Origin: Straminergon stramineum
Taxonomy: Eukaryota; Streptophyta; Bryopsida; Hypnales; Calliergonaceae
NCBI GenBank assembly: GCA_963920665.1
Contig: OY987265.1
Location: 43,033,001-43,097,000, forward strand
Length of the DNA: 64,000 bases
Direction of reading: 5' to 3'
In this document: piece by piece, positions 1-64,000 of the stretch
Position numbering within the stretch: position 1 is the first letter of the stretch
Layout of the letters: each line of letters starts with the position of its first letter
Position numbers and translations under genes: made by a program
Notes under the pieces: model-generated
What the model was told of the DNA's origin: nothing
Seen by the model: only the letters and a program-made list of their open reading frames with translations
Database searches by the model: none

Positions 1-3000
1 AGTAGGAAAAATGATGCACCCAGTAACTTAGAGTCATTGATGTGCCGCCATACTGCCAAAGAGGAGGAGACGTTGATGTAGCCACTCCAATGGACAATCA
101 TGGCCGTTCATAGGATTAGTTATCAGCACTCATGACTAGCAAAGATTATGATTCAAGATTTCCAGTCTCAGAGTGTTGAGCAACAATGTTAATTGACCCT
201 CGTGACCTCACAAGAAAAGTCTTAATATTATTCATGTTCCCACCTTGCTCAACAATTCAAGACGTAATGGTATTTATATTGGTTTCTGTTGCAGAAAAAT
301 GTGTGTAAATGATTGAGGGAGGTTGTGATTGGGAATACTGAGCTTTGTATTAGAGTGTTGGATCATGAGCCAGGAGTGTAGCATTGTGTTGCAGCAAGAG
401 CTCTCAGGTCACAGCCACTAAAATATGTCATTGTTCTGGAGTTCCACATTTTCAGGAAAGTGCTGCTTCAATTTTGCAGTCATGTATTTTTTGTTTGGGA
501 GCGTGCATTGGAATGGTTAAGATTAGGGTTTTCTGAGATATTGAGTAATGATTATGACATCTGGAGTGATTCACCTCACATCTGTGAGGGAAGAGGCTGT
601 CTTTTGAAACTGGAAAGGTTGCTAGTAACTTAGATCATTCGTAGTTCTGCACAAGTGTCGTAGCAAGAATATAGGGTTTTAAGAGTTTGCTCTGGAAATT
701 TGGCTTTGTCTGAAAATGGAAAACATATCTATCTTTTGTGATCGAATGCATATATATTCTATAGGGACATTCAAGGGCAGATTTTCATGCTCTCATGCAT
801 GTGAAAATGTAAATCAAGCTTTGCAATTTAATCAACACTGCTCCTAATTCTACAATTTTGCATTGCATTTCACCTTGCTATCACACAATTGCTAACCTGA
901 ATGAAGCAGTGGAAATTGTGGATAGATGTTTCTGTTTGAAATATCCATTGGAAGTACACAACTCCATTTTTCATCTACACCATGGTTTAGGGTTTAAGAG
1001 CTCGACAATATCAATGTCAGTTGCCTTGCAATTTGACAATTGTGCATTTGATCGCCTCAACATGTTCTCTTTTTACAAAGCATGGGGGTTCATTGTGGAC
1101 ATGAAAGCCTCTCTTTGATGTTTGCCTCCATGAGAAGCTATCAGGAATCACTTCAACTTCAGCAGGAGTTGCCAGGTGATGATGCACTTCAGTTGGTGCT
1201 TTTCCTCGTTTTGTGCTTTCTGAATATGCATTTTCTTTGTAATGGATCTTGCTTTTTTTCCCCTGTTGTCTACTTGCAAGCATTCTTCATAGTAGCTCAG
1301 TCTGTTTATCCTTGAGAATATTATCTGCATAGTTGTGAATTTTGTATTTTCTCATGCAACCAATTACATCATGAGAAATGATGTTCACTAAAAATCTGGC
1401 AATGTAGAAAAGTTCTGTGAGGTCTTTGCACTCAGATGTTTCCTCTTGATCTTAGACTAGTCATAGGTATTTGTTATCTTCTGTTTCATAGTTTTTTTCA
1501 AAACACTTGTGAATGAAAATTTTGAGTTTATTTTAAGAAAAAGACTACACATGTACCCCTTTCAGAATTTGTGTAAAAGTCTCACAACCAATGGAGAGAT
1601 GACATGTGCATCTGCTGCAACATGAATGTCAAGTAAAACCCTGAGGAAATTTTGGGATAGGAATGCACAAACCTATATTTGCCATGATTTGAGAACCCAC
1701 GTCCAAACAAGATCCTCATTCAGGTACTCTTTCAGCTCCAATTCCTTATTCAAAGCCTTTGGTTGAAAAAGCTTAGCTCAGTCCTCTTCACTGTAAGCTC
1801 TCATGCTTGTGCCTACAAAACCTAACCCTTTCTTATCCACCAAGTAAAACCCCTCCATCTTGTGACAACAATCCGAAAATTGAAAGTCTGACTCTAATTT
1901 CGTTCAGTCTTCCATTGCTCTTCCATTTAAGAAAACATGTAAGTTATTAGATAAACCCTCAAGGGAAATCCAAGATGGAATTGGAGACAATCCTTTTCGT
2001 ATACGCATGAAAGGATTATACCAATGCAAAGAAGAAGAAATTACGCTCAAATCTTTAGGGTTAGGTTGGAGCTTTAATTGATAGATTGGAAAATCTTTGC
2101 TACATTGTAACATTAGCTCGTGGCTAAGAAACCTTAAGACTCTAGAGGCAATCATACAACTCTAGTATTCAAAGAATGCATGCAATTTTTCCATAAGTGG
2201 CCCTACAATTTGACAATGTATTGCACATCTTTCTAAATCAAATGTCATGCTACTATGGTTGTAAAATTCCCTCCAGCAACAAGAATCTATTGATTTAGTT
2301 TGCTTTCAAAGAAGTCTAAGGAATTAACCTAAAAGGACTATTCTAGCCTTTTCATAACATAGTTGAGCATCATTAAAAACATCATAACAAACATCCTAGT
2401 GCAATTTGGCATTGGAAATTCAATGAAAATTTGAATATCATAGCTTCAATACCAAAAAAACTTTTGTTCTCCATGACTATGAAGATTTTCAAGGGATTTC
2501 ATTAAAAAAACATAAAAATATAATTGTTATAATTTTTTATTCACAACAACTTTAGAGATACTATAGTGCTTATATACAAATCTGAATCTATCATAATAAT
2601 TCTATCAAATGTTTAGCTAAAAACTAATAGCAACTTGATACCTTATCATTAATAACAAAGAGGTAATACTAAATGTATGGTATTAGAAGAATGCCCAATA
2701 AGATTCTCCAATCCTTAGAAAATCACCCAATCTTGAAAGCATTATGTGAAAATGCAAACATTGTCTAACAATGATTCCTTATTTTCAAAATAAAAAATGT
2801 AAGACAATAAACACTAATGAACATTACATTCAAAATTGATAAATAATTAGTAAAAATAGTAAAACAAATCCATCTATATTCTTCATTATATTTAGTATTG
2901 CTTCTCAAATAGTGTTACTCCTACAAACATCGAGCCACATTAAATATAGAGTTAATATCATCATTTATTATAAATTGTACTTCATTCCAACTTTTATCAA

Positions 3001-6000
3001 CTATAATAGACTTGTACTTCACCCCAAATCAAGTTAAGAAGTTGCCAAGTGTTTCCCAAGTCCACACTACACATGTAATTGTAACTCTATTTAAAAAAAG
3101 AAACAAACTCAATCATTGAATAGTGTGGATTGTGGACTCCTTAAATCATGGGAGCAATACTAAAATGAAATTATTGCAGAGATTGTAATGGCATCTATTT
3201 AATATGGACCACACAAAATAGAATGAAGAGTGTCACTACAAATTTCTACACTAGAAGCAAACATCAAAATCATCCTTGGCTATAATCTCAAGTCAATTAT
3301 TAGTTGCATCACTCTTAACTTTGACATGTAGAGCTTGCAATTGCAACAATTCACTCATAATTGAAATCTTTATGTTTCTTAAGGTTTAAAAGAACCTAGA
3401 TTTGACATTTTTTCATCTAAACTTTCAATTGATGAATTTGAACACCAAATGAGAAAGTTAAAACAAGTCATGTACTTGTATATTTAAGTTAAGCTTTGAA
3501 CTTTACAAATGTACAAATACAATATTGATGGAGGTTGATTTCTAAAGTACATAAATATATATATTTGAGATACTTTACTTTTTACTTTATATACATTGTA
3601 TTTGAATACCATAATGAATATTGATACAATTTAAGCTCATTCAAAGATCATAATTTTTTTCAAGAAACACCTTGTCTCTTAGAGGTTAAGGTACATAAGA
3701 AAAATGAAAACAAGTATGTAAACCACCAAAGGATTCCTAGTTACCTTGATTGTTATTGAAAGGTCATAGTACTAAAAAAATAGATATGATTACAAAATTC
3801 ATACCATATTTTGTAGAAAATGCAATACTATATAAGCCTCTGCTGAAGATTGAACCACTAAGCTACAAAGGCCATTTTCATGCTCATCATTGTCAAATAT
3901 AAAATTAATTTGTAGTTAAATAATTTTGTACACCTAATACAAGTCAAATTAACTTAATATTTCTAGACTTTTGTTTGGTGTTCCAAAATTTATTTGAAAG
4001 AAAAATAGTACATTCTCTTAGATTTGATGGAAGCCTTCATCTCTGCAAGTCTCGGCTTCCAATTGCTTTCTCAACCTCACTCCAACAAAAGAAATTGACA
4101 AAACCTAAACCCTAAACCCAACTTGATCAAAATGGAGGATATTGTGCATTACACATAGGAAGTCATGGATGAAAGGGCCATTTTAGATTGCATAGGCCGA
4201 GGTAGTAAAATTGAGATAACAAGAAATCCTCCTACAACTTGCTGGTAAAAAATTATTGTCCACTCATTTTGTTAAAAGTTGACTTTCCACAAGTCCAAGT
4301 AATAAGAATGAGGATTAATACTTGCTAAGATGTGGCATGCTTCTTGACATATCTCTTTGAGGTGGATTGGACACTTGTTATTTCAATGCATTATATTCAT
4401 ATGGTGTCATACATGCAATATGCAATGCATTATCTCAGCTTGTTATCTCACCCTCACCTCTAGTTGCACATGAATTAGTTCTAGTATGAGAATCTTGATT
4501 AACTCCATTAGAGGAAAAATGGACCCTCCAAGTGCCCTTCACTTTGTGCAAGCCAAAAAAATTGAGGCTATGTCCTATGGTACCAAACTATTGCTATCTT
4601 GCATAAAAAAATAGGCAAGGACTACCTCTCTTAGATAGGCCATGACATAGTGGTTGTACAATTGGAAAGCCTTCTAAATTAGGGTGGCATGCTTGTGACT
4701 TACATGTAGTACTTCCTTGACTGTGAGTTTAATATTCATTATGAACTTAAATGTGATATGGCTAAAGGGTTTGAACCACTACTCAATTCATCTTGCTGCA
4801 AGCAAATTCAACAACTTACATAAGTCCTTCAATGAAAAATAGAATTCAATGGATATCAACATTCATTGAAAGCCATGCACAATATTAAAAATATTTGTAA
4901 ATTACTTGGAGGATGTTTTGTGAATTCAAGAGCAAAAACAAAGTATAAGGCACAAATCAATCACTTTGTTTGATCTAGCAACCTAGTAAGTGATATAGAA
5001 GCACAATTTTATATTGTGTTGTAAGCTAAAGGACATAGTGATTGCACCACCCACAAGTACTTGTTGCACAATTAAATAATCCATGGGTGTAATGGATTAT
5101 AGAGTTGATAGTGAATGGTATGTAAGTTTCATCCAATAGAAGCATTACTTTCTATAGTTTACCATCATTTGCAATGACCCCCTAGAAAAAATAGGGGATT
5201 TACTATGTCTTTGCAGCTTGTTATTTGGGGAAGTACTACTTTTATTTCACTAAAGGGGTCTTTGTAAGGGGCACTTGGAGGCTAGTTTTTTGCTCTAATG
5301 CTAGATATAATGATACCCTTCTTATTCTATGATTCCAAAACAAAAGTTAGATGGTTATCAAAAATAAATGAACTTGTAGCTAATAATATTAGAATATTAG
5401 TAGAAAATTACATGCACATAGTCAATTGATAATTTGTACTAATCTCTATGGAATACCATCAACATTTGGTAACTGTAGCTTCAAATGTTGGTTTAGATTT
5501 CAAGCTTGTTGTATTGATGTGTGCACTCTAAGTGCCCCTAAATGGTTACTTAACATGTAAAGATAAGTTGGATAATGTTGTTTTTGGTAGGTATTGAATG
5601 GTTACCTTGACATTGATTTTCATTGTAAACCCCCCCTAGGTCATGGCTTCCCCTTTTCTAGCCTAACACCTTGGCCTATGGATCATTCAAGTTCCAATCT
5701 TGTGCTAGAACATCATGTTGATTAATGAAAATGCAACAAGCTCTCTTGTGTAAACACTTGGTCCTGAATTATGTTTTCTTGATACAACATTTTTTGAGTG
5801 AAGTATCACTACCCCAATTTGTATCATCAAAATATTCATCGATGCAACTTCTCTCAGTTTCTCATTGAGTCAATTATGTGCCTTGCTATTTTAGGACGGA
5901 CGGGAGGATATGGAGGTCGCTATGTGCAGATCCAACGTGTTATGCAATATTGAAGGCAATAGTCTTATCAAAAGTATAGTGTATTTTGAAAACCAAAGAT

Positions 6001-6860
6001 GAATGAGATCAACTCCTATGGAACTATATGCTTGGTAATTCTTTATTAAAACATGAGCAAAAGCAACCTACATATAACATAGCAACCGCTCTAACCTTTA
6101 TACAAATCCTATAGAGGGTAGCAATTGTGATTTATGAAGGTCTTCATCGAGCACACAAAAGTGAGATTTAGGAGTCTTCATTTTTGAAGTCATGGAAGCA
6201 TCAAGTATAGAAGAAACCCCCCCCTAGTATGTTGGATTTTCTCATCTAGATCTTCTATAATAAAAATTGGTCATTTAGCAATATAAAACAAATCTTGAGG
6301 GTTAAAAATTCCCTCTATTATGAAAAGCCAACACTAGTGTGCACAACTTAGAGAGGTCATTTTAGCCTTATCTAGAGTTCGAGGTTTATAAAGGCCTTAT
6401 GAAGAACATCCTAGAGTGAAGATTAGAGGACTTCATCTATAGGATCTTCAAAAGAATTAGACTTGGAGGAAGAAACCCAATAGTATCCTAAGATTGTACT
6501 ATAGAGAACCTCTATTAGGGGTTATTGTAATGTATGCAAAAAGAAAATTGATTCTTAAACGAGTTAGTGCCTGACCTTGACAAGAGCTTCAAATTCTTGC
6601 TTCTTGCACATGAGAGGAATATTGTTTGTCCCACAACTTATGTGGAAATTACACAGAAAAAATTTACTAATAATTTTAACTCTTCTTGTCTTCAAAACTC
6701 TAGATTCAACTTCGCATCAATCCTTACTTGAAAAGTGGACTTAAAAAGAGTTAGTATGATATCCAACAGTAGCAAAGAATTTCTTGAAAGAAGAGGCATC
6801 AATTTCAAATGAGGAAGCAAACCAAACAAAAAATAAAGGTAAATTTTTACAACAAAAAGA
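1..6860. other. Intergenic DNA, no supported gene
   Basis: The first 1.4 kb is somewhat richer in G+C than what follows and could be an untranslated or non-coding transcript end. Its short overlapping ORFs (about 860-1330) resemble nothing I recognise and have no convincing splice pattern. From 1.5 to 6.86 kb the DNA is AT-rich with only tiny ORFs. A short telomere-like run of two CCTAAAC-type units lies near 4104-4119. I see no RNA gene. Confidence 0.6.
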
Positions 6861-7089
6861 TTAACTCTTAAAGGATGGACTGGTAATTGTGGAAATCATC
6901 CTTTTTGGAACCATATGACATCATCTACTCTAAAAAACCCCAAATATTCATTGGAGGTCAAACTATTGTAAAAGATCTCCCCTTTCCACACAAAATTCCG
7001 AGGATGAATAGTTGCACTTTTGTCCCACACAAGAAGATACTCTATCTTCCATCCAACATTAAATGTCCGTGTCGATGTTTATGGGTTAA
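6861..7089 (+). mobile_element. TTAA-bounded MITE, copy A
   Basis: This 229 bp copy begins TTAACTCTTAAAGGA and ends ATGGGTTAA. Internal landmarks shared by the family are GTGGAAATCATC, GACATCATCTAC, TTGGAGGTCAAACTA, CCACACAAAATTCCGAGGATGAA (split here for length: CCACACAAAATTC then CGAGGATGAA) and TTGCACTTTTGTCC. TTAA is present at both ends. No transposase ORF fits, so it is a non-autonomous element. The 91-residue ORF inside it is not conserved between copies. Confidence 0.8.
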
Positions 7090-7239
7090 CATAACAATAG
7101 CGGCAATAGCAATCAAGACATGCATGAAAAACATTTTGAATTGGAATGCACATAAAACTTGAAACATACATTGGTAAAAGAACTACCTTACTTGCAATGA
7201 ATCGCTTGCAGTTCCAGATTCGCACCTACAGCTCTAAAA

Positions 7240-7272
7240 CCCCAACCCCCCAACCCCCCAACCCCCCAAAAC
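7240..7272 (+). repeat. AACCCCCC simple repeat
   Basis: Three or four units of a C-rich AACCCCCC-type repeat lie about 340 bp upstream of the DUF3531 start codon. The run resembles a degenerate telomere-type motif and sits in the presumed promoter. Confidence 0.7.
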
Positions 7273-7609
7273 AAAAACCCTCGCACGTGAAAATGCGCAT
7301 GTGAAAGCGGCCAAATATAGAAATCCCAGCTCGCGTAGCTCACTCCAAAACACTCACAAGTTCCAGCAAAACCCAGAGAGACTAGGCTACCTCACTCAAT
7401 GCCAAAGCTACTGTAGAACTTCTGATGAGGGGCCTTCAATCGTGGTATCCCCCTAAGACCGTCATTATCCGGCATCTCCGTCGTGCCGATGCCGAAACAG
7501 CGAATGAGTTTGGATTGCACTATCTTACACTGCGTCGCAAGTTTGCTGCATTTGTAGTTTCAAGCTCCTTTTACAAGGAATTCTGCGAGCATTATTAGGT
7601 TACTGGAAA

Positions 7610-10600
7610 GTGTTAGTGAGAGGTGTGGTGAGTATGCTGGGCTCTAAGGATTGCTGCACAGGAGGGGCGCTGTGTAGCAGCAATAGCGGATTGGAGCTCC
7701 TGAGGGGGCAGCCCCAATTGAAGAAGAGAGCTGCGAGGGTGAGGGTTGTGACGGCCGTGAACGTCAACGAGCAAGGAGGAGGTTCAAGGGAACGGAGTGC
7801 GGCCGTGAGTTCAGGGAAAGGCGCAAGAGAGAGACGATTGCAGAAAGTGGCGGAGGTGCGGAAGCGGAAACAGAATGAGGAGGATGGCAAGTATCCTGAG
7901 TGGGCGACGTAAACATCTTTGCCCTTTGGAATCCTGTTTTGGGTTGCACCTTTTTTCTGATTTTTTTTCAATTTGTATCATGGGTTTGTGTCATGGATTC
8001 TCCGGAATCCTAAGCCCTTAAACCCCAATGCTTGCGCGCTTTTGGCACTTATCTTGTGCTGGGCTAGCTAATCTTATGCTGGATTAGCATTGGTAACGCA
8101 CGTAAACAGCGCGTGTATAATGTTGCTGTCAAAATGAAGACGACGCTACCTGTTCTGTGAATTTGGCTCTTGAGGCTCTGGTCATCAAATTCCCAATGCG
8201 GATGGCAGTGTTCTCAATGGCGTTCTTGTATTTGAGAAAGGACATAAGAGCATTGGGGTTTAAGGAACTAGGATTATTAGGGTTTAAGGTTTAGGATTCC
8301 GGAGAAGAGTCGTGCGTTGTGTTCTGGCTGCGGGGTTTATTGAGGGTTTAAGGGAGAGGATACCATTTGCTTCGCTTTGAGCACTCCAAGCAATATGTAG
8401 GATGTGGTTTCATTGGAAGATCACTCAATAAAGCTCTCTGGAGAGATTGCTTGGTGCTACAAGGGCCAAACTCTCTTGAGACCAATTTTTTATCACTCAA
8501 TGTATTGGATGATTTCGAATGCAATTTTAAAGTGGGAGATTGTAGACCACTGCAAGTGGCAGTAGAAACCCCATTTCCATTCAAAGATGAGTGACCGTAG
8601 ATGTTTAGCTAAGCCATGCTTACACCAACTGAAGGCCAAGCAAGTGCTTAAACAGATGAATTGTTGTTGGTAACAGGGGTTAGTGTAGGTAACCGGATCA
8701 TTTCCGTAAGGGGTTTAGTACCTTAAGCTATTTGAATGATGTACAGGATTCTAGAGAATGCAACAAAGGACGATGTGGAACTACGGGAAATTATCGGAGA
8801 TGCTATTGGAAATCCAGAAGAGATGAGACGGCGAGTACGTTTGTTACTTCGTCTTTTCGCATCTTCAATATTTCCTTGTGAAGCTTCTGCCTGATATATT
8901 TAATTTCAAAGGGAGCCACTTGACTCGTTTGCAAAGAAGACTTGGTATATCATTCGAATTTGATGATGTCATTGATACAGGTGGAAGAAAGAGTCCGAAG
9001 AAAAGGCCGTGATGTTCTCCAAACAAAAACAGGATCAGCAACTCCGATGGTTGTATCTTTCCGGGAGTAAGTGAAGTATCACTACAATGTCTTCAGAATT
9101 TTCGTTATTAGAAAAATTATTCTGCTTCATGACTCGTCATTTAATGTAATAAACTAGTTTTGCGTTCTAAATTCCTGCTATTTTTCGGGACGTTGATGCA
9201 GTTTTGATTCCACGGATGATCACATCTGGATGGAGTTCTACGGCCCTCCTACAGACAAAGATGTAGAATTGATCGGAAGTGTATGTTCACTGCTACTTCA
9301 ATCTTTTAACACAGTCATGTTGAGAGGAAAAGATCACCATGATTTCATATAAGTGGGTGGTTGACGCACACTTGTCTCCTAATACTGAGACATAGTCAAT
9401 ATTGAGAGACACCTGCTGAGGTTGAAGATAAACTCTAAACTAGCCTCTGTATACACATCAAAAACAATCCGTCTTTACCGTACAGAATACGGTAACGAAG
9501 GATTGTGTTTGATGTGTTTATAGAGTCTACAGCTAATTCGTATTGATAAATGGAAGAGTAAGCGCTGAGGATAGCATTGATATTTGAGTGATTCTGGTTG
9601 ATATTCGAGTAGTTTATGTCACGATACTAATTTCTTTATTGCTCTTGCAGGTATTCCGGTCCTTTTTTGTGTTAGGCCGACTGGGTGGCTTCAATTCCAT
9701 GAATATGCAGGTTAGTTATTTCATCACTTCATTTGGATAATCTCACCTGTCCTATTGCAGAGATTCTTTGATGCTCTCAAATTCCATGGTTTACGTCTGT
9801 TACATCGCTTGCAGTTGGGAATTGCTGACAGAAATAACATTTTGATTGCGCTGTGGTAATGCGAGTTTTCACTTCTGTCAAGCATAAAAGTTTCTTTAAA
9901 TGGGATGCATAATAACATCATGCAAAATCCTTACTGGCATTATGATATTATTCTCTATGCTTACTCGCGATTCTGAAAGTGGTGGCAGATTGTTCAGTAT
10001 GCACATTGTGTACATTATTCGTCTCGTGGATAGGATGAATACTGAGTCCTCGGGCAGTAACAACCTTGACATCACACCATTAGTATTACATCAGGAAAGA
10101 AGGCCCTTGTCATTGTCATATGAAATTCATACGACATTAGTGGATGAAATTCAATTTTACACTAGATGCAAATTTTGCATGAACTTCATATTGATTGAAC
10201 GAGGGTTTCCGGGTTTTGGAAAAATTAAAAGCTAAGAATTCATAATGTTTTCTAGAATTGCGACTTTTTTAAAGTTTCAACTTCTACAAAGTCACTGAAA
10301 TTTTAATTAATATGAAAATCATATGAGTCATATGACGATCCTCTGAAAGCCGTATGATTTTTTTATTAGATTAGCATCTAGTGCAATATGAAATTGATTG
10401 GGGTGCGGGGGGATTTGAGATGATGCGAACCTGGCAATACAGTAGACAGCAACAGAATACTTACCTATTTTGTGAATTGTCTTGTAATCCAAGATAGTTA
10501 ACCCGACATGTGTTTGCATGCAGCTTACAAAACTTCCTTTAAATGCACCTCTCAACTATAGCACTGAGAAAGCTAAGGAGGCCTTAGATGCTTTTTTCCA

Positions 10601-11218
10601 TAACATTGGTGATGTAGAGTTCCAAGACAACTGGGCGCGCATATGGTTAGTGGCCTTGGTAGTTCTTGAATTTTTCAAATTCTAATGTTCTTGTTTGAAA
10701 GCACTGACTTCTATTTTCTCTTAATTCTTTTGTAATCTTGTCAGTTTGTTACGTTATTCTGAAGTATTTTGTCTTGTAGTTTCAAATCGGTTATGGAAGC
10801 CACAGATGTTGCCTTGCTAACCCAAACACAATTGGCTGGTTGTGGATGCTAACGTTGCTTGTTGTCTGTTAGGGTTGACTTGGGGACTTCAGACCCTGTG
10901 TCTCTGGATGTGCTTATAAATGCAATGACCAACATTAGCTCCGAGTAAGTGTTACCCTTCGCTTTCTGCGTGCAATACTTTCATGATTTTTTCATTTCAT
11001 TGCTTTATTTCTGTACTCTTGAGATTCTAATACTCATTGTGTTCCAAGTCCTCTTTGCATCAAATTGTAACTCCAAGCGAATAACATCCGTTTCTGTGTG
11101 TGGTGTCTGTTTCAGTCATGTGGGTATCAAGCAATTGGTATTTGGTGGTAAGCTTCTAGGTGACTGGGATGAAGATTTGACCAGTGATCAAGCAGATTTT
11201 AAGTCATACAAAATATGA
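7610..11218 (+). CDS. Plastid DUF3531 family protein, 8 exons
   Basis: The exon model is 7610-7908, 8747-8834, 8981-9066, 9202-9280, 9651-9710, 10524-10645, 10873-10944 and 11116-11218. All introns are GT-AG and frames join without a stop, giving 302 residues. The mature part carries the DUF3531 pattern of plants and cyanobacteria: YPEWA, VELREIIGDAIGNPEEMRR, VEERVRRKGRD, IWMEFYGPP, DVELIGS, VLGRLGGFNSMN, VEFQDNWARIWVDLGTSDP, GIKQLVFGGKLLGDW and a C-terminal YKI. The first 50 or so residues are Arg/Ser/Ala-rich with few acids and fit a chloroplast transit peptide. An alternative start is Met9 (MLGSKD). The molecular function is unknown; family members are plastid proteins. Intron 1 (838 bp) holds two repeats described separately. 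The next gene ends 426 bp downstream on the other strand. Confidence 0.85.
7997..8308. repeat. Terminal inverted repeat in intron 1
   Basis: The arm TTCTCCGGAATCCTAAGCCC followed by TTAAACCCCAATGC at about 7997-8032 is matched in reverse complement at about 8253-8308, where the arm carries an extra 26 bp of TTAAACCCTAAT-like sequence. The 312 bp structure could form a foldback. I find no clear target-site duplication. Confidence 0.55.
8378..8692 (+). repeat. Intronic dispersed repeat, copy 1
   Basis: This segment of DUF3531 intron 1 aligns by eye over about 300 bp with 22812-23125 in a BRO1-gene intron. Shared words include CAATATGTAGGA, TTGGAGATCACTCA-type text, GAGCCAAACTCT, AAAGTGGGAGATTGTAGAC, CCCATTTTCATTC and GATGAGTTGCTGTTGG. 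It has no clear terminal repeats, poly(A) tail or coding potential. It may be a SINE-like or orphan dispersed repeat. Confidence 0.65.
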
Positions 11219-11643
11219 TTTTAGCCATCAAAGTTTGGGAACAACATATTCGATGAGTTCAGTAGTTTCTGGTGAGTTGCACTTGCTATTCTGTGTAGAT
11301 TGCTTCAGCTTCGTCTCTTCGTGTTTAAGCTTAATGGATTATACGGTATCCTACTTTAGCATTAAGGGAGCATGGAACGTGAATTTTGCACATAATCTCA
11401 GATAGCGGAGAGGGAAATTAGAAAGCTCAACAAGGCAGGCTCAAGATATGAAGCAATACAGATGGAACATCCAAAGTCCTTCAATTGGGCATCAATGTAC
11501 ATGTGAAGTTTTGCAAATATAGTCATTTTTGACATCTTGAGCATAAAGAATAGGCAATGCCAATAATATTGTTTTCCAAAATAATATTGAAATTCAATAA
11601 ATTACTTCAGTATATTTGTGAATCACCTTTTTCACACTTCTTT

Positions 11644-12588
11644 TCAGGATTTTTTAGATAACTCTAATTGTTTCTCTAAAGTCAAGAAGCTATTCATAAG
11701 ATTGACTTTTTTCTCTTTGTAACTATTGTACTTAATATAGATTTCTTTCAACGCGTGTTTCAAAGTTGCATTTTCTTCTTTAGCTTTACAAAGTTGAGTA
11801 TTCAAATTATTGCAATTAGCACAACCATCCTTCTCTTCACTTTCATGGAGATCTTGTAAAGTTGATGTTGTGTTGTTTGGTTGTAGATCCGTCTTGTCTA
11901 ATTCATCTTCAAGATTTTCTTCAAGAATAACTGGAACTTCATATTCTTCATGCTCATGATTTGAATTTGGCTCTTCGGTTACTTCAAATCTTGGAGGGTG
12001 ATTTGAATTTGGCTCTCTAGGTACTTCAAATCCTGGAGGGAAATCTTGATCAACAATTGTATCTTGTTCCTTGTAATCTTCATGAACTTTTTCACATTCA
12101 TCTGCATTGTCCACTTTCCTTCGTTTTCTTGATAAGGTGGTATCTGGTTTTGTGAAATGACGTGGATTCGGACTCGCCCTTGAAAACTCACTGCTTTCTA
12201 CTGAAGGTTGTCTAGACCTATCTGATGCAGTTGGAGCTCGATCATCTCTTTGAATTTCATATTTGGATTTGTTGAAGGACATTCTATGTTCACGGTTACT
12301 TGCATGCCGTAATTCCGGTGATTGTGATGAATGCCTACGAGCCTTTGAAGATGATCTCAAATAGTCTCCATGAGAGTCATCGTATCTTCTCATATAGCAC
12401 TCACCTGTGATAATGTCAAATTTAATATTCCTGTTTCTGGATTCAGGCCTACGATGAAATTGATCATTGTCACGTAGTTCGTGAGTACCATGTGCAAACT
12501 TGCAATCTTGTCCCTTTGGACATGGGCGACACGCTTTCCAATGTTTACACAATTCTACTTTAAACCTAATATGAGACATATGAGACAT
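11644..12588 (-). CDS. CCCH zinc-finger protein, intronless ORF
   Basis: The ORF encodes 314 residues from the Met of MSHMSHIRFKVELCKHW; an upstream in-frame Met at 12642 is less likely because the added segment is hydrophobic and AT-rich. Near the N-terminus is one finger of spacing C-x8-C-x5-C-x3-H (LCKHW...CPKGQDCKFAHG...ELR), as in RNA-binding CCCH proteins. The middle is Arg/Ser-rich with a basic KRRK cluster, then an acidic part with a short internal repeat (FEVPREPNSNH / FEVTEEPNSNH). The C-terminal 70 residues look like a coiled coil rich in K, E, L and N. Plant proteins with this order (finger, RS-like, coil) are nuclear RNA-binding candidates. A perfect-looking donor (ACAG/GTGAGT) inside the ORF and the lack of a visible promoter leave open a retrocopy or a missing 5' exon ending before an ATTAG acceptor. 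Confidence 0.6.
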   Translation of the reverse strand: MSHMSHIRFKVELCKHWKACRPCPKGQDCKFAHGTHELRDNDQFHRRPESRNRNIKFDIITGECYMRRYDDSHGDYLRSSSKARRHSSQSPELRHASNREHRMSFNKSKYEIQRDDRAPTASDRSRQPSVESSEFSRASPNPRHFTKPDTTLSRKRRKVDNADECEKVHEDYKEQDTIVDQDFPPGFEVPREPNSNHPPRFEVTEEPNSNHEHEEYEVPVILEENLEDELDKTDLQPNNTTSTLQDLHESEEKDGCANCNNLNTQLCKAKEENATLKHALKEIYIKYNSYKEKKVNLMNSFLTLEKQLELSKKS

Positions 12589-12642
12589 TATTGCAGACTG
12601 TATTTTAATACCAATGAATATAATAAAATTGACGTGAAACAA

Positions 12643-15600
12643 AGTGCTTGAAGCTTTTGTAAATGGTTATGACAAAATGAAAAAAAAGTATAAAAAGAAA
12701 TATTGGATCTAAAAAATGATGCCAAAAAATATAATAAAACTGAAGTGAAATGAAGTACGACAATTTCCTAATTTCATACTATATATATAAGTGATTGCTA
12801 TGAGTAAAATTAAAGGAAAAGATAAAGGAAAAGTTGAATGTAATGTAAAAGTAGAAAAAATAAATGTAAAAGAACAAATGTAGAATGTAAAAGAACAAAC
12901 TTAGAATGTAAAAGTATGAAATTCTAGCAACTAAATGCATTTTGATGCTTGATAAAACCTTTGCAAAATTTGTTTGAGACGCAATTGACTATGAAATCAG
13001 ACGGAGCATTATGTAAATGTGGAGTGTTCACAAATTTCTACCAAATTTGCTACAAAACATTTTGAATACCAATGTCAAATTCGAAGTTTTAGCAGAGTTT
13101 TTATCAACTTGAGCAAATATTTGGGATCATTGTTGGGAACAATTTTGCTCTTACACTGAATTTCTAGTACGTGAAGGAAGTGGAAGAACTCATGGTAATG
13201 TAGAGGCTACATTGACCCTATAACACCATTGTGTACACTAGGTGTCCAATGGATGATAGAAATCCTTCTATGTAAACTAGAAGTGCCACTATTCATCCTT
13301 GGAATTTTGTGCAAAACGGGGAGGTCTTGAACACTAGTTTGACCTCCAATGAATGATTTGGATGTTTTTAAGTAGATGGTTTGCATTGTATCAAAAAGGA
13401 TGATTTTCCATGGTGACCAATTTTTCCTTACATGGCTAAGCATACGATACATCATTTAGAGGTTCCAGGGACCATACATGTGATATTTGCTTTTTGCTAA
13501 GTGTGAAAATATTTACTCTAGTGACATTTAGTTTTTTGCAATTGTTTTTTAGCTTAACCAAAAAATGAAAGGGCAAAAAAAATTAAGATGGTAAAAGTGT
13601 TCTAGATTGTTATAGAAAAAGGTTTAAAGTTTGATTGGATGGTAAATGGAGACTCTCCCTTACTTGTTTGTGCTCTCTAGATGATGGGATTCAATATATG
13701 GTTTAACTGGGTGCATGCTACAAATATGTGATTGATTAGCTACAATTGTGTTTCAACCACCCAACTCCATCTCCTTTGAGATACCTATCTAAAAGTAGAC
13801 ACACATGAAGAAGCACAATCCCTCCATCTCAAAGAGTCAAATCAATGAGTTTCTTGTTGAAAATTTATACTAAAATAGCAATACAAACTAAAGGACAAGC
13901 TTCAATTCCCCTTGCAACACACGTAGGAGTCACTAGTACAAATCTCCCATGGGTTGAATGATTTGGTGTTAAAACTGACTCAAATTGTGTTGAAACTATT
14001 GTAGAGTTAACACAAATTCACCACTTCAACATTTTATTCCATTGAGAATGAATGTTGACAGCAAAAACAACTACATCAAAAAAATGCATGTTGATGTTAC
14101 ACTTCAAACTCATGCAAGGCACTAAAAGTATAGAGTTTTGCACAACACATTGTCATGACATATATCAACCAAGCAAAAGACTACACACTCAAAATTCCCT
14201 CTTTGCCTCATTACAAAGAATGCAACTATCCATCATAACTTGTGACCCTTCACATAATCTAGGACTTTCCCACCATGCCAAATCTAAATTTCCAATGCCC
14301 ATCCCTATCAGTGCTACAAAAGAGCCATGATGCCAAATGGTTTGTCAAGTGAAGATGGTTGTTTAGACATACCTAATTGAAACCTTGGATGTTGAATCTA
14401 TACTCTCTTATCAAATGGCCTAATTGATAGCTACCAAGGGTGTTTGTAAGTTTCAAAAAGAGGCCTTTGTAGGTGGAAACACCTTGCTCAAGGCTTGAGT
14501 CTCATGTTCTATAACTTGGAGTACCTTATTCAAGGCTTAATATTCCATACAATAGATTACTCGTTACATAAGAATTTTTGTAGACCCCCTAGAGTGCACT
14601 TTTCTAAGGTCACTTATGTAGCTTTGCTTGTGACTTGCCCCAATTCTTTACTATGAAATTGGCTTCCCTTACATGATGACCACATATCCATAATACTATA
14701 TTAAGTTGATTTTATTCCAAAATTACTCACTTGCGAGAATGTGTAAATGGCCCTTTAGTCTATCAAGGCTACTAACAACATTCTTTGTTCAAAACTTGAT
14801 GATTAAATTACATGTCCAGAAGTGGAATGTACAAGGCATTAATTGATGGAAGACAAGGTTAACACTTGAAAATTGCTCGACTCATGTTATTGATCTTATG
14901 TTTAGAATTATTCAAAGTTGTTACTATTAGCTAACTCAAGAAGGCTTGCATAATTCTAATTGGAATTAATTGTTAAGGTTCCTGAATTGGGAAGATGAAA
15001 CTCATATGCGTTACAATGCACAATTATGTGTAATGGAGATCAACTTTGTGCATGCAACAATAGACTTTGTTGGACGCCTTAGAGTCATCAGTACATACAT
15101 CCAATGCCAAATGTTCTTAAGTCCTAAAACTACCAAAGTGAGAGAGAGAGACATCCAATTGTGCATTCTACCAGACTATACTCTTTATAGATAGACAACC
15201 ACTAATAGTTCAATGATCTACAACCTCTAGTAGATTCTCACCTTGATATGTGCATTTACAAAATGGTGTTAGGTAAAGAAGACTACAACCAAAGACTTAA
15301 GGCATCAGAGATTGCATAAAACAAAGGATTCTATGATATTTTTAGTAATAGACAGGGCATTACTTGCTAGTAACAATACAAAATTTTGAAAAATATGAAT
15401 AATTTTTTAGATAATTTTTATTGAGGTTACAAGGGAAAGTTGGTAAAGAACTACTTTTGGCCATAGACTAGCTCTAAAATTGAGGTGGAAGAACCCCATA
15501 ATCAAATCAGTGTACACTTGTTGTAGATGCAACAACCTAACAATCCACAAAATTTGTTCTAAAGAGAAGCAAATTGGATCAAAAGAATTAACTATTTGTT

Positions 15601-17295
15601 CATTTTTTCCAATTTTGGACTAAAAACCCATTCATGGTTGTTGTAAAAACGTCCTTTGACTATTCTAAGCTTGATTATGGGCTTTTGATGGTGTGAATTC
15701 AATCATACAACAAATTGCATGGCATTAGAAACTTCAAGTTCTATTTTGTCATTTTTTCTAGGGTCCAATGATGGGTTATAATTCTATCTATCTTACAACC
15801 TTTTGCACCAAACTTCCTTCCAAGGCTTGACTTGTGCCTATGAGTGGGCACCTACCAAGTGTCATTCTAAAAATGGAGTATTAATTTTTTTTTGCCCTTC
15901 AATTTTATGAAATAAAAATCTCTTGAAGCATCCGATATATGACATTAAACTATCCTTGTAGAATGTTACCAACTCTTTACATATGGTCCAACTTAGTTAA
16001 TAGAACCTTTGATGGATCATTTTGGATCTTTGTGAAGGTACTTTGAATAAGCACCTATATAACATTTAAGGTTTCATAGTAAGGACTTCAAGTTTTGACT
16101 TTAAAAATTCACAAAACCTATCTAAAATTTACAAAAAAAAATACTTAAAATAAATAAATTCTAATTTTCATTTGTCTACAAGTAAAAATAATCCTTGATT
16201 GAAATATTGATACTATCTATGCACACTAGCTCAAAGATACAGTTCTAGATATTCCTACTTTACATCATGTCTAAATCAAGGGGCAATAAAGCAATGAACT
16301 TTCAAATTATCACTTTGGTAGGGAAGTTAAATTCTTTGAAATATTTTTCTATAAGTTTTCTTTGAAAAATGAATAGTCTAACCAATAGCTAAACTAAGTG
16401 AGTTCATATTTTAGTTAAGAACCATTGGACTAGGGATAGTACAAATTTCCAATGTATGGAAATAAATAAATAAAAATTATTAAATAAATAAATAAAAGTT
16501 GTAAAAATATAATCCACAAATTCTATCCATACAATAATATTGATTGTTGCACTAATTGATATTTCTATACATGTTGAAACCTAAAATTACGAATTCTTAC
16601 TAAAATTGATTAAAGATTGAAGATTGAAGATTTTTACAATAGGGATTTTTACTTTAAATTCAAACTATTAAGTTAATATTATGGTGATTTTTCAAGATAA
16701 AGATTTTATTTATTGATTCAATTTCTTTTCAAAGGGTTGTATCTTGAACTAAATCTATGACTAAAATATGCTCCCGAATATGCTTGTGTTCATATGTTGT
16801 TTGAAATTTTTATGTTTGGTCTCTAACCCCTAAAATTCTTTGCACCAAATTGTGGTTCACAAGATTGTGGGCAACTATTGAGATTTGATTTAGTCTTCAC
16901 AAGCAAAATTTATATTTTTTGGATGGGCATTTTCGTTACAAGTTTGCCATTTGGAAATATAACTCATGTACAAACAAATGTGGATGCATTTTTAATGCAT
17001 TTTTGAGTGATTTGACCTCAAATTTATTTTTTGTAATTCTTGAAAGATTTGTCAAGAATTGCCATTTGGCATTTTTTTGACACTTTGAGGATATTCTTCC
17101 TTGAGAGCTATTGAAATACAAAATAACATTCTAGGCCACAAAAATTATTGTGTTTTAAAGATAAAAATGAAATCCTCCCATTTTATATTGTTCCAATATA
17201 ATAATTTGCCATACAAATTGTAGAAAAGGCATTTTTGAAATTTTGATGAATTAATTGATGTTATGGGATGTTTTAATTTTTTCAATGGGATATTA
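12643..17295. other. AT-rich intergenic DNA
   Basis: Apart from the degenerate MITE copy at 13212-13440, I see only very AT-rich sequence with short chance ORFs. No conserved protein fragment, tRNA or rRNA was recognised. Confidence 0.6.
13212..13440 (-). mobile_element. TTAA-bounded MITE, copy B (degenerate)
   Basis: Read on the minus strand this matches the family through GGAAAATCATCCTTTTTGATAC, TTGGAGGTCAAACTAGTGTTC, TTTTGCACAAAATTCCAAGGATGAA (all as imperfect matches) and TCCATTGGACACC. The termini have decayed (TTGACCC at one end, GGCTAA at the other), so the exact ends are approximate. Confidence 0.6.
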
Positions 17296-17446
17296 GGGCT
17301 TGTTTACACCCAAAAACTATGGGTTGGAGCCCAAAGAAATGGGGTGTTTTGATTGGAAGATAGCTATGGTACCAACCCAAAGTCCTAATCAAAACACTCC
17401 ATTTCTTTGGGCTTCAACTCCTTCCAAAGTTGGTGTAAATAGGCCC
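17296..17446. mobile_element. Tourist/Harbinger-like foldback MITE
   Basis: The 151 bp element has inverted ends GGGCTTGTTTACACC and GGGCCTATTTACACC (read inward). It is flanked on both sides by TTA (17293-17295 and 17447-17449), the usual target duplication of PIF/Harbinger elements. Much of its length folds back: CCCAAAGAAATGGGGTGTTTT pairs with AAAACACTCCATTTCTTTGGG (each 21 bases; the pairing core is about 20 bp with one mismatch). Confidence 0.85.
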
Positions 17447-17711
17447 TTAGTGATACAAAATGCATGAGTCTTTTACAAATTGGATTTAAGTTCTAAATTT
17501 TGGAATGCTAGTTTTCAATCCTAGCATTTATATAACAATAAAAAATACAAACTTTGCTCCACATCTAGTAATTTTCATTGAATTTTGAGGTCAAGATCCC
17601 CCCACATGCATAGTGGAAAAAAATCACTTCCTACTTCAAGCTTGTAGATCTCACAAATGGTGAGGAATTTGAATACAAAACTCTTCAACTGTATTCTATA
17701 TGAATGTGAGA

Positions 17712-17958
17712 TTAACCTTTAATCCTTGAACACTAGGCTAGTGACCATGGAAATCATCCATTTTGGAACCATGTGACATCATCTACTTTTAAAAAAACAA
17801 AAATACTCATTGAGAGTCAAACCACTATAGAAGATCTCCTCTTTCCACCTCTAATTCCATGAATGAATAGTTGCACTTTTGTCCTACACACATTACACAA
17901 GAAGATTCTTTGTCATTCATGAGACAAAAAAACATCTACCTAGTCATTTATGGGTTAA
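17712..17958 (+). mobile_element. TTAA-bounded MITE, copy C
   Basis: It starts TTAACCTTTAATCCTTGAACAC and ends TTTATGGGTTAA, with the family landmarks GTGACCATGGAAATCATCC, GACATCATCTAC and TTGCACTTTTGTCC between. TTAA is present at both ends. Slightly longer than other copies because of a small internal insertion near the ACACATTACAC stretch. Confidence 0.8.
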
Positions 17959-20580
17959 AAGACATTTTATGTCTCCCCTTGGTCAAACTTCATTCATTTT
18001 CTATGTTAAAATACACATTTCAAAATTTTGAGATTTTTTCATTTAATAAAATATATTCAAAATTTAACTTCGTTTTTTAATAATTAAAAGCATAAAAAAT
18101 AATGTAATACGGAGTACAACTTTTTAAAGGAATTATAAAAATTACAAAATATTTAAAATAGTGTGGAATGTTGAAGAAAAAAGAAATCATAGTGATAAAC
18201 ATTATGGTGTAATTGATATATTCCATGAGCTCACACTAAGAAGTTTGATACCCCCCAAAGTGCAAAACTAGTGGATTTTAAGTTTTCCATATGCTACTTT
18301 AAAATTGTCACAAAATCTTCAATTTTAACAATTTTCCGAAGAAAGATGGAATAAATAGAAAATTATTAAAGCTACATTTTCTTATATAGACTTAAAAATA
18401 TTTAATATAAAAAGATATGTGGAAATTGAGGTTTGACTTTTAAAATGCCCCTTGGGCTTATAATGTCCTTTAAGGGTTAAAGTCTTAGTTATAGTTTCAA
18501 TCATCATTATTTTTTTTTCATTGTGAAATCTTGATACAAAAGTGACCAATGTCTAGGTGTTTTTTGGCTCAAAATATAAAGGAGTTTTAGGGTTAAGGGA
18601 TTACAAGTTAAATCTATAATGCAAAAATGGACTAAATCATCCATTTCCATATTGTATTAGCCAAATAGGAATAATCTTGAAGGTGATATGAATGTTCTTG
18701 GAAAGTAGAAAACTATATCCACATTATAACAAGTATGATTGCTTCAACAAGGATTTTGATTTGTTTTGTAGGGCATTCCTAAGAAAATTGAGTAATTTTA
18801 TTGCATTTCCCATATACATTCAATGTTTGCCATTTGGAATAGGCAATTTCAAAACTTTTCCACAAATCTTGAGCAAAGACAATTGTGATTGAGGTTGAAA
18901 TCTCTTATTTTTGATCTTCAAAAAACTTTGGCCCACACTTGTTTTCACTTACTAAGAGGAAACTATATCTTGCATTGTGGCTCCAAATTCTTTGATTTTG
19001 AATTTTTTTTCTTCTTAATCTTACATTCCCTCACATCCAATATTAAAAAAGATATTTGGAATCTAAGCCATAAATTTTTTTTGATTTTGAAGACTTTGGC
19101 TATGTTTGGTAGATAATTTTGACATTTTGTCAACAATGATAATCATAATTTAGAAAATGCACCAATAGATAGTGATAAGAATTTGAAGAGAAAGTATAAT
19201 TAAGATGCTACGATCAATATGTTGGATTATTTTTCTATGAAGGAATTTTGAAGGCCTTTCTGGTTTGTCTACAAATGGTTAGCCATTGTTCTCACTCAAG
19301 GATCAAGAAAAAGCTCTCAATATTGATTGGTTTAGCTCTACTTCCCTTTGAAATACTAATTTTGTAGTATTGAAGGAATTTACAAGCATTTGCCATCATT
19401 ACATCTGAGGGTCAAATGACTATTGAATTATACATGAGACTTAGAGATGCATAGTTAACTCTTGAAGGATGTGGCTCCCATGACCAAGGTAGTCACCAAA
19501 ATACTCTGATTATTGGACCAATATATGCATATTTTCTTTCTATAGATAACAATGAATTGAAGTCATCCATCATACCTTTTAGGTTTGTAGTGTCTTTACA
19601 ATTGCAAGGTTAAAGCTTCTAAACTATCTAATTCCTCTACATTTTACCACAACTTTAAATCTCACCCTAACATTCACTGAAAGGGTGGAGTTGATTCATA
19701 AATTTCTTACAATAACTCCAACAATTTTTGAATCAGTTGAATAGTCCATTTCAGATTCCAAAGTCCAAACCTTTATTTTGCAACCCCAAAGACAAGTTCT
19801 TACAACAATACCATGTAAACAACTATTCAATGAGAGGCTCTATTCTTGTAGCACTAGCTGACTTATCAAGTAAGGTAGTATTCAAACTTCCTCACATATA
19901 GTTTATGTCAATGCAAAGTCTCAATTTATCCCTTGAAGATTTTTCCAAATGCAATAAAAATCCAACAAAATAAAATCCAACCAACTTTAGCAATCAAGTA
20001 TGCATCAAATGAAAAATTATCCTAGCCCATATATAACGATATAGATGTATCATTTCCAATAGAAGAAGTCACACTTAGATTGGTGAATTTAGTGAGTTCA
20101 ATAATAAACTATCCAATAAACTTGTTGAAAGATTTGGTACTCGCCTCAAGGTAAAGTAATGTTTCAACAACTTCATTGAAAGGTTGAGTTCCCTGTTGTG
20201 ACTTCCCCTAGTGTTTCTTTGGACAAGACTCTCCAAATTCTATCAAAATCAAAGATAGGATTTGCCAAAATCTTCCTTATTATAGAAGACCATGTAATCC
20301 AAATGATTGTAGTTAAAAATAGTACATATAAGGTTCTTCATCTTGCACCAACATTCAGGAAGTTTTTTGAGTTTTACCAACTGTTTTCCTACAATTCCCA
20401 AATTGAACCGGTATTTAAAGTACAAAGTCAGACTATTTTCTCTATTTTTTACCCAAAATGTAAATTTTATAGATTTTTTCACTGTTTTTTTACCGATGTT
20501 TTCAAATTGCCCCTGTTTTTTTTTCCCAATTCCAAGAGCTAACTTTGACCTAGCCGCCGGTATCCTCCCAAACATATCTT
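17959..20580. other. AT-rich intergenic DNA
   Basis: No supported gene. A half-site resembling the right end of the TTAA family (GTCCTTTAAGGGTTAA) occurs near 18460-18480 without a matching left end. Text near 19190-20200 may be an eroded retroelement, but no recognisable protein motif survives. Confidence 0.5.
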
Positions 20581-22310
20581 AGTCTCGCACTTGATCGGTG
20601 CATTTCGCTGTGACCCCAACCACCTCCTGAACAGAGTGCTGCCACGTCCTAAAATCTTCTCTCTGCCCCCCCAACCACGCGTCATCACCGAAAGACGCCA
20701 GCTGACAGTCCTTCAAAAGCGCGAAAAGAAAAACTAAAAAAAGAGAAACCACAGATCAGAACTTTGCAAACTGGGTCCGCCTGAATCAATCTCTGCCAAT
20801 CACCCCAAGTCCACGGCCGCTAATCCTGGCCACCAGAAACAGATATTTCAACTTCCAAATGATACTCACTGTTCCCTTCCTCCCTTCCGCAAATCTGCAC
20901 CAGAAAATCTCGTCCCTTCTCATTGACACATCACCCTCACCCCCCCAAATAATAAGAAATCTTTGCAAAATGGCAAAGACGTCACCTTCAAATTCGTTCC
21001 AATTGCGAACAGTCAAGTCAAGTCCCCACCTTTGGGAGTTTGGGTCCACCGACCTGTCTTCCTTGCCAGCGAGAGCAACCAGCAATATAATAATACAGCA
21101 TCATTGCAGTACAGTACCATACTAATAAATGAAACTCGACTAGTATATCACTACCGGTAATAAAAGTATATGTACTATATTAATATTATGTTAATGGAGA
21201 AAAGACTGCTGAATAAAAGTAGAACACAAGAAAATTTCACAACTTGAAGCCGCTTTCAGTTGCTGCTTGGAGTTCAGAAATTCGGTTTTGTTCCTGACAC
21301 GGCAAAGAGAGACAAACATACACCAAGATTCAACGAAGTCTGTTGCACGATCTGGCTTTGGGGTTCGCGAAAGGTAGGAGAGTCTTGGAAGGGACGAATT
21401 GCAGGCGTAGTTTCACCTTTCAGTTTGCTACAGAGGGATATCCGAGTTTGAGAATTGCGGGGGTGGGGTTGTGAAACTGGGTTTCTTTGAGTGGTGATGG
21501 TGTCGTTTGCTGTCTGACTTTGGATTTCGTGTTAACGCGGGGGAGGAGGGTGTTGGTAAGTTCCTGTTGTAGTTTTTTTTGTGCAGATTTTGGCTTTTAT
21601 TTGTTGGTTATGGTGAGTCTGAGATTTGCAAGGATTCTTGGTGTGTGAGGGTGACTGGGCTTCTTTTGTAGTCTTGAAGAGAAGTGTACGAGAAGGCGGT
21701 GCTTTTTGGTTGTGAAAGTTGCACAGATCTGACAGTTACAGAAGCTTGGTTGATTACTTGCTGTTGTTGTTGTTGTTGTTGCTGTTTTTGGTCCTTGCGC
21801 GAGGAACAGACGATAGGTTCAATGCAGTAGAGGCTTTCTCTCTTTACTCAGTAAGTCTCTTGTTTCAAAAATCTGATCAAGAGACACTGTTTGTTTTGTA
21901 GGTATGTTTAAGTGGAGTTCCTATTGTTTGAGTTTTCAGTTGCTCTGCCTTTGAAGAAGAAACGGTCTGCGTTTGATAGCATTAACAAAAGGTAAGCGAG
22001 TAAATCCAACTTCTTGTGTGAATGGCCGTTCTTAGGTTACAATTATCTCAACAGTAGTTTACTTGAATTAACTTCTAAGAGGAACACATAAATCGTTTTT
22101 GTAGGGGTTTCTTTTGGGGTGCCGGAGAATTTTTTTAACTTGCGAACTTGGCTTGTCATGACGTGGGTTTCATGTTGTCCGTTTCCTGAGGTACCGAGGC
22201 TTCTACTAACGTTACGTGGTTTGTAAAAACTTATAATTAGTGCGTATTGAATGGAGCTTATAAGTGTATGTGTACTGATGAAAAAAAATGGGGTTTCAGT
22301 GGTGGTGCAG
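20580..22310 (+). promoter_or_regulatory. Promoter and 5' leader of the BRO1-domain gene
   Basis: G+C rises at about 20580, the usual sign here of a gene's upstream region. The leader includes a (TTG)n run near 21758-21785. A 5'UTR intron is likely from 21992 (AAAAG/GTAAGC) to 22310 (GGTGGTGCAG), which removes the small ATGs just upstream of the chosen start codon. The transcription start was not located; a TATA-like signal is not obvious. Confidence 0.5.
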
Positions 22311-22314
22311 CATT

Positions 22315-25300
22315 ATGGGATGCATACTGTCCACCGAAGCTTTAGAGGAAACAAGGCCATCGCCGGCCCCCGTCAGTGTGGGCGGGGAAGTCTATGTGTA
22401 TGTTCCAGGCTTGCGGACTCCGAAGTATGTGGACTTGAAAGAGCTTTTACAAGGGTCTGTTTCTACGGACTTGGCTTCACGGTTGCAACTGTTGAGGTCT
22501 CAAGTGCTTATAGCTTCGGGCAAGAACTCCCATGCTGCGAAATCAAGAAGGAGAAGACTTCACCAGCAAGGTTCGTCTCAAATCTGAGGATCTGCATTTT
22601 GATTTTGATTTTTAGATTTAAGTTTCTTTTTTCTGAACATTATGATCGTTTGTTGATGGCACATTGTCAAGCTGAGTATGTGAGATGATGATTGTCTCCC
22701 ATGATCAAATTTTTGGGTAGTTTGTCTAGGGATTTTTGCCAACTACTGTAGTGGTCGTGTTTATATTTTTTTTGAAGGTGAAGTTGAGGTTACTATTTGC
22801 GTCTGTGTATGCATTCTAACCAATATGTAGGAGTGTTATCTTATTGGGAGATCACTCATTAGAGCTCACTGAAGAGATAAGTTTGGGCATTACATGAGCC
22901 AAACTCTTTCGAGATAAAATTTTCACTCACCTAATGTAAGAGACGATGGCTTATATAATCATTCAAAGTGGGAGATTGTAGACTGCTATTGAATGGATAA
23001 TAGGCAACCCCATTTTCATTCGAGGGTTAGTGGCTGTAGAAATTTAGCGGGGGCAGGCTTACATGCCACTTGCTAATTGAAGATTATTGGGATAGATGAG
23101 TTGCTGTTGGTGGCTAGGGGTTGGTATAGGAGACGAGATGAGATTTTTACGGTTAAGTGTTCTCTATCTAAAGTTTTTACTCGAATGCTTCTTTGTAAAT
23201 ATGGAAACCTGAACGAAGAGGTGTGGATACAAGGTGGCGAGTATGGGTGTAATCAGTCTTGGTGATTGGACTTGGATAGTCCATTTGAGTCTTATGGCAA
23301 TTCTATTTCGACTTTGATGTTCCTGAGTTGAGACCTTCGTATGTTTGACGTGCAGATACTAACACATCTGGCGATTTGGAAAAGGCGTTAGTGAACTACC
23401 TTCCTACGCTTTTGGGTTTCGTGACTGGAGGTGGGTGTTCAGCATCACTTGTATTTGCATTACGCGAAGAATGTGCCTTGGTCGTCTGTTTTATTTTTCT
23501 GTTGCAACGAGATTGAGGTTGAGCTTACAGTAGCCGTAATTTTAGTTTGTATCGGCATTGAGAACTCATTGAAATTGACGACACCTTACTGCAGGTGAGA
23601 AGTTTAGCTCAGGAATCGTATTCGATTGGACCAACGTGGAAGATGAGAAGAAGGTTGATATTCCTACCAGTTGTTATAAATCATTTAGGAAGTTTCAATG
23701 AAGATAGCAGAATGCACCAATAAGAAGAAGATTCATACCCTACATTTTTGAATTACAGAAGTATGTTTTGAAGGTTCCTACACTATCAGCTTCCAAAGTG
23801 GATTTCTTATTTTGAGTTTGGGCACTTATTTTTATGCACCTATGTAAAGTTGATCATTGACGGTTACGAGTTTTGTATTAACAGGAAACTGCTCTGGGAA
23901 GTGTTTATTATGAGTTGCTGTCAATACTTCATTTGCTAGGGGTTCTGGCACTGCAAGAAGCGAATACGTGCCTAACACCAAGACCACCTGCAGAGGGTTA
24001 TAGCCCCAAAGTTACCGAAGGCATGTGCTTTGCTTTCCACCTAATCTTTACTTTTGGGCGATTCTTGTCTGCGAGTTTAGCTTGGTATCTGATGGTAACT
24101 CCTGTTACATAACTCCTGTTACATATTGACTGCAGTAATTGACTGCAATATCATTGCCTTACTGGCTTCACTTGCCTGCACTTGCTTACATCACTTGTTG
24201 CAAGGAAGGTGGGCGATATTGCTACGTAGTGACATTGGTAGTGGCAGCGTATGCCACAGGGTGAATGACAAGAAACGTCCTCTTTAACAGTATAAAGTCT
24301 GTATGTTTGTACCGACGATAATTAGATGGAATCTTTGCTACAGAGTAGGGCTAGTGTGTTGAAGTATCTAACATTATCGTTTGGACCTATCAGAGAGCAA
24401 GAGGAATGCTATTGAGCTATTGCTGAAAGCTGCATCGTATTTTGAGTGTGCCTTGCGTGCTGTGCTGCCCAACACCCCTGTAGAAATCAAGTAAGATAAT
24501 GGTTTATAAGGTGTTTTTCCTTACGTTGTGTCCTGCATTTTTCAATAGAAGCTTGTTGCTTGGTACCTAGATGTTTGCTAAGCAAATGGATTTAAGATTG
24601 GGATGTAAACGTTGACCGAGTGTCTGTATGGTGCAGGGCAAAGTTACCAGCTGATTTGACTGAGTCGATGATTAAATCCTTGGAGAATCAAGCTCTGGGC
24701 CACGGTGTGGAGTTGCAGTTGGGATTTGCAGTAGATAATGTAAAAGCTTCTCTGGCAGTGAAACGAAGATTATCTTGTGAGCACGTGAAAGTCTGGGAAG
24801 AGGTTTGTGTTCTATCATTAGCTTCTGAATATAATGGAGAATTCTTCGTCATGCTTGATTCGTGTAGTTGACTCTTGCCTCCCCCCCCCTCTTGTCAGAT
24901 TAGGTAGAATATAATTTTTGCAGGAACGTGCATCTATTACTAAGGTACCTTGATAGTTCAAATATAATATTCTAATTTGAATAATATTCTCTACTGTGTT
25001 TTTTCAGGCAAATGAGAAGATTGGACGTGTACCTCTGGCGGACGGATGGAGGGAAAAACATCTATTGTTTGTAAAGTGGAAGCTTTGTGAAGCCAAGGCC
25101 GGGGCTTATTACTACCATGGACTTATTCTGGACGAGGGTTATGAAGACAACACACATGCTCAAGCTTTAACGTGCTTCAAAGCTGCAGACAGCTTCTTGA
25201 AAGAAAGTCAGAGAACAAAAATGGAGTTTGGCAATGCAGACCCCCTGACCAGGTACGCACAGGTCTCATTAGTTTGAATTAATCACTTAGTCTACTGTAG

Positions 25301-26372
25301 TAAAATTAGAGTCTTCACATATTTATTTATTTTATTTTGAACCCAAAGAGACAAGCTTCCTTCACTATAATGGAGTGAAAAATAAATTCTTACATGCTTT
25401 TAAAGTTGTCATAGGAGATGACGTCCGGTAAAATCTAATTCTGTTTTTGGTGAATGCAGAGTGCCTCCACTGTGGGGACCTATGAAGTATCTCTCCGAGA
25501 GGATACCCCGGGAAGCTTTGACTAAAGCTCGAGTGTTCAGAGAAAATTACCGGAAAGAAAGGTAAGTTGAAACTCCACTACACTCAACCCTCTGTGATTG
25601 CACAGTCCTAGAATGCCCTCGAAACCTTTCATGTTGTGCACACACATCTTATTGGACGACTTCCACATGAACACATGTGAATGGATTTAGAAGCTCATTT
25701 TGGGTCCACCAATTTTAAGCACTTTGAAAATTCATAGCGTATTCATAGTGTCCCAAAAAAACCATGCTAAGCGTGCCTTTCACTTAGAAAATCCATGGTT
25801 TTGGGTATACCTATGACGAACACTTTGAGCTCACTCATGGTGTCAATATATTGACTAAGAGAATCTAGAATCCTGTTTGAATTACCAACAAGATCCAACA
25901 AAACAGTAATATGAACTATGCGTAGAATGCTTATTCGGTCGCTTTTAGGTTAAGTTAGCGTCTCAGTATCGTTATATTATACCTTCATTTTATATCGCCA
26001 TATTATATGTCATGTTACCGTGTCACAATAAGCGGGTTAACTTAATTGTTGCAGCCATTTTCACTCTTGCCTGATTGCAAGTTGACTCAAAAACTGGAAT
26101 CATTTCGCTGCAGGTTACCCAGTAGCACACCGCAATTGCCAGTGTTCCCTTTGGCATTAACAGCTGATGAATACGACTTACCTCCAGTTGACCCAGCGTG
26201 GGAAAAGGAGTCCGGATATGAAGGAAAACACGCCCTCACTTCTGATGTCCCAGCTTTTCTTGCAAAGCGAGATTTGAATCCGAAGCAAAATGGAATGAAG
26301 GCAGACTTGAGAAGAGCGCAACCCTTGTCACCGCCGCTGATACCCCCTCCCCAAATGGTACAAGCAAGATAA
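22315..26372 (+). CDS. BRO1-domain protein, 9 exons
   Basis: The exons are 22315-22570, 23356-23430, 23595-23653, 23885-24020, 24394-24490, 24637-24802, 25008-25252, 25460-25561 and 26114-26372, giving 464 residues. The body matches plant single-domain BRO1 proteins (ESCRT/Alix-type boomerang): LPTLLGFVTGG, FDWTNVEDEKK, SVYYELLSILHLLGVLALQEA, RNAIELLLKAASYFECALR, LPADLTESMIKSLENQALG, GVELQLGFAVD, KASLAVKRRLSCEHVKVW, LLFVKWKLCEAKAGAYYYHG, VPPLWGPMKYLSERIPREAL and DEYDLPPVDPAWE. The start codon was chosen because it gives MGC, an N-myristoylation plus palmitoylation signal that would place the protein on endomembranes. A likely role is membrane trafficking or ESCRT recruitment. Exon 4 ends GAAG/GCATGT, a GC-AG intron. 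Intron 1 carries the dispersed repeat also found in the DUF3531 gene. Confidence 0.9.
22812..23125 (+). repeat. Intronic dispersed repeat, copy 2
   Basis: Partner of 8378-8692, in the same orientation relative to its host gene. It lies in coding intron 1 of the BRO1-domain gene. Both copies end near a G-rich GGGGTTAG/GGGGTTGG stretch. Confidence 0.65.
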
Positions 26373-26390
26373 CGCTCAAAAAAAAATCCT

Positions 26391-26430
26391 TAAACCCTCA
26401 AACCCTCAAACCCTCAAACCTTCAGTGTCA
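26391..26430 (+). repeat. AAACCCTC tandem repeat
   Basis: Four near-perfect units of an 8 bp AAACCCTC motif follow the BRO1-gene stop codon by about 20 bp, inside its presumed 3'UTR. It resembles a variant plant telomere motif. Confidence 0.8.
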
Positions 26431-27362
26431 GGTAATGAAGGTGCAATCTCTTTTGGTTTGGCATTCATTCTGTAGGTATGGGTTGCACTTGGTAGCTCAA
26501 AGGCTAGAGCCCAGTTTCAATGGGTATTACTGTACGTGTAGATGACTTGTAATGTCATGGGAATCCTCTGTAGGTTAGAAATTAAACGAGGTGGGCGTTT
26601 TAGTTTTTTAGGTGATTGAGAATGTGTATATGACGTGCAGTTCTGGTTCTCATCAATTATGTTGATGATCTGTACATTGTTGCCATTTATAGCAGAGGTG
26701 GAGAATTAGTGGTGTTCAACATGTGTAACTGTTTTTTGTAGTGTGGTGGTGTTCATGAACTTTGGGATGCTGTGGAGGTGTGAAGTTGAATTGTGTTGCA
26801 TTAGAGCATTAATGTTAAACCTGTTGCTAAAACTATACCATCTGCAGTAGAATTTTATCTGTAACGTAGAATGTAAATCTTCTGAACGTAAGGGCTTAGG
26901 GTCGATATTTGCCACACCTGTGATTAGCACTTGAAAATTCATTATTTATTCATATGATGTCCCAGAATTATAAGAATCTTGAATCTTGTTTCAATTCTCA
27001 AAATGTTTTACTAAAATGGAAGACATTTGAATAATGGGAATTATTCTCAAATGCTTATTTGAATGATCATAGGTAGTTACTTCAATGCAAACTTGTACAA
27101 TTGACTTGTAAAGCAAAAAAATGGTGAAGATTCTCTGTCCAGCATTGACTATGCTTTAGAAGTCAAGTGTACACACTTACAACTCAAGTAGGATTATATG
27201 AAGTTGCAATTTTTATTGAACTTTCTCAAAATTTTGATAGAAGATGGGAACATTCACTCTCTTCATACGAATTAAAAAGAATCTGATCCAGATGCTTGGA
27301 TCAAAAGTTTTTTTTGCCTAAATAAATTAGACAATTTTGGCATCTTTTGCTCATCTCTTTCT
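26431..27362. other. 3'UTR and intergenic DNA
   Basis: The first few hundred bases are probably the BRO1-gene 3'UTR (G/T-rich on the plus strand). Nothing else is recognisable. Confidence 0.5.
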
Positions 27363-27591
27363 TAACCCATAAATGACGTAGCGGACATTTTTTGTATAAT
27401 GAATGACAAGGAATTTTCTTGTGTAGGACATAAATGCAATTATTCATCTTCAAAATTAGGGTTGGAAAGGGGAGATCTTCATAGTAGTTTGACTCCCAAT
27501 GAATATTTTTTTTTTTTTTAAATAGATGAGGTCACACGATTCTAAAAGGGATGATCTCCATAGTCACCTACTTGGTGTTCAAAGATTAACC
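27363..27591 (-). mobile_element. TTAA-bounded MITE, copy D
   Basis: Minus-strand family copy, with TTAACCCATAAATGACG at the left and TTCAAAGATTAA at the right on the plus strand. A T-run and GATGAGGTCACA-like text replace the usual GACATCATC core. The 30 bp to its left recurs at about 29705-29734 and the match stops exactly at TTAA, which marks the insertion junction. Confidence 0.75.
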
Positions 27592-28212
27592 CCTAAATGC
27601 CCAAGCTTTTTCAAGTGTGTTTTTACTATGAAAGAAGAGCATGGACTTAGAGTTAACCCTAATGAAGCAAATTTTTTTCTCAAAATCTAACTATATACAT
27701 GTTTAAAGAGCTTGCTTATTAGTATGCCTACCAATTTTGAGTGCGAAATTGCATTGGAGTTTGTGAGATTATAACAAGAGAAATGTACATTTTCTATTTT
27801 TAGTATGTTGCCCCTCCCCACAATGTTTCAAAAATTTGCTTATAAGAGTTTTTTGGGATTGGAGGTGACATGACCAACTAAACATTGTGTTAGCACACTA
27901 AAATGCACTTCCAAAAACCTTAAGTTTAAATGAAGAGCTATCAAACTCATTACACAATCTACCTTGCAATCGTTGAAATGCAAATTTTTTTTATAAGTAA
28001 AAATCGCAAATAATTCCAAATCAACACTTACATGTTTAAATTTTCAATGATGAAAATCATAAAAATACTTTACTCTTTCTATTGGAACCAATTTCAAAGC
28101 AAATGGATAAGTACAAATTTTTATATCTCAAATCAAGTGAAATTGACAAGCTTTAATCTTCCACTAAGATACATATATGCCTTTGAGGACTCCTCAAAAA
28201 TCAAACATTTAC
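27592..28212. other. AT-rich intergenic DNA
   Basis: No feature recognised, apart from the left copy of the 8 bp direct repeat ACATTTAC at 28205-28212. Confidence 0.5.
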
Positions 28213-29499
28213 TTTCGCGCCCCTTAGTGACACTTACCACCTTAAGTCCACCTTTCAATGCTTTCCAAGCACTTAATACTTTAGTGGCACCAAGGATTAC
28301 GCTCTCCTAACACTGCACATGCCATGCACATCTAATGTTAGTCTGCCATTCCAACTCTTTGTGCTAAGTCCCAGTCACCGGGACTACTAGTACACACACA
28401 CATCATGACACCGGGGCATGTTACTTGGTAACATGGGGCGGAACTTTCATCTTATTGTGCAAGGACCCATGGTGGCACTACTCACCATGGTCCTAACTGC
28501 CCTTGAGTATCACCCCAACTCCATACTAGGCTCCTTGTGTATTTGCTACTTTCCACTTCATCACTAACCGGGACTCACCATTCGAGACACCTCAACATAG
28601 CCTAACAAGGAGTGGGACTCCACCCAAACGGTGCCACGAGACACCCACAAGTGTCCCATGGTGCCTTGGAGTGGTGGTGACCCCACACCACCAACCTTGA
28701 GTCACCAGGACTCACCAAAGCTCCAAGAGAGAGTGAGGAGGGAGATCAACCCCTTCTATAGTACTCTCTGTGAGATTCGGCAGACCCCCCCCTTATATGT
28801 CAAAGGGAACTCCCAAAACCACTTTGGTTTTAGAAAACCACCCAATTCCTCCTGATTCACCCTAGTTTGGAACTCCCGAACTTCCACCCGGCATAACTTT
28901 GCAGTCCGGGCTCCAAATCTCACATGCGATCCCATTTTCGACATCTACTCAACGAGTAGATGCCTATGAACTACTCACTTGCCCCATTTGGACAAGTCCT
29001 CGCAAAGTTATCGCCCTCCAAAGATTCAGGTCCACTGGGAGAGGCGTCACGCTTTCACCACGACGCTTCTCTTGGCCATAACTTGAGGCTCCTACCTTAG
29101 AACCTCGTAATGCTTGTCAATATAGCATCCTTGTGTTCTTAGCTTTCCAAGAATATACTACATGACATACTTCATGGAGGGATCCTTCATGAACCCCTCC
29201 CCCTCCTAGCCCTTAAGTGTCTCGGCGCCACCGGGACACCTCCACCTTTGAACGCCCATAACTTTTGACTCACAAGTCCAAATCACACGTTCTTTGGACG
29301 GCTAGAAGAGTCTCCTCGAGACCTTTCCAAGCATGTATCACACGCCTCCAAATTCGTCCGGATCAGAGCACTAATACGCTCTAATCGCTCAGGACTCCTA
29401 ATCCCCCTCACCTCATCTCTTGCAAGGCTTGGGGAGTCACCTCCAATGTCCCCCTTGCTCACCAAGGTGACACGGGCACGCCTTGTGATGAGGGTCGTG
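28213..29499 (-). mobile_element. GC-rich 1.29 kb insertion, possible solo LTR
   Basis: This block has about 50% G+C inside AT-rich DNA. It is bounded by an 8 bp direct repeat, ACATTTAC, at 28205-28212 and 29500-29507. On the minus strand it begins (TGT)CACGACCCTCATCACAAGG, a start typical of plant Ty3/gypsy LTRs, and has the LTR-like text GTCAAAAGTTATGGGCG. A 5 bp GTAAA reading of the duplication would fit an LTR starting with TG, but the far end (GGGGCGCGAAA) lacks the usual CA. Weakly similar ends (CGCGCCCCTTA and CACGACCCTCA) plus an 8 bp duplication leave a hAT or Mutator-type DNA element as the alternative. The ORFs inside are short and unrecognised. Confidence 0.55.
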
Positions 29500-29507
29500 A
29501 CATTTAC

Positions 29508-30500
29508 CTTTTTCAATGAAAAATGAAAGTTTTCAATAGTTTAACTTCAAAACTATCCATACAAAATTTTAAAATAGTCAAAGGAATTTAACTATTCATA
29601 CCAAAATAAGCTTGGAAATTTAGATTGACCATATACGGTCAATTAGGCACTTAGTGGGATAAATTTAGCATGTAGGTAACTAGCATGATTTGAATCTGGG
29701 AAATTTAGGTAGTTTTGACATCTTTTGCTCATCTCTTTCTTAAATTTGGCATGTCGGTAACTAACATGATTTGGTAGAGATATGTAGAACCCTCTTATAT
29801 GTAGTACAAAATCTCATTCCAAGAGGAGTCAAACTCTCACTAACCTTGTTGAGCAAGTTTGAGAAAAAACATTTTCTTCTTTCTTCAAACATCATCTTGA
29901 AATCTAAGATCTCAAAGTTCTTGAAAATTTTCCCACATACTCCAAATTTTTTCTCTAACTTTTCATTGTTTGGATTTCAAACAAAAAAATTCCTCACTAT
30001 ACAAGAAATTATCAAAAAAATTCTAGTGTATAACATTGCAAGGTGATTCAAAGTAAACTAGACTCCATATTTGCTTTTGAAATTTTGCATGAGTGTACCT
30101 AACAAGATTTAGAACTCATTGGTGGAAAACTTCAAATTCGTCAAGAATAAAAATTTCAATCCTAGAAGACTCCACTCTTGATGACCTTGGTTGTAGAAAT
30201 GAGTAGGTCTCTTTTTTTTCTACTTCAAATGATATAATCTTTCAAATCATGTGGTCAAATGGTCTACAAATTTTCTGACATATTCCTGTAATAGTCTACT
30301 CTACTTTGGTACAATTGAAGTTAAAAAAATTATTATTTCCAATTTTATTGAACATACTAAAAAATGACAATTTTTGAAATTTTCTCTTCAAAAACACCAT
30401 TGGTTGTTGATGGCTAAAGATGCAATACACTATATTATCACAATACTATACAAGTATTGCAAATTTCACATTTTGCTTCTTGAAAATAAAATTTTCACAT
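29508..30500. other. AT-rich intergenic DNA
   Basis: It contains two related stretches (about 29645-29700 and 29735-29780) sharing GGTAACTA(G/A)CATGATTTG. No gene recognised. Confidence 0.5.
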
Positions 30501-31382
30501 CATGGGTGTCAGCCAAAACATACGATGCCACGTGGCACATTTAAAAAAATAGAAGAGATAGCCATTTGGGGTTGAATCTACTCCAACACTCTGCATATTA
30601 ACCATGTGCATTTTAGGGCACCTATGCATACTAGTGACATTAAAAAGGTGAAAAGTGTATTGCATCCAATATTTCTGCAATAATTCAGCTGTTCACTGAC
30701 ACTTGGAACTACGTGGCAAAAGCCAAGTCAGATTGCCCGGCCTGCCACCTGTCTTACCCTCATTCCACGTGTAACCCATTCTTCCACGTGTCAGAAGGTC
30801 CAGCTTCAAGTCACCAATTCCACACCACAAACTTCGAAATTTCAATCTAACGGCTGAAATTACTTCAAACCAAAATCTGACGGATCCAAAACTCCCGATA
30901 ACTCAGAATGAGTCTCCGTCTGCCGCCCCGACCGACACTTCTCGCCATTAACATCTAACGGCTCTGAACGGCCTTATGTCAGATCGGACGATACCAGTGA
31001 TCAGTAATTAGTATCTTACCACTTACCACTCACTAGTAACTTTCAACGCTCCTCCGAGCCAGCGCTTCGAAGTTGCCGCAGCTTTGATGAGGTCTCCAGT
31101 TTGCGAATTCGCCTGTTTCCACTGCCATTTGCAAGTACTTGACCTTTCTATATGATTGCCAGTAGCCAGGGTCTTCTGGTTTGTTATTAGATTTCGGATT
31201 TCCAAGTTTTCGCACGAATTTCTTGGTATTAGGGTTTGCAGAAATCACTGCATCCAAAGACTTAGTCTCGTGTTTGCAAACATTTTGAGAATCTTGAAGC
31301 TTCGTGACGAGCTTTAGCCTCGTAGTTTTTGTGGTTTGGTGAGTTTGTGAGTTGTGCAAGAGTTTTGAGAGCGTTCTTGGCG
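30500..31382 (+). promoter_or_regulatory. RabC upstream region with ACGTG boxes
   Basis: Four ACGTG-core sites lie within 270 bp: GCCACGTGGC at 30527-30536, TACGTGGC at 30710-30717, CCACGTGTAA at 30765-30774 and CCACGTGTCA at 30784-30793. These match the G-box/ABRE class bound by plant bZIP factors. CTAACGGCT (Myb-type core) occurs twice, near 30848 and 30956. Binding is inference from motif alone. The transcript start is probably between 31000 and 31320. Confidence 0.45.
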
Positions 31383-32018
31383 ATGGCGGGATCAGGGGGT
31401 GATTTCGACCAACTGTTCAAAGTGTTGTTGGTCGGCGACTCCGGCGTCGGCAAGAGCAGTTTACTCCTCCGCTTCACCGCAGACACGTTCGATGACCTCT
31501 CGCCCACCATCGGGGTGGACTTCAAGGTGAAGATGATGACCCTTGGTGGTAAAAGGTTGAAGCTCACGATCTGGGACACAGCAGGGCAAGAGCGGTTCCG
31601 AACCCTCACGAGCTCCTATTACAGAGGCGCGCAAGGGATCATCCTGGTGTACGACGTCTCCCGGCGTGCCACTTTCACGGATTTGTCCGACGTGTGGCTG
31701 AAAGAGGTGGAGCGATACTCCACTAACGAGGATTGCATCAAGATGCTGATCGGGAACAAGGTGGACTTGGAGGAGCATGAACGTGTAGTGACGAAGAAGG
31801 AAGGGATTGCGTTCGCACGGCAGCACGGGTGTTTGTTTCTGGAGGCCAGTGCTAAGACGAGCATCAACGTGCAACGGTGTTTTGATGAGCTCGTGCAAAA
31901 GATTCTTGACACGCCGAGCTTGACTGCGGACACCTCGCAATTGAAGAAGAATGTGCTCAGACCGGGGGAGACTGCGGACTTGCCGGCACCTAATGCTGGC
32001 GATGGCTGCGGATGTTAA
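31383..32018 (+). CDS. RABC: RabC (Rab18-type) small GTPase
   Basis: This single-exon gene encodes 211 residues. All G-motifs are intact: GDSGVGKS (18-25), effector threonine in [21 protein letters not shown] (63-71), NKVD (124-127) and EASAK (153-157). The switch region and the [14 protein letters not shown] stretch assign it to RabC/Rab18, which in plants acts on endomembranes and lipid-droplet-related traffic. The C-terminus ends CGC, a double-geranylgeranylation signal. The ATG at 31383 was chosen over an in-frame Met 18 codons upstream because [18 protein letters not shown] is the normal family start. It converges with the receptor kinase gene, about 1.2 kb between the stop codons. A long antisense ORF across it is a shadow of its GC-rich codons. 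Confidence 0.95.
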
Positions 32019-33248
32019 CAACAAATCTAATTCAAGGTTGTTGAGGTTGATTAGTTGGCTGAATTTGCTACAGTATTAGGTATTTTCTTTGTGCAGCTCC
32101 TGTTATCAAACATTGAACACTTCTTGTAAATTCATTTTTGTTATTTCGAGTAATTATGCGTTTTGGGAAGAGGAACAGTCTGTCGTTTGATTCAAGCTGG
32201 AAGGCAAGCAGGAGGTCTTGGTTGTTTCGATTTCGAGAGCCGTAATACTTGTCTGTTTCAGTTTGTTTTTTTAATTTCTGAATTGGAATATGTCGTTGAA
32301 TGATTTTCTTGTGTATTTTTGGATTTGTTGAGGTTTTCGTGGGTTCTGTGAAGTGCAGCTTTGTACTGGTAGTGAGGTTTGTATGGTGGACATGAATTCT
32401 CCGTAAGTGGATCACTGAGATGTAATGTTTTGTCTGTTTTGTTTTGAATTTCATTTGTAAATTTGGTGTGATAATACGCAATCTTCTGAAGGAATCTTGA
32501 CTTTTACGCTGTTTTTCCGTATTTCCTTTCTGGTGGAATGTTACATGTTAGTATAATGTGTGGTAATAAGCTAGTACTCCGTATTAGGTAATTCCTGAGT
32601 GTACCTAAAAGAGTGACCTAATGATTCTTTAAATATTACCAAGTAAAGACACTCATTGCACAATGTCCAACTTTAGGACATTGAATTCATTGAAATTAGA
32701 ACTTGGATTTACCAAGTGAACATTGGCCTTTTTTCCCTCCTGGATGTTGATAGGACGTCACTACAATTTTTGGTTCAGTAATCGCAAGTAGACACTCACT
32801 TGAATTTTCGTGATCGGTGTAGTATCTCGTTCTGTAAAGTCCGTTCGTTTGGCATACATGTCAACTACAATCCAGTAGAGTACTCCCGACACTCAATTTA
32901 TGCTGACAATTTACGAATATCACGTCGACCACTATATTCCAACATGTCAATAGGACACGTCAATTCAAATGGAAACCTAAATTTGAATTGCCCAGTGCGT
33001 GCCAGCCCATTCCTCTTCTTCCGAAGAAAAACTCTTGCAATCTCTCTCCTAATCGACCACAACCTTTACACATGTATGCAGCACAACTTTTAACGAAGCT
33101 GCGAATTTTATCCAGTAAAGAGCTAAAAAAATATCGACCTCTAACGGCTGTTTTGGCTACAAACCTTTCTATGTACTGGCAGAAAACAATGGAATCTAAA
33201 TAATTGAGAAAGCAATACTTCTCAATGTTCTCTAATCATTCAATTGCT
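32019..33248. other. Convergent intergenic region
   Basis: The two flanking genes point towards each other, so this holds both 3'UTRs. A G/T-rich tail for RabC runs to about 32500. I see no additional gene. Confidence 0.55.
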
Positions 33249-36200
33249 TCACGAGGGATTACTACTAGTTGGATCTTCAGGTGTCTGCAAATCTGACCAT
33301 TCCTCGTTGTGTCCATATTCTACAGCGTGCAAGGACTTGGAATACTCTAGTTTTACAACAGGTTGCAGATCATTATCTGCAATCGTTTCACTCCCGAGAA
33401 GCATTAGGATGGCTCGAGGAGTGGTAGGTCGTAGATCAGGGTTATCTAGTGTGCACAGAAGCGCTGTCTTAAGTGACCTCAATGCCTGGTCTTTGTCAAA
33501 AGAGCCATCTAACCTCGAGTCTACAAGGTTCAGCAAAACCTGGTCATCGCCTTCCGTTTGAGACTGTTTATACATGCACCGAACCTGCATGAATTAAGAA
33601 ATCGTTAACCAATACTGACACACTTAGCCAATTCATCTTGTTAGCAGATATCAAAATTGAATTCAGCAAATTGAAAGAATTCAGGTACTGGAAGGCATCT
33701 CAGGCTGAGACTACGGAGAAAAAAGATCAAATGGCAAAATCAGATCCATAACTTGAGAGGCGATATACAACACATTCGGATCCCCCGGCAAGGTGAGCGC
33801 TTACCCTGTCAACGAGGAAAAGCAACGATCCTGAAGGAGTCCGCTTCATATTCAATTCACCAGTAATAATTTCCATCAATACCACCCCGAAGCTGTAAAC
33901 GTCTACCTTCTCTGTCAGTAGGCCTCGAGTAACGTACTCAGGTGCAACATATCCTCTGTAATGGCCAGTTCCACCATCGGACAAAAATCGTGTGAGGAAA
34001 TCTAGACGCGTTCTTCCAAGCGCTAATCAATCTTCGATCATGAAGGAAACATGAAGGTCCATTTAGTAGACCTGTTTCTGTGCTCAATAGATGTTTGGAT
34101 AAATGTTCAAAAGAAAAATCTATGAGGTTCAAGGGTTGTAAGAAAACGTACAACGTGCCAGCAACATTAGTCGTGAAGTGAGACTGTTCCTCTGGAAACA
34201 ATTTGGCAATCCCAAAATCAGCGATTTTGGCTTCAAGATTACGATCCAGAAGAACATTGCTAGCCTTGATGTCTCTGTGTATGATTCTGGGTGTGACCTC
34301 GAAATGCAGATAGGCCAGTCCTCGTGCAGTTCCCAGGGCGATGTTGAAGCGAGTTTGCCAATTAATATCTATTGCTTCCTTTGGACCACCTGTCACAACA
34401 AACCTCGGTGCAATGAATGCAACGGTAGGGCTCAATTGAAGGCACGCTCCTTATTGATGGAAATGAAGGCGTACCAACATAGGGAGCATCTAATATTGGA
34501 AGCACGTTATGATCACACATAATGAGTCTTAAGATTCACTTTTCAAAATATCTCATACAACATTTACCAGTTAAGAAGGTAGTTGTCTCACCAAGAAGCG
34601 ATTGACGAAGACTTCTGTTCTCAAGATATTCGTAGACCAGCAATCGGTGAAGTTTCTCTACACAGCATCCCCGCAACTTCACAAGATTTCGATGCTGGAC
34701 TCGGCTTATGACTGTCACCTCGTTTAAGAACTCACGTGCTCCTTGCTTCGAATCCGCTGATAGCTTCTTCACAGCAACCACTGAGCCGTCCTTGAGCTTC
34801 CCCTGACATATAGACAATTCAGTTTGAACTAAAGAAAAGAGAAATTAATTCCACCTAAATACACGCAAGGAACAGAGGCAGAGAATTTGTCACGGTTTCA
34901 AAAGGTTCAATTTCCCTTGATATGAAGCTTCATACAGACAACTTCTCGTCTACAGGAATACCAAGTTCTTGGGAAATAAATGAGTAATAACTTAAAAATA
35001 ATTATATGTACCAAAGCAAGCGATTTTTTTATTATTCATCAGATTCCTTACCAGATAGACTTCTCCAAAGCCACCTTCACCCAACTTTTCGTCCTTGTGA
35101 AACTTCTTAGTTGCAGACTTCAACTCCTTGTAAGTGTATTGGTTCGTTGAGATGGACTGCCTTGCAAAATCTGAAAGAGAAAACAACTTTGTAAGCGAAT
35201 AATACTGCTTAATGGTGAGTATCTAATAGGCCCTTGTTCCTCCGCCACTGCAATTGTGAAGATAAAACAATGCACGACCATGAAATCCTGAAACAAATCC
35301 ATAAACAGGTGTTCATGTCTTACCTTCTTTAGTTTCTCGAATGGAGGTCCGAGCGGCTTTTTTCCTCAAAAGGAAGTATGCTGAAACGATGGCGATTACA
35401 ACAATGGGGCCAGGCAAGATAGAGGCTAACAACATGTTTGTGAGTTCTCTTTTGGGAGGGTCTATAAATGCACAATTATCGCAACACAGGTTCTTCAAGT
35501 AGGTAATTCTTGGCGATTCGTTTCCGCCCAGATTTTTGGGGCAAAGGGCTTGATCGTGCCATTGCACAGGCTTGGTACACTTGCTAAGGTTGACCTGAGG
35601 TAGGACATAACAGAACCACCGAAAGAGGCACAATGAGAATGCAGTTCGCGGCAAACATTACAGGCTAGAAACCAGTAGACATTGCTTAAAACTATCTGTT
35701 AGGAGTAAAACTGCTACAAGACGATTCAAGTACTTAACCTGAATCATTTGACAGGGTAGTGGAATGCTGGCGACGTTTGCATCAATCAATCTCCGGTGGA
35801 TAGCACTTGCAGTTTCAGTTGAATTCACTATCACATCTATACCCGCTACTCCATAGAGAACTCCTTCATTGATAACTGTACAACAAAAGCAACAAAAATT
35901 CACTTCCGCTGTGTACAGTAGTATTCTTTCGAGGCTTTGTAATTAATATACTTGTTTCATGCCTTATTATTAGGCAGCCCTCAATATCTCGATGAAAGCA
36001 AGTATGCTATGTGAAGATATTGTTTTATTCTTGAAAACATGGTCTATAGCAGAAGGACAACAACTAACCTGGATAAGAAGCAGTTGAAACCTTCCCTAAT
36101 CCATCGAAGTCCTCATATATATCCGTCCAGAACGTTCTGTTTGCTGTGATTCTCAACGTCGCTTGATAGTCGAAATAAGGGCGCATGGCCCAAAGCGGAT

Positions 36201-39131
36201 TCCGTTGTGCATCCAATAGGCTGACATAGTTGACGGTGCTATTCATTAGGCATGACAAACTACGGAGCTCTGTAAGTAGATCAGGTGCATTTTTCGTGTC
36301 ATCTCCCAGGCTAAAAAAGAATACAATCACATTTTCCAAGCTGAGCGATGTGACCATCCGTTGAAGAGCCGAATCATTGAAGGCAGTACTCTTTGCGAAA
36401 TTTCCGTCGGTCAGCACTAGGATCATCTGTTGAGGACATACAGAGAGGGAAGGAAAAAAATCTTTAATATAATTACCATAAACGTCCAAACTTAAGTAGA
36501 TTTCTGTAACACGATATCGAACTTTTGTGATTCACCATCAGACACAGAGTGCAGCATACCTTGAGGATACTGGTCGAGTTGAAGGCTGTTCTTGCTTTCT
36601 CGAATCCACTCGTTATGTTCGAGAACCCGTGTTGCCCGTTCGTCAACGATGTAATTTTAAAGGTGGATATCAGGTCAGGACTTTCTTCTATTCCACCCAC
36701 CCCAACAACCACCTGCAGTTCCATGTGCAGAGAAATGAAAGCACATTATTTGTCTACAAATCCTGAAAGGGTTTGCAATTTGTCACTACTGCAGCTCATA
36801 CAGCAGAAGAACTAATGTGGTATCAACAGGATGATGAAGAGGAAAAGGTGCCGGAATTACGGATGTTGGTTGCAGCAAAGTTGCTCGAGTGGAGTCGAAT
36901 GTAATCAAGTTGATGCGGTCAGAGGGCCGAAATGTACCAAATAGGTCTTGAATGACGATCTTGGAATGCATGAAAGTAGAATCATCTACTTGCCCTGTAT
37001 CGAGAAGCACAACAAGGTCCTTTACAACTGATACTGCTGTAATATACCTGCACAATGTTATTCTAATAAATCAAGATGTGAAGGAATATGGTCTAGCTCA
37101 CGAGGGGCCCATAATTAGACAGAAAATCTCTATGAAATATGGGAATGAAAAAATCCTCAAAAGAGATCTCTAATGGAATTCTGCATCAACCTAAATTTCT
37201 ATATCAGTCTTCCGTTACGCTTGTGGGATTCCACGCCGGAGGAATATGACACTCCAAAATAAGTGTTCAGGCTTGAAACCACAATACGCCGACAAAGAAC
37301 ATTTCCTCACAAGTGGGATTGCAAGGATTACTTAGGAACTTGCAGAGATAAACCGGCGACAGAACAAGATCCAACCATATGAACCATTGCGGCTCACTGC
37401 TAGTTAAACACAGTTCCAGAAATGTAGACGAAACCCTATCATGCTGTTATAACTATGGGCTCATAACACGGCTATGGCAAAAACTGCAGGCCTCTCGGCG
37501 GTCGCATTACATTACCAGGGCCGTTTCCGAGGGTCGTACTCGATGCAACCCTTGTCTGGATCACACTCCTGATTTCAATAAACAAGAACTCAGCTTTAGT
37601 ACTCGATGAAGCAGCTGCACGGATTTCCTCTCCACAGGCAACGTTCCTTCCGACTGTACATAATTCATAGAAAGAAATTACTCTCAAACCTAAAAGGAGG
37701 TTCAAATTGAGCTGCCCAAGTACATACTCGACCAGGGTAACCTCGCCATGCGCCCTCAGCAGATCCATAGTAATTCCAAAAAGTAAGTTCTGAGGAAATG
37801 GATTCACTGCTAGCAGAAAATTGAAGATTGGTTTGAGCGCAGATTGATCTCGTAAGCTCTGGACTCAGGTCTGAAAAATTCTGGAATTGTGGAGGAACGC
37901 TGCAACCACAGAAAATTACTCGACAAGGTCAGCAAGATATCAATAGAGACTGGATGTCGATGTATCCGCCAAGAAAAAGGATACTAGACAAGACAAGACA
38001 ACCAGGTAGCGTGTCGCAGAAGTTGAGATCACATCGAGTCTCCCAGTATGAAGAAGATTTCGATCGGAATTTCGTGGCCAAGGCCTACCACGTTTCTGAC
38101 TGTGACCTCTATGTTGCCTCAGTCCCCTCAACCTCCTCTCAGAAATTGAATTCTGCATACTCGAAGGCGATTTTTCGCATAGATGACAATAAGTACGCAT
38201 CTACTAATAGTACATATAGGATTCCAGAGATGCCTCAAGATGTAGATGTTCCATTATTACGCCAGGTTTTCATCTTTTACGACTGTGGCAGCATTGAGCT
38301 AAAATCGAATGATCACGAGGTGATCGTTTACTCATGTCATAATTCAATCCTCGAGCCTCGAGATTCTACCAGAAAAGGACCGACTTCAATTCGGACTTGG
38401 GATTGTAAAGGAAAGCCTCATATCAGAAGTTGATATATTTCTTCAATCAGTTTGATTGTCCACTCGACCAACAACGTGCATCGTTGAACAAAGAGACTCA
38501 CGCTTGCCTAAAGCCTTTTCTCAACAGTCCAATTTTACATATCATATTTCAGAGTAAGAGCAGAAGAGTCGCTCACCGCACAAAGCCATTTCTGGTGAAA
38601 TCCACCTTTAAGTTCTCGCATGGCGCACTCCTATTGATGGAACTCGTACAGTCTGCGACATTACTGGGAGCTTTGATACAGGTGAACTTGTCTTTGGTTG
38701 TTGGCGAACAAGAATGACGGGAACATTTGTCAACACAATTTGACAAACCTGCATGCCCACATATTTCACGGAATGATATACCATAAACCTAAAATTCAAA
38801 GGAAGGATCAAAGGAAAAATTATATATAATGTGCAGTAACATGTGCAAATTTTCCCATACATGAAGAAAGGAGAAAAAGCAAGAATTGAAGGAACAATAT
38901 AGAGAACCGATGAGGATATTTACCGCAATCGGTTGACTCCGCTGCAAGTTGCAAGAACAGAGCATGGCGGGAGAGGAGCTGGACTTTATGTTCCTTGTCG
39001 TTGAGAAAATTATCTACCTCAAGGACTGTGCAGTTGCCACAAGAGCTGAGTTGTCCTGCTGCAGGTTTTATAATGATCCACGACACCAGCAGTAGCAACA
39101 TAAAACCACAAGGCGAACCGAACTCCTCCAT
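33249..39131 (-). CDS. Receptor-like kinase with alpha2-delta-like VWA-Cache ectodomain
   Basis: Exons on the minus strand: 39131-38924, 38748-38606, 37880-37728, 37568-37516, 37047-36861, 36712-36560, 36426-36069, 35875-35739, 35594-35324, 35170-35052, 34802-34592, 34389-34152, 33955-33805 and 33584-33249, giving about 905 residues. Order of parts: signal peptide (1-26); Cys-rich segment (about 30-117); [16 protein letters not shown] and [10 protein letters not shown] (178-187), as in the VWA-N region of calcium-channel alpha2-delta; VWA with a degenerate metal site DTGQV (202-206) and LTDG (304-307); Cache-like [12 protein letters not shown] (399-410) and [10 protein letters not shown] (423-432); juxtamembrane Cys cluster; membrane helix (about 517-540); kinase with [21 protein letters not shown] (702-709), DFG (722-724) and LGYVAPEY. 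All catalytic residues are present; it is an RD kinase of DLSV type. The exon 3 start is uncertain: a stronger acceptor at 37899 would need an extra small exon in the preceding intron. Confidence 0.85.
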
Positions 39132-40440
39132 GGATCAAGTGCCGCACGGACGATCCACATGCAACACGCGTCAACTTCACACCTACAAAAAGTTTGAAAT
39201 CTCTTTCACTCTCCTCGTCTCCCCTTCTTCAGCTCCGGCACTACACTTATAACACCTACAATTTCATCTCTTAAAGCAGATATTCTCGCCGCACTGAAAA
39301 GGTGCATCTTCAACGACGTCATCCATTCTGCTGGAACCTGGAATCTAGAACCTAAGCAGAGTAATCAATGATAAACGCCTTCCACTCTCAACAACCCATT
39401 GCACATAAAATCTTTCAACCTTTTGCAAGAAAACAGGAATCATCATCACCTCCTCGCAATACTAGCTGCCATCTGTTGGCAATCTATCACTTTCTTCACA
39501 GCCAAAATTAACCCCATGCCAATGACAAAGGCACGCTTCACTACCACAGACCAGAGAACCAAAGCCCGCCACTAACTCACCACGCTTCTCCACAACACTT
39601 TCCCTCCCACTATCCATCTCATCCGCGTCTCCCGAGCTAAATTAAAAGTAATCAAAATTAAACGCACTCGTACGATCGAGCCGTACGACAACTCCTCGCC
39701 TAAAGCAGTCAAGGCGACGAAGACATGGATCAAAACCTCCTGCACTCAGCAACCTATGAGGAGTAGAGCACCTTCTCGTAGATCACTACAGCAAGGACAA
39801 TGAAGCACAATCCTTTATCTTATGATGACAACCTGCATCTAAAAACAGCATAAATAAATAATCCTAAAATAATTGAAATTGATTCACGGTCAGAAATTTC
39901 TGCGATGCAAATGGCGGTCTATCCTCTCCGCAGTCCGCTGTCGTGCTTTGGACTGACCACTGACCGCTCCGCAGATTTCAACTAACGCCTTCTCTCCGAC
40001 TCCATCAAATGTCGATACCGGCCGGGACGCATTCAGAGGGAACCAGATCCTGTATGTAATCAATGGCTTATAACTCTGAATTATGCCAGAAATTCTCTAA
40101 CTAAAACACAGAAATTTCATAAAGACAAACTTAACACACAAAGACCGCGATTAGAATATGGATTTCGGAGTCGGCGGCAATGGCTATGGCGATCAATAAG
40201 CTCCAGCCGAACAACATACTGAGCCAAATGAATGAGTTCGCGACGAGAAGGGGAAGGAAGGGCATTACTAAAGTAAGTTACTAATTGTTTTGGCTGATGG
40301 CCGGGTATCTTCCGGGTATGTAGCCGGATGGAACGCGTGCTTTCCACCGTGTACATGAGGTGAGCGTGTTTGTCATTGGGCTTTTCCAGTCCCAATCAAT
40401 GATCCCAAATGTGATTTTTTATAATTAGATTATGTTGCAA
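39132..40440 (-). promoter_or_regulatory. Upstream region of the receptor kinase gene
   Basis: G+C stays high to about 40430, then drops, so this is probably promoter plus 5'UTR. The minus-strand ORF at 40395-40117 has no recognised domain; it could be leader sequence. Confidence 0.4.
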
Positions 40441-41860
40441 AAAAATGTACTTAAAATTCTATTTAACACTATGGTTTTCACATGATTTTTATATAATAAA
40501 ATAATTGGTAGAAGTGTTGCTAAATTTATCCACATTAGTAGAGAATAGTCCCCAGTTTGCCGATGATCTTCAGCAAAGTGGGTTGCACTACTTGCACGAG
40601 AGACTCTTTTTACTTTTCAAGGGGATGCAGGTCAGACTTTAGCCGGCTTCCAGGACCAACTGGTAATTAATTAACTTACACCTACCCTTTTGGAAACTAC
40701 AGATCCAAGCAAGGCCTATCACACATATAACCTTGAAGAAAAAATAATTGTAACACGCATTAGCCATGATTAAAAAAAGGGTAAGCTTCATCAATGGGAA
40801 GCATCAATAGCTATAGTAGTGTAACAGGAGCCAGCTCATTTTCCTAAACCTCAATTGAATTCAAAATTTCAGGCAAATTGCTGAGGAATATTTCAGAAAT
40901 ATCTACTTCAAGTTAAATAAAAAAATAAAAAAATGTAACATACCAATGACAAGCAACCAACCATGTCTTGTGGAACTTAAATATTAAAGAGGTTACAAAT
41001 TTGCCAGACACTACCTCAACAAGCGAAGAATACTAAAGTGAAAGTGAAGAATACTAAAGTGAAGAATACTATAGCAAGGTTACAGATTTGCCAGGCACTA
41101 ATTTTATTTGTGGAAACTAGTTTTCATGCCTCTAGTGAGGTCAGTTTCTTCGAACTTCTCCACAGTTCAAGTACCGCTTGAAACTGATAAAAAGCAGAAG
41201 TACCTAAAAGCAACACGCTATCTTGGGAACCTCGTTCAGTGATACATATATGTTATACATTCCCAAATGACAACCATTCCTAGAAGTTTGTATGGGTGGT
41301 AGGTTAAAGTCACATCAGCAGTCAGTTGATTTTCTGTTGAGTACAGCAGGCAACGCCAAACTTCAGGGGAGTGAAAAAAAATTCTGCCCGTGACAGGTGA
41401 GGGAGGACAACCCACATTTTAAGGCTACTTATTAATTCATAACTTCGGTGGTTAATTTTGAAATGCATAAATACAGTACCAGGGTCTTTTCATTTTTTTG
41501 ACTTTGTCCCCAAAAGAATTTAAGAATTAACAATAGTGAAAGCCACAAGGTCAAACAATTTTCCAGAAAAAATCTTAAGGTCTGCCCAGTATGCGCCAAC
41601 ACACCAGATACAAGTGCATGCGAAGACTAAACTTGACCAACCTTGACTAAGACCACGTCTTTATGTCACTATTTACCTCCAGTACGTTTGCAAAGTTGTA
41701 CCGTACCTGTTGTTGAATTGGTTGCCCTGCAGGACATACAGGGAAGGTTCAAGACAATATCTGTTTGAGAACTCTCTAACCAGTATGCCAGCACCTGATT
41801 CAAGGAGATGTTAAATCACTCTGCACCTAAAGAACGAAACCATGCAGGGTTGAAATATTA
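40441..41860. other. Intergenic DNA
   Basis: Mostly AT-rich. A short tandem repeat of GAAGAATACTAAAGTGAA lies at about 41023-41065. No gene recognised. Confidence 0.5.
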
Positions 41861-42608
41861 GAGCAGCCGCACTGCAGCCGCGCTAGACAGTAGCGCCAAG
41901 ACAGGTTCTGGTGTGCAGGTTTGAAGTGTTTGGTCTCACTGCTGGTGCTGTGCCCCACGGCAGACACACCTGAATGGAGCACCGAAACCGAGCATTTCAT
42001 GAAAGGGTAATTTTAAATAAAAAATCTAACAATAAAACACTTAAATGGTCAATTCACCAGCAGTATCGATTTCAACATCAACCCCAAGAAGCTTCATTAG
42101 CATTTTCATTCTCTTTTCAGATACCCTCAGGAGTGAGAATCTCTTTATAAACACATAGGATAGTAGGAGATAGGACAACCCATGTGGGATATGTAAATTA
42201 GAGTTAGTAGGAGCTTCAAACACTCATATCTCCAACCACCCCATGTGTATATTAATATTTTTCTTTCAATCATTGAACACTAATTTTGGAAGAGACTAGC
42301 TTCATCTCATTTCATATCATAGAAATGAAGGAAACTTAATCGTAGTTCAAAATGCAATTTTTATGAGCTATTATGACGTCACTTAAGGAAACTTCACTGC
42401 AATAATAGATGACTTGGGCCTTTCGGGTCTAGCTAGGGTCGGAACCTCAAAGGCAGGGCTGAAATTCAATGCAGATCCCCTGGCGCGGCACGCTGAAGCC
42501 ACACTACTTGACCGTACCCTTGGCGCGCCTGCCGTGGGGAGGAAAATCAACCCGGGCGCACCCAACCAGCGTTTTGAGTCTGTTTCGCGAGCTGGCGTGC
42601 GGATGCTC
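41861..42608. mobile_element. Harbinger-like element, 748 bp
   Basis: The ends are inverted: GAGCAGCCGCACTGCAGC at the left and, read inward from the right, GAGCATCCGCACGCCAGC. TTA flanks both sides (41858-41860 and 42609-42611), as expected for PIF/Harbinger target duplications. The right 200 bp (42410-42608) is unusually GC-rich; the centre is AT-rich. No transposase is encoded, so it is non-autonomous. The ORFs across the GC-rich part are not recognisable proteins. Confidence 0.7.
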
Positions 42609-43057
42609 TTATGACGCAAGTTCTGCACCATCCTGTGGAATCTATCGAGGTAGAATGATGAGGTGGCACGGGACATCCGTACGCTCCAATCACTGACTCA
42701 AATAATAGTACAAAAAGGATCAATCATATATTGTAGTTGTATCTGATACGATCCTCCTCGTTTCCATGTACAGTACAGTGGCATACTCAATCACGATACG
42801 AAAACAAAGGAAAGATTAACTGCAAACGATAATTATCTCTGAGATTGTGATCAATGTTTACAATGTTGATTGCGATCAATATGACTAGATTTCGTGGAGG
42901 ACTAAACCTGGGTAACTAAATTGGGTGAATTCCCCTACACTTTTGATTCCTCAACAGCAAGAACTGATAATAATAAGCTTGTTCTTTGAATGGCCTTTGG
43001 TAGCTCCTGCATCACCTGCAACACAAAAGGTGATATACGATTAGCACAAATCACATT

Positions 43058-43286
43058 TTAACCCTTAAACGCCAGGCTGGTGACCGTGGAAATCATCCCT
43101 TTTGCTATTGTGTGACATCGTCTACCTTAACAAAACAAAAATACTCATTGGAGGTCAAACTACTGTGCAAGATCTCTACTTTTTGCACAAAATTTCAAGG
43201 ATGAACAATTGCACTTCTGTCCTACATAGGAAGATTCTTTGTCATCCATCGGATAAAAAACATCGTCGGTGTCCTTTAAGGGTTAA
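43058..43286 (+). mobile_element. TTAA-bounded MITE, copy E
   Basis: One of the best-preserved copies: TTAACCCTTAAACGCC at the left and GTCCTTTAAGGGTTAA at the right form a near-perfect terminal inverted repeat with TTAA outermost. It contains GTGGAAATCATCCC, TTGGAGGTCAAACTACTG and TTTGTCATCCAT. It lies 102 bp beyond the stop codon of the heme-oxygenase-like gene. Confidence 0.9.
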
Positions 43287-43387
43287 GGGTTACAAGAGGA
43301 GATATCATGTGAAAAAATGACAGTAAAGGAAAAGACGAATGTTCAGCGTCTTGGTTTATAAACTTGGTTCCTCCCTATTAGTGAATT

Positions 43388-46300
43388 TCAGATACTGCAA
43401 TCATCTAGAACAAGAATGTTCAGATAAACTGAGGGATCCAAGAGCTCCGACCACTTTGGCTCTTGCTCACAGGTGAAAATGATTTGACCAGTCATGATTT
43501 GGAAATGTATTTCAAGTACCTGTTCTCGTTCCTCAGGCAGAACAAGGTAGGAGCCTGCCGTGTTAAGTGCCGCTATCAGTACTCTTAATGGATCTTGCGC
43601 TTGCTGCAACCACAAGAAATTCGAATTAATGAACAGCAATGTCAGAAGAGGCAAAATCCCGAACAAAAAAGCAAACGCAAATGGATGTCCACAACGAAAC
43701 ATGAAACTCAAACGTCTTAACAAACGCTTCATTGAAACCTGTTGGTAACCAGAATCCATCCATTCAGGCATCCAAGACAAAACAACGTATAATTTGCACA
43801 GAAGGTGTACCTTTGGATAGTCACGGTAAAAGCGCACAGCTCTAGCCTCTTTCAGTAAGGACAAGCATTCCACAGCTTTCGCCCCTACCCTCATGCCTGA
43901 AGTACAATAAGATTTGTGAGTTTCATCAAAATGCCATGCATTTCTCCCAGTACAATCAGTTCTTATAGCAATATCTGAGAGTATCTACAGAAGAATAAGG
44001 TCCATGGTGCCCGTCGGCGTCAGAAGAGATCACTGACCTGTAGTAAGATGAGCTACATGGATTGCAAAAATATGTGCTAACAATCGAAGACATCCCTCAG
44101 CTGAACCGGTCTCAGTGCACGTGGCACTGCGTCCAACTTGCTCTAAGAGCTGCCATAGAAGAGATAACTCGGTCATTCGCTTGAAATTGATAACTTCGGC
44201 TTTGATCATGAGCACTTCAATTCAGGTTCACAGTAACCTCTTTTCAAGGCCAAAGATTGCATCTCTCTAAGAAAAATTTCATTTTCCCCTTTTCCCACTC
44301 CTCTTGCCAAGACAAAAGTATAAGATCTGATCCTTGGTGATTCAAGCAATACCGGTGGGACTTCTGGTAGTCATTGTCACGAATTAGAAATAATTTACTC
44401 CATATACACATAATAGTACCTTCATGTAAGCAGTTGTTTGAGTCGTAGGAGCTCGAATCTCCAAGGACATGCCGATACGAGTCATTGCCTCACTTAAAGC
44501 TTGAATATCTGCAGCAAGCTCCTATCCAAAACCAAACCACCATACCAGTGAATATGGAGAAGGAACCTGAAATCCTTAGAGCTCTGTGCACCAATGCAAT
44601 GCTAAAAAGCCAACCGGCCTAGTAGACGAATTCCGTTACCCATAATGAAGTAGTCATTAGTGTCCCAAGGCAGTAATCGATCTCAGAAACTCATATTTTC
44701 GCAAGGGCTCAAAACAAACATGACCCCTCACGACCCCTCCTCTGATTAGCGCTCCTCATTCAAGCTGAAAACTCCACACATGCTCTCGCTTTCTAAAGTG
44801 GCAGCACCCTCTTGAAAAATCAAAGTTGAAGAGACCGCTACGGATCATCAGTAGTCACTGGACTTGGCCTGTCCATTAAGGTACAAACTAGAAGTAGGAG
44901 TTGAGATGGAAAAGTTAACGGACCTCATGGCGATCGAGTCCAAGACTAGAGTCAAAAGCCGCAACAGCTAATGAAGCTCTGTTTTCAATATCCTCAACAT
45001 TATCAGAAACCACAGCGTCATCCTGGATCCTTGAGTTCTTTACAGCTGCAACAACATCCTCTAATGTTCTGTAGACTGCGAGCTGGACCACAATGACAGG
45101 CCAAACAAGATTACTTAAACCTCAGCTAACTGAAAACCCAGCATCATTTCTACAAATGATTGGTTGAGATACCAGAGGATACTTATTGTGGAAATCCGAA
45201 TGATATTGACTACCACTTTACTAGCAATGGTGATTCAGTGAGAAAGTAAATGGAAACATACAAACATAATCTGCCAGATAATGGCTTCCCTTACGTGGGA
45301 ATCCCAAGTTTGAATTGTAACTCTAAAAATCAATGAAGAAAGAAACAACGAATCTTTCAAGTCCAGACAGGAAAAGAAGATAAGATGAAGACCTGGTCTT
45401 GTAGGAACTGCATATAACGATCTTCACCAAAGCTCCAGCGTTCAAATGGTGGCAATGGCTTCCCCTGCGCAACTGCTAACTCGCCCTGCCCTTTCATTCC
45501 ATCAATGAATGTTAATACAGAAGAAACAACCACAAAAGTAATATGAGATAGATCTCAAATAACGTGATAAAGTATTCACATTCTATTTTCAAGATAACAA
45601 TGTTGAAGGATAAAATATCTATCTCTAGCATCTACTACGTTACCTTAGATTCTAAAAGCTGCAAACGTCGAACAAGCTGTTCATAGAAAGGAACACTGTC
45701 TTCCTCAGAACTGAATGCTGGACTAAAACTCTTCAACTTCAGATTTTCCAGCTCAGCTTCAGTACCCTCGGCTCCCCACGCCTCAACCCGAACAAAGTCC
45801 ACTTTCCCTTTCGCTGCCATGTCAGGATCAATGCCCAGTTTCTTTTGTTGTTCTGCTGCAGTTTCCTATATCCACATGGCGAAAACAAGACCGTGAAAAG
45901 AACAGCTTGACCGAATTTGTATCACAACCCTTGTACCACAAACGGAGATATCTCAGAAGCCGACACTCAATGTAGGTAAGGCTTTCACTGAATCACGCAA
46001 TTCCGGATGAAAGCGAATTAGCAAAGCCATGGCGCTGAAAAATTGACCCGCTAGAATTCTTATGAATTGACTTTCATAGTGATACCCTAAATTCCCACTG
46101 ACACAAAATCGTCACCATAAAATCTTAGACAATGATTACGCATTGACGAAGAGGATGCAGACCACCTAAACATCTGTTCAAATGTTGATTTTAGGTCACT
46201 ATAAAAACACACTTAGAACCTACATTACTCTTGCATAACGTATTCAAATAACGCATGCCTTAATGCGTGGGCATTTTCCGTCAATTGCTAATAAGACATA

Positions 46301-46863
46301 CACAAAATTGACCATTATCATAGCAGCAAGTATACTCAGCACTAAAAAAAGTGGCGATTCTGGATGTCCCTATATTACCTTACTAGCTCGTGCATAGAAA
46401 AATTCGAAGCTCATTCGTAATCCTAATCCATCAAAAGAAATCTTCCGTGTAAGGAAAGACCGTAATAAACCTTCGAATCCTAGGGTTTACGAATACCCAT
46501 CCATTAGCACAGCATTCTCCTTGACAAAATTCTCTAGTGCAAATGTATCACAAAAGATTGCTCCCACTATCAGCAAAGAAGACGAACTCTTGTCATCACC
46601 TTATCCACACTCCTGAGCACATTCTGCAGCTGCCGAGAGCCTTCTTTCACAGCGACGGCCCGCTTGTTTGCACCACCGCTTTGGACCTGCTGCTTCCCAG
46701 AACCCTTCTTGTTCGCCTTCTTCTTATTCTCTTCGCTTCCTCCAAAACCCTTCCGGCTGCTCTCACACATCACCCGAAGAGCTGGCGAAGCTGCAATCTC
46801 ATGACGCCCATGAGCACTCAGAAAGGATTGCGGGGCCAAGGTTCGGATCACCCCCACACTCAT
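43388..46863 (-). CDS. Heme-oxygenase-fold protein, probably plastid and inactive
   Basis: Minus-strand exons: 46863-46600, 46441-46384, 45867-45644, 45485-45393, 45082-44924, 44521-44420, 44149-44038, 43896-43811 and 43603-43388, giving 437 residues. The fold is read from PPFERWSFGEDRYMQFLQDQ, LAVYRTLEDVVAAV, APTTQTTAYMK, LLAHIFAIHVAHLTTGMRVG and VRFYRDYP, which line up in order with plant HO1/HO2. The N-terminal 40 residues are basic and Ser/Ala-rich, like a transit peptide. The HTKEQ motif holding the heme-ligand histidine of plant HO1 has no counterpart, and the distal GG pair is replaced by TTG, so oxygenase activity is doubtful. An upstream in-frame Met lies at 46893. Exon 2 and the phase of exon 3 are the least certain joins. 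A broken copy of its 5' end lies at 57029-57400. Confidence 0.7.
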
Positions 46864-47130
46864 GATGCCCCTAATTGATGCAAACTCTGTCACAAATTGC
46901 GTACCATGTCACGGACTCCGGAAATGTGAGATTCTTGAGCTTGAGAATCCGATGGCAATCTGTAGAAAACCAGAGAAATCGCTAGAATTCTCAAGCTGTG
47001 TCTGCAGAGAAAGACCGGCAGTGTAAGAATTGAATGTCTGAAGAGAGGCTCCGTCCAGCAAAATGTGCATGAAATGAAATTGCGAGAGTGTCGAATTGGG
47101 AGGGACAGCAGCAAGAGAGACGAGCATTCG
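46864..47130 (-). promoter_or_regulatory. 5' leader/promoter of the HO-like gene
   Basis: About 250 bp upstream of the start codon is moderately GC-rich and is matched, in the same orientation, by 57124-57400 upstream of the F-box/ankyrin gene. Shared words include ATTGCGT, ATGTCA and TTGAAATGAAATTGCGA-type text. Expression signals within it are not resolved. Confidence 0.5.
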
Positions 47131-50100
47131 TAAGCTTAGTATCGCAAATTGGGCAATACCGTATGCTTGCGGAGTGAATTACCACATCAACTTTTCACGG
47201 GTGTTATCAATCAGTTGATGCAACGTGACATTCTGGGAAAAAAAAGTTTTGTCCAATCTTCAATTCTATCACAGATATCAACATAAGGATAAAGTACTGT
47301 ACAGGTAGGTGAATCTGAAATCGCCCACATCCTCAAATGTACACTATCTGTACATGTTTCTTTTACGTTGTACCAGCAATGAGCCCTCCACCAATTCAAC
47401 TCCAAACATTCATAACTAATTAAAAAAAAGTTCCAAAAAATATGAAATGATTGAGTTAGATGTCAATTTCATTTGTCTTTCAAGGAAAATTCACTGAAAT
47501 TTCAAGAAGTGTCACCTCTCCAAATTCAGGTTTCATCTCTTAGATGGGTGTTTTAATTTGTGAATAAACATTTAAGATACAAAAACTTTTGTAACTTTCT
47601 AAGGAAGAGCTAAGGTGGGTACACCCAAAATCACCCCTGCCTAAAAACACCATCATCTCTATGTGTACATCTCCAAAATCAATACGTATGTACATTGAAG
47701 AAACGATTTTAGAACACCTTCCAAAAAATACATTGACCCTTCATAACTTTTGCATACATTATCCCAATGCTTCATATATTTTGGTGCATTGAAACTTGCT
47801 TTCATTTCTCAACATAAAAATATGAAAACTTAACCAACCTGATGATAATAACTAGGCACATTAGGGAAAAAAATGGTGATTTGGGGGTACCCACCTTACT
47901 AACCTTTGGGGTCCAAATTTAACCAGAAGAACAATGATTGTGTAGGTATTCATGATGCTTGAATTTTCTTTTCTTTTCTATATTTTTGGCACATATGGCT
48001 AGCTACCAATGCTATGATAGGTGGGGTATAAATTACTCAATTGCTCACTCTCTTGAACAATTGCCTCTATGATTAAACCAATAATAGGAATGCAAATGGA
48101 TCATCAATGAATGGTGGTAAATCTCAAATGAGGTAAGCAAATCCATTACGGGGTCCAACCAGATTTAGAGATCTATTTTTGGATCCAATTCCATTTCATT
48201 GCATTCTAATGTAGTTTTATTGTAAGAAGTATTCAATTGGGTTTCAAAATTTTGAAATTGGGGATGAAAGGCTTGGAACTAGGTTGGAAAGTCACCATTT
48301 AACTATGAAAGGACGGGCCTATGACCACTAACTTCAAGCCTCATTGTCCATTACTATGTTTGTATGATGTCATTTTGCAACTAGATATGAATGAAAAAAA
48401 TTCATATTTATTTTGAGAGATGAAGTCAAATATCTACTACAAGTTCTATAATTCTCAAATTTTGAGGAGAAAATTTACAATTATTGTGAATTTTTATAGA
48501 AAAAAATGAAGAAAATTCATGTCAAAGAAAAGATATATTAAAAAAATCTGAAATTTTCACCATAAATGTATATTATAGTGCATAGCATCATAGTTTAAAC
48601 CAAAGTTACCATATCACTCTAAAACGAGAAAATCAGCAAACCATGGTTATAGGTCCAAAGTTCACATTGCTATAAAATATTGAAATTCATAAATTTTTCA
48701 AAACTTCCAATTGATAAGCTTCATTTCATTAGTTCAACTCCTATTCAAAAAATATTCAAAACATGGCAAAAATTTACATAAAAAATAAATAGCAAGAAAT
48801 GGGTGATTTGTGGATTAAACATCTTTTCCTTTAGAAAAATCAAGAATACCATAATGAGGGAACTTGCAATGCTATTCATTGAAAATGTACTCAAGTACCT
48901 TCAAAGAAATAAATTGGAAAAAAATATTTTTTTTCCATCCTATAATTTGAGGTAAAGACATCCCAAAGGACATTTAGTGTTGGCAACAACGTTACAAAGT
49001 TAATGAATTCAATGAACAAAAACCATGTGACTTCTTCACAAAGCAAAAGGTTCATTCATTGTTTCATTGTACACAGCTAACTAAGTTTCTACCATAGGAT
49101 CCACAATGAGAAGATACAAATTTTTGCCTTGCCTCCCTATAATGTATAATTTTTTCTTTAAAATTGAAATGACCAAAATATATGTGAAATAAATCCTAAT
49201 TTTCTATTCTTTTGTAAAGATATAACTATGAATCAAATACTTGTATCTATACATAATGACTAAACAGTCTACAATGGGATTCCTACTTTAAGTCTTAGAC
49301 ACTTTTGAAAACAATTAGAACTCTAATTGATGAGAGAATGGATTTGCACTCAATTTGGACGCAGAGATAAAATCATAACTTAATACCACTCAACAACTAC
49401 AATGTCTAAAGTTCATTCTTCATAATTCCCTCTTTTTTAGGTTTGGTTTTCTTCTATTCCATTCACAAGATAAGTACTTGACTCTTACCCCAAGGAGCTA
49501 TGAATGTAAATAGCACCCTACTACTATGAACTTCAATAAATCATATTTAATTCAATATATATCTCCCTAAAATGAATCCAAAGCTCATGCATGTGCCTCC
49601 CATTTTTCTTTTAGTAAACAATTGATTGAAAATGTACAAACCAACAATTAAGTTAGATACAATCAATGAACTCTTAAAGGTGTAGTTTATGCCCCTCCTA
49701 TCTTCAATCAAAATTGAGAAGTAATAAGTAATATGACCGATTGTGTTGGCATTTCTTTTAGTATACATGGATTCAACTAGGATTGCAATTGGACTAAAGA
49801 CAATTTGGGTTTTGCAAACCTTCTACTTAAAATTGTTGAAATGAAGCATTTAAGCAATGTTGTTAATATTAATTACCCCCCAAAGGTTGAAGACTAAAAG
49901 TTTCCAATGAATGACTTTCAAGGAAATGTATAACTTTAGAATACACCCTTAGGAAATATGAGCATTTTTAGAAGGGGGTCTTTTCCAAGTTAAATTGTCT
50001 AGATTTTTTTAAATTATTGTATTTGGAGTTAAAAGGATTCCATATTCTCTTTATATGCATTCTTTTCTTTTTATAAATAAACTATGAATTTTTTTAAATA

Positions 50101-50929
50101 TTTGTACTCTAAATATGTTGTAGTCTCTCATGAATAGAGGTGTACATTTTAGTCAAGAATCTATTGGTGTTGCTCTTAGAAACAAACCACAATCAAGTGC
50201 ATCTACCTTAAAACCAAATTCTACTATATTTAATTTACTTCAATCAAGGAGAAAAATGAAAGGATCTTGAGTTCTATCCAAAGCATGAACCGACAAGAAT
50301 AATATAGTATGTATCATTGACAACTTTCTTAAAATATTCAATTATCTTGTCTTTATAAAGTGTGAATCAGATACAAGTAGAACCTCCCTTAGTACATGGT
50401 GTTAGGACTAAGTATGCACTAAGAGAGATTTATGCATTTAGAGAAGCCATGGGGCCACATCCATTCATCTTGAATCATGGGCATGGGCCACCTACTATCT
50501 ACAAACTCTCTTAACCCCTCACTGCCCAAGGCCTGAACAGGTTCAAAAATAGAATTTCTTTTGAAGTATTATAGATATAATTTTCACTAAGTTATATAGA
50601 TTTCAACTGTACAATCTTGTAGTGCACTTGTTGTAGATGACGTGCATCAAATTTGGTGTCATTTGACCACATAGATTGCAAGATTATAATGTTTTAGTGT
50701 TGAAAAAGGATGCTGAAATTTTCCTAATAATACATTTGAAGGCAAAATTTGGTTTCTAAATCCACTCCAATGAAGAAACTTGAAAATATATATTCAAAAT
50801 CAACATAAAAACACATTGATGAAAAAAAATATCATTCAATTGACTCATTGTGTCTGCAAAATGGCTTTGAAATGTCAAAACATAGCAAGAAAAGTTGCAA
50901 AAAACACATCAAAACCTGAACCTCCTACT
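47131..50929. other. AT-rich intergenic DNA
   Basis: No gene or RNA recognised. ORFs are short and of chance type. Confidence 0.6.
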
Positions 50930-51440
50930 AAAATGCTTCTGAATCTCTCATAACTTCTTGGCTTGATATGAAATTTTATACACACAAACTAGACTAGTAT
51001 GTGCAACTTTTCCCAATTTTTTTTTATTGAAAACAAACATTGTATGAAGAAGAAAAAAGCCGTTGAAGTTCATTGTAATCCAAAAATGACGGGATTTTGA
51101 ACTTCGAATTGCTCTCAGACATTTAAAACAACCTAGATTGTCTTGAAATTTTTACCACAATAACTAGACTTTAAGGGGAACATAACCCAATTTTATTTTT
51201 ATTGAAAACAAACTTTGGATGAAGGAAATACAAGCCCCTGAAGTTGCAAACATCAAATGCAGTTTGGTGAACTCAAATTGAACTTGTGACCTTCAATTGG
51301 CTTCCAAAAATTTAGTACATCTTGTATTGATTTGAAAATTTTACCACACAAAGTAGAAGAGAGAGCACAAATTTTCCAACAAGTTTTTATTGAATTCAGA
51401 CATTGGATGCAAAAGTTACAACACTTTGAATTTGACCTGA
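50930..51440. repeat. Three degenerate tandem units
   Basis: Three imperfect units of about 165 bp recur, each with the order CTTG(A/T)-type text then AAATTTTA(T)ACCACA, ACTAGA, CAATTTTTATTGAA(A/T)and ACATTGGATGAA followed by an AAGTT stretch. They begin near 50935, 51100 and 51280. This may be an old satellite or part of a decayed LTR. Confidence 0.5.
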
Positions 51441-51754
51441 GGACACTTTTGGTCCCTTTCAATGGTGAGGGGTTAATGCATATTGTGTTCCAAGGGAGGG
51501 TACACTAAGACAGTTTCTACCTGCAGTTGTCAATACATGCAACAACCGAAGGGGTCATCCTACCTTACTGACCTTATCACTATGTCATGTACTACTTCAT
51601 GATAACCAAAAAAATGAACAGGAAACCAAAGGCATATTGCCTCATATCTCAAAATTCCAGTCTGCAAAGATTTCTGGACTTTGAATTCGTGATTCACGCA
51701 AACTTCATTTCACTAAGGTAAATACTGCACATAATCAGGCAATCTGGTATGTAT

Positions 51755-54700
51755 TTAGAGTGATTCGGTAAACATATCTACAGTAGTAATGTCTACATCA
51801 CTACAATCTACAGTTGGTTTTGTGGGGTCTTGATTAACCGGTCTATTAGACTTGCCTTTATTTCTTCGAGATTTTCGAGATTTCTTGCCTCCTGAATTGG
51901 AAGCATCTTGCAATTGGCTGGACTCCCATGTCCTAAGGCGGTCAGCAACAGCAGTGTGTTTGTACCTTTTGGCAACATCGACAGCACGAAATCCATAAGA
52001 ATTTGGAACATCCAACGACGCTCCCGCACTAAGTAGTCTGTCAATGAACCAAACAGAGCCCTTCTGGGCAGCTATATGGAGTGCCGTCTGTCCATATCGA
52101 TTCTGCCTATTTAGCAATCTAAGCAACTGCTGTGACAATGACATTGCGTTTAAATCCTCGGCTATTACTACACAAGACAAAGTCCCTCCATGTGAGGGCG
52201 CTGCCTTCAAGTCGGCAGGCAAGGAAACAATAGCATCATGAGAGTCATTGTCGCTGGGATCCTTCAACTTATCGGCCTCTGCGAAGATTGTTGAGTCCGC
52301 AGATATTAAAGGCTGGTCTTTCTGGGCAACATCCAACCCCAACTCAGATCCCGCAGCCCTGAGTAACATCTCTCCCACATTTTGGCGATCCGCGACCGTT
52401 GCTGCCATGAGAGGAGTCCATCCATCACCTGCCATAATCAAGATTGACTTGAATAAAACTTTCACAAATATATACATAAACCAAATTCCAATTAACGTAT
52501 CGATATATAAAGAATCACAAGAAAGTAAGAAAGAAAAGCTGACAGGCCAAGGGATTACAAGCTTGCTCAGCCCTATTAGGAAGCCTGTCGCCCTCCACAA
52601 CACAAATTAAAGCGGGAGCCAGGACAGCTAATTTCCGAAGATCAAATTCTAATAGACTTGGTCCACCCTTTCTATGAAAATCAAAGGTTTAGTTGACTGC
52701 ACGATAATCCTGACAAATTTAGTGAGTAATCTAATCCATCTAAGTGGCCACAACCCAGAATGCAACAAGAAAGTAGAGTTTCTCTCAAAAAGAGAAACAT
52801 GCTATAAAAATCTATAGGTGTTTGTAATCATGACGGTTCAAGTTCCATATTAACACACCGAATACTTACCGAGGTTGGCCACTCAAGTGCAATTAGATAT
52901 GAGATTTGAGGGTAAGTAATCTATCTCCAACCTGACTCCCATGTGAGGCACTATTGGCCGGCTCCCATAGGCGGGAAAAACATCCGCTCCCAGGTTTGGC
53001 CTGTAAGCTCTGACATGGGAGTCCAATTCCAGAGTACATTTTTAAAGGTCTTCGAGAAAAATTCCGGCCTCCGAAAGAAGGAACAATGTGAGGAAGAAGG
53101 GGCATACCATATACATCAGCATCCTGCCAGTTTACCCCACGCTCATGGCAGTGAGCTAGCATGATGCCTACAGCTGCAGAATGCCCTTTCAAGGCTGCAA
53201 TGTAGAGGGGAGTCTCGCCTGCTCTATTGCTGGCCAGTACATCAGCTCCGCCCTGTAAAAGAAGCTCACACGCCTGTGCGTATCCAGACTCAGCTGCCAC
53301 AAAAAGGGCCGTGCTCCCTGATGAGTCCTTCATCCCAACTGCCACAGCACCTATTGCTAGAAGGCCAGCAATCATGGGCACATCACCACGAGCAGCAGCC
53401 ATGTGTAATGGCGTTCTCTTTCGGACATCAGAACAGTTAGCTGCTCCACGCAGGCCAAAAGCAACATCCTTCGTCGAAGATTCCCATTTGTCCTCATTCT
53501 GGGGAAAATTCAAAAGGGAGGCCAACTTGACACTAGCATTGAAGTTTGTGTATGCAAAAGATCCAGAACCTAAACAATCAGACAAAGTCAACCCATCTTG
53601 CCAAAATTGAGCCCTCATGCTTTTACTGAATAAAACCGGAGAGACAGGAGTAGTCTCTCGTCCTGGCGGGCTGTTTAAACCGTGTACGGGGGTCGCAATA
53701 TGCCGCAATATGTCATCAACAGCACTTCCAGGCTTGACCTTTTTCAAACCATCAAGGACCCAGGCCGCTGCTGCCACAGAACTCTCCTCACAAAGATCCC
53801 AGATTTGAATTTTTCTCCTATCCTGCGCTCTGTTGCATCATATAGAATGAATTCTCAGCAAAGTTGTTGAAAATTGCCAAGAATATGCAACGCAAGATAT
53901 CCAAGAAATCACAAAAACTTTTACAATCATCATTCTCCATCACTATGCATGCACTTCCTGAGCATCAGATCAACATGAATTTAACTTAGGTCAGCACCCA
54001 ACACAAAAATCAATAATAATCAAAACACTAATGCATATTGCAATCCGAACCGCTCACCTTACTGCTTGAACAACTGCAGTAGTAAAGAATGTCAATTCGA
54101 GCACTCGCAGCCTCGGAAGAAGCTCAATTATTCTAACTAACGTTGATGCCGTTGAAGAAATTGTATCCTCGGACACAGACTCAACCCTACTAAGCCCTAG
54201 AGCTTGTACAGATCCGCCCAAAAGTAGAAGCTCAAGATGGGGACATAGCATGGCCTGCAAAAGCGACCAATGTAACTTGTGATGACCGTCACATACTCGT
54301 TTAACAGAAAGACTGGAATTTAAATATATTTTGGCTATCTAAGTCTTCTTACTATTCAGCAAATTTCGCATAACAAATGAGATACTTTCGATATTAACCG
54401 ACTAATAAGAATTCTAATAATTGCAAGAAATCAGTCATAAGTTATTATGATTCAAAACTTGACAAAGTAGTACACAAGCCAAGGCATTTCCAACTAGGGA
54501 TAATCAAACGGCCCCTATCTATAACATGATCATGCCTGTAATTGTCGCATAAATATAAAAAGAAGAAACTGAATTGACAATACCACAGATGTAAGATTGG
54601 AAGCAGTGAGACCAGCACAATTGTTAAGTGCAAGAATTCGTAGCCCAGATCCATTGTTTAAGCTCCCCAAACTCCTTGCAAGATCACCGTCATCCCGAGT

Positions 54701-56932
54701 CACATCATTCTCACATTCGTAGACTCCAGTGTGTATAACAGACGAGTCGTCCTGAGGAAATTCTAAGTTATCTATATGACTAAGCAAAAGGCTCCGCAAT
54801 CTTGAACCATCGGCTGTAGAGGCAACAAGGAGGTTCGCAGTTGATGAAGACCCCAAACCAAAACACCTCTGAAGACTTAAGCTAATTGGGCCAGACTTCA
54901 CTGAAGTTGCAAGCACATCTGCAACAGCGCCAGTTCTGTACAAGAAAACCAGAGCACACATCATCGGAAGGTGTCAAGCCCTAGCTTTCAAGCTTGCGGA
55001 AAGATCGCTCTTCACCAGAATAAACACAAGTAAACGCTCACACCAGAATGATGAATTGCAAGTCCTGGCTTGCATGCTCAAGTAATAGTTGATGCTCGTC
55101 TTTACAAAACCAAAGCAGGCTAACTCCCACAACAAGATCTTGACCACGGCAACGGCACGTCATATGTAGAAGCAGCATATTATACGCAAATATCATCTGA
55201 AGGAAGAGTGGATTACAATTTCTGGCAATTGTCCAGGATGAGGCGCTCCAAACAACGCAAATTTGACAAAATCGCAGCCACATCGTCATCCCCAATGAAG
55301 CACCCAGCCAAATCAAGTTCCTGAGTCGCGCACATGTGTATTCGAATTGCACCCAACGCATCCCGAATCCAAGAACCTGCTGTCTGAGGAGTAACTCTGC
55401 CACTGCAAAGTTGGGAAACAACACTAATTAGTAAATGCCTCACAAAAAATACTTCGGGCATGATCAACAGAAGGTTGGTCAGTAGATAATGATATTGGTC
55501 AGCATAAGGACGGTTGACGGTGAATTCTTTTTTACGTACTTCAATCAAGCAATTCCAATAGACGTTTGCGCAACTTGGAGAACTGAATTCATCGCGAGAA
55601 AAACAAGATAATTCCAAACGTCTGATAAATGTAAAAGTGCAGGTCTCAGGAAGTTTGACAATCAATACCATGAAAAAACTTACAGCACCATGTATACTCA
55701 ATTTCCACATAGCTTAAAGCAACCGATTTTCTCATAGGCTTCTAGTTCATCTCGAAATTCGATTTCCAATAAATAGCGCATAAATCGAATCAACGTAAAA
55801 TTCCAGAAATTGATTGCAACCCTGCAATATAATAAGAGCAAGGAAAGTCTTTGACAAACAAATTCCAGATACCCGACACGGAAAGGATAGTATAAAATTT
55901 TCATTTGTTAATTAGAGGGAAACTAAAGTATATAGCCACATTTCTTGGACCCAATGGGCGTCAAAGTGAATGAAATTAATTAGTATTCTAGCACAGGAAA
56001 TTCAACAAAAGAATAAAATGATCATCGCATTCCTTCTCATACCCACACCAGTTCATTAGGCAAGTTCTATTCAAGTGCCCAAAAGCCACAATTCCTACAC
56101 AACAAGTCAACTTGAAGGTATTTAATGCTACATCAGCTCTCTACTAAGTTCTTGTCAACTGGAAAGACCAATATTTCATTCAAAGCGAGAGAAGGGTAAA
56201 ACGCGGAAAATTTTATTTTTACATAGGTACATTTTGACCAAAACACAAGAACCGTGTTTGTATCTTAGCATTGCAGTGCACTGACGTACTCTAGGGATAA
56301 TACGACGTGCGGGTAAATGTGGAATGATCCTGTTCTGGCTGGGAAATTTAGGAATCAAGCATTTCAGAGGACACTATTTGTATTCGTATATCTCTCAAAA
56401 CAACCAATCGCACTTTTCACTGGAGCTAGCAACGTCAATATAGTTATATTGACACAATTCAAAGCACCAAAATTGTGACATTCAATCGCACAAAGCTCAA
56501 GAAACTAGGACTGGACTAGATTTTCGTTTCCAGGCGTAAATCAGAGAAAGTACCAATATCGTGAATTCTTGCCAATATAACGAATTTGGCGTTCAGCACA
56601 AGTGTAGAGGAATAGAGAAAATTAAGCAGAACAACGTATGCATACCTATTCGGTGGCGTGTCGTCGCAATTTGCAGCAGGTATCTCATCAAACTGGCGAG
56701 GTCGCAAGCGGAGGCGAAATGGAGCAGTGCGAACAAGAAAACAGAAGAGGCGGCATGTGCATAGAGTAGCCATCACATCCACGGGATCCACCAGGTGTGC
56801 CATTATTGAAGCCAACACAACAGCAGGAAGGTCGGTAATATGAGTACCATAGTTACCATCATCTCCAGCCATTAAAGCAAGCCTCAATCCCGCAGACGGC
56901 TCCAAAGCGCCAACTGTTGCAGACTCGTCCAT
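51755..56932 (-). CDS. F-box, leucine-rich and ankyrin repeat protein
   Basis: Minus-strand exons: 56932-56646, 55621-55540, 55383-55217, 54935-54587, 54254-54058, 53817-53108 and 52428-51755, giving 821 residues. An F-box-like segment lies at about 31-75 (THITDLPAVVLASIMAHL...CRLFCFLVRTAPFRLRL). LRR-type text follows at about 96-360: ELDLAGC, CLERLILDNCQKL, ISLSLQRCFGL, LRILALNNCAGLTASNL, HLELLLLGG, RLRVLEL. Five ankyrin units follow from about residue 494 (KRTPLHMAAARGD, GSTALFVAAESGY, GETPLYIAALKGH, GWTPLMAATVADR, GQTALHIAAQKGS). The C-terminus has a basic nuclear-localisation-like run (GGKKSRKSRRNKGK). An F-box would make it an SCF ubiquitin-ligase substrate adaptor using LRR and ankyrin surfaces; this is inference. 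Exon 2 start and exon 3 start were chosen because they alone keep the LRR frame open. Confidence 0.8.
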
Positions 56933-57028
56933 GCCGCTCTCAATTTTTCGAAGATTTCCACGCAGAGTTTTTAAACCCTAAAACTCAACGAATTAGGGCT
57001 TGGCCATTCTTGCTCCTAAATCCTAAAT

Positions 57029-57400
57029 TCACACATCAGCCGAAGGGCATGTGTCTCCAATCTCATGGAGATGATCACTCAGAAAGAATGCAGAGCGCCA
57101 ATTCCGATTATCCCGACACTCAAGCTTCCCCAATGAACTCTAATTGCCGCAGACTCCGTCTTTACTAATTGCGTCGCATGTCATGCAATCCGCAACCTGT
57201 GAGTTTTGCGCTCCAAGGTAATCTGTGCCAAGAGAGAAATCGCTTGAATTTGCAAAATAAACCTGAAGAAAAAAATTTAAGAAGAAGAAGAAGAAGAAGA
57301 CGAAGACGAAGGAGTACAGGCCAGCATATGAATTCACAGCCAGAAGCGAAGGTTTGCTTGAAATGAAATTGCGAAGAGCACCGACTGGTGAGAAGGCAAG
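57029..57400 (-). pseudogene. Truncated copy of the HO-like gene 5' end
   Basis: The minus strand repeats the HO-like exon 1 and leader. The region matching the start codon reads TTG at 57123-57121, followed by AGTGTCGGGATAATCGGA where the intact gene has AGTGTGGGGGTGATCCGA. A one-base deletion then shifts the frame and a stop follows within about 15 codons (TTTCTGAGTG is shared by both). Similarity fades at GATGTGTGA. It ends about 100 bp upstream of the F-box/ankyrin start codon. A (GAA)n-type run at 57280-57311 interrupts it. Confidence 0.75.
57280..57311 (+). repeat. AAG trinucleotide microsatellite
   Basis: About ten AAG/ACG units, absent from the intact paralogous leader at 46864-47130, so it arose after or during the duplication. 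Confidence 0.85.
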
Positions 57401-57575
57401 GTGATGCGCCACTACCCTAAAATTTACTACCCTAAAATGTGCAGAGAGCGTTCATTTCAAGTGACAATTCTGGGTACACATACATTCGTAACTTACTAAC
57501 TTCATCCCTGCTCCCCGATTGATTTGCCAAGTGTCCAATGACATCAAATTGGCGTGGCATGAACTTCAAGGTAAC

Positions 57576-57805
57576 TTAACCCTTGAAGGACGGACTGGTG
57601 ATCGTGGAAATACTCCCTTTTGGAACTGTGTGACATCATCTATTTTATAAAATCCAAAAATATTGATTGGAAGTCATACTACTATAAAAGACCTACGCTT
57701 TTCTCACAAAATTTCGAGGATGAATAGTAGTAGTTCCATCCTACATAAAGAGATTCTTTGTCATCCATCAGACACAAAACATGTATGTTGATGTTTAAGG
57801 ATTAA
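57576..57805 (+). mobile_element. TTAA-bounded MITE, copy F
   Basis: It starts TTAACCCTTGAAGGACGGACTGG and ends GATGTTTAAGGATTAA, with GATCGTGGAAATACTCCC, GACATCATCTAT and TTTGTCATCCATCAGAC inside. TTAA is present at both ends. Confidence 0.85.
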
Positions 57806-57970
57806 GTTAATTTGTGTGTGTATCAAAGTATTTCTGAAATCATTTTATTTTCCTTTATGATTCAAAAGTTTGTGAAGAAAATGTAGAGGTAAGGTAACAT
57901 GAATGATAAGGTAGCAAAGGTCCATAAAGCGCCCATTTTAGAGTTAATTCACAATCTAGGCAATGACTTC

Positions 57971-58198
57971 TTAACCCTTAAGGATGAACTCATGACCATG
58001 GAAATCATCTTTTTTGGCATTGTGTGAATAGTTGGTTTAAGAAATTTCAAAAGCACTCACTAGAAGTCAAACTACTATACAAGACATCCTTTTTCCACAC
58101 AAGATTTCGAGGACGAATAATTGCACTTTTGTCCTACATAGAAGGATTTTGTGGCATTCATTGACCAAAAAATGGCCACAACGTCCTTTGTGGGTTAA
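57971..58198 (+). mobile_element. TTAA-bounded MITE, copy G
   Basis: Begins TTAACCCTTAAGGATGAAC and ends CGTCCTTTGTGGGTTAA, 165 bp downstream of copy F in the same orientation. It contains CATGACCATGGAAATCATC, GAAGTCAAACTACTATAC and TTGCACTTTTGTCCTACATAG (21 bases in all; core TTGCACTTTTGTCC). Confidence 0.85.
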
Positions 58199-61100
58199 AA
58201 TATTTTCTAGTAAATTTTCATTAAAAGACAAATGGATTTGACATTTAACCCAAATTGTTTCATTTTTTTGGACCTTCATGGAATTAGCAAGGAATATTGA
58301 AGTGAAAATCATATAGGTCACAACACAAAATAGTGAATTAGGTGTTTTGACCCCACACTAATTTCTTGACATATGACATTATATAAATATTTTTAGTTAT
58401 TGTACAAGAATGCACTACTCTTGAGTTAGGTATTCTTGTGATTGGGACTCATGAACCTCCATGTCTATAAATAAAAATATTAAAAAATATATTTATTGAC
58501 TTTGATGGTTTGTAAAGTAACTTTCTTGATGTAAGGCAACCTAATTGTTAAGGCAAACTAATTTCACTATTTTGTATAGCATCCATCCTTTGAAATGATC
58601 ATTGTTGGTACATTGATAAATTCAATTCATACATTGAAGAAAGAAAAATGTACTTTTGTGTTAAAAAATGCTTTTAGAGCTTAGGTGATTTGTAGACCAC
58701 CTATCTTAGTGTAAGAAGACAATAGGCTCTTGTTAAATGAATGTTGAGATAGCTATGAAAAATTCATTTGAAATATTGAAATTGAATATTTGAAATTAAA
58801 TCAGATTTCTCGTAATTCTATTTTTTTCATTCTATTTTATTCATTACCTTATTTTATACTCTCAAAATAAATCTATGGTTTTCAAATATACTTGTCTCAA
58901 ATGAAATTTGGTGATTCTCTAGAAGATGAACTTAGACAACCTGTACACTCAAAGGAGGAATGAGATTAGCTTCAAGGCCTCCCACTAGGTCTCTAAAGGG
59001 GAACTTTGCACACATAAACAGGGATACAATGTAAATTGAAACTATCAATCTTTAGTTTTATGTGAGAATTGAAGAGACAAACTAGAGTTGCAATCAAGTT
59101 TAGTAGAAGAATTTTTTGGAGTTGAATTAAAGTACATCATTGGAATTGATCAAATACAAAGGATGTCATTGGGCTTCACTACATTAGAGTTGGTTACAAA
59201 ATGATCCAAATTCATAGCATCGGAGCACTTCAAAATTTGTTAATTTCATTGCATCTTTCAACACGTGTTGCTTCACTACTAAATTCTATTCTTTCACACC
59301 TAGTGCAATTGACTAGATGCTACATTAACTACGCAATCCCCCCAAAATAGGAGTAACTTATGCGTTAATCATGCCTTTTCTAGAAAGCCTAGATTAATTT
59401 CAAAATAGAGGGAGTACCTTTCATATTTGTGTTGTTTTCCTTATTCTTTGTATTTGATTTGATTTTAAATTATGGGTATATGATAATTGATTTTGCAACC
59501 TTTGGATCAATGAAGAGGTAATTCAAATGATTGAAGAATTTAGATTGGGTCAATGAAAAGGTGGATTTACTAGCCATTGGATGTTTGAAAAGGTTAGCCT
59601 AATATCTCAAAAATGGAATATATGGATCTACGAAAATAACCACTCAAAATGAGAGATAGAATATACAATTGTTAAAACAAAATAAACAAGATCTTGATTT
59701 GAAATGAAGGGTAGTCCAAATTTCCAAAATTGTGAATATTAATTATAAAATGTACCTTACAATCATCATGTCATAATGATTTTCAAACAGAAATTGTAAA
59801 GTATATGTCCATATAGTTCAAACTACTATTGCACTAGCAAATAATTTTCATTAATATTTGAAACCCAAAATTAGAAATTCATTTAAAGATTGATTATAGA
59901 TTAAATAAGTATAACTTCATAAGACTTTCCTTTCAACCCATTAAGGACAAAGGGGGGATCTAGATTTCCAAAATTGTGTAGATGTATTATAAAATGCAAC
60001 TTAGACTAATAATTTTATAATGATGCTTAAGCAATAGGTGAAAAAATATGATCCATATCCATATGGTTAGATCAACTAGAACAAAAAACAATATTTTTCA
60101 ATAAAATTTGAAGCCAAGATTTGAAAATTCCTTCTAAAATTGATTGTAATTGTCACAATATTTTTTTCGTTTCAGTTCAAAATATGAATTTCTAATAATA
60201 TTGATTTTTGAAAATTTTCTTTTACTTTTCTATTCAAGTTGTTTTTGAAGGATCATTTCTTGAACTAAAAAAGTTATTTTTTGAGGTTAGACCTACTAGT
60301 ACCCTTTGAATTATAGAATATTTATAGATCAAATTCTTCAAAATTTACATCAAACTAACAAAAAATTCTTCAAAGAATCAATGGATGAATAAATGCATTT
60401 TTGTGCGCTTGGTATTTGTTTGCATTCTTCCATTGTTTGAAATTTGAACATCTAGACCTTGAGGGGTTAAATTCAAAATATCAAGTTATCATTATGGTGA
60501 TTTTTTTAAAACCTTTATTTTATTTATTTATTCAAGTTGCTTTACATGGGTCACATGAACTAGAAAATTTATTCTTTGAGGTCAAACATACATAATACTT
60601 TCGATTTATCATTATATAAGAAAAATTATGAGAATCTATACTCCATACAAATGTAATGGAGAACTAATAGAAGAATCCATAAACATTTAGATGAATGAAG
60701 AAACCAAGACTTTGTGTGCTTGGAACATGTTTGTCTTCATGTGTTGTTTGAAATTTGAACATTTGGTACTTTAGGGGTTCAGATTTTCACTAAATTATTT
60801 AATAATAATAATAATAATTTTTGAAAATCTTGTCTAAATTAGTAATGCAAAAATTGCTATTTTGTAAGCAAAGTGATTAATCTATTATCCATCTACAACA
60901 TCGAATACAATTGGACTTCCAAAAATACTACATTCTTACTTAGAGTTTGAAAATCCCTCAAGATATACAAATTATAGATTTGTGAATTAGATTTTTTTTT
61001 ATTTTTTTAAAAAATTGGACATTTTATGAATTTGTAAAACCAACTCTTATCTTGGGTTAGTGTATCAACTTACCTACATATGGAGCTTTTCTCCATTCGA

Positions 61101-62971
61101 AGCCTCTATTCTTTTAGTCCAAGTTTTGTTGTTGAGAAATCCTTCAAATGCAAAAAACTCTTTGAATACATACAATAAGAAATTTTGCATTCATCATATA
61201 AACTAGTAAGTCTTGTGACATTGCCATAGTATAATAACATCAAAGTAAAGATAATTTTTGAATTTATAAAACATTCGAAATCCAATATCTTTTCTATTGT
61301 GAGAAGGAACGCCATGAAACAAAGTTTGTGCACCCCTCCTCATAAAAGAGCTTTCCAACAATACCAAAGAAAGCAATTGGAATATACAAGTGCTTTTAAA
61401 GATCTTACTATAATAAACAAAAATAAATAAATTGAGTAACTAACTAATTACTCTAAAGTATAGATATTGTTCATTATTTTCTCCTTTATTTTTTCATACC
61501 AAAATATAAGTATTTTTGATAAATATCAAACTTGATGTTCTTTTGAATTGACTTGAAAAACGAAGTGATAAGGATATTTTCATGTTTGCAAATAGGTATA
61601 AATTCCTAATGTCATCATTTTTTATAAATACAAACTCCAAGAGGTTGAAGAACCAAAATATTACAATTCTTCTACAGTTTTTTTAGAGTTGTTTAGTGTT
61701 TGAATAATTAATACACATTGAATGTGAGAATGTACAACATATCAAAGTCAAATTTATATTTTTTTTTGGATTTAGTTAATTTGTCTAAACAAAACCTTAA
61801 TCTTTAACCCTATAAAGACATTGTGGACTAGAATGGCTTGATGGATGACTTCATTGTTGACTATAGAAAAAGAAAATGCACTTATTGGTCTAATAATTGG
61901 AGAATTTTGGTAACTACCTTGGTCATGGGTTAAAGTTTTCTTTTTAAGGAACTTAAGAGAATCTTGATTTTCAAAAATTGTTGGCTCATGTAGATTGAAA
62001 GAGACTAGTATTTGACAATCCAATTGTAAAAATGAATAGAAATTGTGGATGTTTACATTTCAAGAAAGTATGAAGGGGATCCATACCACAATCAAAATTG
62101 CAAGATTTAAATACATATTTTCTTAGGAATGTGCAAAAATAATTACTACGATTTCCAAGAACCTCCACATAATTTATTTGAAAAATCACTTATACATGTT
62201 TAGAGCATATTAAACATCAAATTGCCTTCAATACACTTTTGTTGTACACATGCAATTGCCATCTAATATTCTTTCCAAGCAATTATTTGGTATAGAGCTA
62301 TCCATAGACTAAAAGCCTTCATATGAGTTTTTTCAAACAATCTCCTCACCAAGGCACAATATCTTTTACCATAATGATGTATGTATTCTTTTGTATGTAT
62401 AAAGCTCCCAAGCTCCTCAATTACTTATCTATAATGAACTAGTCCTATTGGATGCATAATTCACATGCACAAAACAATTCACAGTTCCAAACCAAAATGC
62501 ATCACCTAGTTCTCCTAATTGTTCCTTTTGCAACGTCAAAGTTGTTGCATGGTCCTTAAAGAGTTATACCCTTGTACCTTTCGCATATGGAATCCAACTA
62601 ATACATACTCAGGTGCATTGTAACCCCCTTTCCATTGCCAACAAGAATTAACAAATGTATGATCAAACTATGATCAATGCGAGATCTTGTGTTGGCTTTA
62701 GTGAAAAGTGTCGATTTTAGGTTCTTCTACCTTCTACATACCCAAGTAACAAATTGGAATTGATATTTGGACGACTCCTGAGCACAGAGGTCCATCTATC
62801 AACTTTCAAAGACCTTGGAGAAGATTATTCAGAATCAGTATGTCCTGTTAGAAACATTTGACAATTTTGAACAAAGATAAGAATGTCAATGAAAATGGAA
62901 CAATCAAGCTTTCGGGGACTCTGTAGTCTACAAAGCAGCCTGATTACAATATTCTTGGTAACAGAAGGCGG
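58199..62971. other. AT-rich intergenic DNA
   Basis: No gene recognised. An (AAT)n run lies near 60797-60817. From about 62900 the G+C rises, marking the 3'UTR of the next gene. Confidence 0.6.
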
Positions 62972-63693
62972 TTAGTGCCCCTCGTGACTCTCGTGCTTAT
63001 ACTCGAATAGGCCGTCCGGTCCTGCAAAAATTGAAGATGACTTAGTTGGAAGGTCGCACAACTTAATTGCATTATCAAACGATACAGGAATTTGAATAGA
63101 CATACAAGAACAGATTGGTTCATTCCACAAAAATCAACTCTGGAATACAACGAGATACCTTAGTCAGAAAGTTAATTAAACTGATGTGTAGGGTGCAGCG
63201 ATGAGGGCCAGGAATAAACAAGGACAGAAGCAAAGGGAAACTTCAAATAATATGCATTTCAATGGAAGGTAAACATAGCAAAAAAACCCTAAAAGGATCG
63301 TGAGTAAGACATACCCCAAGGAAACTGCTTGTTACGAATATGCAAGTAAGAGAAGTGCTGTCATCCCAACAACAAAAGAAACATGAGAAACAAGGGCACA
63401 TGATGAATTATCAACCAGTATGTCACTTTCACCTTGGAAATGAGATGCGCGCACAAACCGATTGAAATTTTATAATGAGATGCAATCCTCGAACAAGGTC
63501 CTCAGAAGAGATACTTCAACTCTCACATGAAATACCCCTAAGTATCTTCAAAAGAATCCAATGAGCCTGGAATGAAAATTGCATACCGGGCTGTCAACAA
63601 CATTGTGTTCCTCATTAGCGAGAGTGTAGGCGCCCATGCCAATACACATTATGTACGCAGCAATTGTGATGCTGCGCCACTTGTACGTCTCCT
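62972..63693 (-). CDS. COX6A: Cytochrome c oxidase subunit 6a, partial (3' exons)
   Basis: Three minus-strand exons are visible: 63693-63587 (ETYKWRSITIAAYIMCIGMGAY...), 63357-63315 (FSYLHIRNKQFPWG) and 63021-62972 (GPDGLFEYKHESHEGH, stop). The LHIRNKxFPWGxDGLFE signature is diagnostic for COX6a, a small nuclear-encoded subunit of mitochondrial respiratory complex IV in the inner membrane. The hydrophobic stretch after YKWRSIT is its single membrane helix. Frames join cleanly (phase 0, then phase 1). The upstream exon with the mitochondrial presequence was not found between 63712 and 64000 and is probably beyond the window edge. Confidence 0.9.
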
Positions 63694-64000
63694 CTGTAGT
63701 GCCGCATCAACATACGGTGAGTAAAGTGCACAGGGTAATCATTTCACAGAAATCACAGTTCTTGTACATCTACTGTAAACTAGTAAAATCGGTACAGAAT
63801 TGAAACTACTTCCTCGAGACTGACAAAAGGTTACGAACAGGGAAGAAAAGAAAGTCAAATGCAAATCCATCGAAATTTATGACTCGACAGGAACAAGCCC
63901 CCTCTTGCAAAATTAGCCTGAAAATCGATTCTTGAGTTTTCTTAAGTCTGTTAGACTTTTAAAGGATACCTCACCCATTTCTGATTCAAGACAAATCATT
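63694..64000. other. COX6A upstream intron sequence
   Basis: Presumed intron between the first visible COX6A exon and an unseen 5' exon. A candidate donor-like GTGAG/GTATCC near 63970 does not match the phase needed. Confidence 0.4.

Follow-up and report, generated by a model that had tools for sequence, protein, structure and literature searches.

Gene structure and domain order

The window, a 64,000-nucleotide stretch of Straminergon stramineum DNA, carries on its minus strand a 14-exon gene that after splicing reads as one open reading frame (ORF) for a 921-aa receptor kinase. Positions 33249-39131 run exactly from start codon to stop codon, all 13 introns of the spliced ORF are GT-AG with consistent phases, and the exon joints match the alignment of homologues.

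33249..39131, minus strand: whole gene, 14 exons, 921-aa receptor kinase (spliced ORF and homologue alignment)
38924..39131, minus strand: exon 1, signal peptide (~aa 1-26) and N-terminal helix region (spliced ORF, hydrophobicity)
38577..38748, minus strand: exon 2, Cys-rich block (spliced ORF, homologue alignment)
37728..37899, minus strand: exon 3, first Cache half with an 18-residue segment (spliced ORF, alpha2-delta comparison)
37516..37568, minus strand: exon 4, YDPRKRPW, which supplies Y, R and W of the amino-acid motif (spliced ORF, motif alignment)
36861..37047, minus strand: exon 5, final Tyr of the amino-acid motif and VWA start (DTGQV, degenerate MIDAS)
36560..36712, minus strand: exon 6, VWA middle (spliced ORF)
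36069..36426, minus strand: exon 7, VWA end (LTDG) and start of the second Cache half (a 12-residue segment)
35739..35875, minus strand: exon 8, second Cache half, with an 11-residue segment that includes motif residue Asp448
35324..35594, minus strand: exon 9, Cys-rich CC.C stalk, membrane helix (~aa 531-557) and juxtamembrane region
33805..35170, minus strand: exons 10-13, kinase domain with HRD and DFG (Pkinase and BAK1 matches)
35170-35052, minus strand: exon 10, kinase
34802-34592, minus strand: exon 11, kinase
34389-34152, minus strand: exon 12, kinase
33955-33805, minus strand: exon 13, kinase
33249..33584, minus strand: exon 14, end of the kinase C-lobe and C-terminal tail (spliced ORF)

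The initial annotation had claimed an ordered series of motifs followed by a membrane helix and a complete RD-type kinase, all on one gene, and each part of this claim is borne out. The motifs lie in the claimed order in a single spliced minus-strand ORF: YGSAEG..R.YPG from residue 171 (window 37769), YDPRKRPWY at residues 195-203 (37538..37044, the Trp codon being interrupted by an intron), the VWA from about residue 212 (37019), LTDG at 320-323 (36414-36403), a 12-residue segment at 415-426 (36129-36094) and a 10-residue segment at 439-448 (35864-35835). The 12 most hydrophobic windows fall into two stretches, ~3-26 and 531-557, and the kinase behind the helix (residues 594-853) matches Pfam Pkinase at E 3.3e-48 and BAK1 at E 2.9e-70, with catalytic Lys, HRD, DFG and APE intact. 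The protein thus combines the signal peptide, single membrane helix and RLK-type cytosolic kinase that define RLK/Pelle proteins, and none of the LRR, lectin, LysM and malectin profiles is among its listed Pfam matches.

That two adjacent genes, one for the ectodomain and one for the kinase, have been misjoined is an explanation that we reject as having next to no probability. Stalk, membrane helix and juxtamembrane region share the single open frame of exon 9, ectodomain and kinase occur together in 12 protein clusters (P0003 with a partial ectodomain only), their trees are congruent, and at loci L075 and L076 the ectodomain exon block adjoins the kinase exon block. In five of the 12 clusters the ORF runs unbroken for 716-945 aa on a contig of 2.8-4.7 kb, a size that would fit spliced transcripts; kinase profiles were found in 11 homologous clusters.

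An alpha2-delta-type ectodomain

By both sequence and fold, the ectodomain is a homologue of the first, VWA-bearing Cache unit of alpha2-delta, the subunit of animal calcium channels that gabapentin targets. The focal protein matches alpha2-delta-1 at E 1.1e-9 with phmmer and at E 1.5e-19 by profile comparison, far more strongly than it does the generic Pfam profiles VWA_N, dCache_1 and MCP-like_PDC_1. The description of the ectodomain as an alpha2-delta core in the initial annotation therefore stands for the first Cache unit with its inserted VWA, and falls away for the rest of alpha2-delta, which is unmatched. The profile check proposed there gave a mixed outcome, with the profile match to alpha2-delta-1 on one side and, on the other, VWA_N and dCache_1 without a match, an outcome of the kind that the annotation had counted as refuting (neither is listed for the focal protein at E<=1, or for its ectodomain at E<=10). 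Nor did further Cache units or the VGCC_alpha2 region give a Pfam match in the focal protein. The expected fold likeness to alpha2-delta was recovered, in low-confidence models: the moss protein model (P0001, with 11 sequences) has a mean pLDDT of 51, and the second, of the kinase-free relative P0015 rather than the moss protein, one of 58. For the moss protein model, all 50 Foldseek matches listed are kinases, and alpha2-delta was ranked first by the second structure aligner only. The initial annotation knew of no described plant receptor kinase family with such an ectodomain, and among the papers listed by our literature search none describes a plant receptor kinase that carries an alpha2-delta-type VWA-Cache ectodomain.

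Across the family, VWA_N was weakly detected in 3/7 ectodomains (best 0.056); over the whole genome of the moss itself it gave 0 matches, a zero that is uninformative because the control was silent in 14/14 genomes. MCP-like_PDC_1, a PDC/Cache-type profile, was found in 7/7 family ectodomains (best 1.4e-4), with the focal ectodomain at 0.16 and 12.8 bits vs a cut-off of 27. dCache_1 (PF02743) matched the relatives P0014 (3.7e-7) and P0016 (1.2e-8), neither of them reaching the curated cut-off, 45 bits. A single recognisable Cache unit precedes the Cys-rich stalk in the focal protein, and ~85 residues separate Asp448 from the membrane helix. We claim no kinship between the CC.C stalk and residues 972-1002 of alpha2-delta-1, the score being a weak -2.7 bits.

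Family and distribution

We speak of mosses on the strength of named homologues from Ceratodon purpureus (KC19_VG339300) and Physcomitrium patens (P0002, P0005 and P0013). No named non-moss receptor kinase with this ectodomain was present among the 7994, 6276 and 7994 scored candidates, which comprise only proteins sharing exact words and do not imply absence elsewhere. Kinase-free relatives of the ectodomain are P0014 (EukProt; the record lacks part of the VWA), P0015 (JGI/Logan) and the sponge record P0016, and the VWA-Cache unit also occurs in a planctomycete and a Hodarchaeota archaeon. The P. patens record P0005 bears the source name L-type lectin receptor kinase, which we discard: lectin profiles are absent from the focal protein, from seven A1 ectodomains (P0005 included) and from six other scanned proteins.

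Amino-acid motif and VWA metal site

All six residues of the dCache_1AA amino-acid motif (Y, R, W, Y, Y, D) are found in the focal protein, as Tyr195, Arg200, Trp202, Tyr203, Tyr419 and Asp448, and the motif is identical in 8/8 subfamily A and B proteins covering it. Because the alignments were partly anchored on the motif, which is equally identical in relatives without an assigned ligand, p values for its conservation are optimistic. The motif is printed as YxxxRxWY (PMC9901441), which leaves one residue fewer than the numbering Y236/R241 and Y121/R126 requires; the focal protein, with four residues between Tyr and Arg, fits the numbering. The focal protein retains counterparts of the carboxylate-holding Arg and of the Asp that matters for gabapentin action, and three pocket-side positions differ from human alpha2-delta-1 (Tyr for V207, Gly for Y217 and Asp for L454; W223 is not aligned). 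In subfamilies A and B the pocket residues are intact, as are the catalytic residues of the kinase in records that extend over them (the P0002 record lacks the HRD-DFG stretch), whereas subfamily C carries a Gln in place of the Arg and has lost pocket residues.

The MIDAS of the inserted VWA retains its first Asp and the LTDG Asp in 12/12 aligned proteins, but its second residue is Gly in 12/12, such that DxSxS reads DxGx(V/Q/E/A) throughout and metal-dependent binding by the VWA is therefore unlikely. Since the metal site is degenerate, the insert is more likely a protein-partner or structural module than a classical MIDAS domain.

Proposed function

Based on the above data, we propose, at slightly better than even confidence, that the protein is a moss receptor kinase of the plasma membrane, and that its outer part, an alpha2-delta-type Cache with an inserted VWA, has an amino acid or related small molecule as its putative ligand. 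The kept amino-acid-binding residues suggest, at the level of sequence, an unstudied plant receptor class for small molecules such as amino acids. In this model a free amino acid, or a compound related to one, would sit in the Cache pocket, where Arg200 would hold the carboxylate and Asp448 the amine, and Tyr195, Trp202, Tyr203 and Tyr419 would surround it. Closure of the pocket could then pass via the Cys-rich stalk and single membrane helix to activate the RD kinase, probably by dimerisation or through a co-receptor. Counting against this proposal are the pocket-side changes, the single recognisable Cache unit, the mean pLDDT of the moss model, the lack of a Pfam dCache_1 match and the identity of the motif in relatives without an assigned ligand.

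The ectodomain might instead act mainly by protein contact, its VWA and Cache surfaces binding a cell-surface partner or ion channel in the manner of alpha2-delta and CACHD1 and the kinase reporting that contact, with the pocket being structural or occupied by a constitutive cofactor. The VWA is reported as a protein-interaction domain in alpha2-delta (PMC9901441), CACHD1 is reported to act on channels though its MIDAS is disrupted (PMC9901441; PMC6231325), and both MIDAS-region Asp residues are retained; against this, the loss of DxSxS in all 12 aligned proteins speaks against metal-dependent binding and the small-molecule motif is invariant in subfamilies A and B, so that we judge this explanation unlikely, if the most serious competitor. 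Less probable still is a small-molecule receptor for something other than a free amino acid, for example a betaine, an amine, an amino-acid conjugate or a short peptide. The Asp at the L454 position and the Gly at Y217 alter the pocket, and the Gln of subfamily C has its nearest equivalent in the Gln of the PacA betaine receptor (PMC10104139), but the focal protein keeps both the Arg and the gabapentin-relevant Asp equivalents. A decaying ectodomain, that is, a pseudoreceptor, would accord with the in-frame stops in two exons of the paralogous locus L076 and with the pocket losses of subfamily C; it is very improbable for the focal gene, which is fully open, in a family whose A and B members keep pocket and kinase residues.

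An amino-acid or related ligand in the Cache pocket thus remains our preferred reading. More tentatively, and short of even confidence, we suggest that a family of moss receptor kinases directly senses extracellular amino acids via the same Cache pocket to which gabapentin binds in animals, and that one subfamily may have retuned its pocket (Arg to Gln) as well as its kinase (RD to non-RD) to another ligand and output.

That mosses carry an alpha2-delta-type Cache on a receptor kinase contrasts with a survey that limits Cache in plants, as in fungi, to histidine kinases (PMC4822843). Should the pocket function as it does in animals and bacteria, the protein would be a directly testable receptor kinase for extracellular amino acids or similar molecules, with gabapentinoids as ready probes. 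The finding also bears on the origin of the VWA-Cache unit of animal calcium channels, because this unit is found in the sponge record, P0014, P0015, the planctomycete and the archaeon. Physcomitrium patens is readily gene-targeted.

Comparison with known systems

With plant RLK/Pelle proteins such as BAK1, BRI1 and SymRK, the focal protein shares single-pass topology and an RD kinase, and differs in its ectodomain. P0014 and P0015 share with it the N-terminal hydrophobic stretch, Cys-rich block, VWA-split Cache with full motif, CC.C stalk and membrane helix; they end in a short cytoplasmic tail without a kinase, and P0015 retains a DISGS MIDAS. Amino-acid dCache receptors carry a second lobe. 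The bacterial dCache chemoreceptors PctA and PctB have the amino-acid motif in common with the focal protein, with weak sequence similarity around it, whereas the latter has a VWA insert, a eukaryotic kinase output and no recognisable second Cache lobe. Compared with alpha2-delta, it has one membrane helix and a plant kinase where that subunit has the delta part and GPI anchor, the later Cache units are not found, and its MIDAS is degenerate (DTGQV), while that of alpha2-delta-1 and -2 is an intact DxSxS and that of CACHD1 is reported as disrupted (PMC6231325). Both alpha2-delta-1 (CACNA2D1) and CACHD1 nevertheless have, like the focal protein, a VWA inserted in a Cache with the same motif order; the likeness to CACHD1 is one of fold, and that to alpha2-delta-1 one of both sequence and fold, extending to the shared Y-R-W-Y...Y...D pocket.

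Gene model and domain architecture

The receptor-kinase gene is recovered as a single spliced open reading frame with GT-AG borders at 13 of 13 introns and consistent phases, and the interval proposed in the initial annotation, 33249..39131, runs precisely from its start codon to its stop codon.

39131..33249, minus strand: receptor-kinase gene, 14 exons, one 921-residue protein
37048-37515, minus strand: intron between exons 4 and 5, inside the Trp codon of YDPRKRPWY
Protein residues 214-323: VWA_2 (Pfam E 3.9e-5; score 24.7 bits, cut-off 27)
Protein residues 594-853: protein kinase domain (Pfam E 3.3e-48)

The 12 top hydrophobic windows of the protein cluster in two places: one is a signal peptide, the other a membrane helix at about 531-557. 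The ectodomain is joined through this helix to the kinase in one ORF, as had been suggested. Every ectodomain motif that had been likened to alpha2-delta is present in the proposed order; at the level of Pfam profiles, the VWA domain is matched below cut-off, while VWA_N and dCache_1 gave no match. No second copy was found in the 64-kb window by tblastn.

The window also holds the following ORFs:

31326-32015, plus strand: Rab-type small GTPase (Ras profile E 4e-57), its 3' end facing that of the receptor gene
51758-53837, minus strand: ankyrin-repeat ORFs, probably exons of a single gene
56519-56977, minus strand: F-box-like ORF, scoring under the profile cut-off
11647-12666, minus strand: CCCH zinc-finger ORF

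A family of moss receptor kinases

An ectodomain query against 5.8 billion proteins (7994 candidates scored) returns 11 clusters, all of which carry kinase profiles. Profile search adds P0012, a 324-aa fragment (4 matches among 6276 candidates). With the family member P0008 as query we obtain 13 matches, itself included: ten receptor kinases, among them the newly gained P0013 (Physcomitrium patens PHYPA_001229), and three proteins without this kinase, namely P0014 (EukProt, 6e-30), P0015 (JGI/Logan, 4e-18) and the alpha2-delta-like sponge protein P0016 (4e-16). Of the receptor kinases with a named source, Ceratodon purpureus contributes P0001, P0004, P0006 and P0010, and Physcomitrium P0002, P0005 and P0013. 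The closest named orthologue, P0001 (Ceratodon KC19_VG339300), has a V-prefixed locus tag and lies on a 110.5-Mb contig, an indication that this may be the male sex chromosome of Ceratodon.

Separately built ectodomain (15 rows, the partial P0003 and P0012 excluded) and kinase (13 rows) trees recover the same three subfamilies, with support of 97/100 and 100/100 for A, 100/100 and 100/98 for B, and 100/99 and 100/99 for C, respectively. The focal gene belongs to A; P0014, P0015 and P0016 form long branches. This congruence, together with the kinase profiles in 11 of 11 ectodomain-matched clusters, bears out the claim that both halves belong to one gene.

A P0008 search of the 326-Mb Straminergon genome scored 48 places, mostly other kinases, with ectodomain exons on contigs C7 and C5. 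The C7 locus (L075) is a subfamily-B gene, most of whose exon blocks correspond by eye to focal ones. The subfamily-B paralogue L076 (C5:10548000-10557900) has two exons with in-frame stops and may be a pseudogene. The focal exon 4/5 intron was not seen at either locus, where the stretch is a single open block.

The amino-acid pocket

According to PMC9901441, the amino-acid motif comprises Y, R, W and Y before the VWA domain and Y and D after it; in alpha2-delta-1, Arg241 and Asp491 play an important part in the action of gabapentin. The focal protein retains all six residues (Y195, R200, W202, Y203, Y419 and D448); alpha2-delta-1 Asp491 aligns with Asp413 of P0015, which in turn aligns with Asp448. 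The Y195-R200 spacing equals that of Y121 and R126 in PctA, whose Arg bonds the ligand carboxylate (PMC10104139). P0014, P0015 and P0016, which overall are 35%, 27% and 22% identical to the focal protein, each share all six residues with it (hypergeometric p 1.5e-3, 3e-4 and 1e-4, values that are optimistic because the alignment is partly anchored on those residues). Among the 12 mirogabalin residues of alpha2-delta-1 given in PMC11308618, eight are the same (W205, Y236, R241, W243, Y450, D452, T461 and D491), V207, Y217 and L454 are changed, and W223 obtained no alignment.

Twelve receptor kinases of the family (the focal protein and 11 others) have sequence at every one of the six positions, and the full motif is present in 8 of these 12: the focal protein, P0001, P0002, P0004, P0005, P0006, P0008 and P0013. 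The partial P0003 and P0012 keep it wherever their records extend. All four subfamily C members (P0007, P0009, P0010 and P0011) replace the motif Arg with Gln and carry HGD in place of HRD in the kinase; this joint loss of the pocket Arg and of the RD signature lies on a single branch and could be coincidence. The MIDAS DxSxS reads DxGx(V/Q/E/A) in 12/12 aligned proteins.

Prokaryotic relatives

When P0015, P0014, P0012 and P0016 were aligned and used to scan prokaryotic genomes, at least 590 stretches were obtained, of which at least 54 are confirmed relatives. ORFs were inspected at three of these loci, with domains assigned by eye. The Planctomycetota locus L021 (2761-7978) has three same-strand ORFs in one run: a 631-aa VWA-split Cache protein, a Cache-like protein and a Ser/Thr-kinase-like ORF. 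L022, from Hodarchaeota, an Asgard lineage, has a pair like the first two; its VWA-Cache ORF as listed begins within the VWA, and the match starts upstream. The Lentisphaeria locus L024 (1261-3567) encodes a kinase-like protein whose extracytoplasmic amino-acid-motif Cache has contiguous halves and lacks a VWA, seemingly an independent Cache-to-kinase fusion. The three architectures thus let us read the VWA as an insert in the Cache domain, and in bacteria, too, a Cache of this kind appears to be coupled to a Ser/Thr kinase.

Proposed mechanism and relation to known receptors

Our data establish the topology, homology, fold class, motif conservation and kinase motifs of the focal protein. We propose a mechanism in which the Cache ectodomain would take an amino-acid-type ligand and close, the signal would pass via the Cys-rich stalk and the membrane helix, and the kinase would become activated. 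In agreement with the initial annotation, which knew of no plant receptor kinase family with this ectodomain, the literature we searched, available in part, yielded no account of such a class. The protein is of an already known type, that of the receptor-like kinases; its ectodomain class is, as far as these searches reach, new to plants, and a survey confines Cache domains in plants and fungi to histidine kinases (PMC4822843).
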